Shown here in pieces: positions 1 through 49,979 of a DNA stretch of 49,979 nucleotides. Made by a program: the position numbers and the translations under genes. Under the pieces are notes generated by a model. That model searched no databases. It was given only the letters and a program-made list of their open reading frames with translations, and was not told the origin of the DNA. The DNA comes from a bacterium (GTDB lineage: Bacteria > Patescibacteriota > WWE3 > 2-01-FULL-39-13 > JAACPI01). Position 1 is the stretch's first letter. Each line of letters starts with the position of its first letter. Location: contig JAACPI010000006.1 in NCBI GenBank assembly GCA_009995545.1, positions 1-49,979 on the forward strand, in the 5' to 3' direction.

Positions 1-1103
1 TACAAGCAATTTTAACCTTGCCTACAGGTATAATTGCAAATTCAGTTACTAAAACCGTTACCGAAATTAAAAATGACGATTACCCAAATGGCCTTTCGTT
101 ATTTTTTTACTCGCTATTAAAACTAAATTTAGCCTTTAGCTTGGTAATTGTAATTTTAATGTATTTGTTTAAAGATTTTATTTTTTCTTATTTAAATATT
201 TCTGACACAACACTGTTTTTACCTTTTTTATTTTATGTTTTTATTAGTATTTTATTTATTTACGATAAATCGTTTTTGCAAGGCCTCCATAGGTACAAGG
301 CCTTTTCTTTAGTTGGTTTTTTGCATGTTTTAGGTAAGCTTTTTACAGCCCTAATTGTGCTCTATTACTCGCTTAATTTACTGTGGGTATTTATTTTACT
401 GGCGTTATTTATTTTATTGTTTGAAGCTTTTTCACTTTATTTACTGTTTAAAAATATAAATAAAAAAGTAGGGCTTTTTTCTACTAAACATTTAGGTAAA
501 ATATTACGTTTTTCATTTTTTTCTAGCTTTGGTTTTTTGGGAATTACCCTTATTTTTAATAACGATATTTTATTAGTTAAACATTTATTTAATGCAGAAA
601 TTGCGGGGTTTTACTCGTCTAGTGCTGTGATGGGGCGAATGGTATTTTACGGAGCCTCGCCAATAGCTACCGTTTTATTTCCAATTTGTGCTGAGAGATA
701 TCACCAGAAAAAAGGTTATTTAGATGTAATGTTTAAGGGTTTAACTGCGGTGTTTTTAATGTCTTTAGCTGGATTTATTGTTTTTTACTTTTTTCCAGAG
801 TACATAATTAAATTAATGTTTGGTGATAAGTATTTGGGGTCGGCGCAATACCTACCTTTATACTCTTTATATATGCTTTTTTATTCTGTAACGGCTGTTT
901 TTACCTGGCTTTTAGTTTCGGTATCTAGGCTTAAATTAGTTTCGATAACTTTACTAGGGGCTTTTATACAATATATAAGCATTAAGTTTATATTTAACCA
1001 GAATGTTTCACAGGTACTTTATACAAGTATTGCTGTTTGTGCTGGTATACTGGGTGTATACGTTCTGTCGTTTATTAAAGAATTTTATTTAGTAAAAAAG
1101 TGA
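1..1103 (+). CDS. Polysaccharide flippase (Wzx/MATE-like oligosaccharide translocase), 5' truncated by window edge
   Basis: Frame stays open upstream of the listed start (QAILTLPTGIIAN...); many hydrophobic segments; position at head of a glycan cluster. Confidence 0.75.
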   Translation, partial: QAILTLPTGIIANSVTKTVTEIKNDDYPNGLSLFFYSLLKLNLAFSLVIVILMYLFKDFIFSYLNISDTTLFLPFLFYVFISILFIYDKSFLQGLHRYKAFSLVGFLHVLGKLFTALIVLYYSLNLLWVFILLALFILLFEAFSLYLLFKNINKKVGLFSTKHLGKILRFSFFSSFGFLGITLIFNNDILLVKHLFNAEIAGFYSSSAVMGRMVFYGASPIATVLFPICAERYHQKKGYLDVMFKGLTAVFLMSLAGFIVFYFFPEYIIKLMFGDKYLGSAQYLPLYSLYMLFYSVTAVFTWLLVSVSRLKLVSITLLGAFIQYISIKFIFNQNVSQVLYTSIAVCAGILGVYVLSFIKEFYLVKK

Positions 1104-1981
1104 ATATAAAACTATTATCAATTATTACCCCGGTTTATAAGAATGAAAAAACTGTAGCTAAAGATGTTAGTGACTTAAAAAGGGCGTTATTAAAGACTCC
1201 CTATAATTTTGAAATTATAGTCGTGGTAGACGGAACTTTGCTTGATAAATCTTTTGAAAATGCAAAAAAAGTTGCTAGTAGCAAAGTTAAAGTTTTTGGA
1301 TATAAAACTAATAAAGGAAAGGGTCAGGCTGTTAGATACGGAATGAGTAAGGCTAAAGGTGATGTTGTAGGTTTTATTGATACTGGAGGAGATATCAATC
1401 CTCAGGGCATTATAATGGCTCTAGAACATATGAAATGGTATGGGGCCGATGTAATTATTGGAAGTAAATTACACTCAGCTAGTGTGGTTAAAAACTACTC
1501 TGGTTTTAGAAAGCTTTTAACTTATGGGTACTACTTGTTTGTTAAAACCTTATTTCAAATGAATGTTAGAGATACTCAAACAGGCCTAAAGTTTTTTAAG
1601 CGTGAAGTATTAGAGGCAGTTTTAGATAAGCTAGTTATAAAAAGATTTGCTTTTGATATGGAGATATTGGCTGTGTGTTCTAGGTTAGGTTATAAAATTT
1701 ACGATGCCCCGGTTTTTGTTGACTTTAGTACAGCCCCCTCTACAGTTGTAAATAAATCGTTACTAATCAGTGTTTTTCAGTTTGTTTCAGATACTCTCGC
1801 TGTTTGGTATAGAATGCACATTTTAAAATATTACGATGATGGTAGAAAAAGGGTTAAAAAATTTGACCCAGAACTTAGTATGTATGTAAATACGGGTGAT
1901 ATGGTAGGAAGTAAGCAAAAAATAGTTAATGTTGTAAATAATTTTTATAGTATTTTTTCTAAAAACAAACCCCAAATCTAG
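1100..1981 (+). CDS. Glycosyltransferase family 2 (dolichyl-phosphate-mannose synthase-like)
   Basis: LSIITPVYKNEKTV..., GKGQAVRYGM, DTQTGLKFFKREV; GTG start overlapping the previous stop. Confidence 0.85.
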   Translation: MNIKLLSIITPVYKNEKTVAKDVSDLKRALLKTPYNFEIIVVVDGTLLDKSFENAKKVASSKVKVFGYKTNKGKGQAVRYGMSKAKGDVVGFIDTGGDINPQGIIMALEHMKWYGADVIIGSKLHSASVVKNYSGFRKLLTYGYYLFVKTLFQMNVRDTQTGLKFFKREVLEAVLDKLVIKRFAFDMEILAVCSRLGYKIYDAPVFVDFSTAPSTVVNKSLLISVFQFVSDTLAVWYRMHILKYYDDGRKRVKKFDPELSMYVNTGDMVGSKQKIVNVVNNFYSIFSKNKPQI

Positions 1982-2016
1982 ACTCCAAACCCATAGTATT
2001 GTATAATCAACCTATT

Positions 2017-2826
2017 ATGCTTAGAGAAGGAGCACCCATACTACATTTTGATTCAGCACCTGAGACCCGTTCTTTGTATAAGTTTGCAGGTTTATCAGAC
2101 CCTTTTCAAAGAGCAACGCAAGACGCCCCTGCTGTAGAGAGTTTACTTAATATAGAAGATGCCCCACAGGTAGAGACATATTTTGGGTGCCCTACCTTTG
2201 TTCTTTTTCCAACCTACGGTGAGCCTCATCAAATAGAGATGCAAATACGGGCATTGGGTGTCTTAAATGACTATATGTTATATGAGTTTCCACATAGACC
2301 CCCAATAAATTTATTATTTGTTGAGGGGGGACAAAATTCAAAGGCGGGAGATGAGTACGAGTCTTTAGTACATTTAAAGGAATTTACTGGTGTAAATATT
2401 TTTAGGGAGGGTTCAATCAAAGATTTTTTACCTACTGGTTATCGCTTTGCGACCGATACCGGAGGGGAATTGGATTATTTACGATATGCCAGAGAGATGA
2501 TTGAAAGAGGCAGACCTGGACCCGTAGCACACGCTTTAGTCTTGGGAATGGCCCCTCATATGTTAGGTATTTCTAAATTAATAAAAGGAAAAAGACTAAA
2601 AGGTGTAACGCCTTTAAGTGTTGAAGGAGTTTTGTACGCCCTATACCCAGAGTTACTTTATAAGTACATGGATCTAGAGGAATACCGTTCTACAGAAGCT
2701 GCTTTTAGAAAAGGGGAAGTTACTAAAAGTTTTATAAGAGAGTTAGATAGGACTGGAAGGCTCTTAACCTGGTTGTCTTCAACCGATTATAAATCGGCAT
2801 TACATAAAATGGTTCACGGCCTTTAA
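2017..2826 (+). CDS. Hypothetical soluble protein; GEPH...FVEGG motif faintly reminiscent of the ChaN/EreA/TIKI-type superfamily
   Basis: Long ORF; ATG at 2017 preferred over 1999 because TATAAT lies at 2002-2007; no confident family. Confidence 0.6.
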   Translation: MLREGAPILHFDSAPETRSLYKFAGLSDPFQRATQDAPAVESLLNIEDAPQVETYFGCPTFVLFPTYGEPHQIEMQIRALGVLNDYMLYEFPHRPPINLLFVEGGQNSKAGDEYESLVHLKEFTGVNIFREGSIKDFLPTGYRFATDTGGELDYLRYAREMIERGRPGPVAHALVLGMAPHMLGISKLIKGKRLKGVTPLSVEGVLYALYPELLYKYMDLEEYRSTEAAFRKGEVTKSFIRELDRTGRLLTWLSSTDYKSALHKMVHGL

Positions 2827-2882
2827 ATAAACACACTTTTCTAGGTCATTATTTTTTACCACATTTCCTTTATACTAAATGT

Positions 2883-4019
2883 ATGCTTATTGTTATTTTA
2901 AATTGGAGATGCATTAAAAACCCCAAAGAAGGTGGGGCCGAAAGAACTACTTTTGAGTATGCAAAATACTGGTTAAGTAAAGGACACAAAGTTGTTTGGG
3001 TAGCGAATAGGTATAAAAATTCTAAAAAATTCGAAACAATAGAAGGCGTCAGTTTTATTAGAGTTGGTTTTAACCTTAACACCCATTTGTTTTGGTTTAT
3101 TTTAAGGTACCCTTTTTATCTATTTAGTGTGTGGCGGATCCTACTAACAAAATATTGGTTAAACCACGACGTAAAATTAATTGTAGATGAAATTCACGGC
3201 TTCCCTCATTTTGCATCTTTACTAAAAAATAAAAGAGTGGTCTTGTTAACTTGTGAAGTAGCTGGGTCAGAAATTTGGTCCAAAATGTTCCCTTTCCCCT
3301 TTAATATTTTAGGCGTACAACTTGAAAAATTTATCTATAGGTTTTATAAAAATAATGAAATTTGGACAATATCCCAGTCTACTACTAAAGATGTTAAGCA
3401 ACTTAACCCCGCTCTAAATGTTAAAATACTGCCTTTAGGTATTTCTACCTTACAAAAAAGTAACCCTGTTGGTGTTACAAAAAATAGTTATCCCACAGCT
3501 CTTTTCGTTGCCAGGGTAGTAAAAATGAAGGGGGTGGAAGACGCAATTAAGGCCGCTCAAATTATTTGTAAAAAATTTCCCAACTTTGTTTTAAATATTG
3601 TGGGTGGGGGAGAGGACTCTTATATTTTAAGCCTAAAAAAACTTGCTGTAGATTTAAATATTTCTAAAAATGTTAATTTTTTAGGATACGTTTCAGAAAA
3701 GAAAAAATATTCACTTTATAGACAATCTCACTTTCTATTTCACCCCTCTTTTAAGGAGGGTTTTGGACTGACTGTTCTAGAGGCGGGATTAGTCAAAACA
3801 CCTAGTATTGTTAGGGGTGGTAGTAGTTTAGATGAACTAGTTAAAGATAATAAAAATGGTTTTGTTGTAAATAATTATAGAGAAATGGCAACAAAGTTTA
3901 TTAATTCGATAAATAATAAAAAAGTTTATAACCATTTATGCTTAGAGGCCTATAAAAATGCTAATAATTACCTTTGGCCAAAAGTATTACAAAAATCAAA
4001 AAGTGTTACCCAAATTTAA
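2883..4019 (+). CDS. Glycosyltransferase family 4
   Basis: FVARVVKMKGVEDAIKA..., HPSFKEGFGLTVLEAGLVKTPSIV; GT-B fold C-terminal motif. Confidence 0.88.
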   Translation: MLIVILNWRCIKNPKEGGAERTTFEYAKYWLSKGHKVVWVANRYKNSKKFETIEGVSFIRVGFNLNTHLFWFILRYPFYLFSVWRILLTKYWLNHDVKLIVDEIHGFPHFASLLKNKRVVLLTCEVAGSEIWSKMFPFPFNILGVQLEKFIYRFYKNNEIWTISQSTTKDVKQLNPALNVKILPLGISTLQKSNPVGVTKNSYPTALFVARVVKMKGVEDAIKAAQIICKKFPNFVLNIVGGGEDSYILSLKKLAVDLNISKNVNFLGYVSEKKKYSLYRQSHFLFHPSFKEGFGLTVLEAGLVKTPSIVRGGSSLDELVKDNKNGFVVNNYREMATKFINSINNKKVYNHLCLEAYKNANNYLWPKVLQKSKSVTQI

Positions 4020-5631
4020 TCTAAATATCTCAAATAAAATTTCTTTTTATAGAGTATTACTTTTAATTTTTTTTGGAGTATTGGCTGTTTTTAAATTATT
4101 CTCCCTCTATACCGTATCTTTAGATAGCGACGAGGTTATGTGGTCGGTAATGGCTAACAACATAGTCACCTTTCAAAAACAGTACCTATATTTTGCAGAT
4201 CAAAATTTTAGGGGAAGTTTAGAAGCCTACTTACTTTCTCCATTTCAGCTGTTGTTTGGTGTGTCGGTATTCTCTTTGAGAGTAAACAGCTTAATATTTA
4301 ATTTTTTAACTGCCGTGTTTATTTATAAATCAATGTTATTAATGCTTCCCGAAAAAAGTAAAAGTGTTGTTTTATTTTCGCTACTTGCAGTTTTAACTTA
4401 CTTTTTACAATTGCCAAACAATTTAGTTGTTCACACTAAATCTTGGGGAAATTACAATTTTATTGAATTTGCCTGTGTTTTTAGTTACTACTTTTTCTTT
4501 AAATATATAGTTTCTGCAAAAACACCTAAAACAATAAACTTAATTGGTCTAGGTGTAATACTGGGTATTAGTTTTTGGGCTAATATGCAGGCCTTATACT
4601 TTATTGTTGTGTTATTTATGTTTACCTTTGTCTTGGATGTCCCTGATTTTATAAGAAATTTAATATCACTTACAAAAAATAAATTGTTATTCTCCATTTT
4701 AGCTTTTAACTTGGTTACAATATTTTTTAATTTATACCTGTTAGCTAAAAAAAGAAGTCTTTTTAATCCCTTTTTAACTTTAAATAACAAATTAAATTTC
4801 AATTTTAACAGTGAAATTTTAAGTAGATTTAATATCCCTAGCCTGTGGTTTATATACCTAATGTGGGGGTGTTTTATTATTTATCTGACCTATTCTGTTA
4901 AAACCAAAAATACAATTTTTAAAAAGTTTTTTTATCTGGTAAATTTTTCATTTATTGGGATTTTTATAAATATTTATCACAATTCCTTAAGTAGGGTTTC
5001 TGCAGAGGGAGGGGATGTTTTGACTACCTTTAATTTTCTAATAAATGTAGTATTTAGATCTTTTTATCAAAATTTATTTTATGTAGTAATTTTACTATCC
5101 TTAATTGGGTTATTTTTTAGGTTTAAAGTTTTTATAAAACTAAGGCGTCTTTCTTTAGATCTGTACGATTTATACTTAGCTTCTTTTTTTGTCTTTTTAG
5201 TTATGTTTTTAGTTAGCTCTATACCCCAACTTACACCCACCCCTAGGTATTTAATTATTTGGTGGCCTGTTTCTGTTATAGCTGTTTATGCAACTATAAG
5301 TAAAATTTTTGTTAAGGATAGTGTAAAAATATTTTTTTCCTTGTTGTTTTTTAGTCTATATTTTTTTATTTGGTTTAAGGGTATTCCTTTTATAAGATCC
5401 TCACAAAAGACCTATGTAGATCAAAAACAAGTTTATTCTGCTAAATCAAAGTTAATAACCGATAGTGGTTATACAACCTGTGTTGGAAATTACTGGAATG
5501 TCGGCCCTGTTATGTTTTATAGTAACTTAAAAATAAAATGTTGGTCTGAGGGAAGATACGGAACCAGTAATAGTTATCTTAATGACTACAAAGCTAAGTT
5601 TTCAAATACTGCTCCTTTTGTGGTAAATTAG
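4003..5631 (+). CDS. Polytopic membrane glycosyltransferase (GT-C/ArnT-PMT-like)
   Basis: Multiple TM segments with an acidic motif after TM1 (SLDSDEVMWSVMANN); GTG at 4003 is a plausible start (ORF track gives 3958). Confidence 0.65.
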   Translation: MLPKFNLNISNKISFYRVLLLIFFGVLAVFKLFSLYTVSLDSDEVMWSVMANNIVTFQKQYLYFADQNFRGSLEAYLLSPFQLLFGVSVFSLRVNSLIFNFLTAVFIYKSMLLMLPEKSKSVVLFSLLAVLTYFLQLPNNLVVHTKSWGNYNFIEFACVFSYYFFFKYIVSAKTPKTINLIGLGVILGISFWANMQALYFIVVLFMFTFVLDVPDFIRNLISLTKNKLLFSILAFNLVTIFFNLYLLAKKRSLFNPFLTLNNKLNFNFNSEILSRFNIPSLWFIYLMWGCFIIYLTYSVKTKNTIFKKFFYLVNFSFIGIFINIYHNSLSRVSAEGGDVLTTFNFLINVVFRSFYQNLFYVVILLSLIGLFFRFKVFIKLRRLSLDLYDLYLASFFVFLVMFLVSSIPQLTPTPRYLIIWWPVSVIAVYATISKIFVKDSVKIFFSLLFFSLYFFIWFKGIPFIRSSQKTYVDQKQVYSAKSKLITDSGYTTCVGNYWNVGPVMFYSNLKIKCWSEGRYGTSNSYLNDYKAKFSNTAPFVVN

Positions 5632-5667
5632 TTACATTATTAAAGTGTTTAGGTTAGTTATTGTTAT

Positions 5668-6507
5668 ATGTCTAATAAAAGTCCTTTAGTATCGATTATT
5701 TTTGCTGCCTACAACGAATCTGCGCACGCTGAAAGGTTGTTAAAATCGATAAAAGATCAAACCTACCTAAATATCGAACCCCTTGTAGTTGTAGACAAAA
5801 AAACTACTGATAATACCCTAGAGACTGCAAAAAAATATGCTCCAAAATCCTTTTTAGGTGGTATGGAAAGGAGTGAAAATCGAAATATGGGTATACAAAA
5901 ATCAAGTGGTGATTATTTGTTACTTTTAGATGCAGACATGATCTTAACGGCAGGTGTTGTTGAAGAGTGCGTAAATATCATGATTAAAGATCCCCAGATT
6001 AAAACAATCACAGTACCTGAAAAATCTATAGGCGATAGCTTTTGGGCTAAGTGCAAGGCTTTTGAAAGAAACTTTTATTTTATTGAGGGGGATACAGCTG
6101 TTGAGGCATCTAGATTTTTTGAAAAAAAAGCTGTTGTTAATGTGGGTGGTTACGACGCAAATATAACTGGGCCCGAAGATTGGGATTTACCAGAACGAAT
6201 TAATTTAGAATATCCAAAAAAAGCTAGAACGAAATCTTATATTATTCACAATGAGGGTAATGTTAGCCTATTTAAATTAATGAAAAAAAAGAATTACTAC
6301 GCAAAATTGGCTCACGTTTATATGAAAAAACACAGCGTTAGTACCTTTAGCACTAAGACAATTTATTTTTTACGACCTGTTTTTTATAAACATTGGAAGT
6401 TATGGTTTAAAAACCCTGTAATTGGTTTGGGTACAATTTTTATGTTAACTATGGAATTTATTGCAGGGGGTGTCGGTTTTTTACAAGGTAAGTTTTCTAA
6501 AGTTTAA
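5668..6507 (+). CDS. Glycosyltransferase family 2
   Basis: VSIIFAAYNESAHAERLLKSI..., LLLDADMIL, GPEDWDLPERI. Confidence 0.88.
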   Translation: MSNKSPLVSIIFAAYNESAHAERLLKSIKDQTYLNIEPLVVVDKKTTDNTLETAKKYAPKSFLGGMERSENRNMGIQKSSGDYLLLLDADMILTAGVVEECVNIMIKDPQIKTITVPEKSIGDSFWAKCKAFERNFYFIEGDTAVEASRFFEKKAVVNVGGYDANITGPEDWDLPERINLEYPKKARTKSYIIHNEGNVSLFKLMKKKNYYAKLAHVYMKKHSVSTFSTKTIYFLRPVFYKHWKLWFKNPVIGLGTIFMLTMEFIAGGVGFLQGKFSKV

Positions 6508-6509
6508 TT

Positions 6510-7583
6510 GTGAAAACATATATTCTTTTATCGCATTCCACTAAAATGGAAGGCCCCATAAATTACTTGGAGCACTACTTATTGGACAAGAATTATACCG
6601 TGTACCGTATTGATCACCCACTTGCAAACTACGGTACTAGAGAAACTTTAGTGTATAAAAACTCCCTTGTTATAAAAATCTTTTCCCGTGTAAATTTATC
6701 CGTTTTAAACTTGCTAATAGATTTTTTCTTATCAATTTACTACTGTTCTGTTTTACCCGGCAAAAATAAGACTTTGATTGGGGCTAACAATTTTGACACT
6801 TTGGCTGCATTAACTTACAAATTATTTAATAAGGGTAATGTTCGAAAAATAATTTACTTTGCGGCAGATTATTCAGAGAATCGTTATGGTAATGCGTTAT
6901 TAGACTGGGTTTATGTTATCGTCGAGAAGCTAGTTCTCAAGTATTCCGATGTTGTGGTCTCTAACACACACAGAGCTGAAAAAAAACGTATATCCTTAGG
7001 ACTGAATACTAAAAAAAGTGTTGTTGTTCCCAATGGGGTTTACTTAGATTCCCCTACCTTTAAAAATAAAAAAATTAATAATAATAACTTTATCTACATT
7101 GGTAATGTCACTCCAGAGCATGGGCTACTTGCGATGATACGAGTATTAAAAGATTTAAATATGTCCCTTACGGTTATTGGTGGGGGCAGTGGTTGGAAAG
7201 AATTGGAAAAATTTGTTAGGAAAGAGGGAATATACACTAAACTTTACAAAGACAAACCGCACTCTTTTGTTATTGATTATCTTAAAGATTTTAAGGGGTG
7301 GGGACTTGCCCCATATAATAATGATTCACTTTGGACTTTTTATTGTTCCCCTTTAAAAGTTAATGAGTATATTGCATCTGGTATTCCAGTTGTGGTTTCT
7401 AGCGTCCCTGAGATTTCCAAAGAGATATCTGAAAAAGGTTTGGGTGTCGTGTATAAAAATCTGAATGGGGAAGACCTGGCTAAAAATATATCTGAGTTCA
7501 ATTCTATTAATTTTAACCTTAAGGCTAAGAGCTTTTATAGTTACTATAACTATAACTGTTTGTATAGTCTAATTTCTTTATGA
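6510..7583 (+). CDS. Glycosyltransferase family 4-like
   Basis: VVVPNGVYLDS..., IGNVTPEHGLLAMIRV, SPLKVNEYIASGIPVVVSSV; GTG start. Confidence 0.8.
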   Translation: MKTYILLSHSTKMEGPINYLEHYLLDKNYTVYRIDHPLANYGTRETLVYKNSLVIKIFSRVNLSVLNLLIDFFLSIYYCSVLPGKNKTLIGANNFDTLAALTYKLFNKGNVRKIIYFAADYSENRYGNALLDWVYVIVEKLVLKYSDVVVSNTHRAEKKRISLGLNTKKSVVVPNGVYLDSPTFKNKKINNNNFIYIGNVTPEHGLLAMIRVLKDLNMSLTVIGGGSGWKELEKFVRKEGIYTKLYKDKPHSFVIDYLKDFKGWGLAPYNNDSLWTFYCSPLKVNEYIASGIPVVVSSVPEISKEISEKGLGVVYKNLNGEDLAKNISEFNSINFNLKAKSFYSYYNYNCLYSLISL

Positions 7584-8428
7584 TAAAAAAAATGTACTGG
7601 TTCGTTAAGCAGTCACTATTTCTGGATTATAGATTTTTTTCAACTAATAGGTGGAGTTTAATTCTAAAAATTGAGTTTATTTTTATTAAATACTACTTAA
7701 TAATTAAACATTTTTTTGTAAGATTTGAACTGGGAGTTTCCAATGTTAATTTTGGAAAATCGAGAATTTATTATGACTCCGCATACGGTTTGGCTGGGTA
7801 CCAAAGTATGTTGACTAGACAAAAGAATTTGCTTTCCTATACAGGACTAAGGAGTTCCCAGGCACTAAAAATATTTGATGTGGGGGCTAATGTGGGCTTT
7901 TATACTCTAATGTGTAAAGATTTATTTCCTAAATCTAAAATTCATGCTTTTGAGCCTATTCCGGATACTTTTAAATGTCTGAGGAACAATTGTTCTAAAT
8001 ATACAAATATAAAAGTGAATAACCTCGGTATGTCCTCTAAGGAAGGTGTTCTAAAAATGTCTTTTGATCCTAACGACAGTGCTATTAGCCAAATTTCTAA
8101 AACAGGTAATGTTGAGGTCGAACTGACGACAATCGATAAGTACTTCAGTAGCTTAGGCTTTAATAACCTGGATTTATTAAAAATTGACACTGAAGGTTTT
8201 GAATCTTTAGTTTTAGATGGTGCACCTAAGACCTTGGCTAAAACTCGATATTTAGCAATTGAAATTACTTTAGAGGATAACAAAAATTATACCCTTTCCT
8301 CCCTTCTTTCTAAGCTATATAGTCCAGATTACGACTTTGACTTAGTAGCATTTCGTAATTACTCTGATAAAGGGGAGGGGCCAATCCATATTATGGACGC
8401 CCTATTTGTTAACAAAAAACTTTCCTAA
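7580..8428 (+). CDS. FkbM family methyltransferase
   Basis: IFDVGANVGFYTLMCKDLFPKSKIHAFEPIPDTFKCLRNN; LKIDTEGFESLVLDGA. Confidence 0.9.
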   Translation: MIKKMYWFVKQSLFLDYRFFSTNRWSLILKIEFIFIKYYLIIKHFFVRFELGVSNVNFGKSRIYYDSAYGLAGYQSMLTRQKNLLSYTGLRSSQALKIFDVGANVGFYTLMCKDLFPKSKIHAFEPIPDTFKCLRNNCSKYTNIKVNNLGMSSKEGVLKMSFDPNDSAISQISKTGNVEVELTTIDKYFSSLGFNNLDLLKIDTEGFESLVLDGAPKTLAKTRYLAIEITLEDNKNYTLSSLLSKLYSPDYDFDLVAFRNYSDKGEGPIHIMDALFVNKKLS

Positions 8429-8430
8429 AG

Positions 8431-9429
8431 ATGATATCTGTAATAATAGTTAATTATAACGGTCTTAAGTGGCTTAAAGGTTGTTTGGATTCTTTAAAAG
8501 TACAAACCTATAAAGATTTCGAAATAATATTTGTGGATAACGCTTCCACTGATGGCAGTGTTGCTTACGTTAAAAAAAATTATCCAAAAGTTAAAGTTTT
8601 AGTTAATAAAGAAAACTATGGTTTTGCAAAGGGAAATAATATTGGATATAAAGCTTCTAGTGGAGAATACATTGTTTTACTAAATAATGATACCTACGTA
8701 GAAAAAGATTACTTAAAAAATTTTATAAAGGTTTTCAAAGAATACCCTAAATGTGGTATTGCCCAGTCCAAAATTGTTTTAATGGATGATCCTAGTAAGC
8801 TTGACAGTGCGGGCTCCTTTTGGACAGGTACTGCATTTTTATACCATGAAGGTTACCAGCAAGGGGCTGAAGTCCAAAAGTACAATAATCCTTATAAAGT
8901 TTTTTCTGTTAAGGGGGCTTCTATGCTAATTAAAAAAGAAGTTATTGAAAAAGTAGGTTTATTTGACGAAGATTTTTGGTGTTATTATGAAGAGACTGAT
9001 TTTTGTCATCGAGCATGGATGAATGGGTACGAGAGTTGGTACTATCCCACGGCACTTTGCTATCACAAAGGGGGTTCCACTTCTTCCCAATTTAATAATG
9101 AAGTCATCCAGTACCATAACATTAAAAATAAGTTATCTAGCTTCTACAAAAATTTTAGTACATGGAACTTTTTAAAATATTTTCTGCTTTTGAACTTCTA
9201 CAGTTTACTAATTTCATTTTACTTTCTGCTAAAATTAAATAAATCCTATTTAGCGTCTTACCTTCGATCCTTAAAATGGTTCATTAATAACCTGAAAATT
9301 TTGAATATAAAGAAAAATAAAATCAGTTCTACTAATCTAAAGAAGGGGTTTGTAGATATTCCGAGGTTCCGGGCACCGATCAAATATTATTTTTATTTGT
9401 TAACAGGGTTAGACAGGTATCCTTACTGA
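8431..9429 (+). CDS. Glycosyltransferase family 2 (rhamnosyltransferase WbbL-like)
   Basis: ISVIIVNYNGLKWLKGCLDSLKVQTYKDFEIIFVDNASTDGS; FDEDFWCYYEETDFCHRA. Confidence 0.92.
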   Translation: MISVIIVNYNGLKWLKGCLDSLKVQTYKDFEIIFVDNASTDGSVAYVKKNYPKVKVLVNKENYGFAKGNNIGYKASSGEYIVLLNNDTYVEKDYLKNFIKVFKEYPKCGIAQSKIVLMDDPSKLDSAGSFWTGTAFLYHEGYQQGAEVQKYNNPYKVFSVKGASMLIKKEVIEKVGLFDEDFWCYYEETDFCHRAWMNGYESWYYPTALCYHKGGSTSSQFNNEVIQYHNIKNKLSSFYKNFSTWNFLKYFLLLNFYSLLISFYFLLKLNKSYLASYLRSLKWFINNLKILNIKKNKISSTNLKKGFVDIPRFRAPIKYYFYLLTGLDRYPY

Positions 9430-9478
9430 TTTAGAAATTATAAATTTATGTTTTTGAGATTTAACACTTAATTACTTT

Positions 9479-10420
9479 ATGTCAGTAAAATATTTAGAAA
9501 TAGTACCTGGCCTTGTTTCCCTAGAAACACATCTACCTCTTGTTGATTTTCTATTGCTAACAAAGAACATTACCCCAAGGGTAGTAGATCGAAAGTACCG
9601 TTTCCACTATACAGTAGCTAAGTACTCTAAATATAGAGAGTCCTTATATAGAAAAGCCTTAAAGAGGGGCAATTATTCCATTGATGGGGATTATACAAGT
9701 ACAAATAACTCTGTTTATTACAGGAGACCCTTATATAAAGGTGTAGGTTTTGTTTTTGAATATGATTACAAAAATAGAATATTTTATTTTAATCCTCTAT
9801 ATAGGTTTTTAAGGGTAAATTTAGGAGATATTTTTACGTTAGGGAGGCACCTTTTCCATGTTATTCAGATTGATCTCCTTAAGGCAGGTTTTCTTGTAAC
9901 CTTTTCAGCCTCTTTTAAAATTAATGGGTCAGTTTACTTGATTTTGGCTAAAGGTAGAAATGGGAAGACTAGTTTGGTGACTTCTGTATTAAAAAGTGGT
10001 GGCGAGTATATATCCGAGAATTTTACAATCTGGGATACCAAAACAGACACGCTCTACGGAACTTACCCTGTATTTGTCAATAAGGGTAGGGGATCTAACA
10101 GGGATCTAAGGGATGTGTTTTCGAAGAGGGGTATAGATACCTGTCTGAAAAAATCTAAGGTTGACGCAGTGATATACTTAAGTCGAGGATTAGAGAGTAA
10201 GTCATCTAGCGAGGTACTACATGAATATTTTTACGGTAGAAATCTCGGTTTTCTTAAAAATAATTTTGCTTTGAGTTATATATACGCTTCCTACAGCTTT
10301 AGAGATCTGTATCACCAAGCTGATCGGGCTTTTGAGTTGTTAGGGAATTATAGGATTACCTATATCCAGGGATATGACCAAAAGAAACTATTAAATTTTC
10401 TTCTTAAAAATGACAAATAA
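9479..10420 (+). CDS. HprK-related P-loop protein in glycan cluster
   Basis: Walker A [AG]x4GK[ST] = AKGRNGKT (nt 9947-9970) after a beta-rich region, then SGGEYISENFTIWD resembling the HprK-type 'ad(d/e)' strand; no HPr partner nearby. Confidence 0.5.
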   Translation: MSVKYLEIVPGLVSLETHLPLVDFLLLTKNITPRVVDRKYRFHYTVAKYSKYRESLYRKALKRGNYSIDGDYTSTNNSVYYRRPLYKGVGFVFEYDYKNRIFYFNPLYRFLRVNLGDIFTLGRHLFHVIQIDLLKAGFLVTFSASFKINGSVYLILAKGRNGKTSLVTSVLKSGGEYISENFTIWDTKTDTLYGTYPVFVNKGRGSNRDLRDVFSKRGIDTCLKKSKVDAVIYLSRGLESKSSSEVLHEYFYGRNLGFLKNNFALSYIYASYSFRDLYHQADRAFELLGNYRITYIQGYDQKKLLNFLLKNDK

Positions 10421-11135
10421 TGAGTTGTCTTACTGGGACAGCTACAGTAAGAAATATAACGGTATATGGGATCGGACTTTATATCAAAAATATCTTTCTT
10501 CCCTCGAACTGTCCTTTATAAAAAAGTACCTCATAGTAGCTAGGCCCATTATCTACCTAGACATCGGGTGTGGTTATGGTAGAATATTAAATTTCGTAGC
10601 CCCTAAGATACATACAGGAAGTAAAGTTTTCGCTGTGGAACCCAGTGTAGAAATGTTAAAGCTCTGCAAGGAAAATTACCCAGGATATAGTAAGCTTAGT
10701 GTAATTAACACTGACTTCCTTAAATATAACTTTTCTAAATTTCCTAACGTGACTTTTGATCTAATCACCGCGATTAGGGTTTTAAAGTACTATAATTCTT
10801 ACGGTGACTGGTTTGACAAGATTTTTAGCTTGCTTAGCAGAGATGGTATTTTTATATTTACCGTGACTAACTCTCATTCTGTTTCCTTTTTTGATAAACT
10901 AGGTGTAAATCATTTTAAGATAAGCCTTGCTGGATTAAATTATTATCTAGAGAAGTCTGGGCTAGAAGTTCTGTCCATTGAAGGTTACCAAATTTTGCCT
11001 GAGTTTCTCTATAGAGTATTTAATAAATCCCTATACTTGAATCTTCTAATCGGATTTGAACGTTTACTAAGTAGTGTTTTGCCAAATTTACAGTTCAAGA
11101 GGGTACTCTATGTTGCGGTTAGGAAAAAAAGATAG
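10410..11135 (+). CDS. Class I SAM-dependent methyltransferase
   Basis: IYLDIGCGYGRILNFV motif I; FAVEPSVEMLKLCKENYP. Confidence 0.88.
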   Translation: MTNNELSYWDSYSKKYNGIWDRTLYQKYLSSLELSFIKKYLIVARPIIYLDIGCGYGRILNFVAPKIHTGSKVFAVEPSVEMLKLCKENYPGYSKLSVINTDFLKYNFSKFPNVTFDLITAIRVLKYYNSYGDWFDKIFSLLSRDGIFIFTVTNSHSVSFFDKLGVNHFKISLAGLNYYLEKSGLEVLSIEGYQILPEFLYRVFNKSLYLNLLIGFERLLSSVLPNLQFKRVLYVAVRKKR

Positions 11136-12903
11136 TCACATCCTAATATTTGTATATATAGCATTTATACTAGCTAATATACTTATATTTAAAACTTACT
11201 TTATTCAGGACGAATGGAATGGTGTTGGAAGGAATCTTTATTTAATTGGGGAGGGTTACTCGGCTCTGATAAAAGACATCTTTACTTACAGAGGATTTCT
11301 ACACTTTAACCCCATCACTAGGACGTATAGTATTCTAAATACGGTATTTTGGGGTTCCTCTAATCTTGGTTTCTCCTTTTGGGTTTTTATACTAGCGTTT
11401 CTTAATATTTACGTTTTACTTAAGTTTCTAAACTTGTTTATAGAAGAAAATCACTTAGTAAAATTACTGACAATAACGTTTTTCATGTTTTCCCACGTAT
11501 CTTACCAAACTTATTTCTGGTCTGCCCAGTCCTTTTCAATACAGGGATCTTTTATATTCGTGAATCTTTCCCTGCTAGCGTTTATTCATTTTGTAAGGAA
11601 TGATGAGCGTAAGTACCTCTTGATTTCTATTTTCCTTTTTCTTTTTTCTACCCTCTTTAAGGAGACGGGCGTGGGTCTTTTACCGCTCTTCCCTTTAAGC
11701 TTTTGGTTTTTTAGGCCAGGAAAATTTTCCAAATCTGTTTTCTTACAAGGGGTAAAGATTTTATTCGCCTTTATTTCAACATCTTTACTATTTTTCTTTA
11801 TCCCCCGATTTTTAACAGTTAACTCCTCGAATGTCACTAGTAGCGGGTTAACTACATCTTTATACCAAGTTTGTTACAACCTTTTTACCCTACCTCTGAA
11901 AGCCCTTTCGCAGGTGTTTTTTCAAGACTCGAACATTTTATATTTTTTGTCCGAGAAATTTTTAGATCTGGAACACGGAATAACCTTAACTCAGACTTTT
12001 GGAAATAGGTATGATTTTATGGTTTACTATCTTGCTACCGCAACCCTATCTTATGTCTTTTCTATCCTTATTATTTTTATCCTACTTATTTTTATATACA
12101 CTCTATATAAATCAAAAAACTTCTTGCATATGAGGATAATACTCTGGTGCCTAGCTTATTTTTTTCTATCCTTTGTGCCTTTTTCTTTTCAGACTTTTCA
12201 CAATATATTTTTAGACTCCCGGTATTATTATATAGGAGTTTTCCCCTTCAGTTTAATTTTATCTCTAGGTATTTATCACCTAAATATATTAATAAAATCA
12301 AATGACTTATTTAGAAATACGGTTCGACCAGCACTCTTATTTTTTGTTAGCTCTATCGCCCTATTTTACTTAAGCTTGAATATATACTCCAATTACCTGA
12401 CCTTAAGAAATGTTTCGCAGTCTACTAGTGCTAGGAGAGATATACTGGAGTTTATGAAGATTTACTTTTCGTCCAGTTTAGAGGGAGATTTTATTCTATA
12501 TATTGAGGACATCAATCACCCTAACCAGGATCCCTCCTATATAAATATCACAGGGCATTACTTTCAAACAGGTATTCTGTATCCTTTTCTAGTTTATAAC
12601 TATAAATCTGGTTTGGTGTCACCAAAATATTTTAAGGATGACTTGCTATGGAGTTTAGACTTTCAGGGGATTAGAAAAGAAGAGGGTAAAAAAGTTGGAA
12701 TATTTTATGAAAAAGACAAGCTTTATTCTGGTCTAAAAAATGGAAATTTTAAGGTTGAGGATGTTTATAGTATTACTTTTGATTATAGCGGTCTCAAAGA
12801 TTGTGGTTTATATTCTGGTCGGCCCATAGACCTAGTATGCGCAAGTTACTTTGATAGTACAGGGACTTTAAGAAATAAATTAAACGATTTGGGTTATTTA
12901 TAG
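11110..12903 (+). CDS. Polytopic membrane protein, GT-C-like
   Basis: Many TM segments; QDEWNGVGRN acidic loop after TM1; ATG at 11110 preferred over 11074. Confidence 0.6.
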   Translation: MLRLGKKDSHILIFVYIAFILANILIFKTYFIQDEWNGVGRNLYLIGEGYSALIKDIFTYRGFLHFNPITRTYSILNTVFWGSSNLGFSFWVFILAFLNIYVLLKFLNLFIEENHLVKLLTITFFMFSHVSYQTYFWSAQSFSIQGSFIFVNLSLLAFIHFVRNDERKYLLISIFLFLFSTLFKETGVGLLPLFPLSFWFFRPGKFSKSVFLQGVKILFAFISTSLLFFFIPRFLTVNSSNVTSSGLTTSLYQVCYNLFTLPLKALSQVFFQDSNILYFLSEKFLDLEHGITLTQTFGNRYDFMVYYLATATLSYVFSILIIFILLIFIYTLYKSKNFLHMRIILWCLAYFFLSFVPFSFQTFHNIFLDSRYYYIGVFPFSLILSLGIYHLNILIKSNDLFRNTVRPALLFFVSSIALFYLSLNIYSNYLTLRNVSQSTSARRDILEFMKIYFSSSLEGDFILYIEDINHPNQDPSYINITGHYFQTGILYPFLVYNYKSGLVSPKYFKDDLLWSLDFQGIRKEEGKKVGIFYEKDKLYSGLKNGNFKVEDVYSITFDYSGLKDCGLYSGRPIDLVCASYFDSTGTLRNKLNDLGYL

Positions 12904-12904
12904 T

Positions 12905-15900
12905 ATGAAAAAAATATTAAAGATTTTTGCTTTATTTCTACTATTTTCAGCCATTTTACTATTTTTTTATAGAGGCATAAATGTTGGTGGAGATGATTCC
13001 CGGTTGTATTTTGCCTACCCCCAGTATTGGTTACAGGGGTTGGAATTAAATTCTATTTCGGGGTACCTTGGTAACTTTAACCCTCAATTCTTTTATATAA
13101 GCTTTGCGAGTGTAGGCATGCTATTTAGCTTTGTAGCACCTGAGATTGTTCAATCTCTCACGACAATTACTCTATTAGTAATTAGTTTTATTTTTACGTA
13201 TTTATTTATCAAGGAAATTTTAGAGCTACTCTTAAATAAATTACACCGTGACTTATCTTTAATTTCTACTTTTAGTGCCCTATTTTATACTTTTTCCCCT
13301 CTTCTCTACTACACAGTTTGGTACCATCCAATATCCAGTGTCGTGGCTGTAGCAAGCTTTCCAATGTTAAGTTTTTTTATTTTAAAAGGATTAGTCACTA
13401 AAAAATACAGGTATGCTCTATTTGGAAATATGCTCCTTCTACCCTTTTCTATAGCTTTTGCTTCGCCCCCAATTTTTGCTGGGTACTTGATTACTTTTTC
13501 GGTATTAATAGTCGTGGCACTCTACTTAGCACGTAGAAAAGTTAATTTATTTTTCTGTGTAAAGTACTTATTTATATTTTTCTGTACTTTTACAGCTTAT
13601 AATCTTTATTGGGTGCTTACCTGGGTATCATCTCTAACAACTAGCAATGAAGCTGCAAATTATACAACAAGCGTGTTGGGTAAGTCGCAGGCGGCTGCAA
13701 CTGTTTATCAAATTGCTTCTAAGTCTAGCTTACTGAATGCGCTTCAAAATCTTCCTAGCCTAGATCTATACGGAAAAAGTTCATATATTGGATATAATAT
13801 TTTTTTATCCCCCCTTAACTTAGTTTATCCTCTTTTAATAGTCATCGTGTTTTATATTTTGTATACCAAAAAGAGCAAGTACCTTTCAAGTTTAACTTTC
13901 CTTCTTATCCCATTTGTTTTTGCGCTGTATCTACACGTTGTAAATTTTGGTCATCCGGGGATTAGTTTTTTTATCTTCTTAACAGAACATGTACCTGGTT
14001 GGGTCATGTTTAAAAATTTCTTCAATAAATTTGCTATTCCTTTTGTATTGGTATACGCAGTTTTTCTATCCTTTTGCTTAGTTTTAATTTCCAAGTATCT
14101 AAAAAAACAATTCCGAAATTTACTGATTTTGGGTCTTTTTTCGATTGTAATTATACAGGCAGGGCCTTTTATTACTGGTAAAATAAATAAAGTTGTCGTT
14201 CCGACCGAGATAACTGAAGACCCTGTAGAGAGGACAACAGCTGTTCAATTACCTACATATTTTTTTGATCTTGTCTCCGATTTAAATAAAATGCCGTCCA
14301 AAGAGAGGATTTTATCCTTTCCATTAAGCTACGCTTCGTGGACGATGTTCGAAGATGAGTTTGATAACGATATTTATATTGGGCTTTCTCCAATAAGTTC
14401 TTTTACAGGTTTAGATGATTTTAATGGGGAATTTGCTTTTAACACTGCTGACCTATATCTTCCAGGTATTAAAAAAGTTTTTCAGAATTCACTTTATAAT
14501 AAGGATACTACTACTTTTAAAAAAGCTATAAATTTACTTGGGGTAAAATACATAGTTATAAATAAAAAGATGTACCAGGAACCTTATAAAGATGTTTACG
14601 AAAAATATGCCTGGGGAGGTTACGATTTTCAAGTACTAGAAAATTTAAATGACATTGTCAAAGATCCTTCGTTTAGACTAGTCAAATCCTATGGACCGGA
14701 TAAAAGTTTACTTCTGTATGAATTTACTGAAGGAAGTGGGAGATTTAGTAGTATAAAAAAACTTACTTCCTATAACGACCTTTCAGTAATAGATCTAATA
14801 AATACCCCATACTATTCTTCTGATACTGGCTATGTTTTAGAAAAGGACCTAAGTTCTGAAATAGCTAACTTAGTCTCCACTAAAATAGTAGGTTTAGACA
14901 GAAATTATTACACTGGAGAACTTCCCCAGTGGTATAAAGGTTGGTCTTGGCCCGAGGCTAATGTAGACCCCAAAAACTATAAGTACCCGTTGGTTAGGTT
15001 TAAAGAGTATTTATTACTTAGGGGTTTATCTAGCGGGAGCGAAAAAATTGATACAAAAATCTGGCTAATGGCAAAGCGTTCCGAAGAGGCTAAGAGATAC
15101 AACAGACCTTATTCTAGAAATCAATTTAATTTACTGCTTAATTCTATTATTCAAGATTTGAAAAATACTGATTTAAGCGATTCTAAGTTAGAAGATTTTG
15201 CCAAAAAATTTGTATCTTATGTAGAAAGATCCAAAATTTATGACGAACAGATACTGTCGCAGGACACTTCTAATAAGTATTTGGAGTTTAAGTCAAAAAA
15301 TATAAAACAGTGTTTGTATGATGTTTGTTACTATACTCCAGAAGTGGAATCATTCTATAGAATAGGAGGATTAAGTGATGAAAGTCAGTCAGGTACAAAA
15401 GTTTATTTAGATGATATTGCGGTTGAAAATATTAATGACACACAAGATTTTTCAGAGGGTCATACTTTAGGAGTAAACTACGGCGATGAAGTACCTATAA
15501 TGCTAGATTCAAATAAGCTTTCATTTAGCTCCATTTCTTCAAAAAATAATATAAAATCATTAGCCAATTTTTTGGAAAATAATCGTATAATTAAAAACTA
15601 CATCATTTCTGCCCCTACTCCAGATTCTAATTTCTTAATAAAAGGTGACTTAGATTATTCTAAATCTGGTTTTGGGATTGCAGTATTTGAGTATAAATGG
15701 AATGACCGTTCTGGAGAGCTGGAGTACATCAATGTATTTGATAAATATGAAGATATTTTAAACACTATATCTTTAGGAGAAGTTATTAAGAGTTCTAAAA
15801 ATTCAAAAGAATTTTCCATATATCTTTACACACGGAGAAAATCCGTGGGTTTATACGAGCCCTCCGGCAACATTTACTTTAAAAATATCCCTAATAATAA

Positions 15901-16348
15901 AGCTTTTTTGGTAAAAGATGTCCAAAATTCTTTATCTCTGGACAATTGTATGGGAAACTACGAGGTTTTAGATACAGAATCTTACCTGGTAAAAAATAAA
16001 TGTACTTCCACAGTGCTCACAATGAATGATTCTTTTAGTAGTGGGTGGGTACTTACTGACGCCCAGTCTTCAAATAAGATTGGGAAGGTATTAAATTATA
16101 TAAAAGGCGTTACTCCTTTTGGAACACATTTTAGGGTAAATGGTTATCAAAACGCCTGGTATATAAGTGAGTCTGATAACAGAAATCTATTCGTCGATTT
16201 TTTGCCAAGAAATTTATTTTACATAGGGGTTATTGTCTCCTCTATTACTATTTCTCTTTCTGTACTACTTACGTTTTATTTAGTTATTACTACTAGTAAG
16301 GTAAAATCTCTTATATATGGGTTTTTTAATAGGTACTTTAGGAGATAA
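12905..16348 (+). CDS. Large (1147 aa) membrane protein, AftD/YfhO-like GT-C candidate with long extracytoplasmic domain
   Basis: GGDDSRLYFAYPQYWLQG motif, N-terminal TM block, long soluble region, C-terminal TM. Confidence 0.6.
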   Translation: MKKILKIFALFLLFSAILLFFYRGINVGGDDSRLYFAYPQYWLQGLELNSISGYLGNFNPQFFYISFASVGMLFSFVAPEIVQSLTTITLLVISFIFTYLFIKEILELLLNKLHRDLSLISTFSALFYTFSPLLYYTVWYHPISSVVAVASFPMLSFFILKGLVTKKYRYALFGNMLLLPFSIAFASPPIFAGYLITFSVLIVVALYLARRKVNLFFCVKYLFIFFCTFTAYNLYWVLTWVSSLTTSNEAANYTTSVLGKSQAAATVYQIASKSSLLNALQNLPSLDLYGKSSYIGYNIFLSPLNLVYPLLIVIVFYILYTKKSKYLSSLTFLLIPFVFALYLHVVNFGHPGISFFIFLTEHVPGWVMFKNFFNKFAIPFVLVYAVFLSFCLVLISKYLKKQFRNLLILGLFSIVIIQAGPFITGKINKVVVPTEITEDPVERTTAVQLPTYFFDLVSDLNKMPSKERILSFPLSYASWTMFEDEFDNDIYIGLSPISSFTGLDDFNGEFAFNTADLYLPGIKKVFQNSLYNKDTTTFKKAINLLGVKYIVINKKMYQEPYKDVYEKYAWGGYDFQVLENLNDIVKDPSFRLVKSYGPDKSLLLYEFTEGSGRFSSIKKLTSYNDLSVIDLINTPYYSSDTGYVLEKDLSSEIANLVSTKIVGLDRNYYTGELPQWYKGWSWPEANVDPKNYKYPLVRFKEYLLLRGLSSGSEKIDTKIWLMAKRSEEAKRYNRPYSRNQFNLLLNSIIQDLKNTDLSDSKLEDFAKKFVSYVERSKIYDEQILSQDTSNKYLEFKSKNIKQCLYDVCYYTPEVESFYRIGGLSDESQSGTKVYLDDIAVENINDTQDFSEGHTLGVNYGDEVPIMLDSNKLSFSSISSKNNIKSLANFLENNRIIKNYIISAPTPDSNFLIKGDLDYSKSGFGIAVFEYKWNDRSGELEYINVFDKYEDILNTISLGEVIKSSKNSKEFSIYLYTRRKSVGLYEPSGNIYFKNIPNNKAFLVKDVQNSLSLDNCMGNYEVLDTESYLVKNKCTSTVLTMNDSFSSGWVLTDAQSSNKIGKVLNYIKGVTPFGTHFRVNGYQNAWYISESDNRNLFVDFLPRNLFYIGVIVSSITISLSVLLTFYLVITTSKVKSLIYGFFNRYFRR

Positions 16349-18167
16349 CCTGTGGATATTTTGGGAGAGTTTTAGGTTAAATATAGGTATTTCCTCCGAC
16401 AATTACTACGGATTATTCGGTAATAATCTTCCTAGAGTCTTTAGCGAGCCTTCTCTATGGCTTCCTTATTTTTTTATCTCCAAACTTCTTTCCAATGTTC
16501 TTTTATGGAATACCTTCATTGTTTCAATGTTTATAATAAATTTGTTTATTTCGTATCGTTTTTTTAGGGTATTTGTAGATAAGTATATTTCTTTATGTCT
16601 TTCCCTGATATGGTGTTTTTCCCCATTCGTCTTTTACAGGTCCGAACAACATCTATCTCTCTCTGCAATTTTTGTAGTACCTCTTTTTCTTTATTTAGTA
16701 ATTAAGCTAAAAGAGTTTAAATATTCTAACCTTTTACTTGGCTTCTGTATAGCCTTAATTTTTACTTTTTCTAATTATTCCGGTTATTTTCTACTATTAC
16801 TTTACAGTCTATATTTTATTTTTAAGGCGTTAATTTACAAAAAAGGTAATCTTATAAAATCATTAATATTTCTACTAAAGAAACTATTTATTCTATATTT
16901 TACTTTTACGCTTAGTGTTACTATTTTAGCCTTTAAGTATATCTACTACACTTATTTTCTTTCTCAATCTGTCACCTCGGTTCAAGGAGTAGAGAGGAAT
17001 CTAGAAGATTTTTTTTATTTCACCTCTCGCCCTTGGTACTATTTTTTACCAAGTCCAGAAAACCCTTGGTTTGGTGGATTTACTACTAGAGTTATTAACT
17101 GGTTACAAAACGATTGGGGTTATTGGTTAACCTATAACTATTTTCCAAGTGAGCATAGCGCTAGCTACTTGGGTTATATAAATTTTATTTTTGCAGTTTT
17201 GGGATTAGTTTATGTATACAAGAAGTTGAAATTTTTTAAAGTTATAAAGTGGGGAAGTTTTAGATTGGTAAGCCTAAAAATAAAGTACTTATATTTTAAT
17301 AGAATTTATGAGGCTGAGGTTGAAAAAAATACTGAACTAAAGAAATATTTAAATATTTTTATACTTGGTTTAGTTGCAATAGTTTTAATTGTTTTAACAA
17401 TGCCACCTTACTTTACTATTTCATTACATAAAGTATATATGCCCTCTTTTATACTTTGGAAGATATTCCCTATGTTTAGAGTATTAGCAAGAATGGGAGT
17501 TTTAATTTTACTAATAGAACTAATTTATACAGGATTTGGATATGTTTACTTTTTAAAAATACTAAAAAGTAAGTTACTAAAGTTAAAAAGTAACCAGCTT
17601 GGCAGCTTATTAATTAAAAAATGGAGGGTAACCTCGTTTTTTATTCTTTTACCTTTTATTACTTTAAGTTTAATGGAGTTTTACGTTCCTATAACCCTCA
17701 CTGATGTTTCTACACCGCCTGCAGTGTTTACTTATATTAAAAATGATACGCCTAAAAACTCTGTAATTGCAGTTTATCCTTATGGAAAAACCGGCGACGC
17801 TGTTTTTTGGTTATCCGAGTATCAGCGAAATTTAGCTAACCCCAAAGACTATGTAAATTTAGAAAATGGTTTTTCTTCGTCGGAATTTACAAAAAAGTTG
17901 AACACCTGTGAAGGCTTACTAAATGCTAAAAACTCGGGTATAAATTATTTAGTTTATTTTTATGGTAAGGATGGAAATAAAGACATAATTGCGTTTTCTG
18001 AGTTTTCAGGAATTAAAAAAGTTGAGCAGTTTTATGAGACAGGTTTAGAACAGGTCGGTAATAAGTATTACAAAATTATCAATAAATCCAATGCCCAAAG
18101 TTTTTCTGCTATTTTATTCGATATTAGCGACACTAAATGTATCGCCGGTGCTGGAGGTCTGTTCTGA
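16317..18167 (+). CDS. Polytopic membrane protein, GT-C/YfhO-like
   Basis: GDNLWIFWESFRLN..., multiple TMs; overlaps the previous CDS by 32 nt. Confidence 0.6.
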   Translation: MGFLIGTLGDNLWIFWESFRLNIGISSDNYYGLFGNNLPRVFSEPSLWLPYFFISKLLSNVLLWNTFIVSMFIINLFISYRFFRVFVDKYISLCLSLIWCFSPFVFYRSEQHLSLSAIFVVPLFLYLVIKLKEFKYSNLLLGFCIALIFTFSNYSGYFLLLLYSLYFIFKALIYKKGNLIKSLIFLLKKLFILYFTFTLSVTILAFKYIYYTYFLSQSVTSVQGVERNLEDFFYFTSRPWYYFLPSPENPWFGGFTTRVINWLQNDWGYWLTYNYFPSEHSASYLGYINFIFAVLGLVYVYKKLKFFKVIKWGSFRLVSLKIKYLYFNRIYEAEVEKNTELKKYLNIFILGLVAIVLIVLTMPPYFTISLHKVYMPSFILWKIFPMFRVLARMGVLILLIELIYTGFGYVYFLKILKSKLLKLKSNQLGSLLIKKWRVTSFFILLPFITLSLMEFYVPITLTDVSTPPAVFTYIKNDTPKNSVIAVYPYGKTGDAVFWLSEYQRNLANPKDYVNLENGFSSSEFTKKLNTCEGLLNAKNSGINYLVYFYGKDGNKDIIAFSEFSGIKKVEQFYETGLEQVGNKYYKIINKSNAQSFSAILFDISDTKCIAGAGGLF

Positions 18168-18183
18168 GAATTTAGCTAAATTC

Positions 18184-18223
18184 GTGTACACCCTATGCAC
18201 ATTAACGTGCTCTGGGTATATAC
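18184..18223. other. Imperfect stem-loop in 126-nt intergenic region
   Basis: GTGTACACCCTATGCAC-attaac-GTGCTCTGGGTATATAC; arms largely complementary with an internal loop. Confidence 0.45.
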
Positions 18224-18293
18224 TGCTCTAAACTGCTATTTTAACATCCGTGGTTTGCATATCAGCGTAAGACCAGTATAAAATAAATACATC

Positions 18294-19652
18294 ATGAAAT
18301 TGAACTTTACTAAAGTATTTTTAATATCCTTGTTTGTTTATCTTTTTTCCTTTTTTGTAGTTTATTTTTTTAACTTAAATAATTTAATCTTACAAAGTGA
18401 AGATTTAATTACCACATCTGCTGTTCCTTTTAGTATCCTTAAGCAAGGCAATTTAAACTTAGACGAGTACCATGATTTATTTGTAAGTAACTATCCTAAT
18501 CCTGACGACAAGTTGGCTCTAACCTACTATTTACGAACTACAGAGGGTCATTACTACTCTGCCTTCCCAATGCTTACTTCTTTTTTGGTTACACCTATTT
18601 ACGTAGTTCCGGTTCTTTTAAACTTACCTGTAACTATAAATTTAATTAGCATAATGAGTCGGGTTGGGGGAGCCTTGCTTGCTGCTTTAGCTGTAGCATT
18701 CTTTTATTTATTTTTAAAATCTTACTTTACTAAAAAATCGGTATATTTTGCAAAATTAAGTAACAAAAATATAGCGCTATTAGTTTTTATTTATGCCTTT
18801 GCCACAAATATGTTCTCCCTTAACAGTCAGGGTTTGTGGCAACATACTACAAGTAATCTGTTAATATCCTTGGCTTTATATTTTTTAGTTAAAAACAAAA
18901 TAGGTTTTACTGGTTTTATTTTAGGTTTAGCTACAATTGCCCGGCCCACAAATCTGCTTTCTTTAGCAGTATTTGCGTTTTTTATATTTATTAAAAATAA
19001 ATTTAAGTTAAAAATTATAGTAAGATACTCTGTCTTTGCCCTTATCCCTATCATTTTTGAAGTCAGTCTGATGTTTTTAATATATGGTAGCCTTTTAAAC
19101 ACAGGGTATGGGTCACAAATAAATACCTGGACAGGGAGCTTAGTTGAGGGGTTTTTAGGAATGTGGTTTAGTCCTAGTAAAGGTATATTAATTATTAGCC
19201 CTGTTTTTATTTTCTCACTTTATGGTATGTACTTATCCATAAAAAACTTTAAGTTATTTGATTTAGATTTTCTATCTTCAAAAATAGTAATAGCCCATAC
19301 ATTAATACTGTCTCTTTGGCATCATTGGTATGGAGGTTATTCTTGGGGGTATAGAATGGCTTCTGACATTATCCCTTTTTTGATAATTTTACTTATTCCT
19401 TTCGTTACCTCTAAGTACATGCACAGTAAAAAAATGAGCTTATTATTCTATTTTACAGTTGTATGGAGTGTTTTTATTCAGTTATTGGGTATAATAGTTT
19501 TCGACGGAACGTGGCACTTGCTCTACGACAAAGGTTCCAAAAATACTGATTGGTTGTGGAGCATTAAAGATAATCAAATATTTTTTTCAGTTAAGCGAAT
19601 ATTTTATAAAATAGGAGTTACAAATTCTAATCCCATAAAGATACTAAAATGA
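18294..19652 (+). CDS. Polytopic membrane glycosyltransferase-like protein
   Basis: About 10 TM segments; motif SEDLITTSAVPFSILKQGNLNLDEY after TM1. Confidence 0.65.
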   Translation: MKLNFTKVFLISLFVYLFSFFVVYFFNLNNLILQSEDLITTSAVPFSILKQGNLNLDEYHDLFVSNYPNPDDKLALTYYLRTTEGHYYSAFPMLTSFLVTPIYVVPVLLNLPVTINLISIMSRVGGALLAALAVAFFYLFLKSYFTKKSVYFAKLSNKNIALLVFIYAFATNMFSLNSQGLWQHTTSNLLISLALYFLVKNKIGFTGFILGLATIARPTNLLSLAVFAFFIFIKNKFKLKIIVRYSVFALIPIIFEVSLMFLIYGSLLNTGYGSQINTWTGSLVEGFLGMWFSPSKGILIISPVFIFSLYGMYLSIKNFKLFDLDFLSSKIVIAHTLILSLWHHWYGGYSWGYRMASDIIPFLIILLIPFVTSKYMHSKKMSLLFYFTVVWSVFIQLLGIIVFDGTWHLLYDKGSKNTDWLWSIKDNQIFFSVKRIFYKIGVTNSNPIKILK

Positions 19653-20635
19653 AAAACGGCGTCTCAGTTATCTCTACAATATTAAACGAACAAGAAAGTT
19701 TACAAGATTTTGTAGTTAGTTTGTTCAATCAAACATACTGCCCCGACGAGGTAGTTATTGTAGATGGTGGATCTACAGATGGTACCCAAAAATTGCTACA
19801 AACTCTTGCAAAAAAATACATGGGTAAACTAGTTTATTTTATAGAGCCAGGTTTAAACATTAGTGCGGGTAGAAACTTTGCAATTAAAAAAGCTAAATAC
19901 CCTATTATTGCTAGTGTTGATGGGGGAGCAACCCTACAAAAAGACTGGTTAAAAAACTTAGTTAGTCCCTTGCAGCAAGATAAAAAAATTGATGTTGTTT
20001 CAGGTTTTTTTATCCCAGAAGTACATACAACTTTTGAAAAATACTTAGCTGGAGTAACTGTTCCTATAGTAGAGGAATTACAAGATGAAAAGTTTTTACC
20101 TTCAAGCAGGTCTATAGCCTTTAGAAAAGAGGCGTGGGAAAGTGTTAACGGTTATCCAGAATGGTTACCAATTTGTGAGGATTTAATTTTTGATATAAAG
20201 CTTAAAAATAAAGGTAAAAACTTTGTAGTAAATGCAAAGGCTTTAAGCAGCTGGAGACCAAGAGAGACTTTAAAAAAGTTTTTTATTCAGTACTTTAAAT
20301 ACGCAAGAGGGGACGGGCATGCAAAGCTTTGGTTAAGGCGTCATTTAATAAGGTACGTAGCATTTATAACAGGCATCTTGCTTATTTACATGTCTTTTAC
20401 TATTAGTGTTGTGTGGTTAGCTCCAGCATTTGTAGGGGGAATGATTTACAATTTAAAATTTTATAACAGATTTTTTAGACATTTTCCAAAAGAAAAATTG
20501 TATATAAATGTAGGTTCTTACTTTGTTATACCTTTTTTGGTAATTACTGGGGATGTAGCAAAAATGATTGGGTACCCTGTTGGTATTGTTCAAAGACTCA
20601 AAGGTAAAATAAAATTTGAAGAGTACAGAGAGTAG
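19649..20635 (+). CDS. Glycosyltransferase family 2
   Basis: VSVISTILNEQESLQDFVVSLFNQTYCPDEVVIVDGGSTDGT. Confidence 0.9.
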   Translation: MKNGVSVISTILNEQESLQDFVVSLFNQTYCPDEVVIVDGGSTDGTQKLLQTLAKKYMGKLVYFIEPGLNISAGRNFAIKKAKYPIIASVDGGATLQKDWLKNLVSPLQQDKKIDVVSGFFIPEVHTTFEKYLAGVTVPIVEELQDEKFLPSSRSIAFRKEAWESVNGYPEWLPICEDLIFDIKLKNKGKNFVVNAKALSSWRPRETLKKFFIQYFKYARGDGHAKLWLRRHLIRYVAFITGILLIYMSFTISVVWLAPAFVGGMIYNLKFYNRFFRHFPKEKLYINVGSYFVIPFLVITGDVAKMIGYPVGIVQRLKGKIKFEEYRE

Positions 20636-20649
20636 TTATAAATTAAAAA

Positions 20650-21564
20650 TTGATAATGCAGAGTTATAAAAGTGCTAATAATAAAATATTGCTTTCAATA
20701 ATAATTGCTAATTACAACACTAAAGAAATTCTTAAACTTTGCTTAAATAATTTAATCAAAATACCCTTAAATATCGAGATTATTGTGGTAGATAACGCCT
20801 CTACAGACGGTTCTGCCCAAATGGTAAGTAAAGAATTTAAGAATGTGGTTTTATATAAATCCACAAATAAAGGTATCTCTGCAGCTTATAACCTTGGTTT
20901 TAAAAAATCTAGGGGGGATTTTATTTTATATTTGGGAAGTGACGCTTTTCCCACTAAAGAATCTTTAAGTGAAAATATTAGGTTTTTACAGCAGAATAAA
21001 AAAGTTGGGGCTGTTACTTCAGCCCTGTATCTAGAAAACGGTAAACTAGACCTGGATGCGCACAGAGGCATACCCACACCTTGGGTAGCATTAACTCATT
21101 TTTTATATTTGGATAGGGTATTTTCAAAATCAAAAATTTTTAGCGGATATTTTTTGGGGTATAAAGATATGCAGGTTCCTCATGCAGTGGGTTTGTGTAT
21201 CAGCCACTATTTACTGGTTAAAAGAGAGGTTATTTTAAAACTAAATGGCTGGGATGAAGATTTTTTTGTTTTTGGAGAAGATGTAGACTTTTGTTATAGA
21301 CTGCAGCAGATTGGTTTTTTTATTTATTACTTGCCCAATTGCAAAGTTAAGCATTTAAAGGGTGTAAGTGTAGGTACTAGAAAACATTCTACTAATGTTT
21401 CTACTGCTTCAATTACTACTAAAAAAAGAATGAGAAAACTTTCTACAAATGCTATGAGAATGTTTTATAAAAAACATTTTATGCATAAATATCCTTTTTA
21501 TGTAACTTACCCCGTTTTTGCTGCAACCTACATAATGGAATTTTTGCGTGGTATTAAAAAGTAG
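20650..21564 (+). CDS. Glycosyltransferase family 2 (rhamnosyltransferase-like)
   Basis: LSIIIANYNTKEILKLCLNNL..., VVDNASTDGSAQMV; WDEDFFVFGEDVDFCYRL. Confidence 0.9.
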   Translation: MIMQSYKSANNKILLSIIIANYNTKEILKLCLNNLIKIPLNIEIIVVDNASTDGSAQMVSKEFKNVVLYKSTNKGISAAYNLGFKKSRGDFILYLGSDAFPTKESLSENIRFLQQNKKVGAVTSALYLENGKLDLDAHRGIPTPWVALTHFLYLDRVFSKSKIFSGYFLGYKDMQVPHAVGLCISHYLLVKREVILKLNGWDEDFFVFGEDVDFCYRLQQIGFFIYYLPNCKVKHLKGVSVGTRKHSTNVSTASITTKKRMRKLSTNAMRMFYKKHFMHKYPFYVTYPVFAATYIMEFLRGIKK

Positions 21565-21604
21565 AGGGTGATATTCTACTTATTAGTTACTTATAGTTAA
21601 TCTT

Positions 21605-22804
21605 ATGAAAATTGGATTTGATGCACGATTTATAAAACAGACAGGTGTAGGTAGATATATTCAAAATATTCTTCCCCTAATGATCTCGCGTAGTTCTAAA
21701 GATCAATGGGTAGTACTTTTATTGAACGAAGACGTAACGTATTTTAAAAGTTTACTAAGTAGTAAAAGCTTACAAAGGGTAAAAATCATAAAAACAAACG
21801 TTAGGTGGCATTCCCTTAAAGAGCAGTTAGTTGTTCCCTATATCTTTTACAAAGAGGGGGTAGGTATCCTACATGTCCCATATATTAATGTGCCTATTTT
21901 TTATTTTAAAAAGTTAGTAACTACTGTTCACGATTTAACTATTCTAACCCATAAAACTGGTAAGGCCTCCACCCATGGTTATTTACTTTATTCCTTAAAA
22001 CGAGTTGGTTTTAGACTTGCTCTTTTTAGAGCCTTAAATAGTTATAAAATTTTGGTGGTTTCTAATTCTGTAAAAACTGAAATACTACAAAGATTTAGTT
22101 GGGTAAAAAGTAGTAATTTATATGTAACCACTAACGGTTATAGCAAGTTGCCCCTACCAAAATCTAAACCAGAGATTAAAGAGGTAGAAACTTTTTTTAA
22201 AGATAAAAAAATAAGTAAAAATAGGCCCTACTTTTTTTATGTGGGCAACCTGCACCCCCATAAAAACATGGATAAAACAGTGGATTTTTTAAACAATTAT
22301 TTTAAAAAGCACCCCAATTTTTCTTTGGTTATTGCTGGTAAAAATGACTACTTTATGACTGTTTTACAGCAAAAAGTTGTAAGTCTTGATAATAATAAAA
22401 ATTTTCATTTTTTTCCAAATCCTACAGATGGGCAGTTAAATTTACTTTATAGGTGTTCCAAATTGGTTTTACTTCCATCTTTAAAAGAAGGTTTTGGGTT
22501 GCAGGTTTTAGAGGCCATGTCTTTAAACTGTTTAATTCTTTGCTCTAAAATACCCGCCTACCTAGAGGTAGGAAGCTCTTACTGTGATTATTATGATGCT
22601 AAATCTGAAAAATCTCTAACCTTAGCTTTAAATAAAATTATTGCCTTAAATAAATCTAGTAAAGAATTAAGGATTAAAAATTACCCTAAAAACCTTAAAA
22701 ATTATTCATGGTCAGAAACCGCTAAAACAACCTTATTAATATACAAAGGCTCCTTGGGTCAAGTTAAAAAAGCGCTTAAAATTCTTCCAAAACCGTATAA
22801 ATGA
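21605..22804 (+). CDS. Glycosyltransferase family 4
   Basis: MKIGFDARFIKQTGVGRYIQNI; VGNLHPHKNMDKTVDFL; SLKEGFGLQVLEAMSLNC. Confidence 0.92.
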   Translation: MKIGFDARFIKQTGVGRYIQNILPLMISRSSKDQWVVLLLNEDVTYFKSLLSSKSLQRVKIIKTNVRWHSLKEQLVVPYIFYKEGVGILHVPYINVPIFYFKKLVTTVHDLTILTHKTGKASTHGYLLYSLKRVGFRLALFRALNSYKILVVSNSVKTEILQRFSWVKSSNLYVTTNGYSKLPLPKSKPEIKEVETFFKDKKISKNRPYFFYVGNLHPHKNMDKTVDFLNNYFKKHPNFSLVIAGKNDYFMTVLQQKVVSLDNNKNFHFFPNPTDGQLNLLYRCSKLVLLPSLKEGFGLQVLEAMSLNCLILCSKIPAYLEVGSSYCDYYDAKSEKSLTLALNKIIALNKSSKELRIKNYPKNLKNYSWSETAKTTLLIYKGSLGQVKKALKILPKPYK

Positions 22805-23895
22805 AAATAGCTCTCATTTACGATGACTTACATCAAAGGGGTGGGGGAGAGGGTCTTTTTTTTAATCTAGTAAGTATTTTTCCAAAAGCTTCTATTTTTG
22901 TTCCAATTATTTCTAACGATCATTTAAAATCGTTAGTTAAAAGAAAAGTTTTTAAATCTACTTTTTTAAGTTTTTTAGCAAATAAAGGTGAATTTTTGTA
23001 TAAAATATCTTCATTTTTTTCATTATTTTGGTTTGAAAATCTGTATTTAGGTGAGTATGATTTAGTTATTTCTTTAAGTAATCGCTTTGCCCACTGTGTT
23101 ATAACAACGCCTCAAACCAAACATATTTCTATAGTCACTAGTCCTATTAGAGAAGTTTGGGAAACACCTTTAAATAATTCAGATAGTACGGGTAGTTTAT
23201 TCTTTAAGATTACAAAAAATCTTTTACGAACTTACAATTTTTATTCGGCAAGACGCCCCGATTTAGTTGTTCCTATAAGTCAGTTTGTTGCAAAAAAAAT
23301 TGATAAATCTTGGAGAATTGATAAAAAAAATGTTTTTACTCTTTACCCACCCTTACAGCCGATTTCGTTTACAACCCCCAATCATTCTAGAAAGAAATTT
23401 TCTAATTACATCTTATTAGTTAGTAGGCTAAATAAATGGAAATACCCTTATATTAAACAAGCTTTAGAAGAATTAAAGAACACAAACTTAAAAATAAAAC
23501 ACGTAGGTAGTGGTCCTTTACTTAAATGCGCCCGGCAAGATTTTAAAAAATATAAAAATATAGAATTTTTAGGCAGGGTCAGTGATAAAAAACTAGGCTC
23601 CTTGTATAGCAACGCTCACGTTTTTTTACATCCTCAACTAGAAGATTTTGGTTTAACTCCCCTAGAGGCTATAAGTTTTGGTGTGCCGGTTGTCGCTTAC
23701 CGCTCGGGAGGGGTTTTGGAATACTTAAACAGTAAAGTCGCTCTATTTTATTCTAAAACTTCCGAGATTCCTTTTATTATTAATTCTATACCTAATAATT
23801 TTATTGATATAAAAGAGGCTAAAAAAATACTAGAGTTACATACTTTAGAAAAATTCAGGTATAATTTGCTCCAATTAATTAAAACTGTAAAATAA
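22801..23895 (+). CDS. Glycosyltransferase family 4
   Basis: MKIALIYDDLHQRGGGEGLFFNLV; VSRLNKWKYPYIKQAL; HPQLEDFGLTPLEAISFGVPVVAYRSGG. Confidence 0.92.
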   Translation: MKIALIYDDLHQRGGGEGLFFNLVSIFPKASIFVPIISNDHLKSLVKRKVFKSTFLSFLANKGEFLYKISSFFSLFWFENLYLGEYDLVISLSNRFAHCVITTPQTKHISIVTSPIREVWETPLNNSDSTGSLFFKITKNLLRTYNFYSARRPDLVVPISQFVAKKIDKSWRIDKKNVFTLYPPLQPISFTTPNHSRKKFSNYILLVSRLNKWKYPYIKQALEELKNTNLKIKHVGSGPLLKCARQDFKKYKNIEFLGRVSDKKLGSLYSNAHVFLHPQLEDFGLTPLEAISFGVPVVAYRSGGVLEYLNSKVALFYSKTSEIPFIINSIPNNFIDIKEAKKILELHTLEKFRYNLLQLIKTVK

Positions 23896-23899
23896 CGAT

Positions 23900-24598
23900 A
23901 TGTTATCTTTTTTAAGCTTAAGCCCAGATTTTAGAAACCCTAACCTGAATGTAATTCCTAAAAGAATGAATTGTCCATTTTGTGCTGTTTTTGGTAGGTT
24001 TTTAGACATAGTCGTGTCAGTTATAGCCCTCTTAGTATTTTCTCCCTTTCTTCTCTTGGTAGCCGTTTGTATTTATATAGAGGATAATGGCAATCCATTT
24101 TTTGTAGATCATAGGGTTGGTAAAAACAAGCAAACCTTTAACTTTTACAAGTTTAGGTCCATGTTTATAAACGCTTCTGATTTAGAAAGAAACAATAAAA
24201 AGATTTATAAACAGCTTAGATCCGGTGAGCATAAGGTTAAAGATCACCCTTATGTAACTAAAGTAGGTAGATTTATTAGAAAGTACTCTATAGATGAAAT
24301 GCCTCAATTCATAAATGTTCTTTTGGGAGATATGAGTATAGTGGGTCCCAGAGCTTTAAAAATTGACGAAGAAGATAAGTTTAGAACGGAAAACCCCGAT
24401 ATTGCTAAATACTTAGATGTTATTTTTGAGGTAAAGCCTGGAATAACTGGTTTTTGGCAGGTTAGTGGTAGAAGCAAAATTGATTTTGAAAAACGTATTA
24501 AAATGGAGGCCTACTATGCTCGTGTTAAAGATATTGTTAATGATATACTAATAATGCTAGAAACGCCTCTTGCCGTTATAAGAGCAGAGACACATTAA
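23900..24598 (+). CDS. Undecaprenyl-phosphate sugar phosphotransferase (bacterial sugar transferase, WcaJ/WbaP C-terminal type)
   Basis: RFLDIVVSVIALLVFSPFLLLVAV; FYKFRSM; VGRFIRKYSIDEMPQFINVLLGDMSIVGPRAL; VKPGITGFWQVSGRS. Confidence 0.95.
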   Translation: MLSFLSLSPDFRNPNLNVIPKRMNCPFCAVFGRFLDIVVSVIALLVFSPFLLLVAVCIYIEDNGNPFFVDHRVGKNKQTFNFYKFRSMFINASDLERNNKKIYKQLRSGEHKVKDHPYVTKVGRFIRKYSIDEMPQFINVLLGDMSIVGPRALKIDEEDKFRTENPDIAKYLDVIFEVKPGITGFWQVSGRSKIDFEKRIKMEAYYARVKDIVNDILIMLETPLAVIRAETH

Positions 24599-24614
24599 CT
24601 AATTTAAGTTTATT

Positions 24615-26654
24615 ATGGAAAATTTTTATGCGCCAAAGGCTAAGTTTAATTTTAAGTTACCTTTTTCAAAATTTAAGTTGCCCTCTTTTAAGTTAAAAAA
24701 TTCTAAAGTGACTGATTTACCAGATAGATCGGTTTCGGGTATTTCTAAAAAAACCTTTAAATTTCCCTGGAAGATTTTACTTAAATCTGTAGGAATTTTA
24801 CTACTAGTTATAGTAATTTTACTTGCTATAGTGGGTTTAATTTATGGAAAACCCGCCTACGATATATATAAAGCCTCTAAAAAATTACAAGATAGCTCCT
24901 ATGGTTTAAAAACCTCTTTAAAGACACAGGATTTAGAACAGATAAACCTAAACTTAAACGCTTTTGAAAAAGATTACGAAGAATTCAAAGTGGTTTATTT
25001 CGCTAAATCTCCTAAACTGAAAACCCTACCTTTCGTAAAAAACTATGTTACTGATGTAGATACTCTTATGAACGTTGGTGATAAAAGTATTGCTTTGGGG
25101 TATCTGTTCTTAGACACCCTCGAGCCTTACGCCAGTGACTTGGGGTTAAAAAAAGGTGCAGAACATTTAACAAACGAGCAACGAATAACAAGACTTGCTG
25201 AGGTTTTACCAAAAATTTCTGGAGAAGTGACTAAATTATCCGGACTTATTGGGGAGATAGACACTGAGTTGCAAAAGATAGACGCAACAAAATATCCTGA
25301 AACAATAAATGGGACCCCTGTTAGGGAGCAGATAGTCTCACTTCAAGCTGTTACTTCTCAATTGGCAGAAAAATCCCCTAAATTTAAGGTTTTATTTGAA
25401 CAATTACCTGCATTAATTGGGGTTGGTGAAAAAAAGACTTATCTAGTTTTGATGGCTAATAGTTTAGAGCTTAGAATGAATGGTGGTTTTACAACCTTTG
25501 GGGTAGTGGTTAGTGTGTTAGACGGTGTTCCAACTATTGAGAGGTCTGTAGATACCTATTTTATTGATGTTGATGACTCTGCGTTAGTAAACACCAATGT
25601 CCCTTATTTTTTAAGGGATTACTTAAGGGTTAATAGACTCTATGTTAGAGATGCCCTTTCCGTTTACCCTGACTATACTCAAGGCGTAGACTTATTTATT
25701 AATCGTTATTGGAATATTCACCAAGGAGGGGCTGCAGGTTATCTACCGCCTGTTGATGGTGTAATTTCTGTAAACACACATTTGGCAGAAAAATTATTAG
25801 AGGTTCTAGGTCCTGTTAATGTTTCGGGTAGGTCTTTTAAAACAGACGAAGGTACCTACAAAGGTTTCGGCGATACCGAATTCAGCAGCGATAATGTTTT
25901 ATATAATTTAGAGGTAATTGCAAACTCCGATCTTTCACAAATTCAAGGCAGAAAAGATATCATTATGTTCTTAATGGAAAGCATTTTAAATAATGTTTTA
26001 AATGCTAAAACTGAGAACTTAATTCCTTTATCTAGTGCCTTTTTAGAGGCGTTGGGGACCAAGGATGTAATGATTTATGTAACAGACCCTGTTGTGCAAG
26101 CTGGAATTGACGAACTAAATTATTCTGGAAGAGTTATTGCAGCACCGGATAATACCTGGGACTACAATTTCATTTTGCATAGTAATTTTGGTGGGGGTAA
26201 ACGAGACTGGCTAGTAACAAGAGAAACTTCTAAATCTGTTTATATAAAAGACGGCTTAAACTTCTCAAAAATTAATTTAGTTATTAAAAATCCTAAAGCA
26301 CCTGACTGGTGGGAACCTTCTTGGTTGTATGCTTACCCAGACTACGTACGTATCTATGTTCCTAAAGGTTCTAAACTAGCTGATTCTAAGGTAAACCTAG
26401 ATCAGGAAATAAACGTTCGGCAAATGGAAGATACTGATCATAATTTAGACTTTATAGAGTTCTTCGTACGTATACCTGAAGGAGAAAGTGCTGACGTTAC
26501 TATTGAGTATGAATTGCCTTCTGAGGTAGATTTAAAAAACTACAAGTTGTTTGTTCAAAAACAAAGTGGAATTCATAACGAAGTTTATACCGTGACTAGA
26601 GATAATGAAGAAAAGAAAGTGATTCTAAACAGTGACTTGGAAGTCAGGTTTTAG
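24615..26654 (+). CDS. DUF4012 domain-containing membrane-anchored protein
   Basis: One N-terminal TM after a K/F-rich cytoplasmic tail; KTYLVLMANSLELRMNGGFTTFGVV typical of DUF4012. Confidence 0.85.
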   Translation: MENFYAPKAKFNFKLPFSKFKLPSFKLKNSKVTDLPDRSVSGISKKTFKFPWKILLKSVGILLLVIVILLAIVGLIYGKPAYDIYKASKKLQDSSYGLKTSLKTQDLEQINLNLNAFEKDYEEFKVVYFAKSPKLKTLPFVKNYVTDVDTLMNVGDKSIALGYLFLDTLEPYASDLGLKKGAEHLTNEQRITRLAEVLPKISGEVTKLSGLIGEIDTELQKIDATKYPETINGTPVREQIVSLQAVTSQLAEKSPKFKVLFEQLPALIGVGEKKTYLVLMANSLELRMNGGFTTFGVVVSVLDGVPTIERSVDTYFIDVDDSALVNTNVPYFLRDYLRVNRLYVRDALSVYPDYTQGVDLFINRYWNIHQGGAAGYLPPVDGVISVNTHLAEKLLEVLGPVNVSGRSFKTDEGTYKGFGDTEFSSDNVLYNLEVIANSDLSQIQGRKDIIMFLMESILNNVLNAKTENLIPLSSAFLEALGTKDVMIYVTDPVVQAGIDELNYSGRVIAAPDNTWDYNFILHSNFGGGKRDWLVTRETSKSVYIKDGLNFSKINLVIKNPKAPDWWEPSWLYAYPDYVRIYVPKGSKLADSKVNLDQEINVRQMEDTDHNLDFIEFFVRIPEGESADVTIEYELPSEVDLKNYKLFVQKQSGIHNEVYTVTRDNEEKKVILNSDLEVRF

Positions 26655-26681
26655 AAACTTTTTCAGTAGACTTGTAAATGT

Positions 26682-27272
26682 ATGAATCTTAAATCTGAGG
26701 GAGTAATTATTTCTTCTGTAAATTCTAAAGACGCTGATCGTATATATAGGATATACACTAAAGAGTATGGAAAAATAACCTGTATTGGAAAAGGGGTTAG
26801 AAACTTAAAATCAAAGAGGTCTCCTCAATTAGATACTTTAAATTTAGTAACGCTCGGTTTAAATAAAAAAGACGATTTCTATTATATAGAATCTGCTAAT
26901 CTATTAAATGACTTCAAAAGAGTAAAGGCCAACTTAACTGTGTCGAGTTGGTCTTTATATTTGTTAGAATCTTTGTCTCTGCTAACCGAAGAGAAGGATT
27001 ATTATTTATATACTTGTCTTGTTGAATCTTTAAATTCTTTAAATAAAAAACCTTCAAAACGTACAGTATATTCTTTTTTAAAGAACCTGATTTTAAGAGA
27101 GGGTTACTGGGACTACGAGTACGAAAACACCAATCCTTACCTAAAACTGATTGACAGTGATATGGTCCCAAGTAATATGGATCAGAAAAAAATAGATATT
27201 TTCTTTAACTCATTATTGGAGGCAATTTCTGAAAGAAGACTTAACTCTTTACTGCTCTTAAAAAACTTATAG
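26682..27272 (+). CDS. recO: DNA repair protein RecO, short form without Cys4 zinc finger
   Basis: SEGVIISSVNSKDADRIYRIYTKEYGKITCIGKGVRNLKSKRSPQLDTLNLV; C-terminal RRLNSLLLLKNL. Confidence 0.8.
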   Translation: MNLKSEGVIISSVNSKDADRIYRIYTKEYGKITCIGKGVRNLKSKRSPQLDTLNLVTLGLNKKDDFYYIESANLLNDFKRVKANLTVSSWSLYLLESLSLLTEEKDYYLYTCLVESLNSLNKKPSKRTVYSFLKNLILREGYWDYEYENTNPYLKLIDSDMVPSNMDQKKIDIFFNSLLEAISERRLNSLLLLKNL

Positions 27273-27274
27273 CT

Positions 27275-27470
27275 GTTGACTGACTAGTCCGTATATTATA
27301 ATCTGAACCTAACTAAGAATCTTAAGGACTAGTTTGGCAAACTAAGAGAGAATTCTTATAAATTAAGTGGGTAAGTCAACTGGAAAACATTTCTTACCAA
27401 TTAGGGTGGAACCACGGTTAATTAGAATTTGATCGTCCCTTAGTAAAATTAATAATTTTATTTAGGGTTT
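27275..27470 (+). ncRNA. T-box riboswitch leader upstream of glyS
   Basis: T-box AGGGTGGAACCACGG at 27403-27417 with UGGA matching a U73-CCA tRNA-Gly; CGTCCCT pairs either with AGGG of the T-box or, in the terminator hairpin 27437-27467, with TTTAGGG. Confidence 0.88.
27276..27302 (+). promoter_or_regulatory. Candidate promoter for glyS leader: -35 TTGACT / 15 nt / -10 TATAAT
   Basis: TTGACT 27276-27281 and TATAAT 27297-27302. Conflicts with a model in which this segment is part of Stem I. Confidence 0.4.
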
Positions 27471-27515
27471 GGTAAAAGCTCATAACTTTTTCTTACTCCT
27501 CAAAATTTCTTATTT

Positions 27516-28892
27516 ATGGAAGATAAAATGCAGAAAATCACAAGTTTATGTAAAAGAAGAGGGTTTGTATTTCCAAGCTCCGAAATTTATGGGGGTTTGG
27601 CCAATGTTTATGATTACGGGCCTCTAGGAGTAGAGTTGCTTAAAAATATTAGGGAGTTATGGTGGAAAAATTTTGTACAAACTAGAGAGAATGTTGTTGG
27701 GATAGAGTCAGCCATTTTTATGCACCCTAAAGTTTGGGAGGCCAGCGGGCATGTTGCAGGCTTTGCAGACCCTATGGTGGAAGACTTAAAAACAAACAAC
27801 AGATACCGAGCAGACCATATAATAGAGGATTGGTGTAAATTAAACAAAAAAGAGGTTCCAGACACCGATAATTTTAAACTTGCCGACTTGGATAAATTTA
27901 TATCCGAAAACAACATAAAGTCTCCTTCAGGTAATAAATTTAGTCCAGCTAAGAGTTTTAATTTAATGTTTAGTACAAAGCTTGGTTCTGTGGAAAAAGA
28001 CGCTGAAAATCTTTATTTAAGAGCGGAGACAGCTCAGGGAATGTACGTAGACTTTAAAAATGTATTAGACTCTACACGTCAAAAAGTACCATTTGGTATA
28101 GCTCAGCAAGGAAGAGTATTTAGAAACGAAATAACTAAAGGTAAATTTTTGTTTAGAATGCTTGAGTTTCAGCAAATGGAGTTACAGTATTTTTTCGATT
28201 CAAAAAAATGGGAAGAGCAGTTTGAAACGTGGAGGGGTGAAATAGAAAATTGGTACTTTAACGTTTTGGGAATAAGCAAAGATAAGTTTAAATGGAAACC
28301 ACATACAAAACTAATATTTTATGCCAAGGCTGCTGAAGACTTGCAGTATAAATTTAGCTGGGGTTTTGACGAAGTGTCTGGTTTACACTATAGAACTGAT
28401 TATGACCTAAATACTCATAAAAAACACAGTGGAACTAATCTAGATTATCGAGATCCTTACACAGGTGAGGTATACACTCCCCATGTTTTAGAAACAACCT
28501 GGGGGTTGGATAGAAACTTTTTTATGGTTTTAGATGACGCTTACACAGAAGAGGAAGGTAGAGCTTACTTAAACCTTTCGGCAAAACTGGCTCCCTACAA
28601 AGTTGCTGTATTTCCGCTGGTTTCTAACAAAGAAAGTATTACAACTAAGGCTAAAGAAGTTTACAACAGCTTAAAGTTAGAAATTCCCACCTATTGGGAT
28701 GATAGAGGTAATATTGGAAAAAGGTATATGTATCAAGACGAAATAGGTACACCGTTTTGCGTAACAATAGACTATGAAACCTTAGAGGACGATAGCGTTA
28801 CGGTTAGAGATAGAGACAGCATGGTTCAAGAGAGAGTAAAAATAGTAGAGCTTCTTTCTTGGATTAACCAAAAAATAGCCGATTACAAATAA
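27516..28892 (+). CDS. glyS: Glycyl-tRNA synthetase (alpha2 type)
   Basis: CKRRGFVFPSSEIYGGLANVYDYGPLGVELLKNIRELWW; RAETAQGMYVDFKNV; class II motifs. Confidence 0.96.
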   Translation: MEDKMQKITSLCKRRGFVFPSSEIYGGLANVYDYGPLGVELLKNIRELWWKNFVQTRENVVGIESAIFMHPKVWEASGHVAGFADPMVEDLKTNNRYRADHIIEDWCKLNKKEVPDTDNFKLADLDKFISENNIKSPSGNKFSPAKSFNLMFSTKLGSVEKDAENLYLRAETAQGMYVDFKNVLDSTRQKVPFGIAQQGRVFRNEITKGKFLFRMLEFQQMELQYFFDSKKWEEQFETWRGEIENWYFNVLGISKDKFKWKPHTKLIFYAKAAEDLQYKFSWGFDEVSGLHYRTDYDLNTHKKHSGTNLDYRDPYTGEVYTPHVLETTWGLDRNFFMVLDDAYTEEEGRAYLNLSAKLAPYKVAVFPLVSNKESITTKAKEVYNSLKLEIPTYWDDRGNIGKRYMYQDEIGTPFCVTIDYETLEDDSVTVRDRDSMVQERVKIVELLSWINQKIADYK

Positions 28893-28939
28893 TAACATTT
28901 TGTTAAAGTCTATAAAAATTAGATATTATTCTATTTAAA

Positions 28940-28976
28940 CTAAGGGTTGAACCTTATTAAAGTTTCCACCCTTTAG
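28940..28976. other. Hairpin downstream of glyS (possible terminator or T-box-like remnant)
   Basis: CTAAGGGTTGAACCTTATTAAAGTTTCCACCCTTTAG; complementary ends with one bulged T. Confidence 0.4.
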
Positions 28977-29034
28977 TATTGTATTTAGTGTATTTTCTTG
29001 TTAAGTTTAGGCTTTTTAGCTATTCTTAAATTAG

Positions 29035-29397
29035 ATGTTTAAAATGCTGCCAAACATTTTTCATAGAAAAAATCATACACTGGAGAATTTTTATAGATAT
29101 AGCTATTTGTTTACATCTTTTATTTTTTTGTTTATTTCATTAACTGTTTACGGAGTTTATTTACCCGTTTCACGCATATTTTCTGGTGCTTTTTTAACTC
29201 CTTTTTCTCTGCAGTTTATTTTTTGGGTAAATATTTTATTATTTCTGGATTCCCTGATTGCGGCGGTAGCTTACGGGCGGTTTAAATTATGGGGAGTATG
29301 GAGATATAAGAATATTATATTATTCTTTTATGTTGGGGCGATAATAATTTTTAGTCTAGTTTTTGTCTTTAACTATCTGTTAACTCCTATTTTATAA
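29035..29397 (+). CDS. Small hypothetical membrane protein
   Basis: 120 aa ORF with about 3 TM segments; TATTCT -10 candidate 8 nt before ATG. Confidence 0.55.
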   Translation: MFKMLPNIFHRKNHTLENFYRYSYLFTSFIFLFISLTVYGVYLPVSRIFSGAFLTPFSLQFIFWVNILLFLDSLIAAVAYGRFKLWGVWRYKNIILFFYVGAIIIFSLVFVFNYLLTPIL

Positions 29398-29454
29398 TCT
29401 GCTGGAGATATTTGTCCCAAACTACTTACTTATGCTTGATTTTAATCTTTTACA

Positions 29455-29541
29455 TGGTGCCGGAGGTGGGAGTTGAACCCACATGAGGTTGCCCTCACGG
29501 GATTTTGAGTCCCGCGCGTATGCCAATTCCGCCACTCCGGC
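29455..29541 (-). tRNA. tRNA-Leu(CAA), CCA encoded
   Basis: Minus strand GCCGGAGTGGCGGAATTGGCATACGCGCGGGACTCAAAATCCCGTGAGGGCAACCTCATGTGGGTTCAACTCCCACCTCCGGCACCA; long variable arm; anticodon CAA. Confidence 0.96.
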
Positions 29542-29553
29542 TCTTTGAACACA

Positions 29554-29582
29554 ATTATCCACTATCTTTGTTTACGAAGCAA
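29554..29582 (-). promoter_or_regulatory. Promoter for tRNA-Leu: -35 TTGCTT / 17 nt / -10 GATAAT
   Basis: Read on minus strand; -10 at 29554-29559, -35 at 29577-29582, directly upstream of the tRNA. Confidence 0.6.
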
Positions 29583-29705
29583 ATTACTAAACATTTGGTC
29601 TTTATTTTAGTGCTCTTAATTATAATCTCTTCGAAGTGACACAATCTTTTTCCAGCGCTATAATACTAAGGTTAAAAAGCTGTAACTATAAATTTTTATA
29701 ATTGT

Positions 29706-30266
29706 ATGATCTTATCTCAAGCTTTAAGAAAAGGAACAGTATTTATTCACGATAACTCTCCTTGGGTAGTTTTAGATTTTAGCCACATGAAAAAGGCAAG
29801 AGGTAGTGCTGTTATAAGGGTTAAGATTAGAAATTTGATGTCTGGTGTAATCAAAAACGACTCTTTTACTTCTTCTACAAAATTTGAACTTGCTGACCTT
29901 GAGAATATAAACTTTCAATACCTATATAAAGATGGAAAAAATGGCATGTTTATGGATCCTACAGATTACGAGCAAAAAGCTTTTGACTTAGAAATTTTAG
30001 GTGACAAGGCCGACTTTCTAATGGAAGGCCAACTATACCAAATTCAAATGTATAATAACGACTGTGTGGATATTCTTCTACCTAAGTCTTTGGACTTTAA
30101 AGTAAAGTATACGGAACCCGGTTTTAAAGGAGACACTTCGTCTTCCACTTTAAAACCGGCTAAGCTAGAAAACGATATAGAAATCATGGTTCCGCTTTTT
30201 ATAAATATCGGGGATGTGGTAAGAATAAACACTGATACTTTAGGGTACAAAGAGAGGGTTAAATAA
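29706..30266 (+). CDS. efp: Elongation factor P, with Arg at the modified-tip position
   Basis: LRKGTVFIHDNSPWVVLDFSHMKKARGSAVIRVKIRNLMSG; three-domain EF-P layout ending GDVVRINTDTLGYKERVK. Confidence 0.93.
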   Translation: MILSQALRKGTVFIHDNSPWVVLDFSHMKKARGSAVIRVKIRNLMSGVIKNDSFTSSTKFELADLENINFQYLYKDGKNGMFMDPTDYEQKAFDLEILGDKADFLMEGQLYQIQMYNNDCVDILLPKSLDFKVKYTEPGFKGDTSSSTLKPAKLENDIEIMVPLFINIGDVVRINTDTLGYKERVK

Positions 30267-30273
30267 AATTTGT

Positions 30274-31590
30274 ATGCAAATAAAGAAGGATAGTACTTTC
30301 TCTTTAGATCTATTCCCGGGCGACACTTTGCTCTCTAACACTGGGTTTTTAAATCTTTGGTTCGCGCAGATACTGACTCAGGTCGGCGTAAAGCTGTTCG
30401 ATTTTGTTTTAGCAATACAGATATATAAACAAACGGGAAGTAACGCATCTGTATCTTATCTAATACTAGCTTACGGCTTGCCTGCTGTATTATTCAGTTC
30501 TTGGGCTGGTGTTTTAATTGATAGGTGGCGAAAAAAGACTACATTGGTTTTTATAAGCCTCTTAAGATTTTCTTTAATTCTTCTATTTATTCCTCTACAC
30601 AGTAACTTCTTTTTTATTCTTTTATTCGCCTTTCTGCTATCTTTGGTGTCGCAATTTTTTATTCCGCTTGAAGCCGTTTTAATTCCTAGGTTAGTAGAAA
30701 AAAAGCATTTAATAACTGCTAATTCTTTTTTTACTTTAACCCTTTATTCTTCCGCAGTAGTAGGGTTTATGGGGGCTGGTCCTTTACTAAAATCGGTAGG
30801 GGACTTAGGCTCTTTCGTTTTTATCGCCTCATTATTTTTAGTCGCAGGATTTTTAGGTTTACTACTACCTTTAAGTTCAAACAAAAAAGTTAGTATATTT
30901 TCAAGCAGGCATAAAAATCTGTTTATAGATAAGCCCTGGAACTCTATTAAACAAGGTTTAAAGATTGTTTCTAAGGACCCTGCTTTAAAATTAGGGATCC
31001 TTTTAATGGGGGTGTCCCAAATTATGGTTGCCATGTTTATGTCACTAACTCCTGGATTAACTACCCGGGTATTGGGTTTAGTGCCTGAGGATGCCTCTGT
31101 ATATCTTATTGGTCCCGCAGCATTTGGAATGGTGTTAGGGGCTGCTCTTATTTCTAGAATCGGGGGGTTTTTAACTAGAAAAAGACTCGTAAAAATTGGG
31201 CTTCTAGGTTCTTCACTAACCTTTTTAGGATTTTCTTTACTACCTGAAGTACGTTATTTTTCGATAGAAGAACATCTTACTCTTTTAAATTACAGTGTGA
31301 CCTTAATTGTAGGCATCGGGATCGCTCTTTCCGTACTTGCGGGGTTTTTTAACAGTTTTGTTAGTATTTCTTGTAATACAAGTTTGCAATCCCGTGTTTC
31401 TTTCAAAAACAGGGGTAAGGTATTTGGCTTTTTGCAGTCTATTGTGGCTGTTTCTGGAGCTCTGCCTATATTACTCTCCGGAATTTTGGCAGACCGAGTT
31501 GGTGTGACTAATGTATTTGGTTATCTGTCACTTCTAATTATAATAGTATTTATATCTACGTATAAACTTTTAAATATTCAATGGAGATAG
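30274..31590 (+). CDS. MFS transporter
   Basis: 12-TM pattern; WAGVLIDRWRKKT and RVSFKNRGKVFGFLQSI motifs. Confidence 0.88.
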   Translation: MQIKKDSTFSLDLFPGDTLLSNTGFLNLWFAQILTQVGVKLFDFVLAIQIYKQTGSNASVSYLILAYGLPAVLFSSWAGVLIDRWRKKTTLVFISLLRFSLILLFIPLHSNFFFILLFAFLLSLVSQFFIPLEAVLIPRLVEKKHLITANSFFTLTLYSSAVVGFMGAGPLLKSVGDLGSFVFIASLFLVAGFLGLLLPLSSNKKVSIFSSRHKNLFIDKPWNSIKQGLKIVSKDPALKLGILLMGVSQIMVAMFMSLTPGLTTRVLGLVPEDASVYLIGPAAFGMVLGAALISRIGGFLTRKRLVKIGLLGSSLTFLGFSLLPEVRYFSIEEHLTLLNYSVTLIVGIGIALSVLAGFFNSFVSISCNTSLQSRVSFKNRGKVFGFLQSIVAVSGALPILLSGILADRVGVTNVFGYLSLLIIIVFISTYKLLNIQWR

Positions 31591-32354
31591 TTATCTCTTA
31601 TTTCTATACCCTTTATTCCTTTAGGTTTGTACTTTACCCAATACTAATTGCCCTAGTTTTAATAAAATACTTCTATCAAATATTTAAACACTCCTATAAA
31701 AACGGTTTTTTACGGGAAAAGTCTTTAGATATTTCTTTTATTTCTCTAGCAGGTCTAACTCTTCCCCCAATAGTTTTTATGCTGTTTTCACAAATACCCT
31801 CTTTAAACTATCTCAATAGCACTACCTACGAAACCTCAATTATTACGCTTTTATTACTTACCTTCATTTACTCTAAATCAAACAAGTTATCTTTTTTAAA
31901 GCTTTTAGACTTTATTTTTCAAGAAACATCCTTTGCTTTATTCTGGCTTTTTATTCTAAATTTTATGGTATTCCCTTTACCTAGAACTCTCTTAATGTCT
32001 TGCTTGTTTTTGATAGGTTATTTAATTCTATTAAATTCTCAAAAGTCTTCTTATAACTCACTTTTTTTTGGTTTACTACGAGCTAAAAAAACAGATGAGG
32101 TTACCTTTGTTGGGGGCAATGCTATGCTTTTCTTGATTTATTATTCCGCTGTTGCTATGCTAAATATATTCCTAATAAGGGGTTTTAACACTTATTTTTT
32201 TATACTAAGTAGTGTTGTTTCAATCTATTGTTTTATCAAATTTATTAGCTTATCTAAAGCAAAAAAAATTTTATGGACTCTCAATTTATCGTTCTTCAAA
32301 AAGAAAAGCTTACCGAAAAAAGACAAAATCTTACTAAAGAGGTTAATAGACTGA
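31581..32354 (+). CDS. Hypothetical polytopic membrane protein
   Basis: 257 aa ORF, about 6 TM; overlaps flanking CDSs on both sides. Confidence 0.6.
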   Translation: MEIVISYFYTLYSFRFVLYPILIALVLIKYFYQIFKHSYKNGFLREKSLDISFISLAGLTLPPIVFMLFSQIPSLNYLNSTTYETSIITLLLLTFIYSKSNKLSFLKLLDFIFQETSFALFWLFILNFMVFPLPRTLLMSCLFLIGYLILLNSQKSSYNSLFFGLLRAKKTDEVTFVGGNAMLFLIYYSAVAMLNIFLIRGFNTYFFILSSVVSIYCFIKFISLSKAKKILWTLNLSFFKKKSLPKKDKILLKRLID

Positions 32355-32608
32355 AAAAAGAGGATGCTTTTAAAGAAGAGGCAATGGATCCCGGAGGTAG
32401 AAGATTTGATGAAGAGGACGATGTTGCTGAAGCCACACAGCATTCTAACACCCAATCTCTAGTAGTGGAAATTCAAAAAGATTTAAAACAAGTAGAGAAA
32501 GCCTTAAAATCTATTGAAGATGGTACCTATGGTACAGATGAGATCACTGGAGAAACCATTTCAGAAGAAAGATTAACTGCCTACCCCGAAGCCACGACTT
32601 CCAATTGA
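32273..32608 (+). CDS. DksA/TraR-family protein lacking zinc-finger cysteines
   Basis: N-terminal coiled coil; GTYGTDEITGETISEERLTAYPEATTS matches the DksA C-terminal motif with all Cys replaced. Confidence 0.82.
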   Translation: MDSQFIVLQKEKLTEKRQNLTKEVNRLKKEDAFKEEAMDPGGRRFDEEDDVAEATQHSNTQSLVVEIQKDLKQVEKALKSIEDGTYGTDEITGETISEERLTAYPEATTSN

Positions 32609-32726
32609 AAAAGTAGCGTTAAACAGTTGTTTAATTGGCTCTTAAATAAACTCTTTATTAAAATAATTCGGTCTTCTAACTAAATCCTTTAAGTACAATC
32701 TTTCGGGTAAGTTTTGTGTTGTAGTG

Positions 32727-32772
32727 TGGGGTTGATTGGTGATAGATTATATATAAATGGTGATAAATGGTG
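32727..32772 (+). promoter_or_regulatory. Candidate MraZ-box array around mraZ -10 and start codon
   Basis: TGGGG-N5-TGGTG (32727-32741) and TGGTG-N5-TGGTG (32758-32772); the pairs are 21 bp apart. Confidence 0.55.
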
Positions 32773-33215
32773 AAAAACAAGAAAACAAAATAATCACCAA
32801 ACGGCTTTTTTTAGGGGAATACCAGCCAAACTTAACCAAGGGTGCTAGATTAGCCCTACCAAAAAAGATCAGGGAAGTTTTTGGTGAAAATAATCGCATA
32901 ATTTTATCTAGAGGTTTTGAAAATTGTATCTTTGGGTTTACCCCAGATGCTTGGGAGATTGAATCCCAAAAGAATCTAGATGCCTCTACTGGTGATAAAA
33001 GATCCAGAATGCTAAAGAGATACTTGTTTTCTGGTGCATACGAGATTGACTTGGATGCACAAGGAAGGGTTGTTTTACCCAAATCACTATTAACTTACTC
33101 TGGTTTACAAGAAGAATCCGGAGCAATGTTAATAGGTGCTGGGGATCACTTTGAGATCTGGGATAAGGACAGTTGGGGAAAAATATTCGAGACTCTAGAG
33201 GGTCAGGTTGTATAA
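32757..33215 (+). CDS. mraZ: Transcriptional regulator MraZ
   Basis: FLGEYQPNLTKGARLALPKKIREVFGEN..., duplicated AbrB-like repeat; upstream of rsmH. Confidence 0.95.
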   Translation: MVINGEKQENKIITKRLFLGEYQPNLTKGARLALPKKIREVFGENNRIILSRGFENCIFGFTPDAWEIESQKNLDASTGDKRSRMLKRYLFSGAYEIDLDAQGRVVLPKSLLTYSGLQEESGAMLIGAGDHFEIWDKDSWGKIFETLEGQVV

Positions 33216-33218
33216 CTT

Positions 33219-34133
33219 ATGAAGCACATACCGGTTCTATTAGATGAAGTAGTCGTCGAATGTCCATCTGATACCAAAGGGTGGTTAATTGACTGTACTC
33301 TAGGTTCTGGAGGCCATTTTTTAGCACTTTTAAACTTAAATGATAACTTAGTAGGTTTTGATGCAGACTTTGCTCCTATTGAGAATCTGTCCAAAATATT
33401 AATTTCAAAAGGTTTTACAGAGGTAGAAAGCCCTCTGGAGGATATTTCTATTTTTACAGATTCTAAAAGCGAAAAGAAAGTAATACTTTGCAATGTGAAT
33501 TTTAGTAAGGCAAAAAAAACTTTAGAAGATTTAAATATATTTAACTTTTCGCTAATTTTGGCAGACTTAGGTCTTAGTACTGACCAACTGCTATTTAGCA
33601 CGAGGGGGTTTAGTTTTTCTCAACCAAACCAAGCCCTAGATATGCGTATAAATATAAAATCAGGTGGGCCGACCGCCGCGGATTTGCTAAATTTTTTATC
33701 TGAAAGTGAGCTGACAAACTTATTCAGAAACTACGGAGAAATGTCATCTGCTAAGCCTTTAGCAAAAAAAATTCTTCAGTATCGGGAAAAATTTGGGAAT
33801 ATAGGGACCGTTGGAGAACTTTTAAAAGCATCGGGTTATCAAAATAGAATTTTGGGTAAAAAAGTTCACCCAGCTACTAAATTATTTATGGCCCTTCGTA
33901 TAGCCGTGAATTCTGAATTTGTAAACTTACAGTTATTGCTATCGGATTTTTTACCTTCAATTTATAAAGGCACAAAGATTTTAATAATTTCCTTCCACTC
34001 TTTAGAACAAAAAATTATACAGAATTTTGTTAAGGATAATGACCTAAACGTTAAAAATATTAAACCTGGTATTGAAGAAATTAGAAGCAATTCTAGTTCT
34101 AGATCAGCAACTTTAAACGTTATTTATGAATAA
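33219..34133 (+). CDS. rsmH: 16S rRNA (cytosine1402-N4)-methyltransferase
   Basis: HIPVLLDEVV...DCTLGSGGHFLALL; LADLGLSTDQL; RGFSFSQPNQALDMRI; ISFHSLEQKII. Confidence 0.96.
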   Translation: MKHIPVLLDEVVVECPSDTKGWLIDCTLGSGGHFLALLNLNDNLVGFDADFAPIENLSKILISKGFTEVESPLEDISIFTDSKSEKKVILCNVNFSKAKKTLEDLNIFNFSLILADLGLSTDQLLFSTRGFSFSQPNQALDMRINIKSGGPTAADLLNFLSESELTNLFRNYGEMSSAKPLAKKILQYREKFGNIGTVGELLKASGYQNRILGKKVHPATKLFMALRIAVNSEFVNLQLLLSDFLPSIYKGTKILIISFHSLEQKIIQNFVKDNDLNVKNIKPGIEEIRSNSSSRSATLNVIYE

Positions 34134-34419
34134 AAGACTTATATTTAATTGCATACTATGCTGTTTACCCGCTATTGTGGGTTTAATGGCCCGGGTTGTT
34201 GTTTTTAACAACTTGTTAATTGATGGGCAAAAAATGCACTCTATGAGTCTGCAGATTTCGAATTTAGAAATAGAGAATAAAAAGCTTAAGTTTCAAAATG
34301 CAAAAATGAGTAGCTACAGCGAGCTGTATGAAAGAGCTTCAAAATTAGGCATGCAGACTGCTTCCATATCTTTCATTGAAGTTTCTCAAAGCTCGCTGGC
34401 CTCCACTGCTAAGAACTAA
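34126..34419 (+). CDS. ftsL: FtsL-like single-pass coiled-coil protein
   Basis: 97 aa, N-terminal TM then coiled coil; position between rsmH and ftsI. Confidence 0.65.
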   Translation: MNKRLIFNCILCCLPAIVGLMARVVVFNNLLIDGQKMHSMSLQISNLEIENKKLKFQNAKMSSYSELYERASKLGMQTASISFIEVSQSSLASTAKN

Positions 34420-34425
34420 TTTTGT

Positions 34426-36165
34426 ATGGTCAACATATCAAATGCCGACTACTCTCGCATACGATATATATTTCTCTTTTTACTCAGTTTATTTTTTTTA
34501 GTTATAGTTAAGTTATTTGTCACGCAGGTTGTCCATAGAAACTACTGGGTAAAGATTGCCACAGCTCAACACAAGGGGGTACATAAAATACAAGCTCAGA
34601 GAGGGGAAATTTATACTTCTGATGGTTTTCCAATAGCCTTAAGTGGTTATACTTACGAACTCTACATAGATCCTAGTTTGTCCGACGTATCTTCCGAAGA
34701 ACTTCAAAAAGTGTTTGATGTTGTATATAAAGATTTTCCAAAGGAATCGTCTTTAAGCTTAGAAGATAAAAAAGTTTATTGGGCAAATGCTTTAATGAAT
34801 AAAAATTTAAGGTTTTACTCTTTAGAAAAGCAAATTTCATCTACACTAAAGCAAGAGTTACAGAATTTACAAATAAAAGGCTTGGGTTTTTTGCCAGTAC
34901 CTACAAGAACTTACCCAAACCTAGAATCCTACTCCCACATCTTAGGTTTTGTGGGCAATGACGAGTCGGGTCAAGATAAAGGATATTTTGGTTTAGAGGG
35001 GTATTACGATGGAGACTTAAAAGGGGTTGATGGTTTTGTCACTCAAGAGAGTTCCGCAGGGGGATCTCCCATTTTATTTGGGGAATACTCTAGTTACTCT
35101 GCTATTCAAGGGGGAAATTTACATTTAACCCTAGATAGAGTTATGCAAAATATGTCTTTCAATGCGCTTAAAACTAGTGTTGAAAAATTTGGTGCAAGTT
35201 CGGGTACTGTGGTGATTGTAAATCCTAAAACCGGGGCTATTTTATCCTTGGTTAATTACCCAACTTACTCACCTTTAAATTATTCTTACTACTATTCTAA
35301 TGATCCCGATATTTTTGTTAATAAAGCAATCTCCGCTACTTATGAGCCAGGGTCTGTAATAAAAGCTCTTACAGTTTCTGCTGCTCTAGATAGCGGTGCT
35401 GTAAATACAGATACAACTGTGCTAGATTCAGGTCCTGTGGATTTCTCGGGCTATATTGTAGACAACTGGGACAAAAAACATCACGGAGAAATAAGTATTT
35501 CGCAGGTACTGCAGCTTTCAAACAATATTGGTGCAGCTAAAGTGGGTGGGTTAGCCGGTAGGGAATCCTTACATAAGTACTTTAAACTGTTTGGAATTGG
35601 TGAAAAACTAGGTGTTGATCTTGAGGGTGAAGAGTCCGGTACCTTTTCTGATTCAGCTGGGTGGTATGACATTGACCTGGCAGCTGCGGCTTTTGGTCAG
35701 GGAATGAGCACCACCCCTTTGCAAGTAGTGATGGCTTTCTCAGCTATAGCCAATGACGGAGTCCTTATGAGGCCTTACCTAGTCGAAAGAATAGATAAAA
35801 ATGGTAAAATTCTAGAAAATAAACCCACCCAGATCCAGAGAGTTATGAGCTCAAAAACGGCTAATTCTATGAATATGTTGTTAACCGAGGCTGTATCTGG
35901 TGGGGAGGCTAAGTATTTTGTAAGTAAGAAGTATAACGTGGCAGGTAAAACGGGTACTGCACAAATTGCTGAAAACGGAGTTTACTTAGATGACAAGTCT
36001 AACGCTACCTTTGTAGGATTTTTGCCTTCTTATAAAGATTTTGTTATGCTTGTTAAGCTTGAGAGGCCAACCAGCAGTATCTACGCATCCGAAACAGCTG
36101 TCCCGCTTTGGATGGAAATTTCTGAGGGGGTTGCAGGTTACCTAGGTTTGCCTCCCGACAAGTAA
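34426..36165 (+). CDS. ftsI: Penicillin-binding protein 2/3 (FtsI)
   Basis: EPGSVIK (SxxK), SNN (SxN), AGKTGTAQ (KTG). Confidence 0.93.
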   Translation: MVNISNADYSRIRYIFLFLLSLFFLVIVKLFVTQVVHRNYWVKIATAQHKGVHKIQAQRGEIYTSDGFPIALSGYTYELYIDPSLSDVSSEELQKVFDVVYKDFPKESSLSLEDKKVYWANALMNKNLRFYSLEKQISSTLKQELQNLQIKGLGFLPVPTRTYPNLESYSHILGFVGNDESGQDKGYFGLEGYYDGDLKGVDGFVTQESSAGGSPILFGEYSSYSAIQGGNLHLTLDRVMQNMSFNALKTSVEKFGASSGTVVIVNPKTGAILSLVNYPTYSPLNYSYYYSNDPDIFVNKAISATYEPGSVIKALTVSAALDSGAVNTDTTVLDSGPVDFSGYIVDNWDKKHHGEISISQVLQLSNNIGAAKVGGLAGRESLHKYFKLFGIGEKLGVDLEGEESGTFSDSAGWYDIDLAAAAFGQGMSTTPLQVVMAFSAIANDGVLMRPYLVERIDKNGKILENKPTQIQRVMSSKTANSMNMLLTEAVSGGEAKYFVSKKYNVAGKTGTAQIAENGVYLDDKSNATFVGFLPSYKDFVMLVKLERPTSSIYASETAVPLWMEISEGVAGYLGLPPDK

Positions 36166-36166
36166 A

Positions 36167-37417
36167 ATGGATAAAAATACAAATAATAGGTTACTTAAAG
36201 TGATCGGAGGTTACCCCCTAAGAGGGTCCCTAGAGTTGAATAGTTCACCTAATATAACAAAATTTATGCTATCGCTATGTTATATTTTAGGAGGAAAATA
36301 TGAACTTAAAGGTACGTTTCAAAACAGTTCTATTAAAGATTACTGCGCCCATTTAGAGGAGGCTAATTACGCAATAAAATATAGTTCAAATTCCATTTAT
36401 ATCGACTCTGCTCAAGGTGGTTCTGACTTTTCTTTACTAAAATACGACACTATTGAGGATAATTTTTTAGTAGCTCTATCTTTAGAAAAAAAAGGTTATG
36501 TTGAAATAACTAAGAATCAAGAATTAGTTGATTTTTTGTCTTACTTAGGATTTTTAGTCAAGAAAAAATCTAATGAGAAATATGTTGTATATAATAAGGT
36601 ACAAAATCCCAGGCCAAACTTAGTTTTTCAGGAACTTAACTACAAATATTTACTTTTAGGGATACTTTTCCAACTACTAAATCTCGAACAGTTTTCTATT
36701 ACTTTTCCCAATGATAGTCTAGAAATAGGTATCATATTAGAACTATTGTCCGAAATTGGTGTCTTAAAAGAGGTAGATCACTCAAAAAATGTTCAGTTAA
36801 CTTTTGAAAAAACCAAATCAATTAGTAGCTCTTTTTCCCAGATAGTGATCCCGGGTGATCCTTTAGAGTTTGCCTTTTTTACGACCCTTTCACTGTTTAC
36901 AGAAGGAGAGATTCAAATAAACGGTCTAAAACCTTCTTTTTTAACAACTCTATTACGTGTCTACTCCTCAATCGGTGGGGGATACACTGCTAGTGATCCG
37001 GATATCTTGCGAACTTGGTTTTCAGGTAGTGACGAGGTTAATTACGATTTATCTGAGATTTTGGAGGATAATGACCAGGAATATTTGTCCCTACTTTTAC
37101 CCGGCCTCGGTAAGTCTTATTCTTCTAATTTTATCTTACCCCCCACAAAATCTGTAACAAAAAATTTAATTCAAGATCTTAACCGTTTAGGTGGTAATAT
37201 TTCTATGACAGATGAAGGTATTGATATAGAATCAGGTAGAAAGTATAAGCCCGGGTTTTTATCTTTAGAGGGGGATATTTTTCCTGATTTTTCGAGATTA
37301 GTTCTTTCTCTTATTTCAGATGGTGAATTTGGAATATATAATATTGAAGTGTTGGAGGATTATAATTTTAGGCTTCTTGAAAAACTCAAAAAGCTGGGTG
37401 CTAGAATTCAAGAATAA
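36167..37417 (+). CDS. EPSP-synthase-fold MurA-like protein, catalytically degenerate
   Basis: KVIGGYPLRGSLELNSSPNITKFMLSL...LGGKYELKG resembles MurA N-terminus; C-terminus DFSRLVLSLISDGEFGIYNIEVLEDYNFRLLEKLKKLGARI; no PGGCxIGxRP loop. Confidence 0.65.
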   Translation: MDKNTNNRLLKVIGGYPLRGSLELNSSPNITKFMLSLCYILGGKYELKGTFQNSSIKDYCAHLEEANYAIKYSSNSIYIDSAQGGSDFSLLKYDTIEDNFLVALSLEKKGYVEITKNQELVDFLSYLGFLVKKKSNEKYVVYNKVQNPRPNLVFQELNYKYLLLGILFQLLNLEQFSITFPNDSLEIGIILELLSEIGVLKEVDHSKNVQLTFEKTKSISSSFSQIVIPGDPLEFAFFTTLSLFTEGEIQINGLKPSFLTTLLRVYSSIGGGYTASDPDILRTWFSGSDEVNYDLSEILEDNDQEYLSLLLPGLGKSYSSNFILPPTKSVTKNLIQDLNRLGGNISMTDEGIDIESGRKYKPGFLSLEGDIFPDFSRLVLSLISDGEFGIYNIEVLEDYNFRLLEKLKKLGARIQE

Positions 37418-37418
37418 T

Positions 37419-38522
37419 ATGTTACTGAATAATCTAAATTTTGTTTTAATAGCGATGTTAGTCTCTGGATTAATATACCCGCTATTAATTAACTTTTTAT
37501 ATAAAAATCAATTCGGTGAAAAGGTGAGAGAGTTTGGCCCCGAAACTCACAAGAAAAAAATAGGTACACCTACAATGGGTGGTTTAGGTTTTTTTATCAC
37601 AACCTTTGTATTAAATATATTTTTTAACAACGCCAATTTTGAGGTCAATCTTTTGCTTTTAGTGTTTCTTATTGCTGCGATGTTCGGTTTGTTAGAAGAT
37701 TTATTAAAAGCTTACTCTAGATCAGGTTTGCGTAAGAATATTCGTATTGAGGTATATGAAGTATTCTCTAAAACCGAAAAAACCTGGTGGGTTTATAAAA
37801 TGCTTCTTGTTCCCTGGAATCTATTTAGAGAATTTACTAGGCTGATAGGTAGTAATGCCTCCAATTCGGGGGTGAGGTTGAAATCCCATTATAAATTCCT
37901 TATGCACTTAGCCTTGGGGGCTTTTCTAGCGTATGTTTTGTACGTAGTTCTAGGAAAAACTGGCATACAAGTTCCAATTTTTGGATTTTTTGAGATGGGT
38001 ATTTTTTACCCAATATTTATGTGCGTCTTTTTTGTTTTTACTTTAAATGCAGTAGCAATAACAGATGGCTTAGATGGTTTACTGGGAGGAATTACGTTAC
38101 TTATCTTGTTCTGCTATTGGGTTCTTGCCTCTATTTTAGGCGTTGGGTATTTAACCAATTTCATAGGTATATTTTTTGGGTCCATGTTGGTTTTCCTTTA
38201 TTTTAATATTTTTCCTGCAAGGGTTTTTATGGGAGATGTGGGGTCTTACGCTGTTGCAGCGGTACTCTTCGTTATCCCTTCCCTTTTAAATTTAGAATTT
38301 CTTATTTTAATAACGCATGCCTTATGTTTGTTTGACGGTGGTATATCCGGAATTGCCCAGCAAATGAGTGTTAAACTAACCGGAAAAAGATTGTTTAAAA
38401 TGGCCCCTATACACCACCATTTCGAGATACTAGGTTGGCCTGAAACAAAAGTTACACTGCGGTTTTGGTTACTTCAGATTGTACTATCTATTTTAGGACT
38501 GGTGACTTTTTTTTATATTTGA
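37419..38522 (+). CDS. mraY: Phospho-N-acetylmuramoyl-pentapeptide transferase
   Basis: GPETHKKKIGTPTMGG; AITDGLDGLLGG; RVFMGDVGS; MAPIHHHFEILGWPETKVTLRFW. ATG at 37419 rather than 37320. Confidence 0.95.
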   Translation: MLLNNLNFVLIAMLVSGLIYPLLINFLYKNQFGEKVREFGPETHKKKIGTPTMGGLGFFITTFVLNIFFNNANFEVNLLLLVFLIAAMFGLLEDLLKAYSRSGLRKNIRIEVYEVFSKTEKTWWVYKMLLVPWNLFREFTRLIGSNASNSGVRLKSHYKFLMHLALGAFLAYVLYVVLGKTGIQVPIFGFFEMGIFYPIFMCVFFVFTLNAVAITDGLDGLLGGITLLILFCYWVLASILGVGYLTNFIGIFFGSMLVFLYFNIFPARVFMGDVGSYAVAAVLFVIPSLLNLEFLILITHALCLFDGGISGIAQQMSVKLTGKRLFKMAPIHHHFEILGWPETKVTLRFWLLQIVLSILGLVTFFYI

Positions 38523-38526
38523 AATA

Positions 38527-39690
38527 ATGCAAAGTAATATTCTTCGAAAAAGAACTTCGAATCATAATAGCTCTGTCAAAAATTACCATTCTTACTTACT
38601 GATACTCCTTTTAAGCTGTCTTTTTGTAGGTTCTATACTTATTTATAATGCTTCCAGCACATATGCGTTTAATACTTTTGGCAATGAATTTTATTTTTTA
38701 ACTAATCATGTTTCTTGGGTTATTTTAAGTCTTTCAATATTTGCTTTAGTACAGGTAATACCTAAGAAAATATTAAAATCCCTAAGCTTACCCTTGTTTT
38801 TTTTGACTGTGTTTTTTCTGTTATTTGTTATTATTCCCACCCCATTCTCGGTAAAGGCCTTAGGCGCAAGAAGATGGATTTTACTTAATCCAAATTTCTT
38901 ACCCAGCATCCCTTTCTTAGGTAGGTTGAGTTTTCAGCCTTCAGAACTAGCTAAATTGGCTGTAATGCTAGCTTTGCCCGGAATTTTGTTATCCTCAAAA
39001 CATTGGGTTTCGGATTCTAATCGTATCTTAAGGTACCTTTTTTATCTATTCGTTCCTGTGTTTTTAATTTTTCTTGAGCCTGACCTAAAAACAGCCATTT
39101 TAGTTTGTAGCCTAGGTTTAGCAATTTTATTTACCTTTGGGGTAAATCTAAAATATTTTTTCTATGCTACTCCTGTCGTTTTATTGCTAATCCTATCTTT
39201 GGTTCTTTTTTCCCCTTACAGAATGCAGAGGCTGAACACTTTCTTAGGAAATGGAGATCTTCAGGAATCCTCATACCATTCAAATCAAATTAATATTGCT
39301 CTGGGATCTGGAGGTTGGTTAGGCTTGGGGTTTGGTAAGTCTAGGCAAAAAAATGAGTATCTTCCGGAAGTTGTGGGTGACTCGATCTTTGCTATCTACG
39401 GTGAAGAATTTGGGTTTTTGGGTTCTATAGTTCTTATTTTGCTTCTAGTAGCAATCCTTTATACGCTTTACAAAATAACTATAAACTTACAAGATGTTGA
39501 TCAAAGACTTTCCTCTACGGCATTGCTAACCTGGTTTGGTTTACAAACTTTTCTTAACTTAGGTGCTGTATCCGGAGTGATACCCCTAACGGGTGTCCCT
39601 CTACCTTTAATTTCTTATGGTGGCTCCTCTTTAGTTTTTATTGTCAGTGGCTTTGCAGTAGTCTATAAGTATTCAAAGGAGGAATTATGA
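38527..39690 (+). CDS. ftsW: SEDS peptidoglycan polymerase FtsW
   Basis: SFQPSELAKLAVMLALP; GSGGWLGLGFGKSRQKNEYLPEVVGDSIFAIYGEEFGF; LPLISYGGSS. Confidence 0.93.
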   Translation: MQSNILRKRTSNHNSSVKNYHSYLLILLLSCLFVGSILIYNASSTYAFNTFGNEFYFLTNHVSWVILSLSIFALVQVIPKKILKSLSLPLFFLTVFFLLFVIIPTPFSVKALGARRWILLNPNFLPSIPFLGRLSFQPSELAKLAVMLALPGILLSSKHWVSDSNRILRYLFYLFVPVFLIFLEPDLKTAILVCSLGLAILFTFGVNLKYFFYATPVVLLLILSLVLFSPYRMQRLNTFLGNGDLQESSYHSNQINIALGSGGWLGLGFGKSRQKNEYLPEVVGDSIFAIYGEEFGFLGSIVLILLLVAILYTLYKITINLQDVDQRLSSTALLTWFGLQTFLNLGAVSGVIPLTGVPLPLISYGGSSLVFIVSGFAVVYKYSKEEL

Positions 39691-40754
39691 AAAAAGTTTT
39701 ATTTATTGGAGGCCACCACAACTCTGCTATACCTATAATTAAAAAAATGCTTGCAGAAAAAGACTATAGCTTAACTTTTGTTGGCCACATGTATGCTTCT
39801 CAAAGTAACAATACTATTAGCAGCGAATACAAAGAGGTAACTTCCTTGAACATACCCTATATTAGTTTTCAAGCCCCTAAGTTTTATAGGGTTGCTGGGT
39901 TATACAAATACTTATTTTTTATAAAAAGTTTGCTTAAAAGTTATAAAATTTTACGTAAAGAAAAGCCCGATCTAGTTTTTTCGTTTGGTGGATATATGGC
40001 CGTTCCATTTGCTATTTCCTCAGTTTTTTTAAAAATTAAGTTGGTTACACACGAGCAAACCACAAATCTTGGGTTGGCTAATTTAGTAATATCCAAGATG
40101 TCTAATAGGGTTTTTTTAACTTGGTCAAATGATAAATACAAGAACAACCAAAAATATATTGTTACAGGGATTCCTCTTCGGCAAGAAATCTTAGACATAA
40201 GAAGAAGGGGTAGTTTTGCTCAAAAGAGTTTTTTTGTTCAAGGAGGAAAGCAGGGGAGTCACGCTTTAAATCAATTTATATTCGACAATATTGAAATTTT
40301 ATCAAAAAAATACGAGATCTTTCACCAAACATCCTCACATTCCGAAACTAAAGATCACTTAGTAGCCCAAAAACTTGCAAAGGAATATTCTAAATATCAT
40401 TTTTACGAATATGTTCACGGCTTAGATTATACTAAGATTTTAAATAATGTTGATTTTATAATTTCTCGATCTGGAGCACATTTCGCCTATGAGATGTCTT
40501 ATATTAAAATGCCCTGTATTTTTGTTCCTATTAAATGGTCTTCGAGAAACGAACAGTATCACAACGCTCTTATGTCTAAATCTTACACAATTAGTACTTT
40601 ACTAGATCAAGATAATTTAAATCTAACCGACTTTGAAAGTGCCGTAAAATTGCTAAATGCAACTTACCTTAAAAAGGGTTTCCCCTCTAAAAAACTTCAC
40701 CCCGAAAATTCTCTGAAATTAATCTTTGGATGTATTGAGGAGTTAATAAATTAA
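39687..40754 (+). CDS. murG: MurG-like UDP-GlcNAc transferase
   Basis: FSFGGYMAVPFAI; THEQTTNLGLANLV; FFVQGGKQGSHALN; RSGAHFAYEM...IFVPIKWSSRNEQYHNA; N-terminal GGTGGH motif replaced by GGHHNS. Confidence 0.87.
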   Translation: MKKVLFIGGHHNSAIPIIKKMLAEKDYSLTFVGHMYASQSNNTISSEYKEVTSLNIPYISFQAPKFYRVAGLYKYLFFIKSLLKSYKILRKEKPDLVFSFGGYMAVPFAISSVFLKIKLVTHEQTTNLGLANLVISKMSNRVFLTWSNDKYKNNQKYIVTGIPLRQEILDIRRRGSFAQKSFFVQGGKQGSHALNQFIFDNIEILSKKYEIFHQTSSHSETKDHLVAQKLAKEYSKYHFYEYVHGLDYTKILNNVDFIISRSGAHFAYEMSYIKMPCIFVPIKWSSRNEQYHNALMSKSYTISTLLDQDNLNLTDFESAVKLLNATYLKKGFPSKKLHPENSLKLIFGCIEELIN

Positions 40755-40755
40755 T

Positions 40756-41412
40756 ATGCTCAAAACCTGGCTGTTTTCTATTTTATTACTTATTTTGTCT
40801 GGATCAGTTTTGTACTACAAAGGTTACTTTAATATCTCCCACTTTATAGCCAAGGACCCCCAGATACAGGATTACCTCAACACAAGTTTTGCCAACAAAA
40901 TACCTTTTTATAAAATTAAGAGTTACGGAGTCTCCGACAATCTGGCTATAGAATATTCCTGGATTAAAAATGTAAATTTAAAGTTAAAACCTAATCTCTC
41001 AGTTGCCGTCAATTATGAGTTAAGGGAGGTATTAGCTATTTCCGACAAAAAAGATTTTTATATCGACGATGGGGGTGTTTTATTTAGTAAACCGGATTTT
41101 AAAAAAGAGTTTGGAACTGACTACCCTACTTTTATTTACGGCGGTCAAGAAATTGGAGATAATGTTTTTAGACCAGAAGAAATAAGTTATCTTAAAGAGC
41201 TCAAAATTTATCCTAAGGTTACACTTTCGCACAATAACTCAATAGCTTATATTAAGCCTATTGATTATAACTGGTTTTTAGAGGTAGTAGCTTTAATGGA
41301 CAGTCACAAGTCTTCCCAGTCAACCAATCAGTTGTTAAAAGAGCTTAATGAAAGCGGTAAAACTTTCAGTTCTATTTTGGTTATGGGAGATCGTTTAATT
41401 GTAAAAGACTAA
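40756..41412 (+). CDS. ftsQ: FtsQ/DivIB-like protein
   Basis: Single N-terminal TM, LREVLAISDKKDFYIDDGGVLF typical of FtsQ; position before ftsA. Confidence 0.72.
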   Translation: MLKTWLFSILLLILSGSVLYYKGYFNISHFIAKDPQIQDYLNTSFANKIPFYKIKSYGVSDNLAIEYSWIKNVNLKLKPNLSVAVNYELREVLAISDKKDFYIDDGGVLFSKPDFKKEFGTDYPTFIYGGQEIGDNVFRPEEISYLKELKIYPKVTLSHNNSIAYIKPIDYNWFLEVVALMDSHKSSQSTNQLLKELNESGKTFSSILVMGDRLIVKD

Positions 41413-41426
41413 TCGCTTTAGTTAAG

Positions 41427-41444
41427 GTATCCAATATTGGACAC
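41427..41444. promoter_or_regulatory. Operator-like 18-bp palindrome upstream of ftsA
   Basis: GTATCCAATATTGGACAC; perfect 12-bp core TCCAATATTGGA; TATAAT at 41461-41466. Confidence 0.45.
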
Positions 41445-41629
41445 TTTGTGCGGATTTAACTATAATTATGATTGTAAGAATGGATTTTATTATAAATTTG
41501 TACATTAATTTTTTTTAAAATAATCAGTTAAAATACTCACAAGGCCTTTGGTTTAGTAATACGTGTTAAAAACTAAGCTGAAAATAAATTTGAGTAGAAC
41601 AAACTGGTGGAATTGTATATACTTCTCAC

Positions 41630-42907
41630 ATGCCCAAAGAACGCATAATTACAGCAATAGATGTAGGTTCCTCCAAAATTTGTACCATTGTAGCTTCCGT
41701 AACCTATAGAAAGGTCTCTGTAATAGGAAATTCTTCGGTACCCTCCTTAGGAATAGACAGGGGTGTAGTTAACGATATAGACAAAGCAGTAGAAGCTATC
41801 TCTAACTCCCTGGAAAAAGCCGAGAAAATGGCTGGGCATGCTATATCTAGGGCTATCATAACTGTAAACGGTCAACACATTGAAAGTGAAAATTCTACCG
41901 GCGTTGTCGCCGTAAGTGATCCTGAGGGCGAAATCTCTGCCCAAGATGTACTTAGAGTTAACGAGGCAGCTCAAGCAATTTCAATTCCTTCAAATCGAGA
42001 GATAATACATGTTCTCCCTAGAGATTACGTAGTTGATTCCACTGGCAATATCAAGAATCCCGAAGGTATGAGTGGTATTAGACTCGAAGTAGAAGCTCAT
42101 ATTATCCATGGTAGCTCTACTGTTATAAAAAACTTAGTAAAATCCGTTCGTCAGGTTGGTGTGGAAGTATCCGATTTTATCTATACAGGTTTGGCTTCCT
42201 CCATAAGCGTTTTAACTGACACCGAAAAAGAATTAGGGACAGTGTTACTAGACATTGGTGGTAGAACAACCAGTTGTATTTTGTATCAAAATGGTTCCCC
42301 TCTTTATAGCTTTGTTGTACCCATTGGGGGAAAACACCTTACTGGTGACATTGCTGTAGGTCTTAGATGTTCTTTAGACAGTGCTGAGCTTATCAAGCAG
42401 AGACACTCCTCCGGAGAAGAATCTAAAAAAGCTCCTTCCAGTTTAGGCTTAGAGGAAAATATTAAACCTGGAGATCTATATATTGGAGATATAGACCCCG
42501 ACTTAACATCCGTGCCAAAAAAGTTTTTAGATCAAATTATCCATGATCGTTTAGAAGAAATTTATACCTTAGTACTTACCGAAATTAAAAAATCTGGGTT
42601 TATAGAAAAGCTACCAGCTGGGGCCATAATTACAGGTGGTACTGGTGAAACTAGGGGAGTGGTAGAAGTAGCTAAAAAAGTTCTTAATATGCCAGTTAGA
42701 GTAGGTTTTCCTAAGGGTATAACCGGTTTAATAGATGAAATTGAGGGACCGGCATATTCAGCATGTGTAGGTTCGATTTTGTATAAGCTAGAAAATTCCA
42801 ACGACGAATCCGACTATAGTAATGTTTTAAGTGGAGTAATGAAATCCGAATTTTTAAAAAAAATAGTTGGAGCGTTAGCTAGTTTTTTTAAGTCTCTCGT
42901 GCCTTAA
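41630..42907 (+). CDS. ftsA: Cell division protein FtsA
   Basis: ITAIDVGSSKICTIVASV; LLDIGGRTTSCILY; PIGGKHLTGDIAVGLR; ITGGTGETRGVVEVA. Confidence 0.95.
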   Translation: MPKERIITAIDVGSSKICTIVASVTYRKVSVIGNSSVPSLGIDRGVVNDIDKAVEAISNSLEKAEKMAGHAISRAIITVNGQHIESENSTGVVAVSDPEGEISAQDVLRVNEAAQAISIPSNREIIHVLPRDYVVDSTGNIKNPEGMSGIRLEVEAHIIHGSSTVIKNLVKSVRQVGVEVSDFIYTGLASSISVLTDTEKELGTVLLDIGGRTTSCILYQNGSPLYSFVVPIGGKHLTGDIAVGLRCSLDSAELIKQRHSSGEESKKAPSSLGLEENIKPGDLYIGDIDPDLTSVPKKFLDQIIHDRLEEIYTLVLTEIKKSGFIEKLPAGAIITGGTGETRGVVEVAKKVLNMPVRVGFPKGITGLIDEIEGPAYSACVGSILYKLENSNDESDYSNVLSGVMKSEFLKKIVGALASFFKSLVP

Positions 42908-42931
42908 ATTTTTCCACACACCTGTTTTTAA

Positions 42932-42962
42932 AATAGACTTAATTTGGTAATCCTAGTCTATT
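42932..42962. other. Perfect 8-bp inverted repeat hairpin between ftsA and ftsZ
   Basis: AATAGACT-(15 nt)-AGTCTATT. Confidence 0.5.
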
Positions 42963-43011
42963 ACTTATTCTTCTTGAGTCTTTAGCCTTTTACTATTAAA
43001 CTTTGTAGTGA

Positions 43012-44160
43012 ATGTTAATTAAAGCAAATATAGATAAAATAGCCAAAATAAAAGTTATAGGTGTGGGTGGTGCCGGAGGAAATGCCTTAAATTCTATGAT
43101 AACTCAGGGAAATATTGTAGGTGTAGACTTTATGGCCATTAATACCGACAAGCAGGATTTAAATATTAATAAAGCAGATGAGATTTTACAGATAGGTACA
43201 CAGTTAACTAATGGTTTAGGTAGTGGGGCCTTGCCTGAAATTGGGAAAAAGGCTGCTGAAGAAAGTGTTGAGGAGATAAAAAAACATTTAGACGGCTACG
43301 ATATGATCTTTATAGCCGCTGGAATGGGCGGAGGAACCGGTACCGGCGCCAGCCCTGTTGTGGCCAAGTTAGCAAGGGATTCCGGAGCTTTAACGGTGGC
43401 AGTAGTTACTAAGCCCTTTAAATTCGAAGGATCTACTAGACTTCAGAATGCTGAGGAGGGAATTTTAAATTTAAAAGACAATGTAGATGCCCTTATAATC
43501 ATTCCAAATCAAAAACTTTTAGAAGTAGAGCAAAAGTCCCTGCCCTTAAAAGAGGCTTTTTTACTTTCAGATAATATTTTAACATTTGGTGTAAAAGGGA
43601 TTTCAGATTTAATAGTACATCCTGGCTTAATTAATGTTGATTTCGCAGACGTTAAGACAATTATGAAAGACGCCGGTTCCGCTTTAATGGGAATAGGGAC
43701 AGCAAGTGGAGAAAATAGAGCCGAAAAAGCAGCACAACAAGCTATTCACAGTCCCTTACTAGACGCCAAAATTACTGGGGCGACAGGGATTTTAATTAAT
43801 ATAACTTCCGACCCTAGTTTAACCTTAGAGGAAGTACAAAAAGTTTCAGAGTATGTGGTTGCTGCAACAGGTACCGAGGTTAATGTTATCTTAGGAGCTA
43901 ATCCAGACGATGACTTAAAAGATACTATAAATGTAACAGTTATAGCTACTGGGTTTGAGACAGAGTATTCTTCTGGTTTCGCCGGAGACTTTTCACCCAA
44001 TGTTTTTAAGCCTGCTTTAAAAGATGCCGATCCAGAAGAAATTGCTAACACATCCTCGGAAAATGCTAAAGATAAAGATGTAGATCTAGATTTTATTGAC
44101 GATGAGGATACTTCCGATAAAGATCCTTACAGAATTCCCCCGTTTTTAAGAAGAGGTTAG
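43012..44160 (+). CDS. ftsZ: Cell division protein FtsZ
   Basis: [36 protein letters not shown]-terminal [12 protein letters not shown]. Confidence 0.98.
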
Positions 44161-44161
44161 C

Positions 44162-44560
44162 ATGCCTAAAAAAATACTTAATAAACTTACAACAAGAGCA
44201 TCCTTCGTTTTTTTTACTCTAATAGTATTTATTGCTACTGGGGCCTTAACATACAGGGCAAGGAGATTTGATAAAATCTACCCCAATCCTTTAGGCCCAG
44301 GGGCTGAACTTGATCGAGATGCCTGCAACGTTTCTGCAAACGTTGGACCTTGTAAAGCCTATATTGAAAGATATCATTTTGATAAAAATACAGAAACTTG
44401 TGAACAGTTTATCTGGGGAGGCTGCGGAGGTAGTGTTCCTTTTGATTCTTTAGAGATGTGTAAAAATACTTGTGAAGTAGTTACTAAAACTACCTCCAAT
44501 CAAAATAGCGTATATTCAGTATATACTAAGTATATACTACCTTACATCTCTCCAAAATAA
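44162..44560 (+). CDS. Membrane-anchored Kunitz/BPTI-domain protein
   Basis: One N-terminal TM; CNVSANVGPCKAYIERYHFDKNTETCEQFIWGGCGGSVPFDSLEMCKNTC with Cys spacing 8-15-7-11-3 (BPTI 8-15-7-12-3); GPCKA reactive loop. Confidence 0.92.
   Translation: MPKKILNKLTTRASFVFFTLIVFIATGALTYRARRFDKIYPNPLGPGAELDRDACNVSANVGPCKAYIERYHFDKNTETCEQFIWGGCGGSVPFDSLEMCKNTCEVVTKTTSNQNSVYSVYTKYILPYISPK
44518..44539. repeat. Perfect tandem duplication of 11-bp palindromic unit AGTATATACTA
   Basis: AGTATATACTA AGTATATACTA; each contains the palindrome AGTATATACT. Confidence 0.85.
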
Positions 44561-44604
44561 AAAAACTTGCGTCTACTCTAGTTTACTTATATCCTTAAAC
44601 TTAA

Positions 44605-44827
44605 AGTGTTAAGCGTAAATCAAACGTATTGTAAAAGCACTAAAGGAAGAAACCTTTTTTAGGGATTAGAACCTTTCGGGAAAGCCCGTTATAGCTATAT
44701 AAGTGTCCTATTTTAAAGATATTGTGTCTTTAAATGGAAATTAGAGTGGTACCGCGAGATTTAAGCCTCTCGTCTCTATATTATTCTGGTTTTTACTAGA
44801 ATGTGTAAAGACTAGAGGCTTTTTTTA
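44605..44827 (+). ncRNA. T-box riboswitch leader upstream of ileS
   Basis: T-box AGAGTGGTACCGCG at 44743-44756 (UGGU pairs with ACCA of tRNA-Ile); Stem II-like GGGAAAGCCCGTTATAGC; antiterminator partner CGTCTCT; terminator follows. Confidence 0.92.
44765..44827 (+). terminator. Rho-independent terminator of ileS T-box
   Basis: GCCTCTCGTCT ... AGACTAGAGGC followed by TTTTTTTATTT. Confidence 0.88.
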
Positions 44828-44850
44828 TTTACTAACATTTAAGTAGAATT

Positions 44851-47706
44851 ATGTGTTGTTTTAAACAAATAGACCCAAAATTAGATTTAGTAAGAGTAGA
44901 AGAAGAGATAAGATTGAGGTGGAAAAAACGGGACATCTTTAACAAAGTAAACGAAGTCACTAAGGACCTTAAAAATTGGGTTTACTACGATGGTCCTATA
45001 ACCGCAAATGGTCTTCCACACTATGGTCACGCTATAACTTGGACAATGAAAGACGTTGTGCCAAGGTATAAAACCATGCAGGGTAACTATGTAAGTAGAA
45101 ATATGGGCTGGGATTGCCAGGGAATCTTAGTTGAATATGAAGTTGAAAAATCTTTGGGTTTTGAAGAAAAGGGTGATATTGAAAAGTATGGTATAGATAA
45201 ATTTAACCAAAAGTGTCGTGAGTCTGTTCTTAAATTTAGATCCTCAATGATAGATTACGAAACAATGCTTGGTAGGTGGATAAATCAAGATCAGTATTCC
45301 ACAATGGATTCCAACTATATCGAGAGTATGTGGTGGTCTTTTAAGGAATTGTTTTCTAAAGGTCTTTTGTACGAGGGTTACAAAGTTGTGGCTTACTCTA
45401 CAAGAGCTGGTATGACTCTTTCTGATCATGAAGTAGCTGATGGGGGATACTCTGAAATAACCGATACCGCTGTTACTCCTAAGTTTCCTGTTAAAGGCCA
45501 GAAAGAAACTTTTATGTTAGCCTGGACAACAACTCCTTGGACCTTGCCCGGAAACCTTCTATTGGCAGTAGGGGAGCAAATTACCTACATAAAAGTAAAG
45601 TATAAAAATGAATACTTTATTATTGCTAAAGATGCTTACAAAAGAATATTTAAAGAAGGGGAATCTGAAGTTATCTCAGAAATGCCCTCTTCAGAAATTG
45701 TTGGTTTAGAATATGATCCGCTATTTAGTTATTACCTAGACAGAAAATCTAATGGGGCTTTTAAAGTTATATATGCTGACCATGTTAATACTGAAGATGG
45801 TACGGGTATTGTACATTTAGCCCCCTATGGTATGGAAGATTTTGAGATATTTTTAAAATTAAAAATGCCTCTTTTTGACTATCTTAATGACGAAGGTAAA
45901 TTCAAAGAAGAAATTAAGGAGTATTCCGGAATGTTTTATAAGAAGGCTAGTAAATATATAATTCAGGATTTACAACAAAAAAATCTAATGTTTTTTAGTG
46001 AAGATTACGCACATCAAATGCCTATGTGCTACCGGACTCACACCCCTTTAATTTATAGACCTATTAAAAGTTGGTATCTTAATGTCGAAAAAATAAAACC
46101 TAAATTGTTGTCTGAGGCTAAAAAGGTGAATTTTCCTCAAGAGGACATGAAAAAGCGTTTTACTAATTGGATTAAAAATGCCCATGATTGGTCACTAAGC
46201 CGTCAAAGATATTGGGGTACCCCTATGCCTATTTGGAGAAATGTTGTTGATGAGTCTGACCTAATAGTAATAGGTTCTTTTAAAGAGCTTTCAGAGCTTT
46301 CCAAAACACAGCTGAACGAAAATTTTGACCCACATAAGCCCTTTGTAGATAATATAGAGATAAAGACTGGTAAGGGAACTTATCGAAGAATTTTGGATGT
46401 CATAGATGTTTGGTATGACAGTGGGAGTATGCCTTTTGCCCAATACCATTATCCTTTTGAAAATATAGATGAATTTAAAAAGGGTTTTCCTGCTGAATAT
46501 ATCAGTGAGGGAACTGATCAACTAAGGTTATGGTTTTATACTATGTTTTTATTAAATGTAGCTTTGTTCGATACTTCTCCCTTTAAAAACGTTTTAGTAA
46601 CTGGAATGCTTGGTGATGAAAAGGGTAAAAAAATGAGTAAGAGTAAGGGTAACTACCCCCCAATTGAAGAGGTATTTAGCAAATATGGTGCCGATATGCT
46701 TAGATACTTTTTGCTAAAGTCGGGGGTTGCAGGGGGAGAACCTTCTCGTTTTTCTTACCCGCTTTTAGAAGAAACAAGAAAAGAGTTTTTTACAATGCTG
46801 TGGAATAGTTACAGATACTTTGTAACCTACGCGGGTGAATTTAAGCCAGGCCAAGTTTTAAACAAGAACAAACTAGACGTTATAGACTCTTGGATTTTAA
46901 TTAGGCTTAATCAAACAATAAGTCAGGTTACTTCAGACTTTGAAAAATACGAAGTTCAGTCTGCCACAAGAAATTTAGCCCCTTTTGTAGAAGACTTATC
47001 TACCTGGTATATACGTCGAAGTAGAGACCGAATTTCCGAAAATGAACCCTTAGCAGTTCAAGTTCTATACCAGTGTTTAAATAGCTTTTCTATTTTATTA
47101 GCGCCCTTTTTGCCTATGTTATCAGAAGAAATATACTTAGGCGTAAATAAAGAGCTTTTAAAAGAATCTGTGCATTTGGAATCCTATCCAAAAGCTGCTG
47201 AGGTTACAGAGGACGACTTAAAGTTAATTGAGGACATGAAGTATGTTAGAAATATTTGTTCTTTGGGAAATTCCTTAAGAAAAGAGAACAATCTACCTGT
47301 AAGACAGCCTCTTAAATCTATTACGGTAATCAACAAGCCCGTTAAAGAAGAACTTTTAGCGGTAATTAAAGATGAGCTAAACGTTAAAGAAGTGTATTTT
47401 GATACTAATGTTCCCAGTGGTGAAAATCTAGTAAATATCGAACAAAATGGAATTACTGCTTATATGGATACTGCCCTTTCTAAAGAGCTTATATTAGAAG
47501 GTGATTTTAGAGCTTTAGTAAGATATGTTCAGGGTCAGAGGAAAGAATTAGGGTTAAATGTGGTAGATAAAATCGATTTAGTTTTAGAAGACACTAAAAC
47601 AAACAAAAATATACTAGCGATGTATGAAAAAGAATTATCCAGTAAAGTAGGCTCAAAAAATATCACTTTAGGGGATAAAAATAGTGTCTTGTTGGTTAAA
47701 CATTAA
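44851..47706 (+). CDS. ileS: Isoleucyl-tRNA synthetase
   Basis: YYDGPITANGLPHYGHAITWTMKD (HIGH); KKMSKSKGNYPP (KMSKS); TTTPWTLPGN editing domain. Confidence 0.97.
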   Translation: MCCFKQIDPKLDLVRVEEEIRLRWKKRDIFNKVNEVTKDLKNWVYYDGPITANGLPHYGHAITWTMKDVVPRYKTMQGNYVSRNMGWDCQGILVEYEVEKSLGFEEKGDIEKYGIDKFNQKCRESVLKFRSSMIDYETMLGRWINQDQYSTMDSNYIESMWWSFKELFSKGLLYEGYKVVAYSTRAGMTLSDHEVADGGYSEITDTAVTPKFPVKGQKETFMLAWTTTPWTLPGNLLLAVGEQITYIKVKYKNEYFIIAKDAYKRIFKEGESEVISEMPSSEIVGLEYDPLFSYYLDRKSNGAFKVIYADHVNTEDGTGIVHLAPYGMEDFEIFLKLKMPLFDYLNDEGKFKEEIKEYSGMFYKKASKYIIQDLQQKNLMFFSEDYAHQMPMCYRTHTPLIYRPIKSWYLNVEKIKPKLLSEAKKVNFPQEDMKKRFTNWIKNAHDWSLSRQRYWGTPMPIWRNVVDESDLIVIGSFKELSELSKTQLNENFDPHKPFVDNIEIKTGKGTYRRILDVIDVWYDSGSMPFAQYHYPFENIDEFKKGFPAEYISEGTDQLRLWFYTMFLLNVALFDTSPFKNVLVTGMLGDEKGKKMSKSKGNYPPIEEVFSKYGADMLRYFLLKSGVAGGEPSRFSYPLLEETRKEFFTMLWNSYRYFVTYAGEFKPGQVLNKNKLDVIDSWILIRLNQTISQVTSDFEKYEVQSATRNLAPFVEDLSTWYIRRSRDRISENEPLAVQVLYQCLNSFSILLAPFLPMLSEEIYLGVNKELLKESVHLESYPKAAEVTEDDLKLIEDMKYVRNICSLGNSLRKENNLPVRQPLKSITVINKPVKEELLAVIKDELNVKEVYFDTNVPSGENLVNIEQNGITAYMDTALSKELILEGDFRALVRYVQGQRKELGLNVVDKIDLVLEDTKTNKNILAMYEKELSSKVGSKNITLGDKNSVLLVKH

Positions 47707-47754
47707 TGTGATTACTTTTAGATCTAAATAGGTGATTTAGGGTATTATTAACTA

Positions 47755-48807
47755 ATGAGATTCTTAAAAGGCCGTGATCTAACTGTAGATTTTTTATTTC
47801 TAATAGCTCTTTGTTTTGGCCTTTACTCTATATTTTCTATTTCTGTCGACTACTTTAAGCTTCAGTTAGTTTTTGCCCTAGTTAGTGTTTTTATTTATAT
47901 CCTGTTAGGTATTGTAAACAAGGAATTGATAAGGGTGTCGCTCTTTACCGGTTACCTTGTAATGTTAATACTACTAGTTTACTTATATATTTTTGGAGAC
48001 CCCGTAAGAGGTTCTAGCAGCTGGGTTAATATTGGTAATTTAGCGCTTCAGCCTAGTGAGTTTATTAAAATATCCATTATTTATGGTGCTTCCCTAATAT
48101 TAAGTGCAAAAAAGTTAAATTTAACAAAAAAACTTTTAATCCTAGCTATATTATTCGTGCCGGCTTTTTTGTTAACGGTTTTTCAACCAGATCTAGGGAC
48201 TGCCTTTTCTTTGTTGGTGGGGGTTGCCTCGGTAGTTTTTATTTCAACTATTTCAAAAAAACAATTTTTATATGTTATATTGTTAGGAATCCTGGCTATG
48301 TCAGTATCCTTTAGCTTTCTACAAGATTATCAAAAAACCCGTATTCAATCTTTTTTTAACCCAAATTCTGATCCATTAGGCTCTGGTTATAATGTAATTC
48401 AATCTGAAATAGCTGTCGGGTCAGGTGGGGTATTCGGCAGAGGATTTAAAAAGAATACCCAAGTTACCTTTCAGTATTTACCGGAGTCTCACACAGACTT
48501 CATTTTTGCCGCTGTATCCGAAAGCTTTGGTATGGTCTACTCTTTTTCGTTAATCTTAATTCTTTTTGGAATGTCTTACCGAATTCTTAAAAAACACGTT
48601 GCAGGTGGTTCTAATATTTTTAATAGCTATTTTGCCATGGGGGTATTTTCTTTACTATTACTACATTCTATTTTAAATATTGGAATGAATTTGGGTTTAC
48701 TTCCGATAACTGGCCTTCCCTTGCCCTTTATCTCCTATGGGGGTTCTTCTTTACTAACTTTTTCTATCTTTTTAGGATTATTACAAAGATTTAACTCAGA
48801 TCCTTAA
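47755..48807 (+). CDS. rodA: SEDS protein RodA (second FtsW/RodA paralogue)
   Basis: LALQPSEFIKISIIYG; FQPDLGTAFSLLVG; GRGFKKNTQVTFQYLPESHTDFIFAAVSESFG; LPLPFISYGGSSLL. Confidence 0.93.
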   Translation: MRFLKGRDLTVDFLFLIALCFGLYSIFSISVDYFKLQLVFALVSVFIYILLGIVNKELIRVSLFTGYLVMLILLVYLYIFGDPVRGSSSWVNIGNLALQPSEFIKISIIYGASLILSAKKLNLTKKLLILAILFVPAFLLTVFQPDLGTAFSLLVGVASVVFISTISKKQFLYVILLGILAMSVSFSFLQDYQKTRIQSFFNPNSDPLGSGYNVIQSEIAVGSGGVFGRGFKKNTQVTFQYLPESHTDFIFAAVSESFGMVYSFSLILILFGMSYRILKKHVAGGSNIFNSYFAMGVFSLLLLHSILNIGMNLGLLPITGLPLPFISYGGSSLLTFSIFLGLLQRFNSDP

Positions 48808-48878
48808 GTTGTACTAAAATGTTGTAATAAAAGGAATAATTTGGTAGGATTCTTATGTTTTATTATTAGATAGCTATT

Positions 48879-49448
48879 ATGTCAAATCTATATTGTGTTT
48901 TAAAAATTAAAGACAAGCAGTATTTTGTTACAGAAGGAGATATTGTAAAAACACACCCTATAACAATAGAGGAACCTATACAAATACTTTTACTAAGAGA
49001 TAACGAAGAAACATATTTAGGAGATCCTGTTGTAGAAAATGGTGGAGTAGAAATCTCTGTTATTGGTGTAAATAGAATAAAAACAGATGTTCGTAGGTAC
49101 AAATCTAAAAGTAGATATAGAAAAAATAAGTCTCATTCTCAAGAGTTTTCTATACTTAAAATAATAAAAATTGGATCTAAGCTTAAAGGTGTAAATATAA
49201 CAGTAATAAAAGAGGACGAGGAAACCAAAGAGGTCTTAGTAAAAAAGACTGCTGAAAAAGAGGTTAAGGAAGTTAAAGAGGTTAAAGTAGATACCTTAGG
49301 TTTTTCCACTAGAATTATAACCGCGCTGACTAAGAATAAAATAAACACTGTAAGTCAACTAGCAGATTTGTCTAAAGATCAAATCATTGCTTTAGATGGA
49401 TTAGGAAAGAAGTCTGCGGAAGAAATACTAAATAAATTAGGTAAATAA
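48879..49448 (+). CDS. rplU: Ribosomal protein bL21 with C-terminal RpoA alphaCTD-like helix-hairpin-helix domain
   Basis: N-terminal L21 (VLKIKDKQYFVTEGD...KSRYRKNKSHSQEF); C-terminal LGFSTRIITALTKNKINTVSQLADLSKDQIIALDGLGKKSAEEILNKLGK (nt 49293-49442). Confidence 0.87.
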   Translation: MSNLYCVLKIKDKQYFVTEGDIVKTHPITIEEPIQILLLRDNEETYLGDPVVENGGVEISVIGVNRIKTDVRRYKSKSRYRKNKSHSQEFSILKIIKIGSKLKGVNITVIKEDEETKEVLVKKTAEKEVKEVKEVKVDTLGFSTRIITALTKNKINTVSQLADLSKDQIIALDGLGKKSAEEILNKLGK

Positions 49449-49455
49449 AATATAA

Positions 49456-49725
49456 ATGGCGCATAAAAAAGCAGGTGGCTCACATGCCTCACAAAAATCT
49501 AATGTTCCAGGTAAAAGATTAGGGTTAAAAGTATTTGGTGACCAAATGGCTAAACCTGGTCAAATTATTATCCGACAAAGAGGTAGTAAATACTTTCCTG
49601 GTGAAAATACAGGGATGGGTAGAGACTATACTATTTTTTCTAAAATCGACGGTAGAGTAAAGTTTATTAAAAATAATAAAGGCAAATCCTACATTACTGT
49701 CGTAGCAGAGTCTGTTACTGAATAA
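49456..49725 (+). CDS. rpmA: Ribosomal protein bL27
   Basis: MAHKKAGGSHASQKSNVPGKRLGLKVFGDQMAKPGQIIIRQRGSKYFPGENTGMGRDYTIFS. Confidence 0.97.
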   Translation: MAHKKAGGSHASQKSNVPGKRLGLKVFGDQMAKPGQIIIRQRGSKYFPGENTGMGRDYTIFSKIDGRVKFIKNNKGKSYITVVAESVTE

Positions 49726-49769
49726 CTCTCAATCTTTTTTTAGGTAAATTTCCTATACCCCAAACTTCT

Positions 49770-49790
49770 AAATACTTTAGTGTATTTTAA
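49770..49790. terminator. Possible bidirectional terminator between rpmA and lepB
   Basis: AAATAC-TTTAGT-GTATTT hairpin between convergent genes. Confidence 0.45.
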
Positions 49791-49795
49791 TTACT

Positions 49796-49979
49796 TTACT
49801 TCGTGCCTGGGTTTGTCATTATTCCAAAGCTTTGTGGTGGCCAGTATCTAATTACGGATCTTCCAACGAAGTCTCTTTTTTCTACAAAGCCCCATTGTCT
49901 TGAGTCTGATGAGTTTTCTCTATTATCTCCAAATACAACGTACTTATCTTTAGGTACCTCTACTTTTTCTCCTTCTTTC
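49796..49979 (-). CDS. lepB: Signal peptidase I, C-terminal part, truncated at window edge
   Basis: Minus strand: EKVEVPKDKYVVFGDNRENSSDSRQWGFVEKRDFVGRSVIRYWPPQSFGIMTNPGTK*; GDNRxxSxDSRxWG box. Not in ORF track because partial. Confidence 0.9.
   Translation of the reverse strand, partial: KEGEKVEVPKDKYVVFGDNRENSSDSRQWGFVEKRDFVGRSVIRYWPPQSFGIMTNPGTK

What the first reader, a model, noticed from the sequence alone, without database searches (positions are those of the whole stretch)
44162..44560. BPTI/Kunitz-type serine protease inhibitor, membrane-anchored, one nucleotide after ftsZ
Seen directly: a 132-aa protein with positive-inside N-terminus, one TM helix, and an extracytoplasmic segment with all six Kunitz cysteines. 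Spacing is 8-15-7-11-3 versus 8-15-7-12-3 in bovine BPTI, and the reactive loop GPCKA (P1 Lys, P1' Ala) is identical to BPTI. Kunitz domains (PF00014) are overwhelmingly metazoan and uncommon in bacteria. Inference: a surface-displayed trypsin-like protease inhibitor, possibly protecting a small epibiotic cell or its division site from host or predator proteases. Placement in the dcw operon would make it co-expressed with FtsZ.
Basis: partly seen in the sequence, partly recalled or inferred. Interest (0 to 1): 0.88.

Follow-up and report, generated by a model that had tools for sequence, protein, structure and literature searches.

The report
Kunitz inhibitor fused to ftsZ-adjacent microprotein
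A very small bacterium carries, directly behind its cell-division gene ftsZ, a gene in which an animal-type protease inhibitor (a Kunitz domain) has been joined to a tiny membrane protein that its relatives keep at the same place without the inhibitor; the inhibitor belongs to a little-noticed prokaryotic branch of the family also seen in Bacteroidota and Woesearchaeota.

Summary
The 132-aa ORF at 44162-44560 has one TM helix and a complete Kunitz domain: PF00014 54.6 bits against a cut-off of 21, E 1.3e-14; predicted Kunitz fold, best Foldseek match TFPI KD1; P1-P1' Lys-Ala as in BPTI. Two results change the picture. (1) The 8-15-7-11-3 cysteine spacing marks a prokaryotic 'short-loop' Kunitz group (WGGCxGxVPF) found as small lipoproteins in Bacteroidota and as domains in Woesearchaeota proteins. 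A tree puts the window domain inside it (96/90), so it is not an animal contaminant. (2) The TM segment is the orthologue of an undescribed 34-60 aa membrane microprotein that relatives in the class carry between ftsZ and ileS, without Kunitz. A profile built without the window ranks this ORF first of 811 frames (E 1.3e-5). The window protein is a lineage-specific fusion of a resident microprotein and a Kunitz domain, probably acquired laterally. Most likely function: a surface-displayed substrate-like inhibitor of external trypsin-like proteases. Adjacency to ftsZ comes with the microprotein and is weak evidence for a septal role. Inhibition, target and disulfides are untested. Bacterial Kunitz domains are known (one tested, from Acinetobacter). 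New variant of a known kind.

The parts
44162..44560 (+). ORF of 132 aa: TM microprotein module fused to a Kunitz/BPTI domain
44162..44305 (+). N-terminal module (residues 1-48): single TM helix (about 13-31) and YRARRFDKIYP interface motif; orthologue of the microprotein that lies between ftsZ and ileS in the class
   Evidence: profile built without the window ranks this ORF first of 811 frames, E 1.3e-5
44318..44476 (+). Kunitz domain (about residues 53-105): six cysteines, P1 Lys65, P1' Ala66, short loop WGGCGGSVPF
44477..44557 (+). 27-residue C-terminal tail, no relatives found
43012..44160 (+). ftsZ, immediately upstream (1-nt gap; likely translational coupling)
44620..44780 (+). T-box leader of ileS (full length, 50.3 bits, below Rfam's 93-bit cut-off, E 3.2e-10, with GUGGUACCGCG core)
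44784..44817 (+). terminator-like hairpin with T tract at the end of the T-box leader; possible end of the ftsZ-Kunitz transcript
   Evidence: pattern match only
44851..47706 (+). ileS, the downstream neighbour of the microprotein in relatives too

Best explanation
Structure and origin (shown by sequence): the gene is a two-part fusion. Part one is a resident, vertically inherited single-TM microprotein whose ancestral place is between ftsZ and ileS. Part two is a Kunitz domain of a prokaryotic short-loop branch, most often met as small Bacteroidota lipoproteins and probably acquired laterally (direction inferred). Mechanism (inferred): translated right after FtsZ, the chain inserts N-in/C-out. 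The domain folds outside with three disulfides, helped by membrane-anchored DsbA-like proteins encoded in the genome. Its exposed loop (GPC-K65-A66) plugs the active site of a trypsin-like S1 protease by the standard substrate-like mechanism and shields the cell surface from proteases of a host cell, neighbour or predator.
For: Kunitz identity: PF00014 54.6 bits, PDB matches, Kunitz fold with TFPI KD1 and the KD2-trypsin complex among the top five Foldseek hits. Reactive loop: P1 Lys, P1' Ala, the trypsin-type pair. Conserved scaffold with variable P1 across relatives (K, E, F, L, R, N), as expected of inhibitors with differing targets. Prokaryotic branch: 12 short-loop domains share invariant V-P-F and 11-residue spacing; split supported 96/90, 95% of bootstrap trees. 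Relatives look extracytoplasmic: lipobox N-termini in Bacteroidota. Fusion: microprotein without Kunitz directly after ftsZ in G001, G004, G005, G006, G007, G009, G014, G015 and directly before ileS in a further family; leave-window-out profile E 1.3e-5. Disulfide machinery: two DsbA-like proteins with CPFC/CPAC and N-terminal anchors. A bacterial Kunitz domain with P1 Arg has been shown to inhibit factors Xa and XIa (PMC11511053).
Against: No inhibition, localisation or disulfide data. No VKOR found to reoxidise DsbA, though the genome is 92% complete and other oxidants are possible. The C-terminal flank of the TM is also positively charged, so orientation is not certain from this sequence alone. 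Several Kunitz proteins of animals bind channels or receptors instead of proteases (dendrotoxin-Kv1.2, mambaquaretin). The domain is seen in only one genome of the class, so its benefit to the organism is not shown by conservation.
Confidence: 0.62

Rival explanations
1. The inhibitor acts on the cell's own envelope proteases: it is tethered beside the membrane to restrain one of the genome's two HtrA-like S1 proteases, for example at the division site.
For: Two trypsin-fold proteins with N-terminal membrane segments are encoded; the gene lies right after ftsZ.
Against: HtrA-like proteases are over the cut-off in 12 of 14 control genomes, none of which has a Kunitz domain, and 47 class relatives lack the Kunitz domain. 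P1 Lys suits trypsin-type S1A specificity rather than the small aliphatic P1 of HtrA (established knowledge, not tested here). Relatives differ in P1, which suggests variable external targets.
Confidence: 0.13
2. The domain is a binding module (adhesin or receptor/channel ligand on a host cell), keeping the Kunitz fold but not protease inhibition.
For: Non-inhibitory Kunitz proteins are common in animals (dendrotoxins, mambaquaretin among the hits); a small symbiont-like genome could need surface binding.
Against: The reactive loop is the canonical GPCKA and P1' is Ala, unlike a decayed loop.
Confidence: 0.17
3. The fusion is recent and nearly neutral: the microprotein does the work and the Kunitz domain is a passenger.
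For: Found in one genome only of 48 in the class; the 27-aa tail has no relatives.
Against: All six cysteines, the loop and the core residues are intact in a domain at most 51% identical to its found relatives, which implies maintenance under selection; GC and GC3 match the surrounding genes, so the fusion is probably not very recent.
Confidence: 0.06
4. Contamination or misassembly placed an animal or Bacteroidota gene here.
For: Draft genome of 16 contigs with no close relative held.
Against: The ORF is continuous in frame with a locus-specific microprotein orthologue between ftsZ and the T-box/ileS, the domain is of the prokaryotic branch and base composition is native.
Confidence: 0.02

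Closest known systems
Kunitz/BPTI inhibitors (PF00014, MEROPS I02): BPTI, TFPI, APPI, smCI, boophilin
   Same: Six-cysteine framework, predicted fold, GPC-K-A reactive loop as in BPTI
   Different: One residue shorter between Cys 4 and Cys 5 (11 instead of 12), WGGCxGxVPF in place of YGGCxGNxNNF; anchored by a TM microprotein; bacterial
Short-loop Kunitz lipoproteins of Bacteroidota (Chitinophagaceae L004, Flagellimonas L008/L009, Saprospiraceae L011) and Woesearchaeota Kunitz proteins (L007, L032)
   Same: Same spacing and VPF signature, 36-51% identity, extracytoplasmic by their N-termini, one Kunitz domain
   Different: Mostly lipobox-anchored single-domain proteins; not in the dcw cluster; P1 often E, L or F
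A. baumannii F6W77 / KABP1-5 (PMC11511053)
   Same: Bacterial Kunitz domains; KABP1 shown to inhibit factors Xa and XIa; basic P1
   Different: Five domains in an exotoxin-annotated protein of a pathogen; no membrane microprotein fusion
Pacifastin-like domains in CPR bacteria and Myxobacteria (PMC13388995)
   Same: Another animal-type cysteine-rich protease inhibitor reported from small CPR genomes
   Different: A different inhibitor family; also untested for inhibition
Kazal-like plus Kunitz lipoprotein in another genome of the phylum (L002, G091)
   Same: Kunitz domain with IPF short loop and lipobox anchor in the same phylum
   Different: Marginal PF00014 score (21.3 bits on DNA search, 19.2 as protein); P1 Phe; not at ftsZ

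Membership tests
Kunitz/BPTI domain (PF00014) | Profile match above the curated cut-off | tested here: met
   54.6 bits vs 21, match 1-53/53
Kunitz/BPTI domain (PF00014) | Six cysteines in Kunitz order with near-canonical spacing | tested here: met
   8-15-7-11-3, one residue shorter than BPTI in the fourth interval, as in 11 prokaryotic relatives
Kunitz/BPTI domain (PF00014) | Kunitz fold (beta hairpin plus C-terminal helix) | tested here: met
   AlphaFold2 model pLDDT 82, Foldseek to TFPI, boophilin, APPI, BPTI; prediction only
Kunitz/BPTI domain (PF00014) | Disulfides 1-6, 2-4, 3-5 | not testable with these tools
   Implied by the fold; needs mass spectrometry
Kunitz-type serine protease inhibitor (MEROPS I02 function) | P1 after Cys 2 with small P1' | tested here: met
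   GPC-K-A
Kunitz-type serine protease inhibitor (MEROPS I02 function) | Tight inhibition of an S1 protease | not testable with these tools
   Assay needed
Prokaryotic short-loop Kunitz group (defined here) | 11-residue interval and VPF signature, forming one group in a tree | tested here: met
   Invariant V, P, F in 12 rows; split 96/90. Only 51 columns and 32 sequences
ftsZ/ileS membrane microprotein (defined here) | Single TM followed by a [YWS][RK]A...D motif, located next to ftsZ and/or ileS | tested here: met
   Leave-window-out profile E 1.3e-5, first of 811 frames; position conserved
FtsL-type division protein (considered for the microprotein) | Family profile match | tested here: not met
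   Only one of three homologues scanned has a hit, sub-threshold (FtsL 16.5 vs 42.45 bits); the tails look too short for a coiled coil

The most novel reading that the evidence does not exclude
The microprotein is an undescribed membrane component produced together with FtsZ in this class, and the fusion displays a protease inhibitor at the growing septum or new pole, so that an epibiotic cell protects its division or attachment site from host proteases.
Probability: 0.12. Interest if true: 0.85.

Novelty: new variant of a known kind. Interest (0 to 1): 0.62.

Why it matters
It shows how a very small genome gained an animal-type inhibitor: by fusing the domain to a resident membrane microprotein at the end of the division cluster. 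It points to a prokaryotic branch of Kunitz domains across Bacteroidota, DPANN-type archaea and CPR-type bacteria that could hold new protease-inhibitor specificities and bears on where the family arose. It also exposes an undescribed, widely kept microprotein next to ftsZ and ileS that can be tested.

Tried and rejected
Viral contigs, phages and plasmids: no relatives, so no sign of mobile carriage. Two alignments were too diverse for pattern search; for the third I used two smCI-derived rows edited towards the window, as search seeds only, so its hits are biased towards that look-alike motif; confirmation was by tblastn with the window domain, and the Pfam-based surveys found further short-loop members independently (L027, L028, L032). 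G200 (L003) and G891 (L033) hits look false or marginal (stops in frame; poor Kunitz pattern). VKOR: not found in the own genome. Weak microprotein-profile hits in other classes (E about 1e-3 to 1e-2, mostly inside long ORFs) look like chance TM matches and were not used. Contamination and metazoan origin were considered and rejected. Papers on Kunitz with Patescibacteria or Woesearchaeota: none in the held library.

Full report
Observation. The ORF at 44162-44560 (+) is there as described. It encodes 132 residues, begins one base after the ftsZ stop codon with a plausible ribosome-binding site inside the end of ftsZ, has a hydrophobic stretch at 13-31 and six cysteines spaced 8-15-7-11-3. PF00014 matches all 53 positions at 54.6 bits, E 1.3e-14. 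phmmer against the PDB returns Kunitz domains, led by smCI and TFPI. The AlphaFold2 model from 12 relatives (pLDDT 82) has the Kunitz hairpin and helix, and Foldseek ranks TFPI KD1 first (E 1.4e-5, TM 0.74), with BPTI and APPI among further hits. The domain is single-copy in an 872-kb, 16-contig genome estimated 92% complete; the window is its whole contig 8.

Context. Pfam confirms a dcw cluster: MraZ, RsmH, PBP, FtsW, MurG, FtsA, FtsZ; then come the Kunitz gene and an IleS-type synthetase. Between the Kunitz gene and ileS lies a T-box leader (44620-44780, 50.3 bits, E 3.2e-10, below Rfam's cut-off of 93 but full length and with the T-box core), ending in a terminator-like hairpin. So the Kunitz gene probably belongs to the ftsZ transcript, and ileS has its own control.

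The anchor is a conserved microprotein. In same-order genomes the stretch just after ftsZ holds short ORFs of 44-60 aa with one TM and a [YW][RK]A..FD.YY-like motif (G001, G004, G005; a looser version in G006), overlapping or nearly touching the ftsZ stop. In other families of the class 34-48 aa versions lie between ftsZ and ileS (G007, G009, G014, G015). In yet another family they lie directly before ileS, away from ftsZ (in G019 ftsZ lies about 3.5 kb upstream). A profile built from the other 14 sequences alone ranks the window ORF first among 811 stop-to-stop frames, E 1.3e-5; with rows from other orders only E is 0.005, still first. Position, TM and motif agree, so the N-terminal 48 residues are this microprotein, and the Kunitz domain is an addition. 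None of the 47 other class genomes has a Kunitz domain by a profile of the short-loop group. Neither Pfam nor NCBIfam names the microprotein in the members scanned.

The domain belongs to a prokaryotic branch. A scan of one genome for each of 85,462 species found 11 relatives: nine Bacteroidota, one Woesearchaeota archaeon, one Phycisphaerales. Two kinds appear: multi-domain proteins with canonical 12-residue spacing (L012-L016), and proteins with one domain of 11-residue spacing and WGGCxGxVPF (L004-L011, L027, L028, L032, window). In the latter V, P and F are invariant. In a 32-sequence tree the short-loop domains form one side of a branch (96/90; 95% of bootstrap trees), the window among them; with 51 columns the inner order is unresolved. 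P1 varies (K, E, F, L, R, N) on a conserved scaffold. In Bacteroidota these are mostly small lipoproteins by their lipobox; in Flavobacteriaceae the gene directly follows an LVIVD-repeat lipoprotein gene.

Frequency. Above the Pfam cut-off: 1 other genome of 383 in the phylum (marginal), 5 of 397 Bacteroidota (one with a broken frame), 2 of 240 in the Woesearchaeota phylum, one doubtful. Sporadic presence in unrelated phyla fits lateral transfer; direction is not shown.

Mechanism. Shown: family and predicted fold, intact loop, anchor, location in the genome. Inferred: C-out topology (several homologues have short basic N-termini and acidic tails; the window protein's own charge bias is ambiguous), oxidative folding by the two anchored DsbA-like proteins (no VKOR), and substrate-like inhibition of an S1 protease. 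P1 Lys points to trypsin-like enzymes. Own S1 candidates are two HtrA-like proteins, but these are near-universal and relatives manage without Kunitz, so an external protease is more likely. A bacterial Kunitz domain with P1 Arg has been shown to inhibit factors Xa and XIa (PMC11511053).

What ftsZ adjacency means. It comes with the microprotein, which in one family stays with ileS while ftsZ is elsewhere. It makes co-expression with FtsZ likely but is weak evidence for a septal role.

Novelty. Kunitz domains in bacteria are known, and pacifastin-type inhibitors were reported from CPR genomes (PMC13388995). New here, as far as the held library shows: the short-loop prokaryotic branch, its presence in this phylum, and the fusion to an ftsZ/ileS microprotein.

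Noticed in passing
L039-L042, L048, L049, L052, L053 after ftsZ; L060-L065 and L068 before ileS (e.g. L060:1483-1632): Undescribed 34-60 aa single-TM microprotein with [YWS][RK]A...D motif conserved next to ftsZ and/or ileS across the class; no Pfam or NCBIfam family in the members scanned.
   Followed up: partly
window 44620-44780: Divergent T-box leader before ileS, below Rfam's gathering score (50.3 vs 93 bits) though E is 3e-10.
   Followed up: partly
window 48879-49448: Ribosomal protein L21 fused to an RNA polymerase alpha C-terminal-like domain.
   Followed up: no
L002:1003-1638: Lipoprotein in another genome of the phylum with what looks like a Kazal-type segment (CPLAHSPVCG..) followed by a divergent short-loop Kunitz domain; the Kazal part was read by eye, Pfam gave no hit.
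   Followed up: no
L006, L008, L009, L027: Conserved gene pair in Flavobacteriaceae: LVIVD-repeat lipoprotein followed closely by a Kunitz lipoprotein.
   Followed up: partly
L031:1408-1650: A Bacteroidota copy of the short-loop Kunitz lipoprotein gene is broken by a frameshift (or sequencing error).
   Followed up: no
L032: Woesearchaeota-phylum protein of about 1069 aa (983 in the fetched stretch) built of many cysteine-rich repeats with one short-loop Kunitz domain (P1 Lys) and a C-terminal TM: a possible archaeal surface protein.
   Followed up: no
L012, L016: Chitinophagales giant secreted proteins mix Kunitz domains with Kazal-like segments (read by eye).
   Followed up: no
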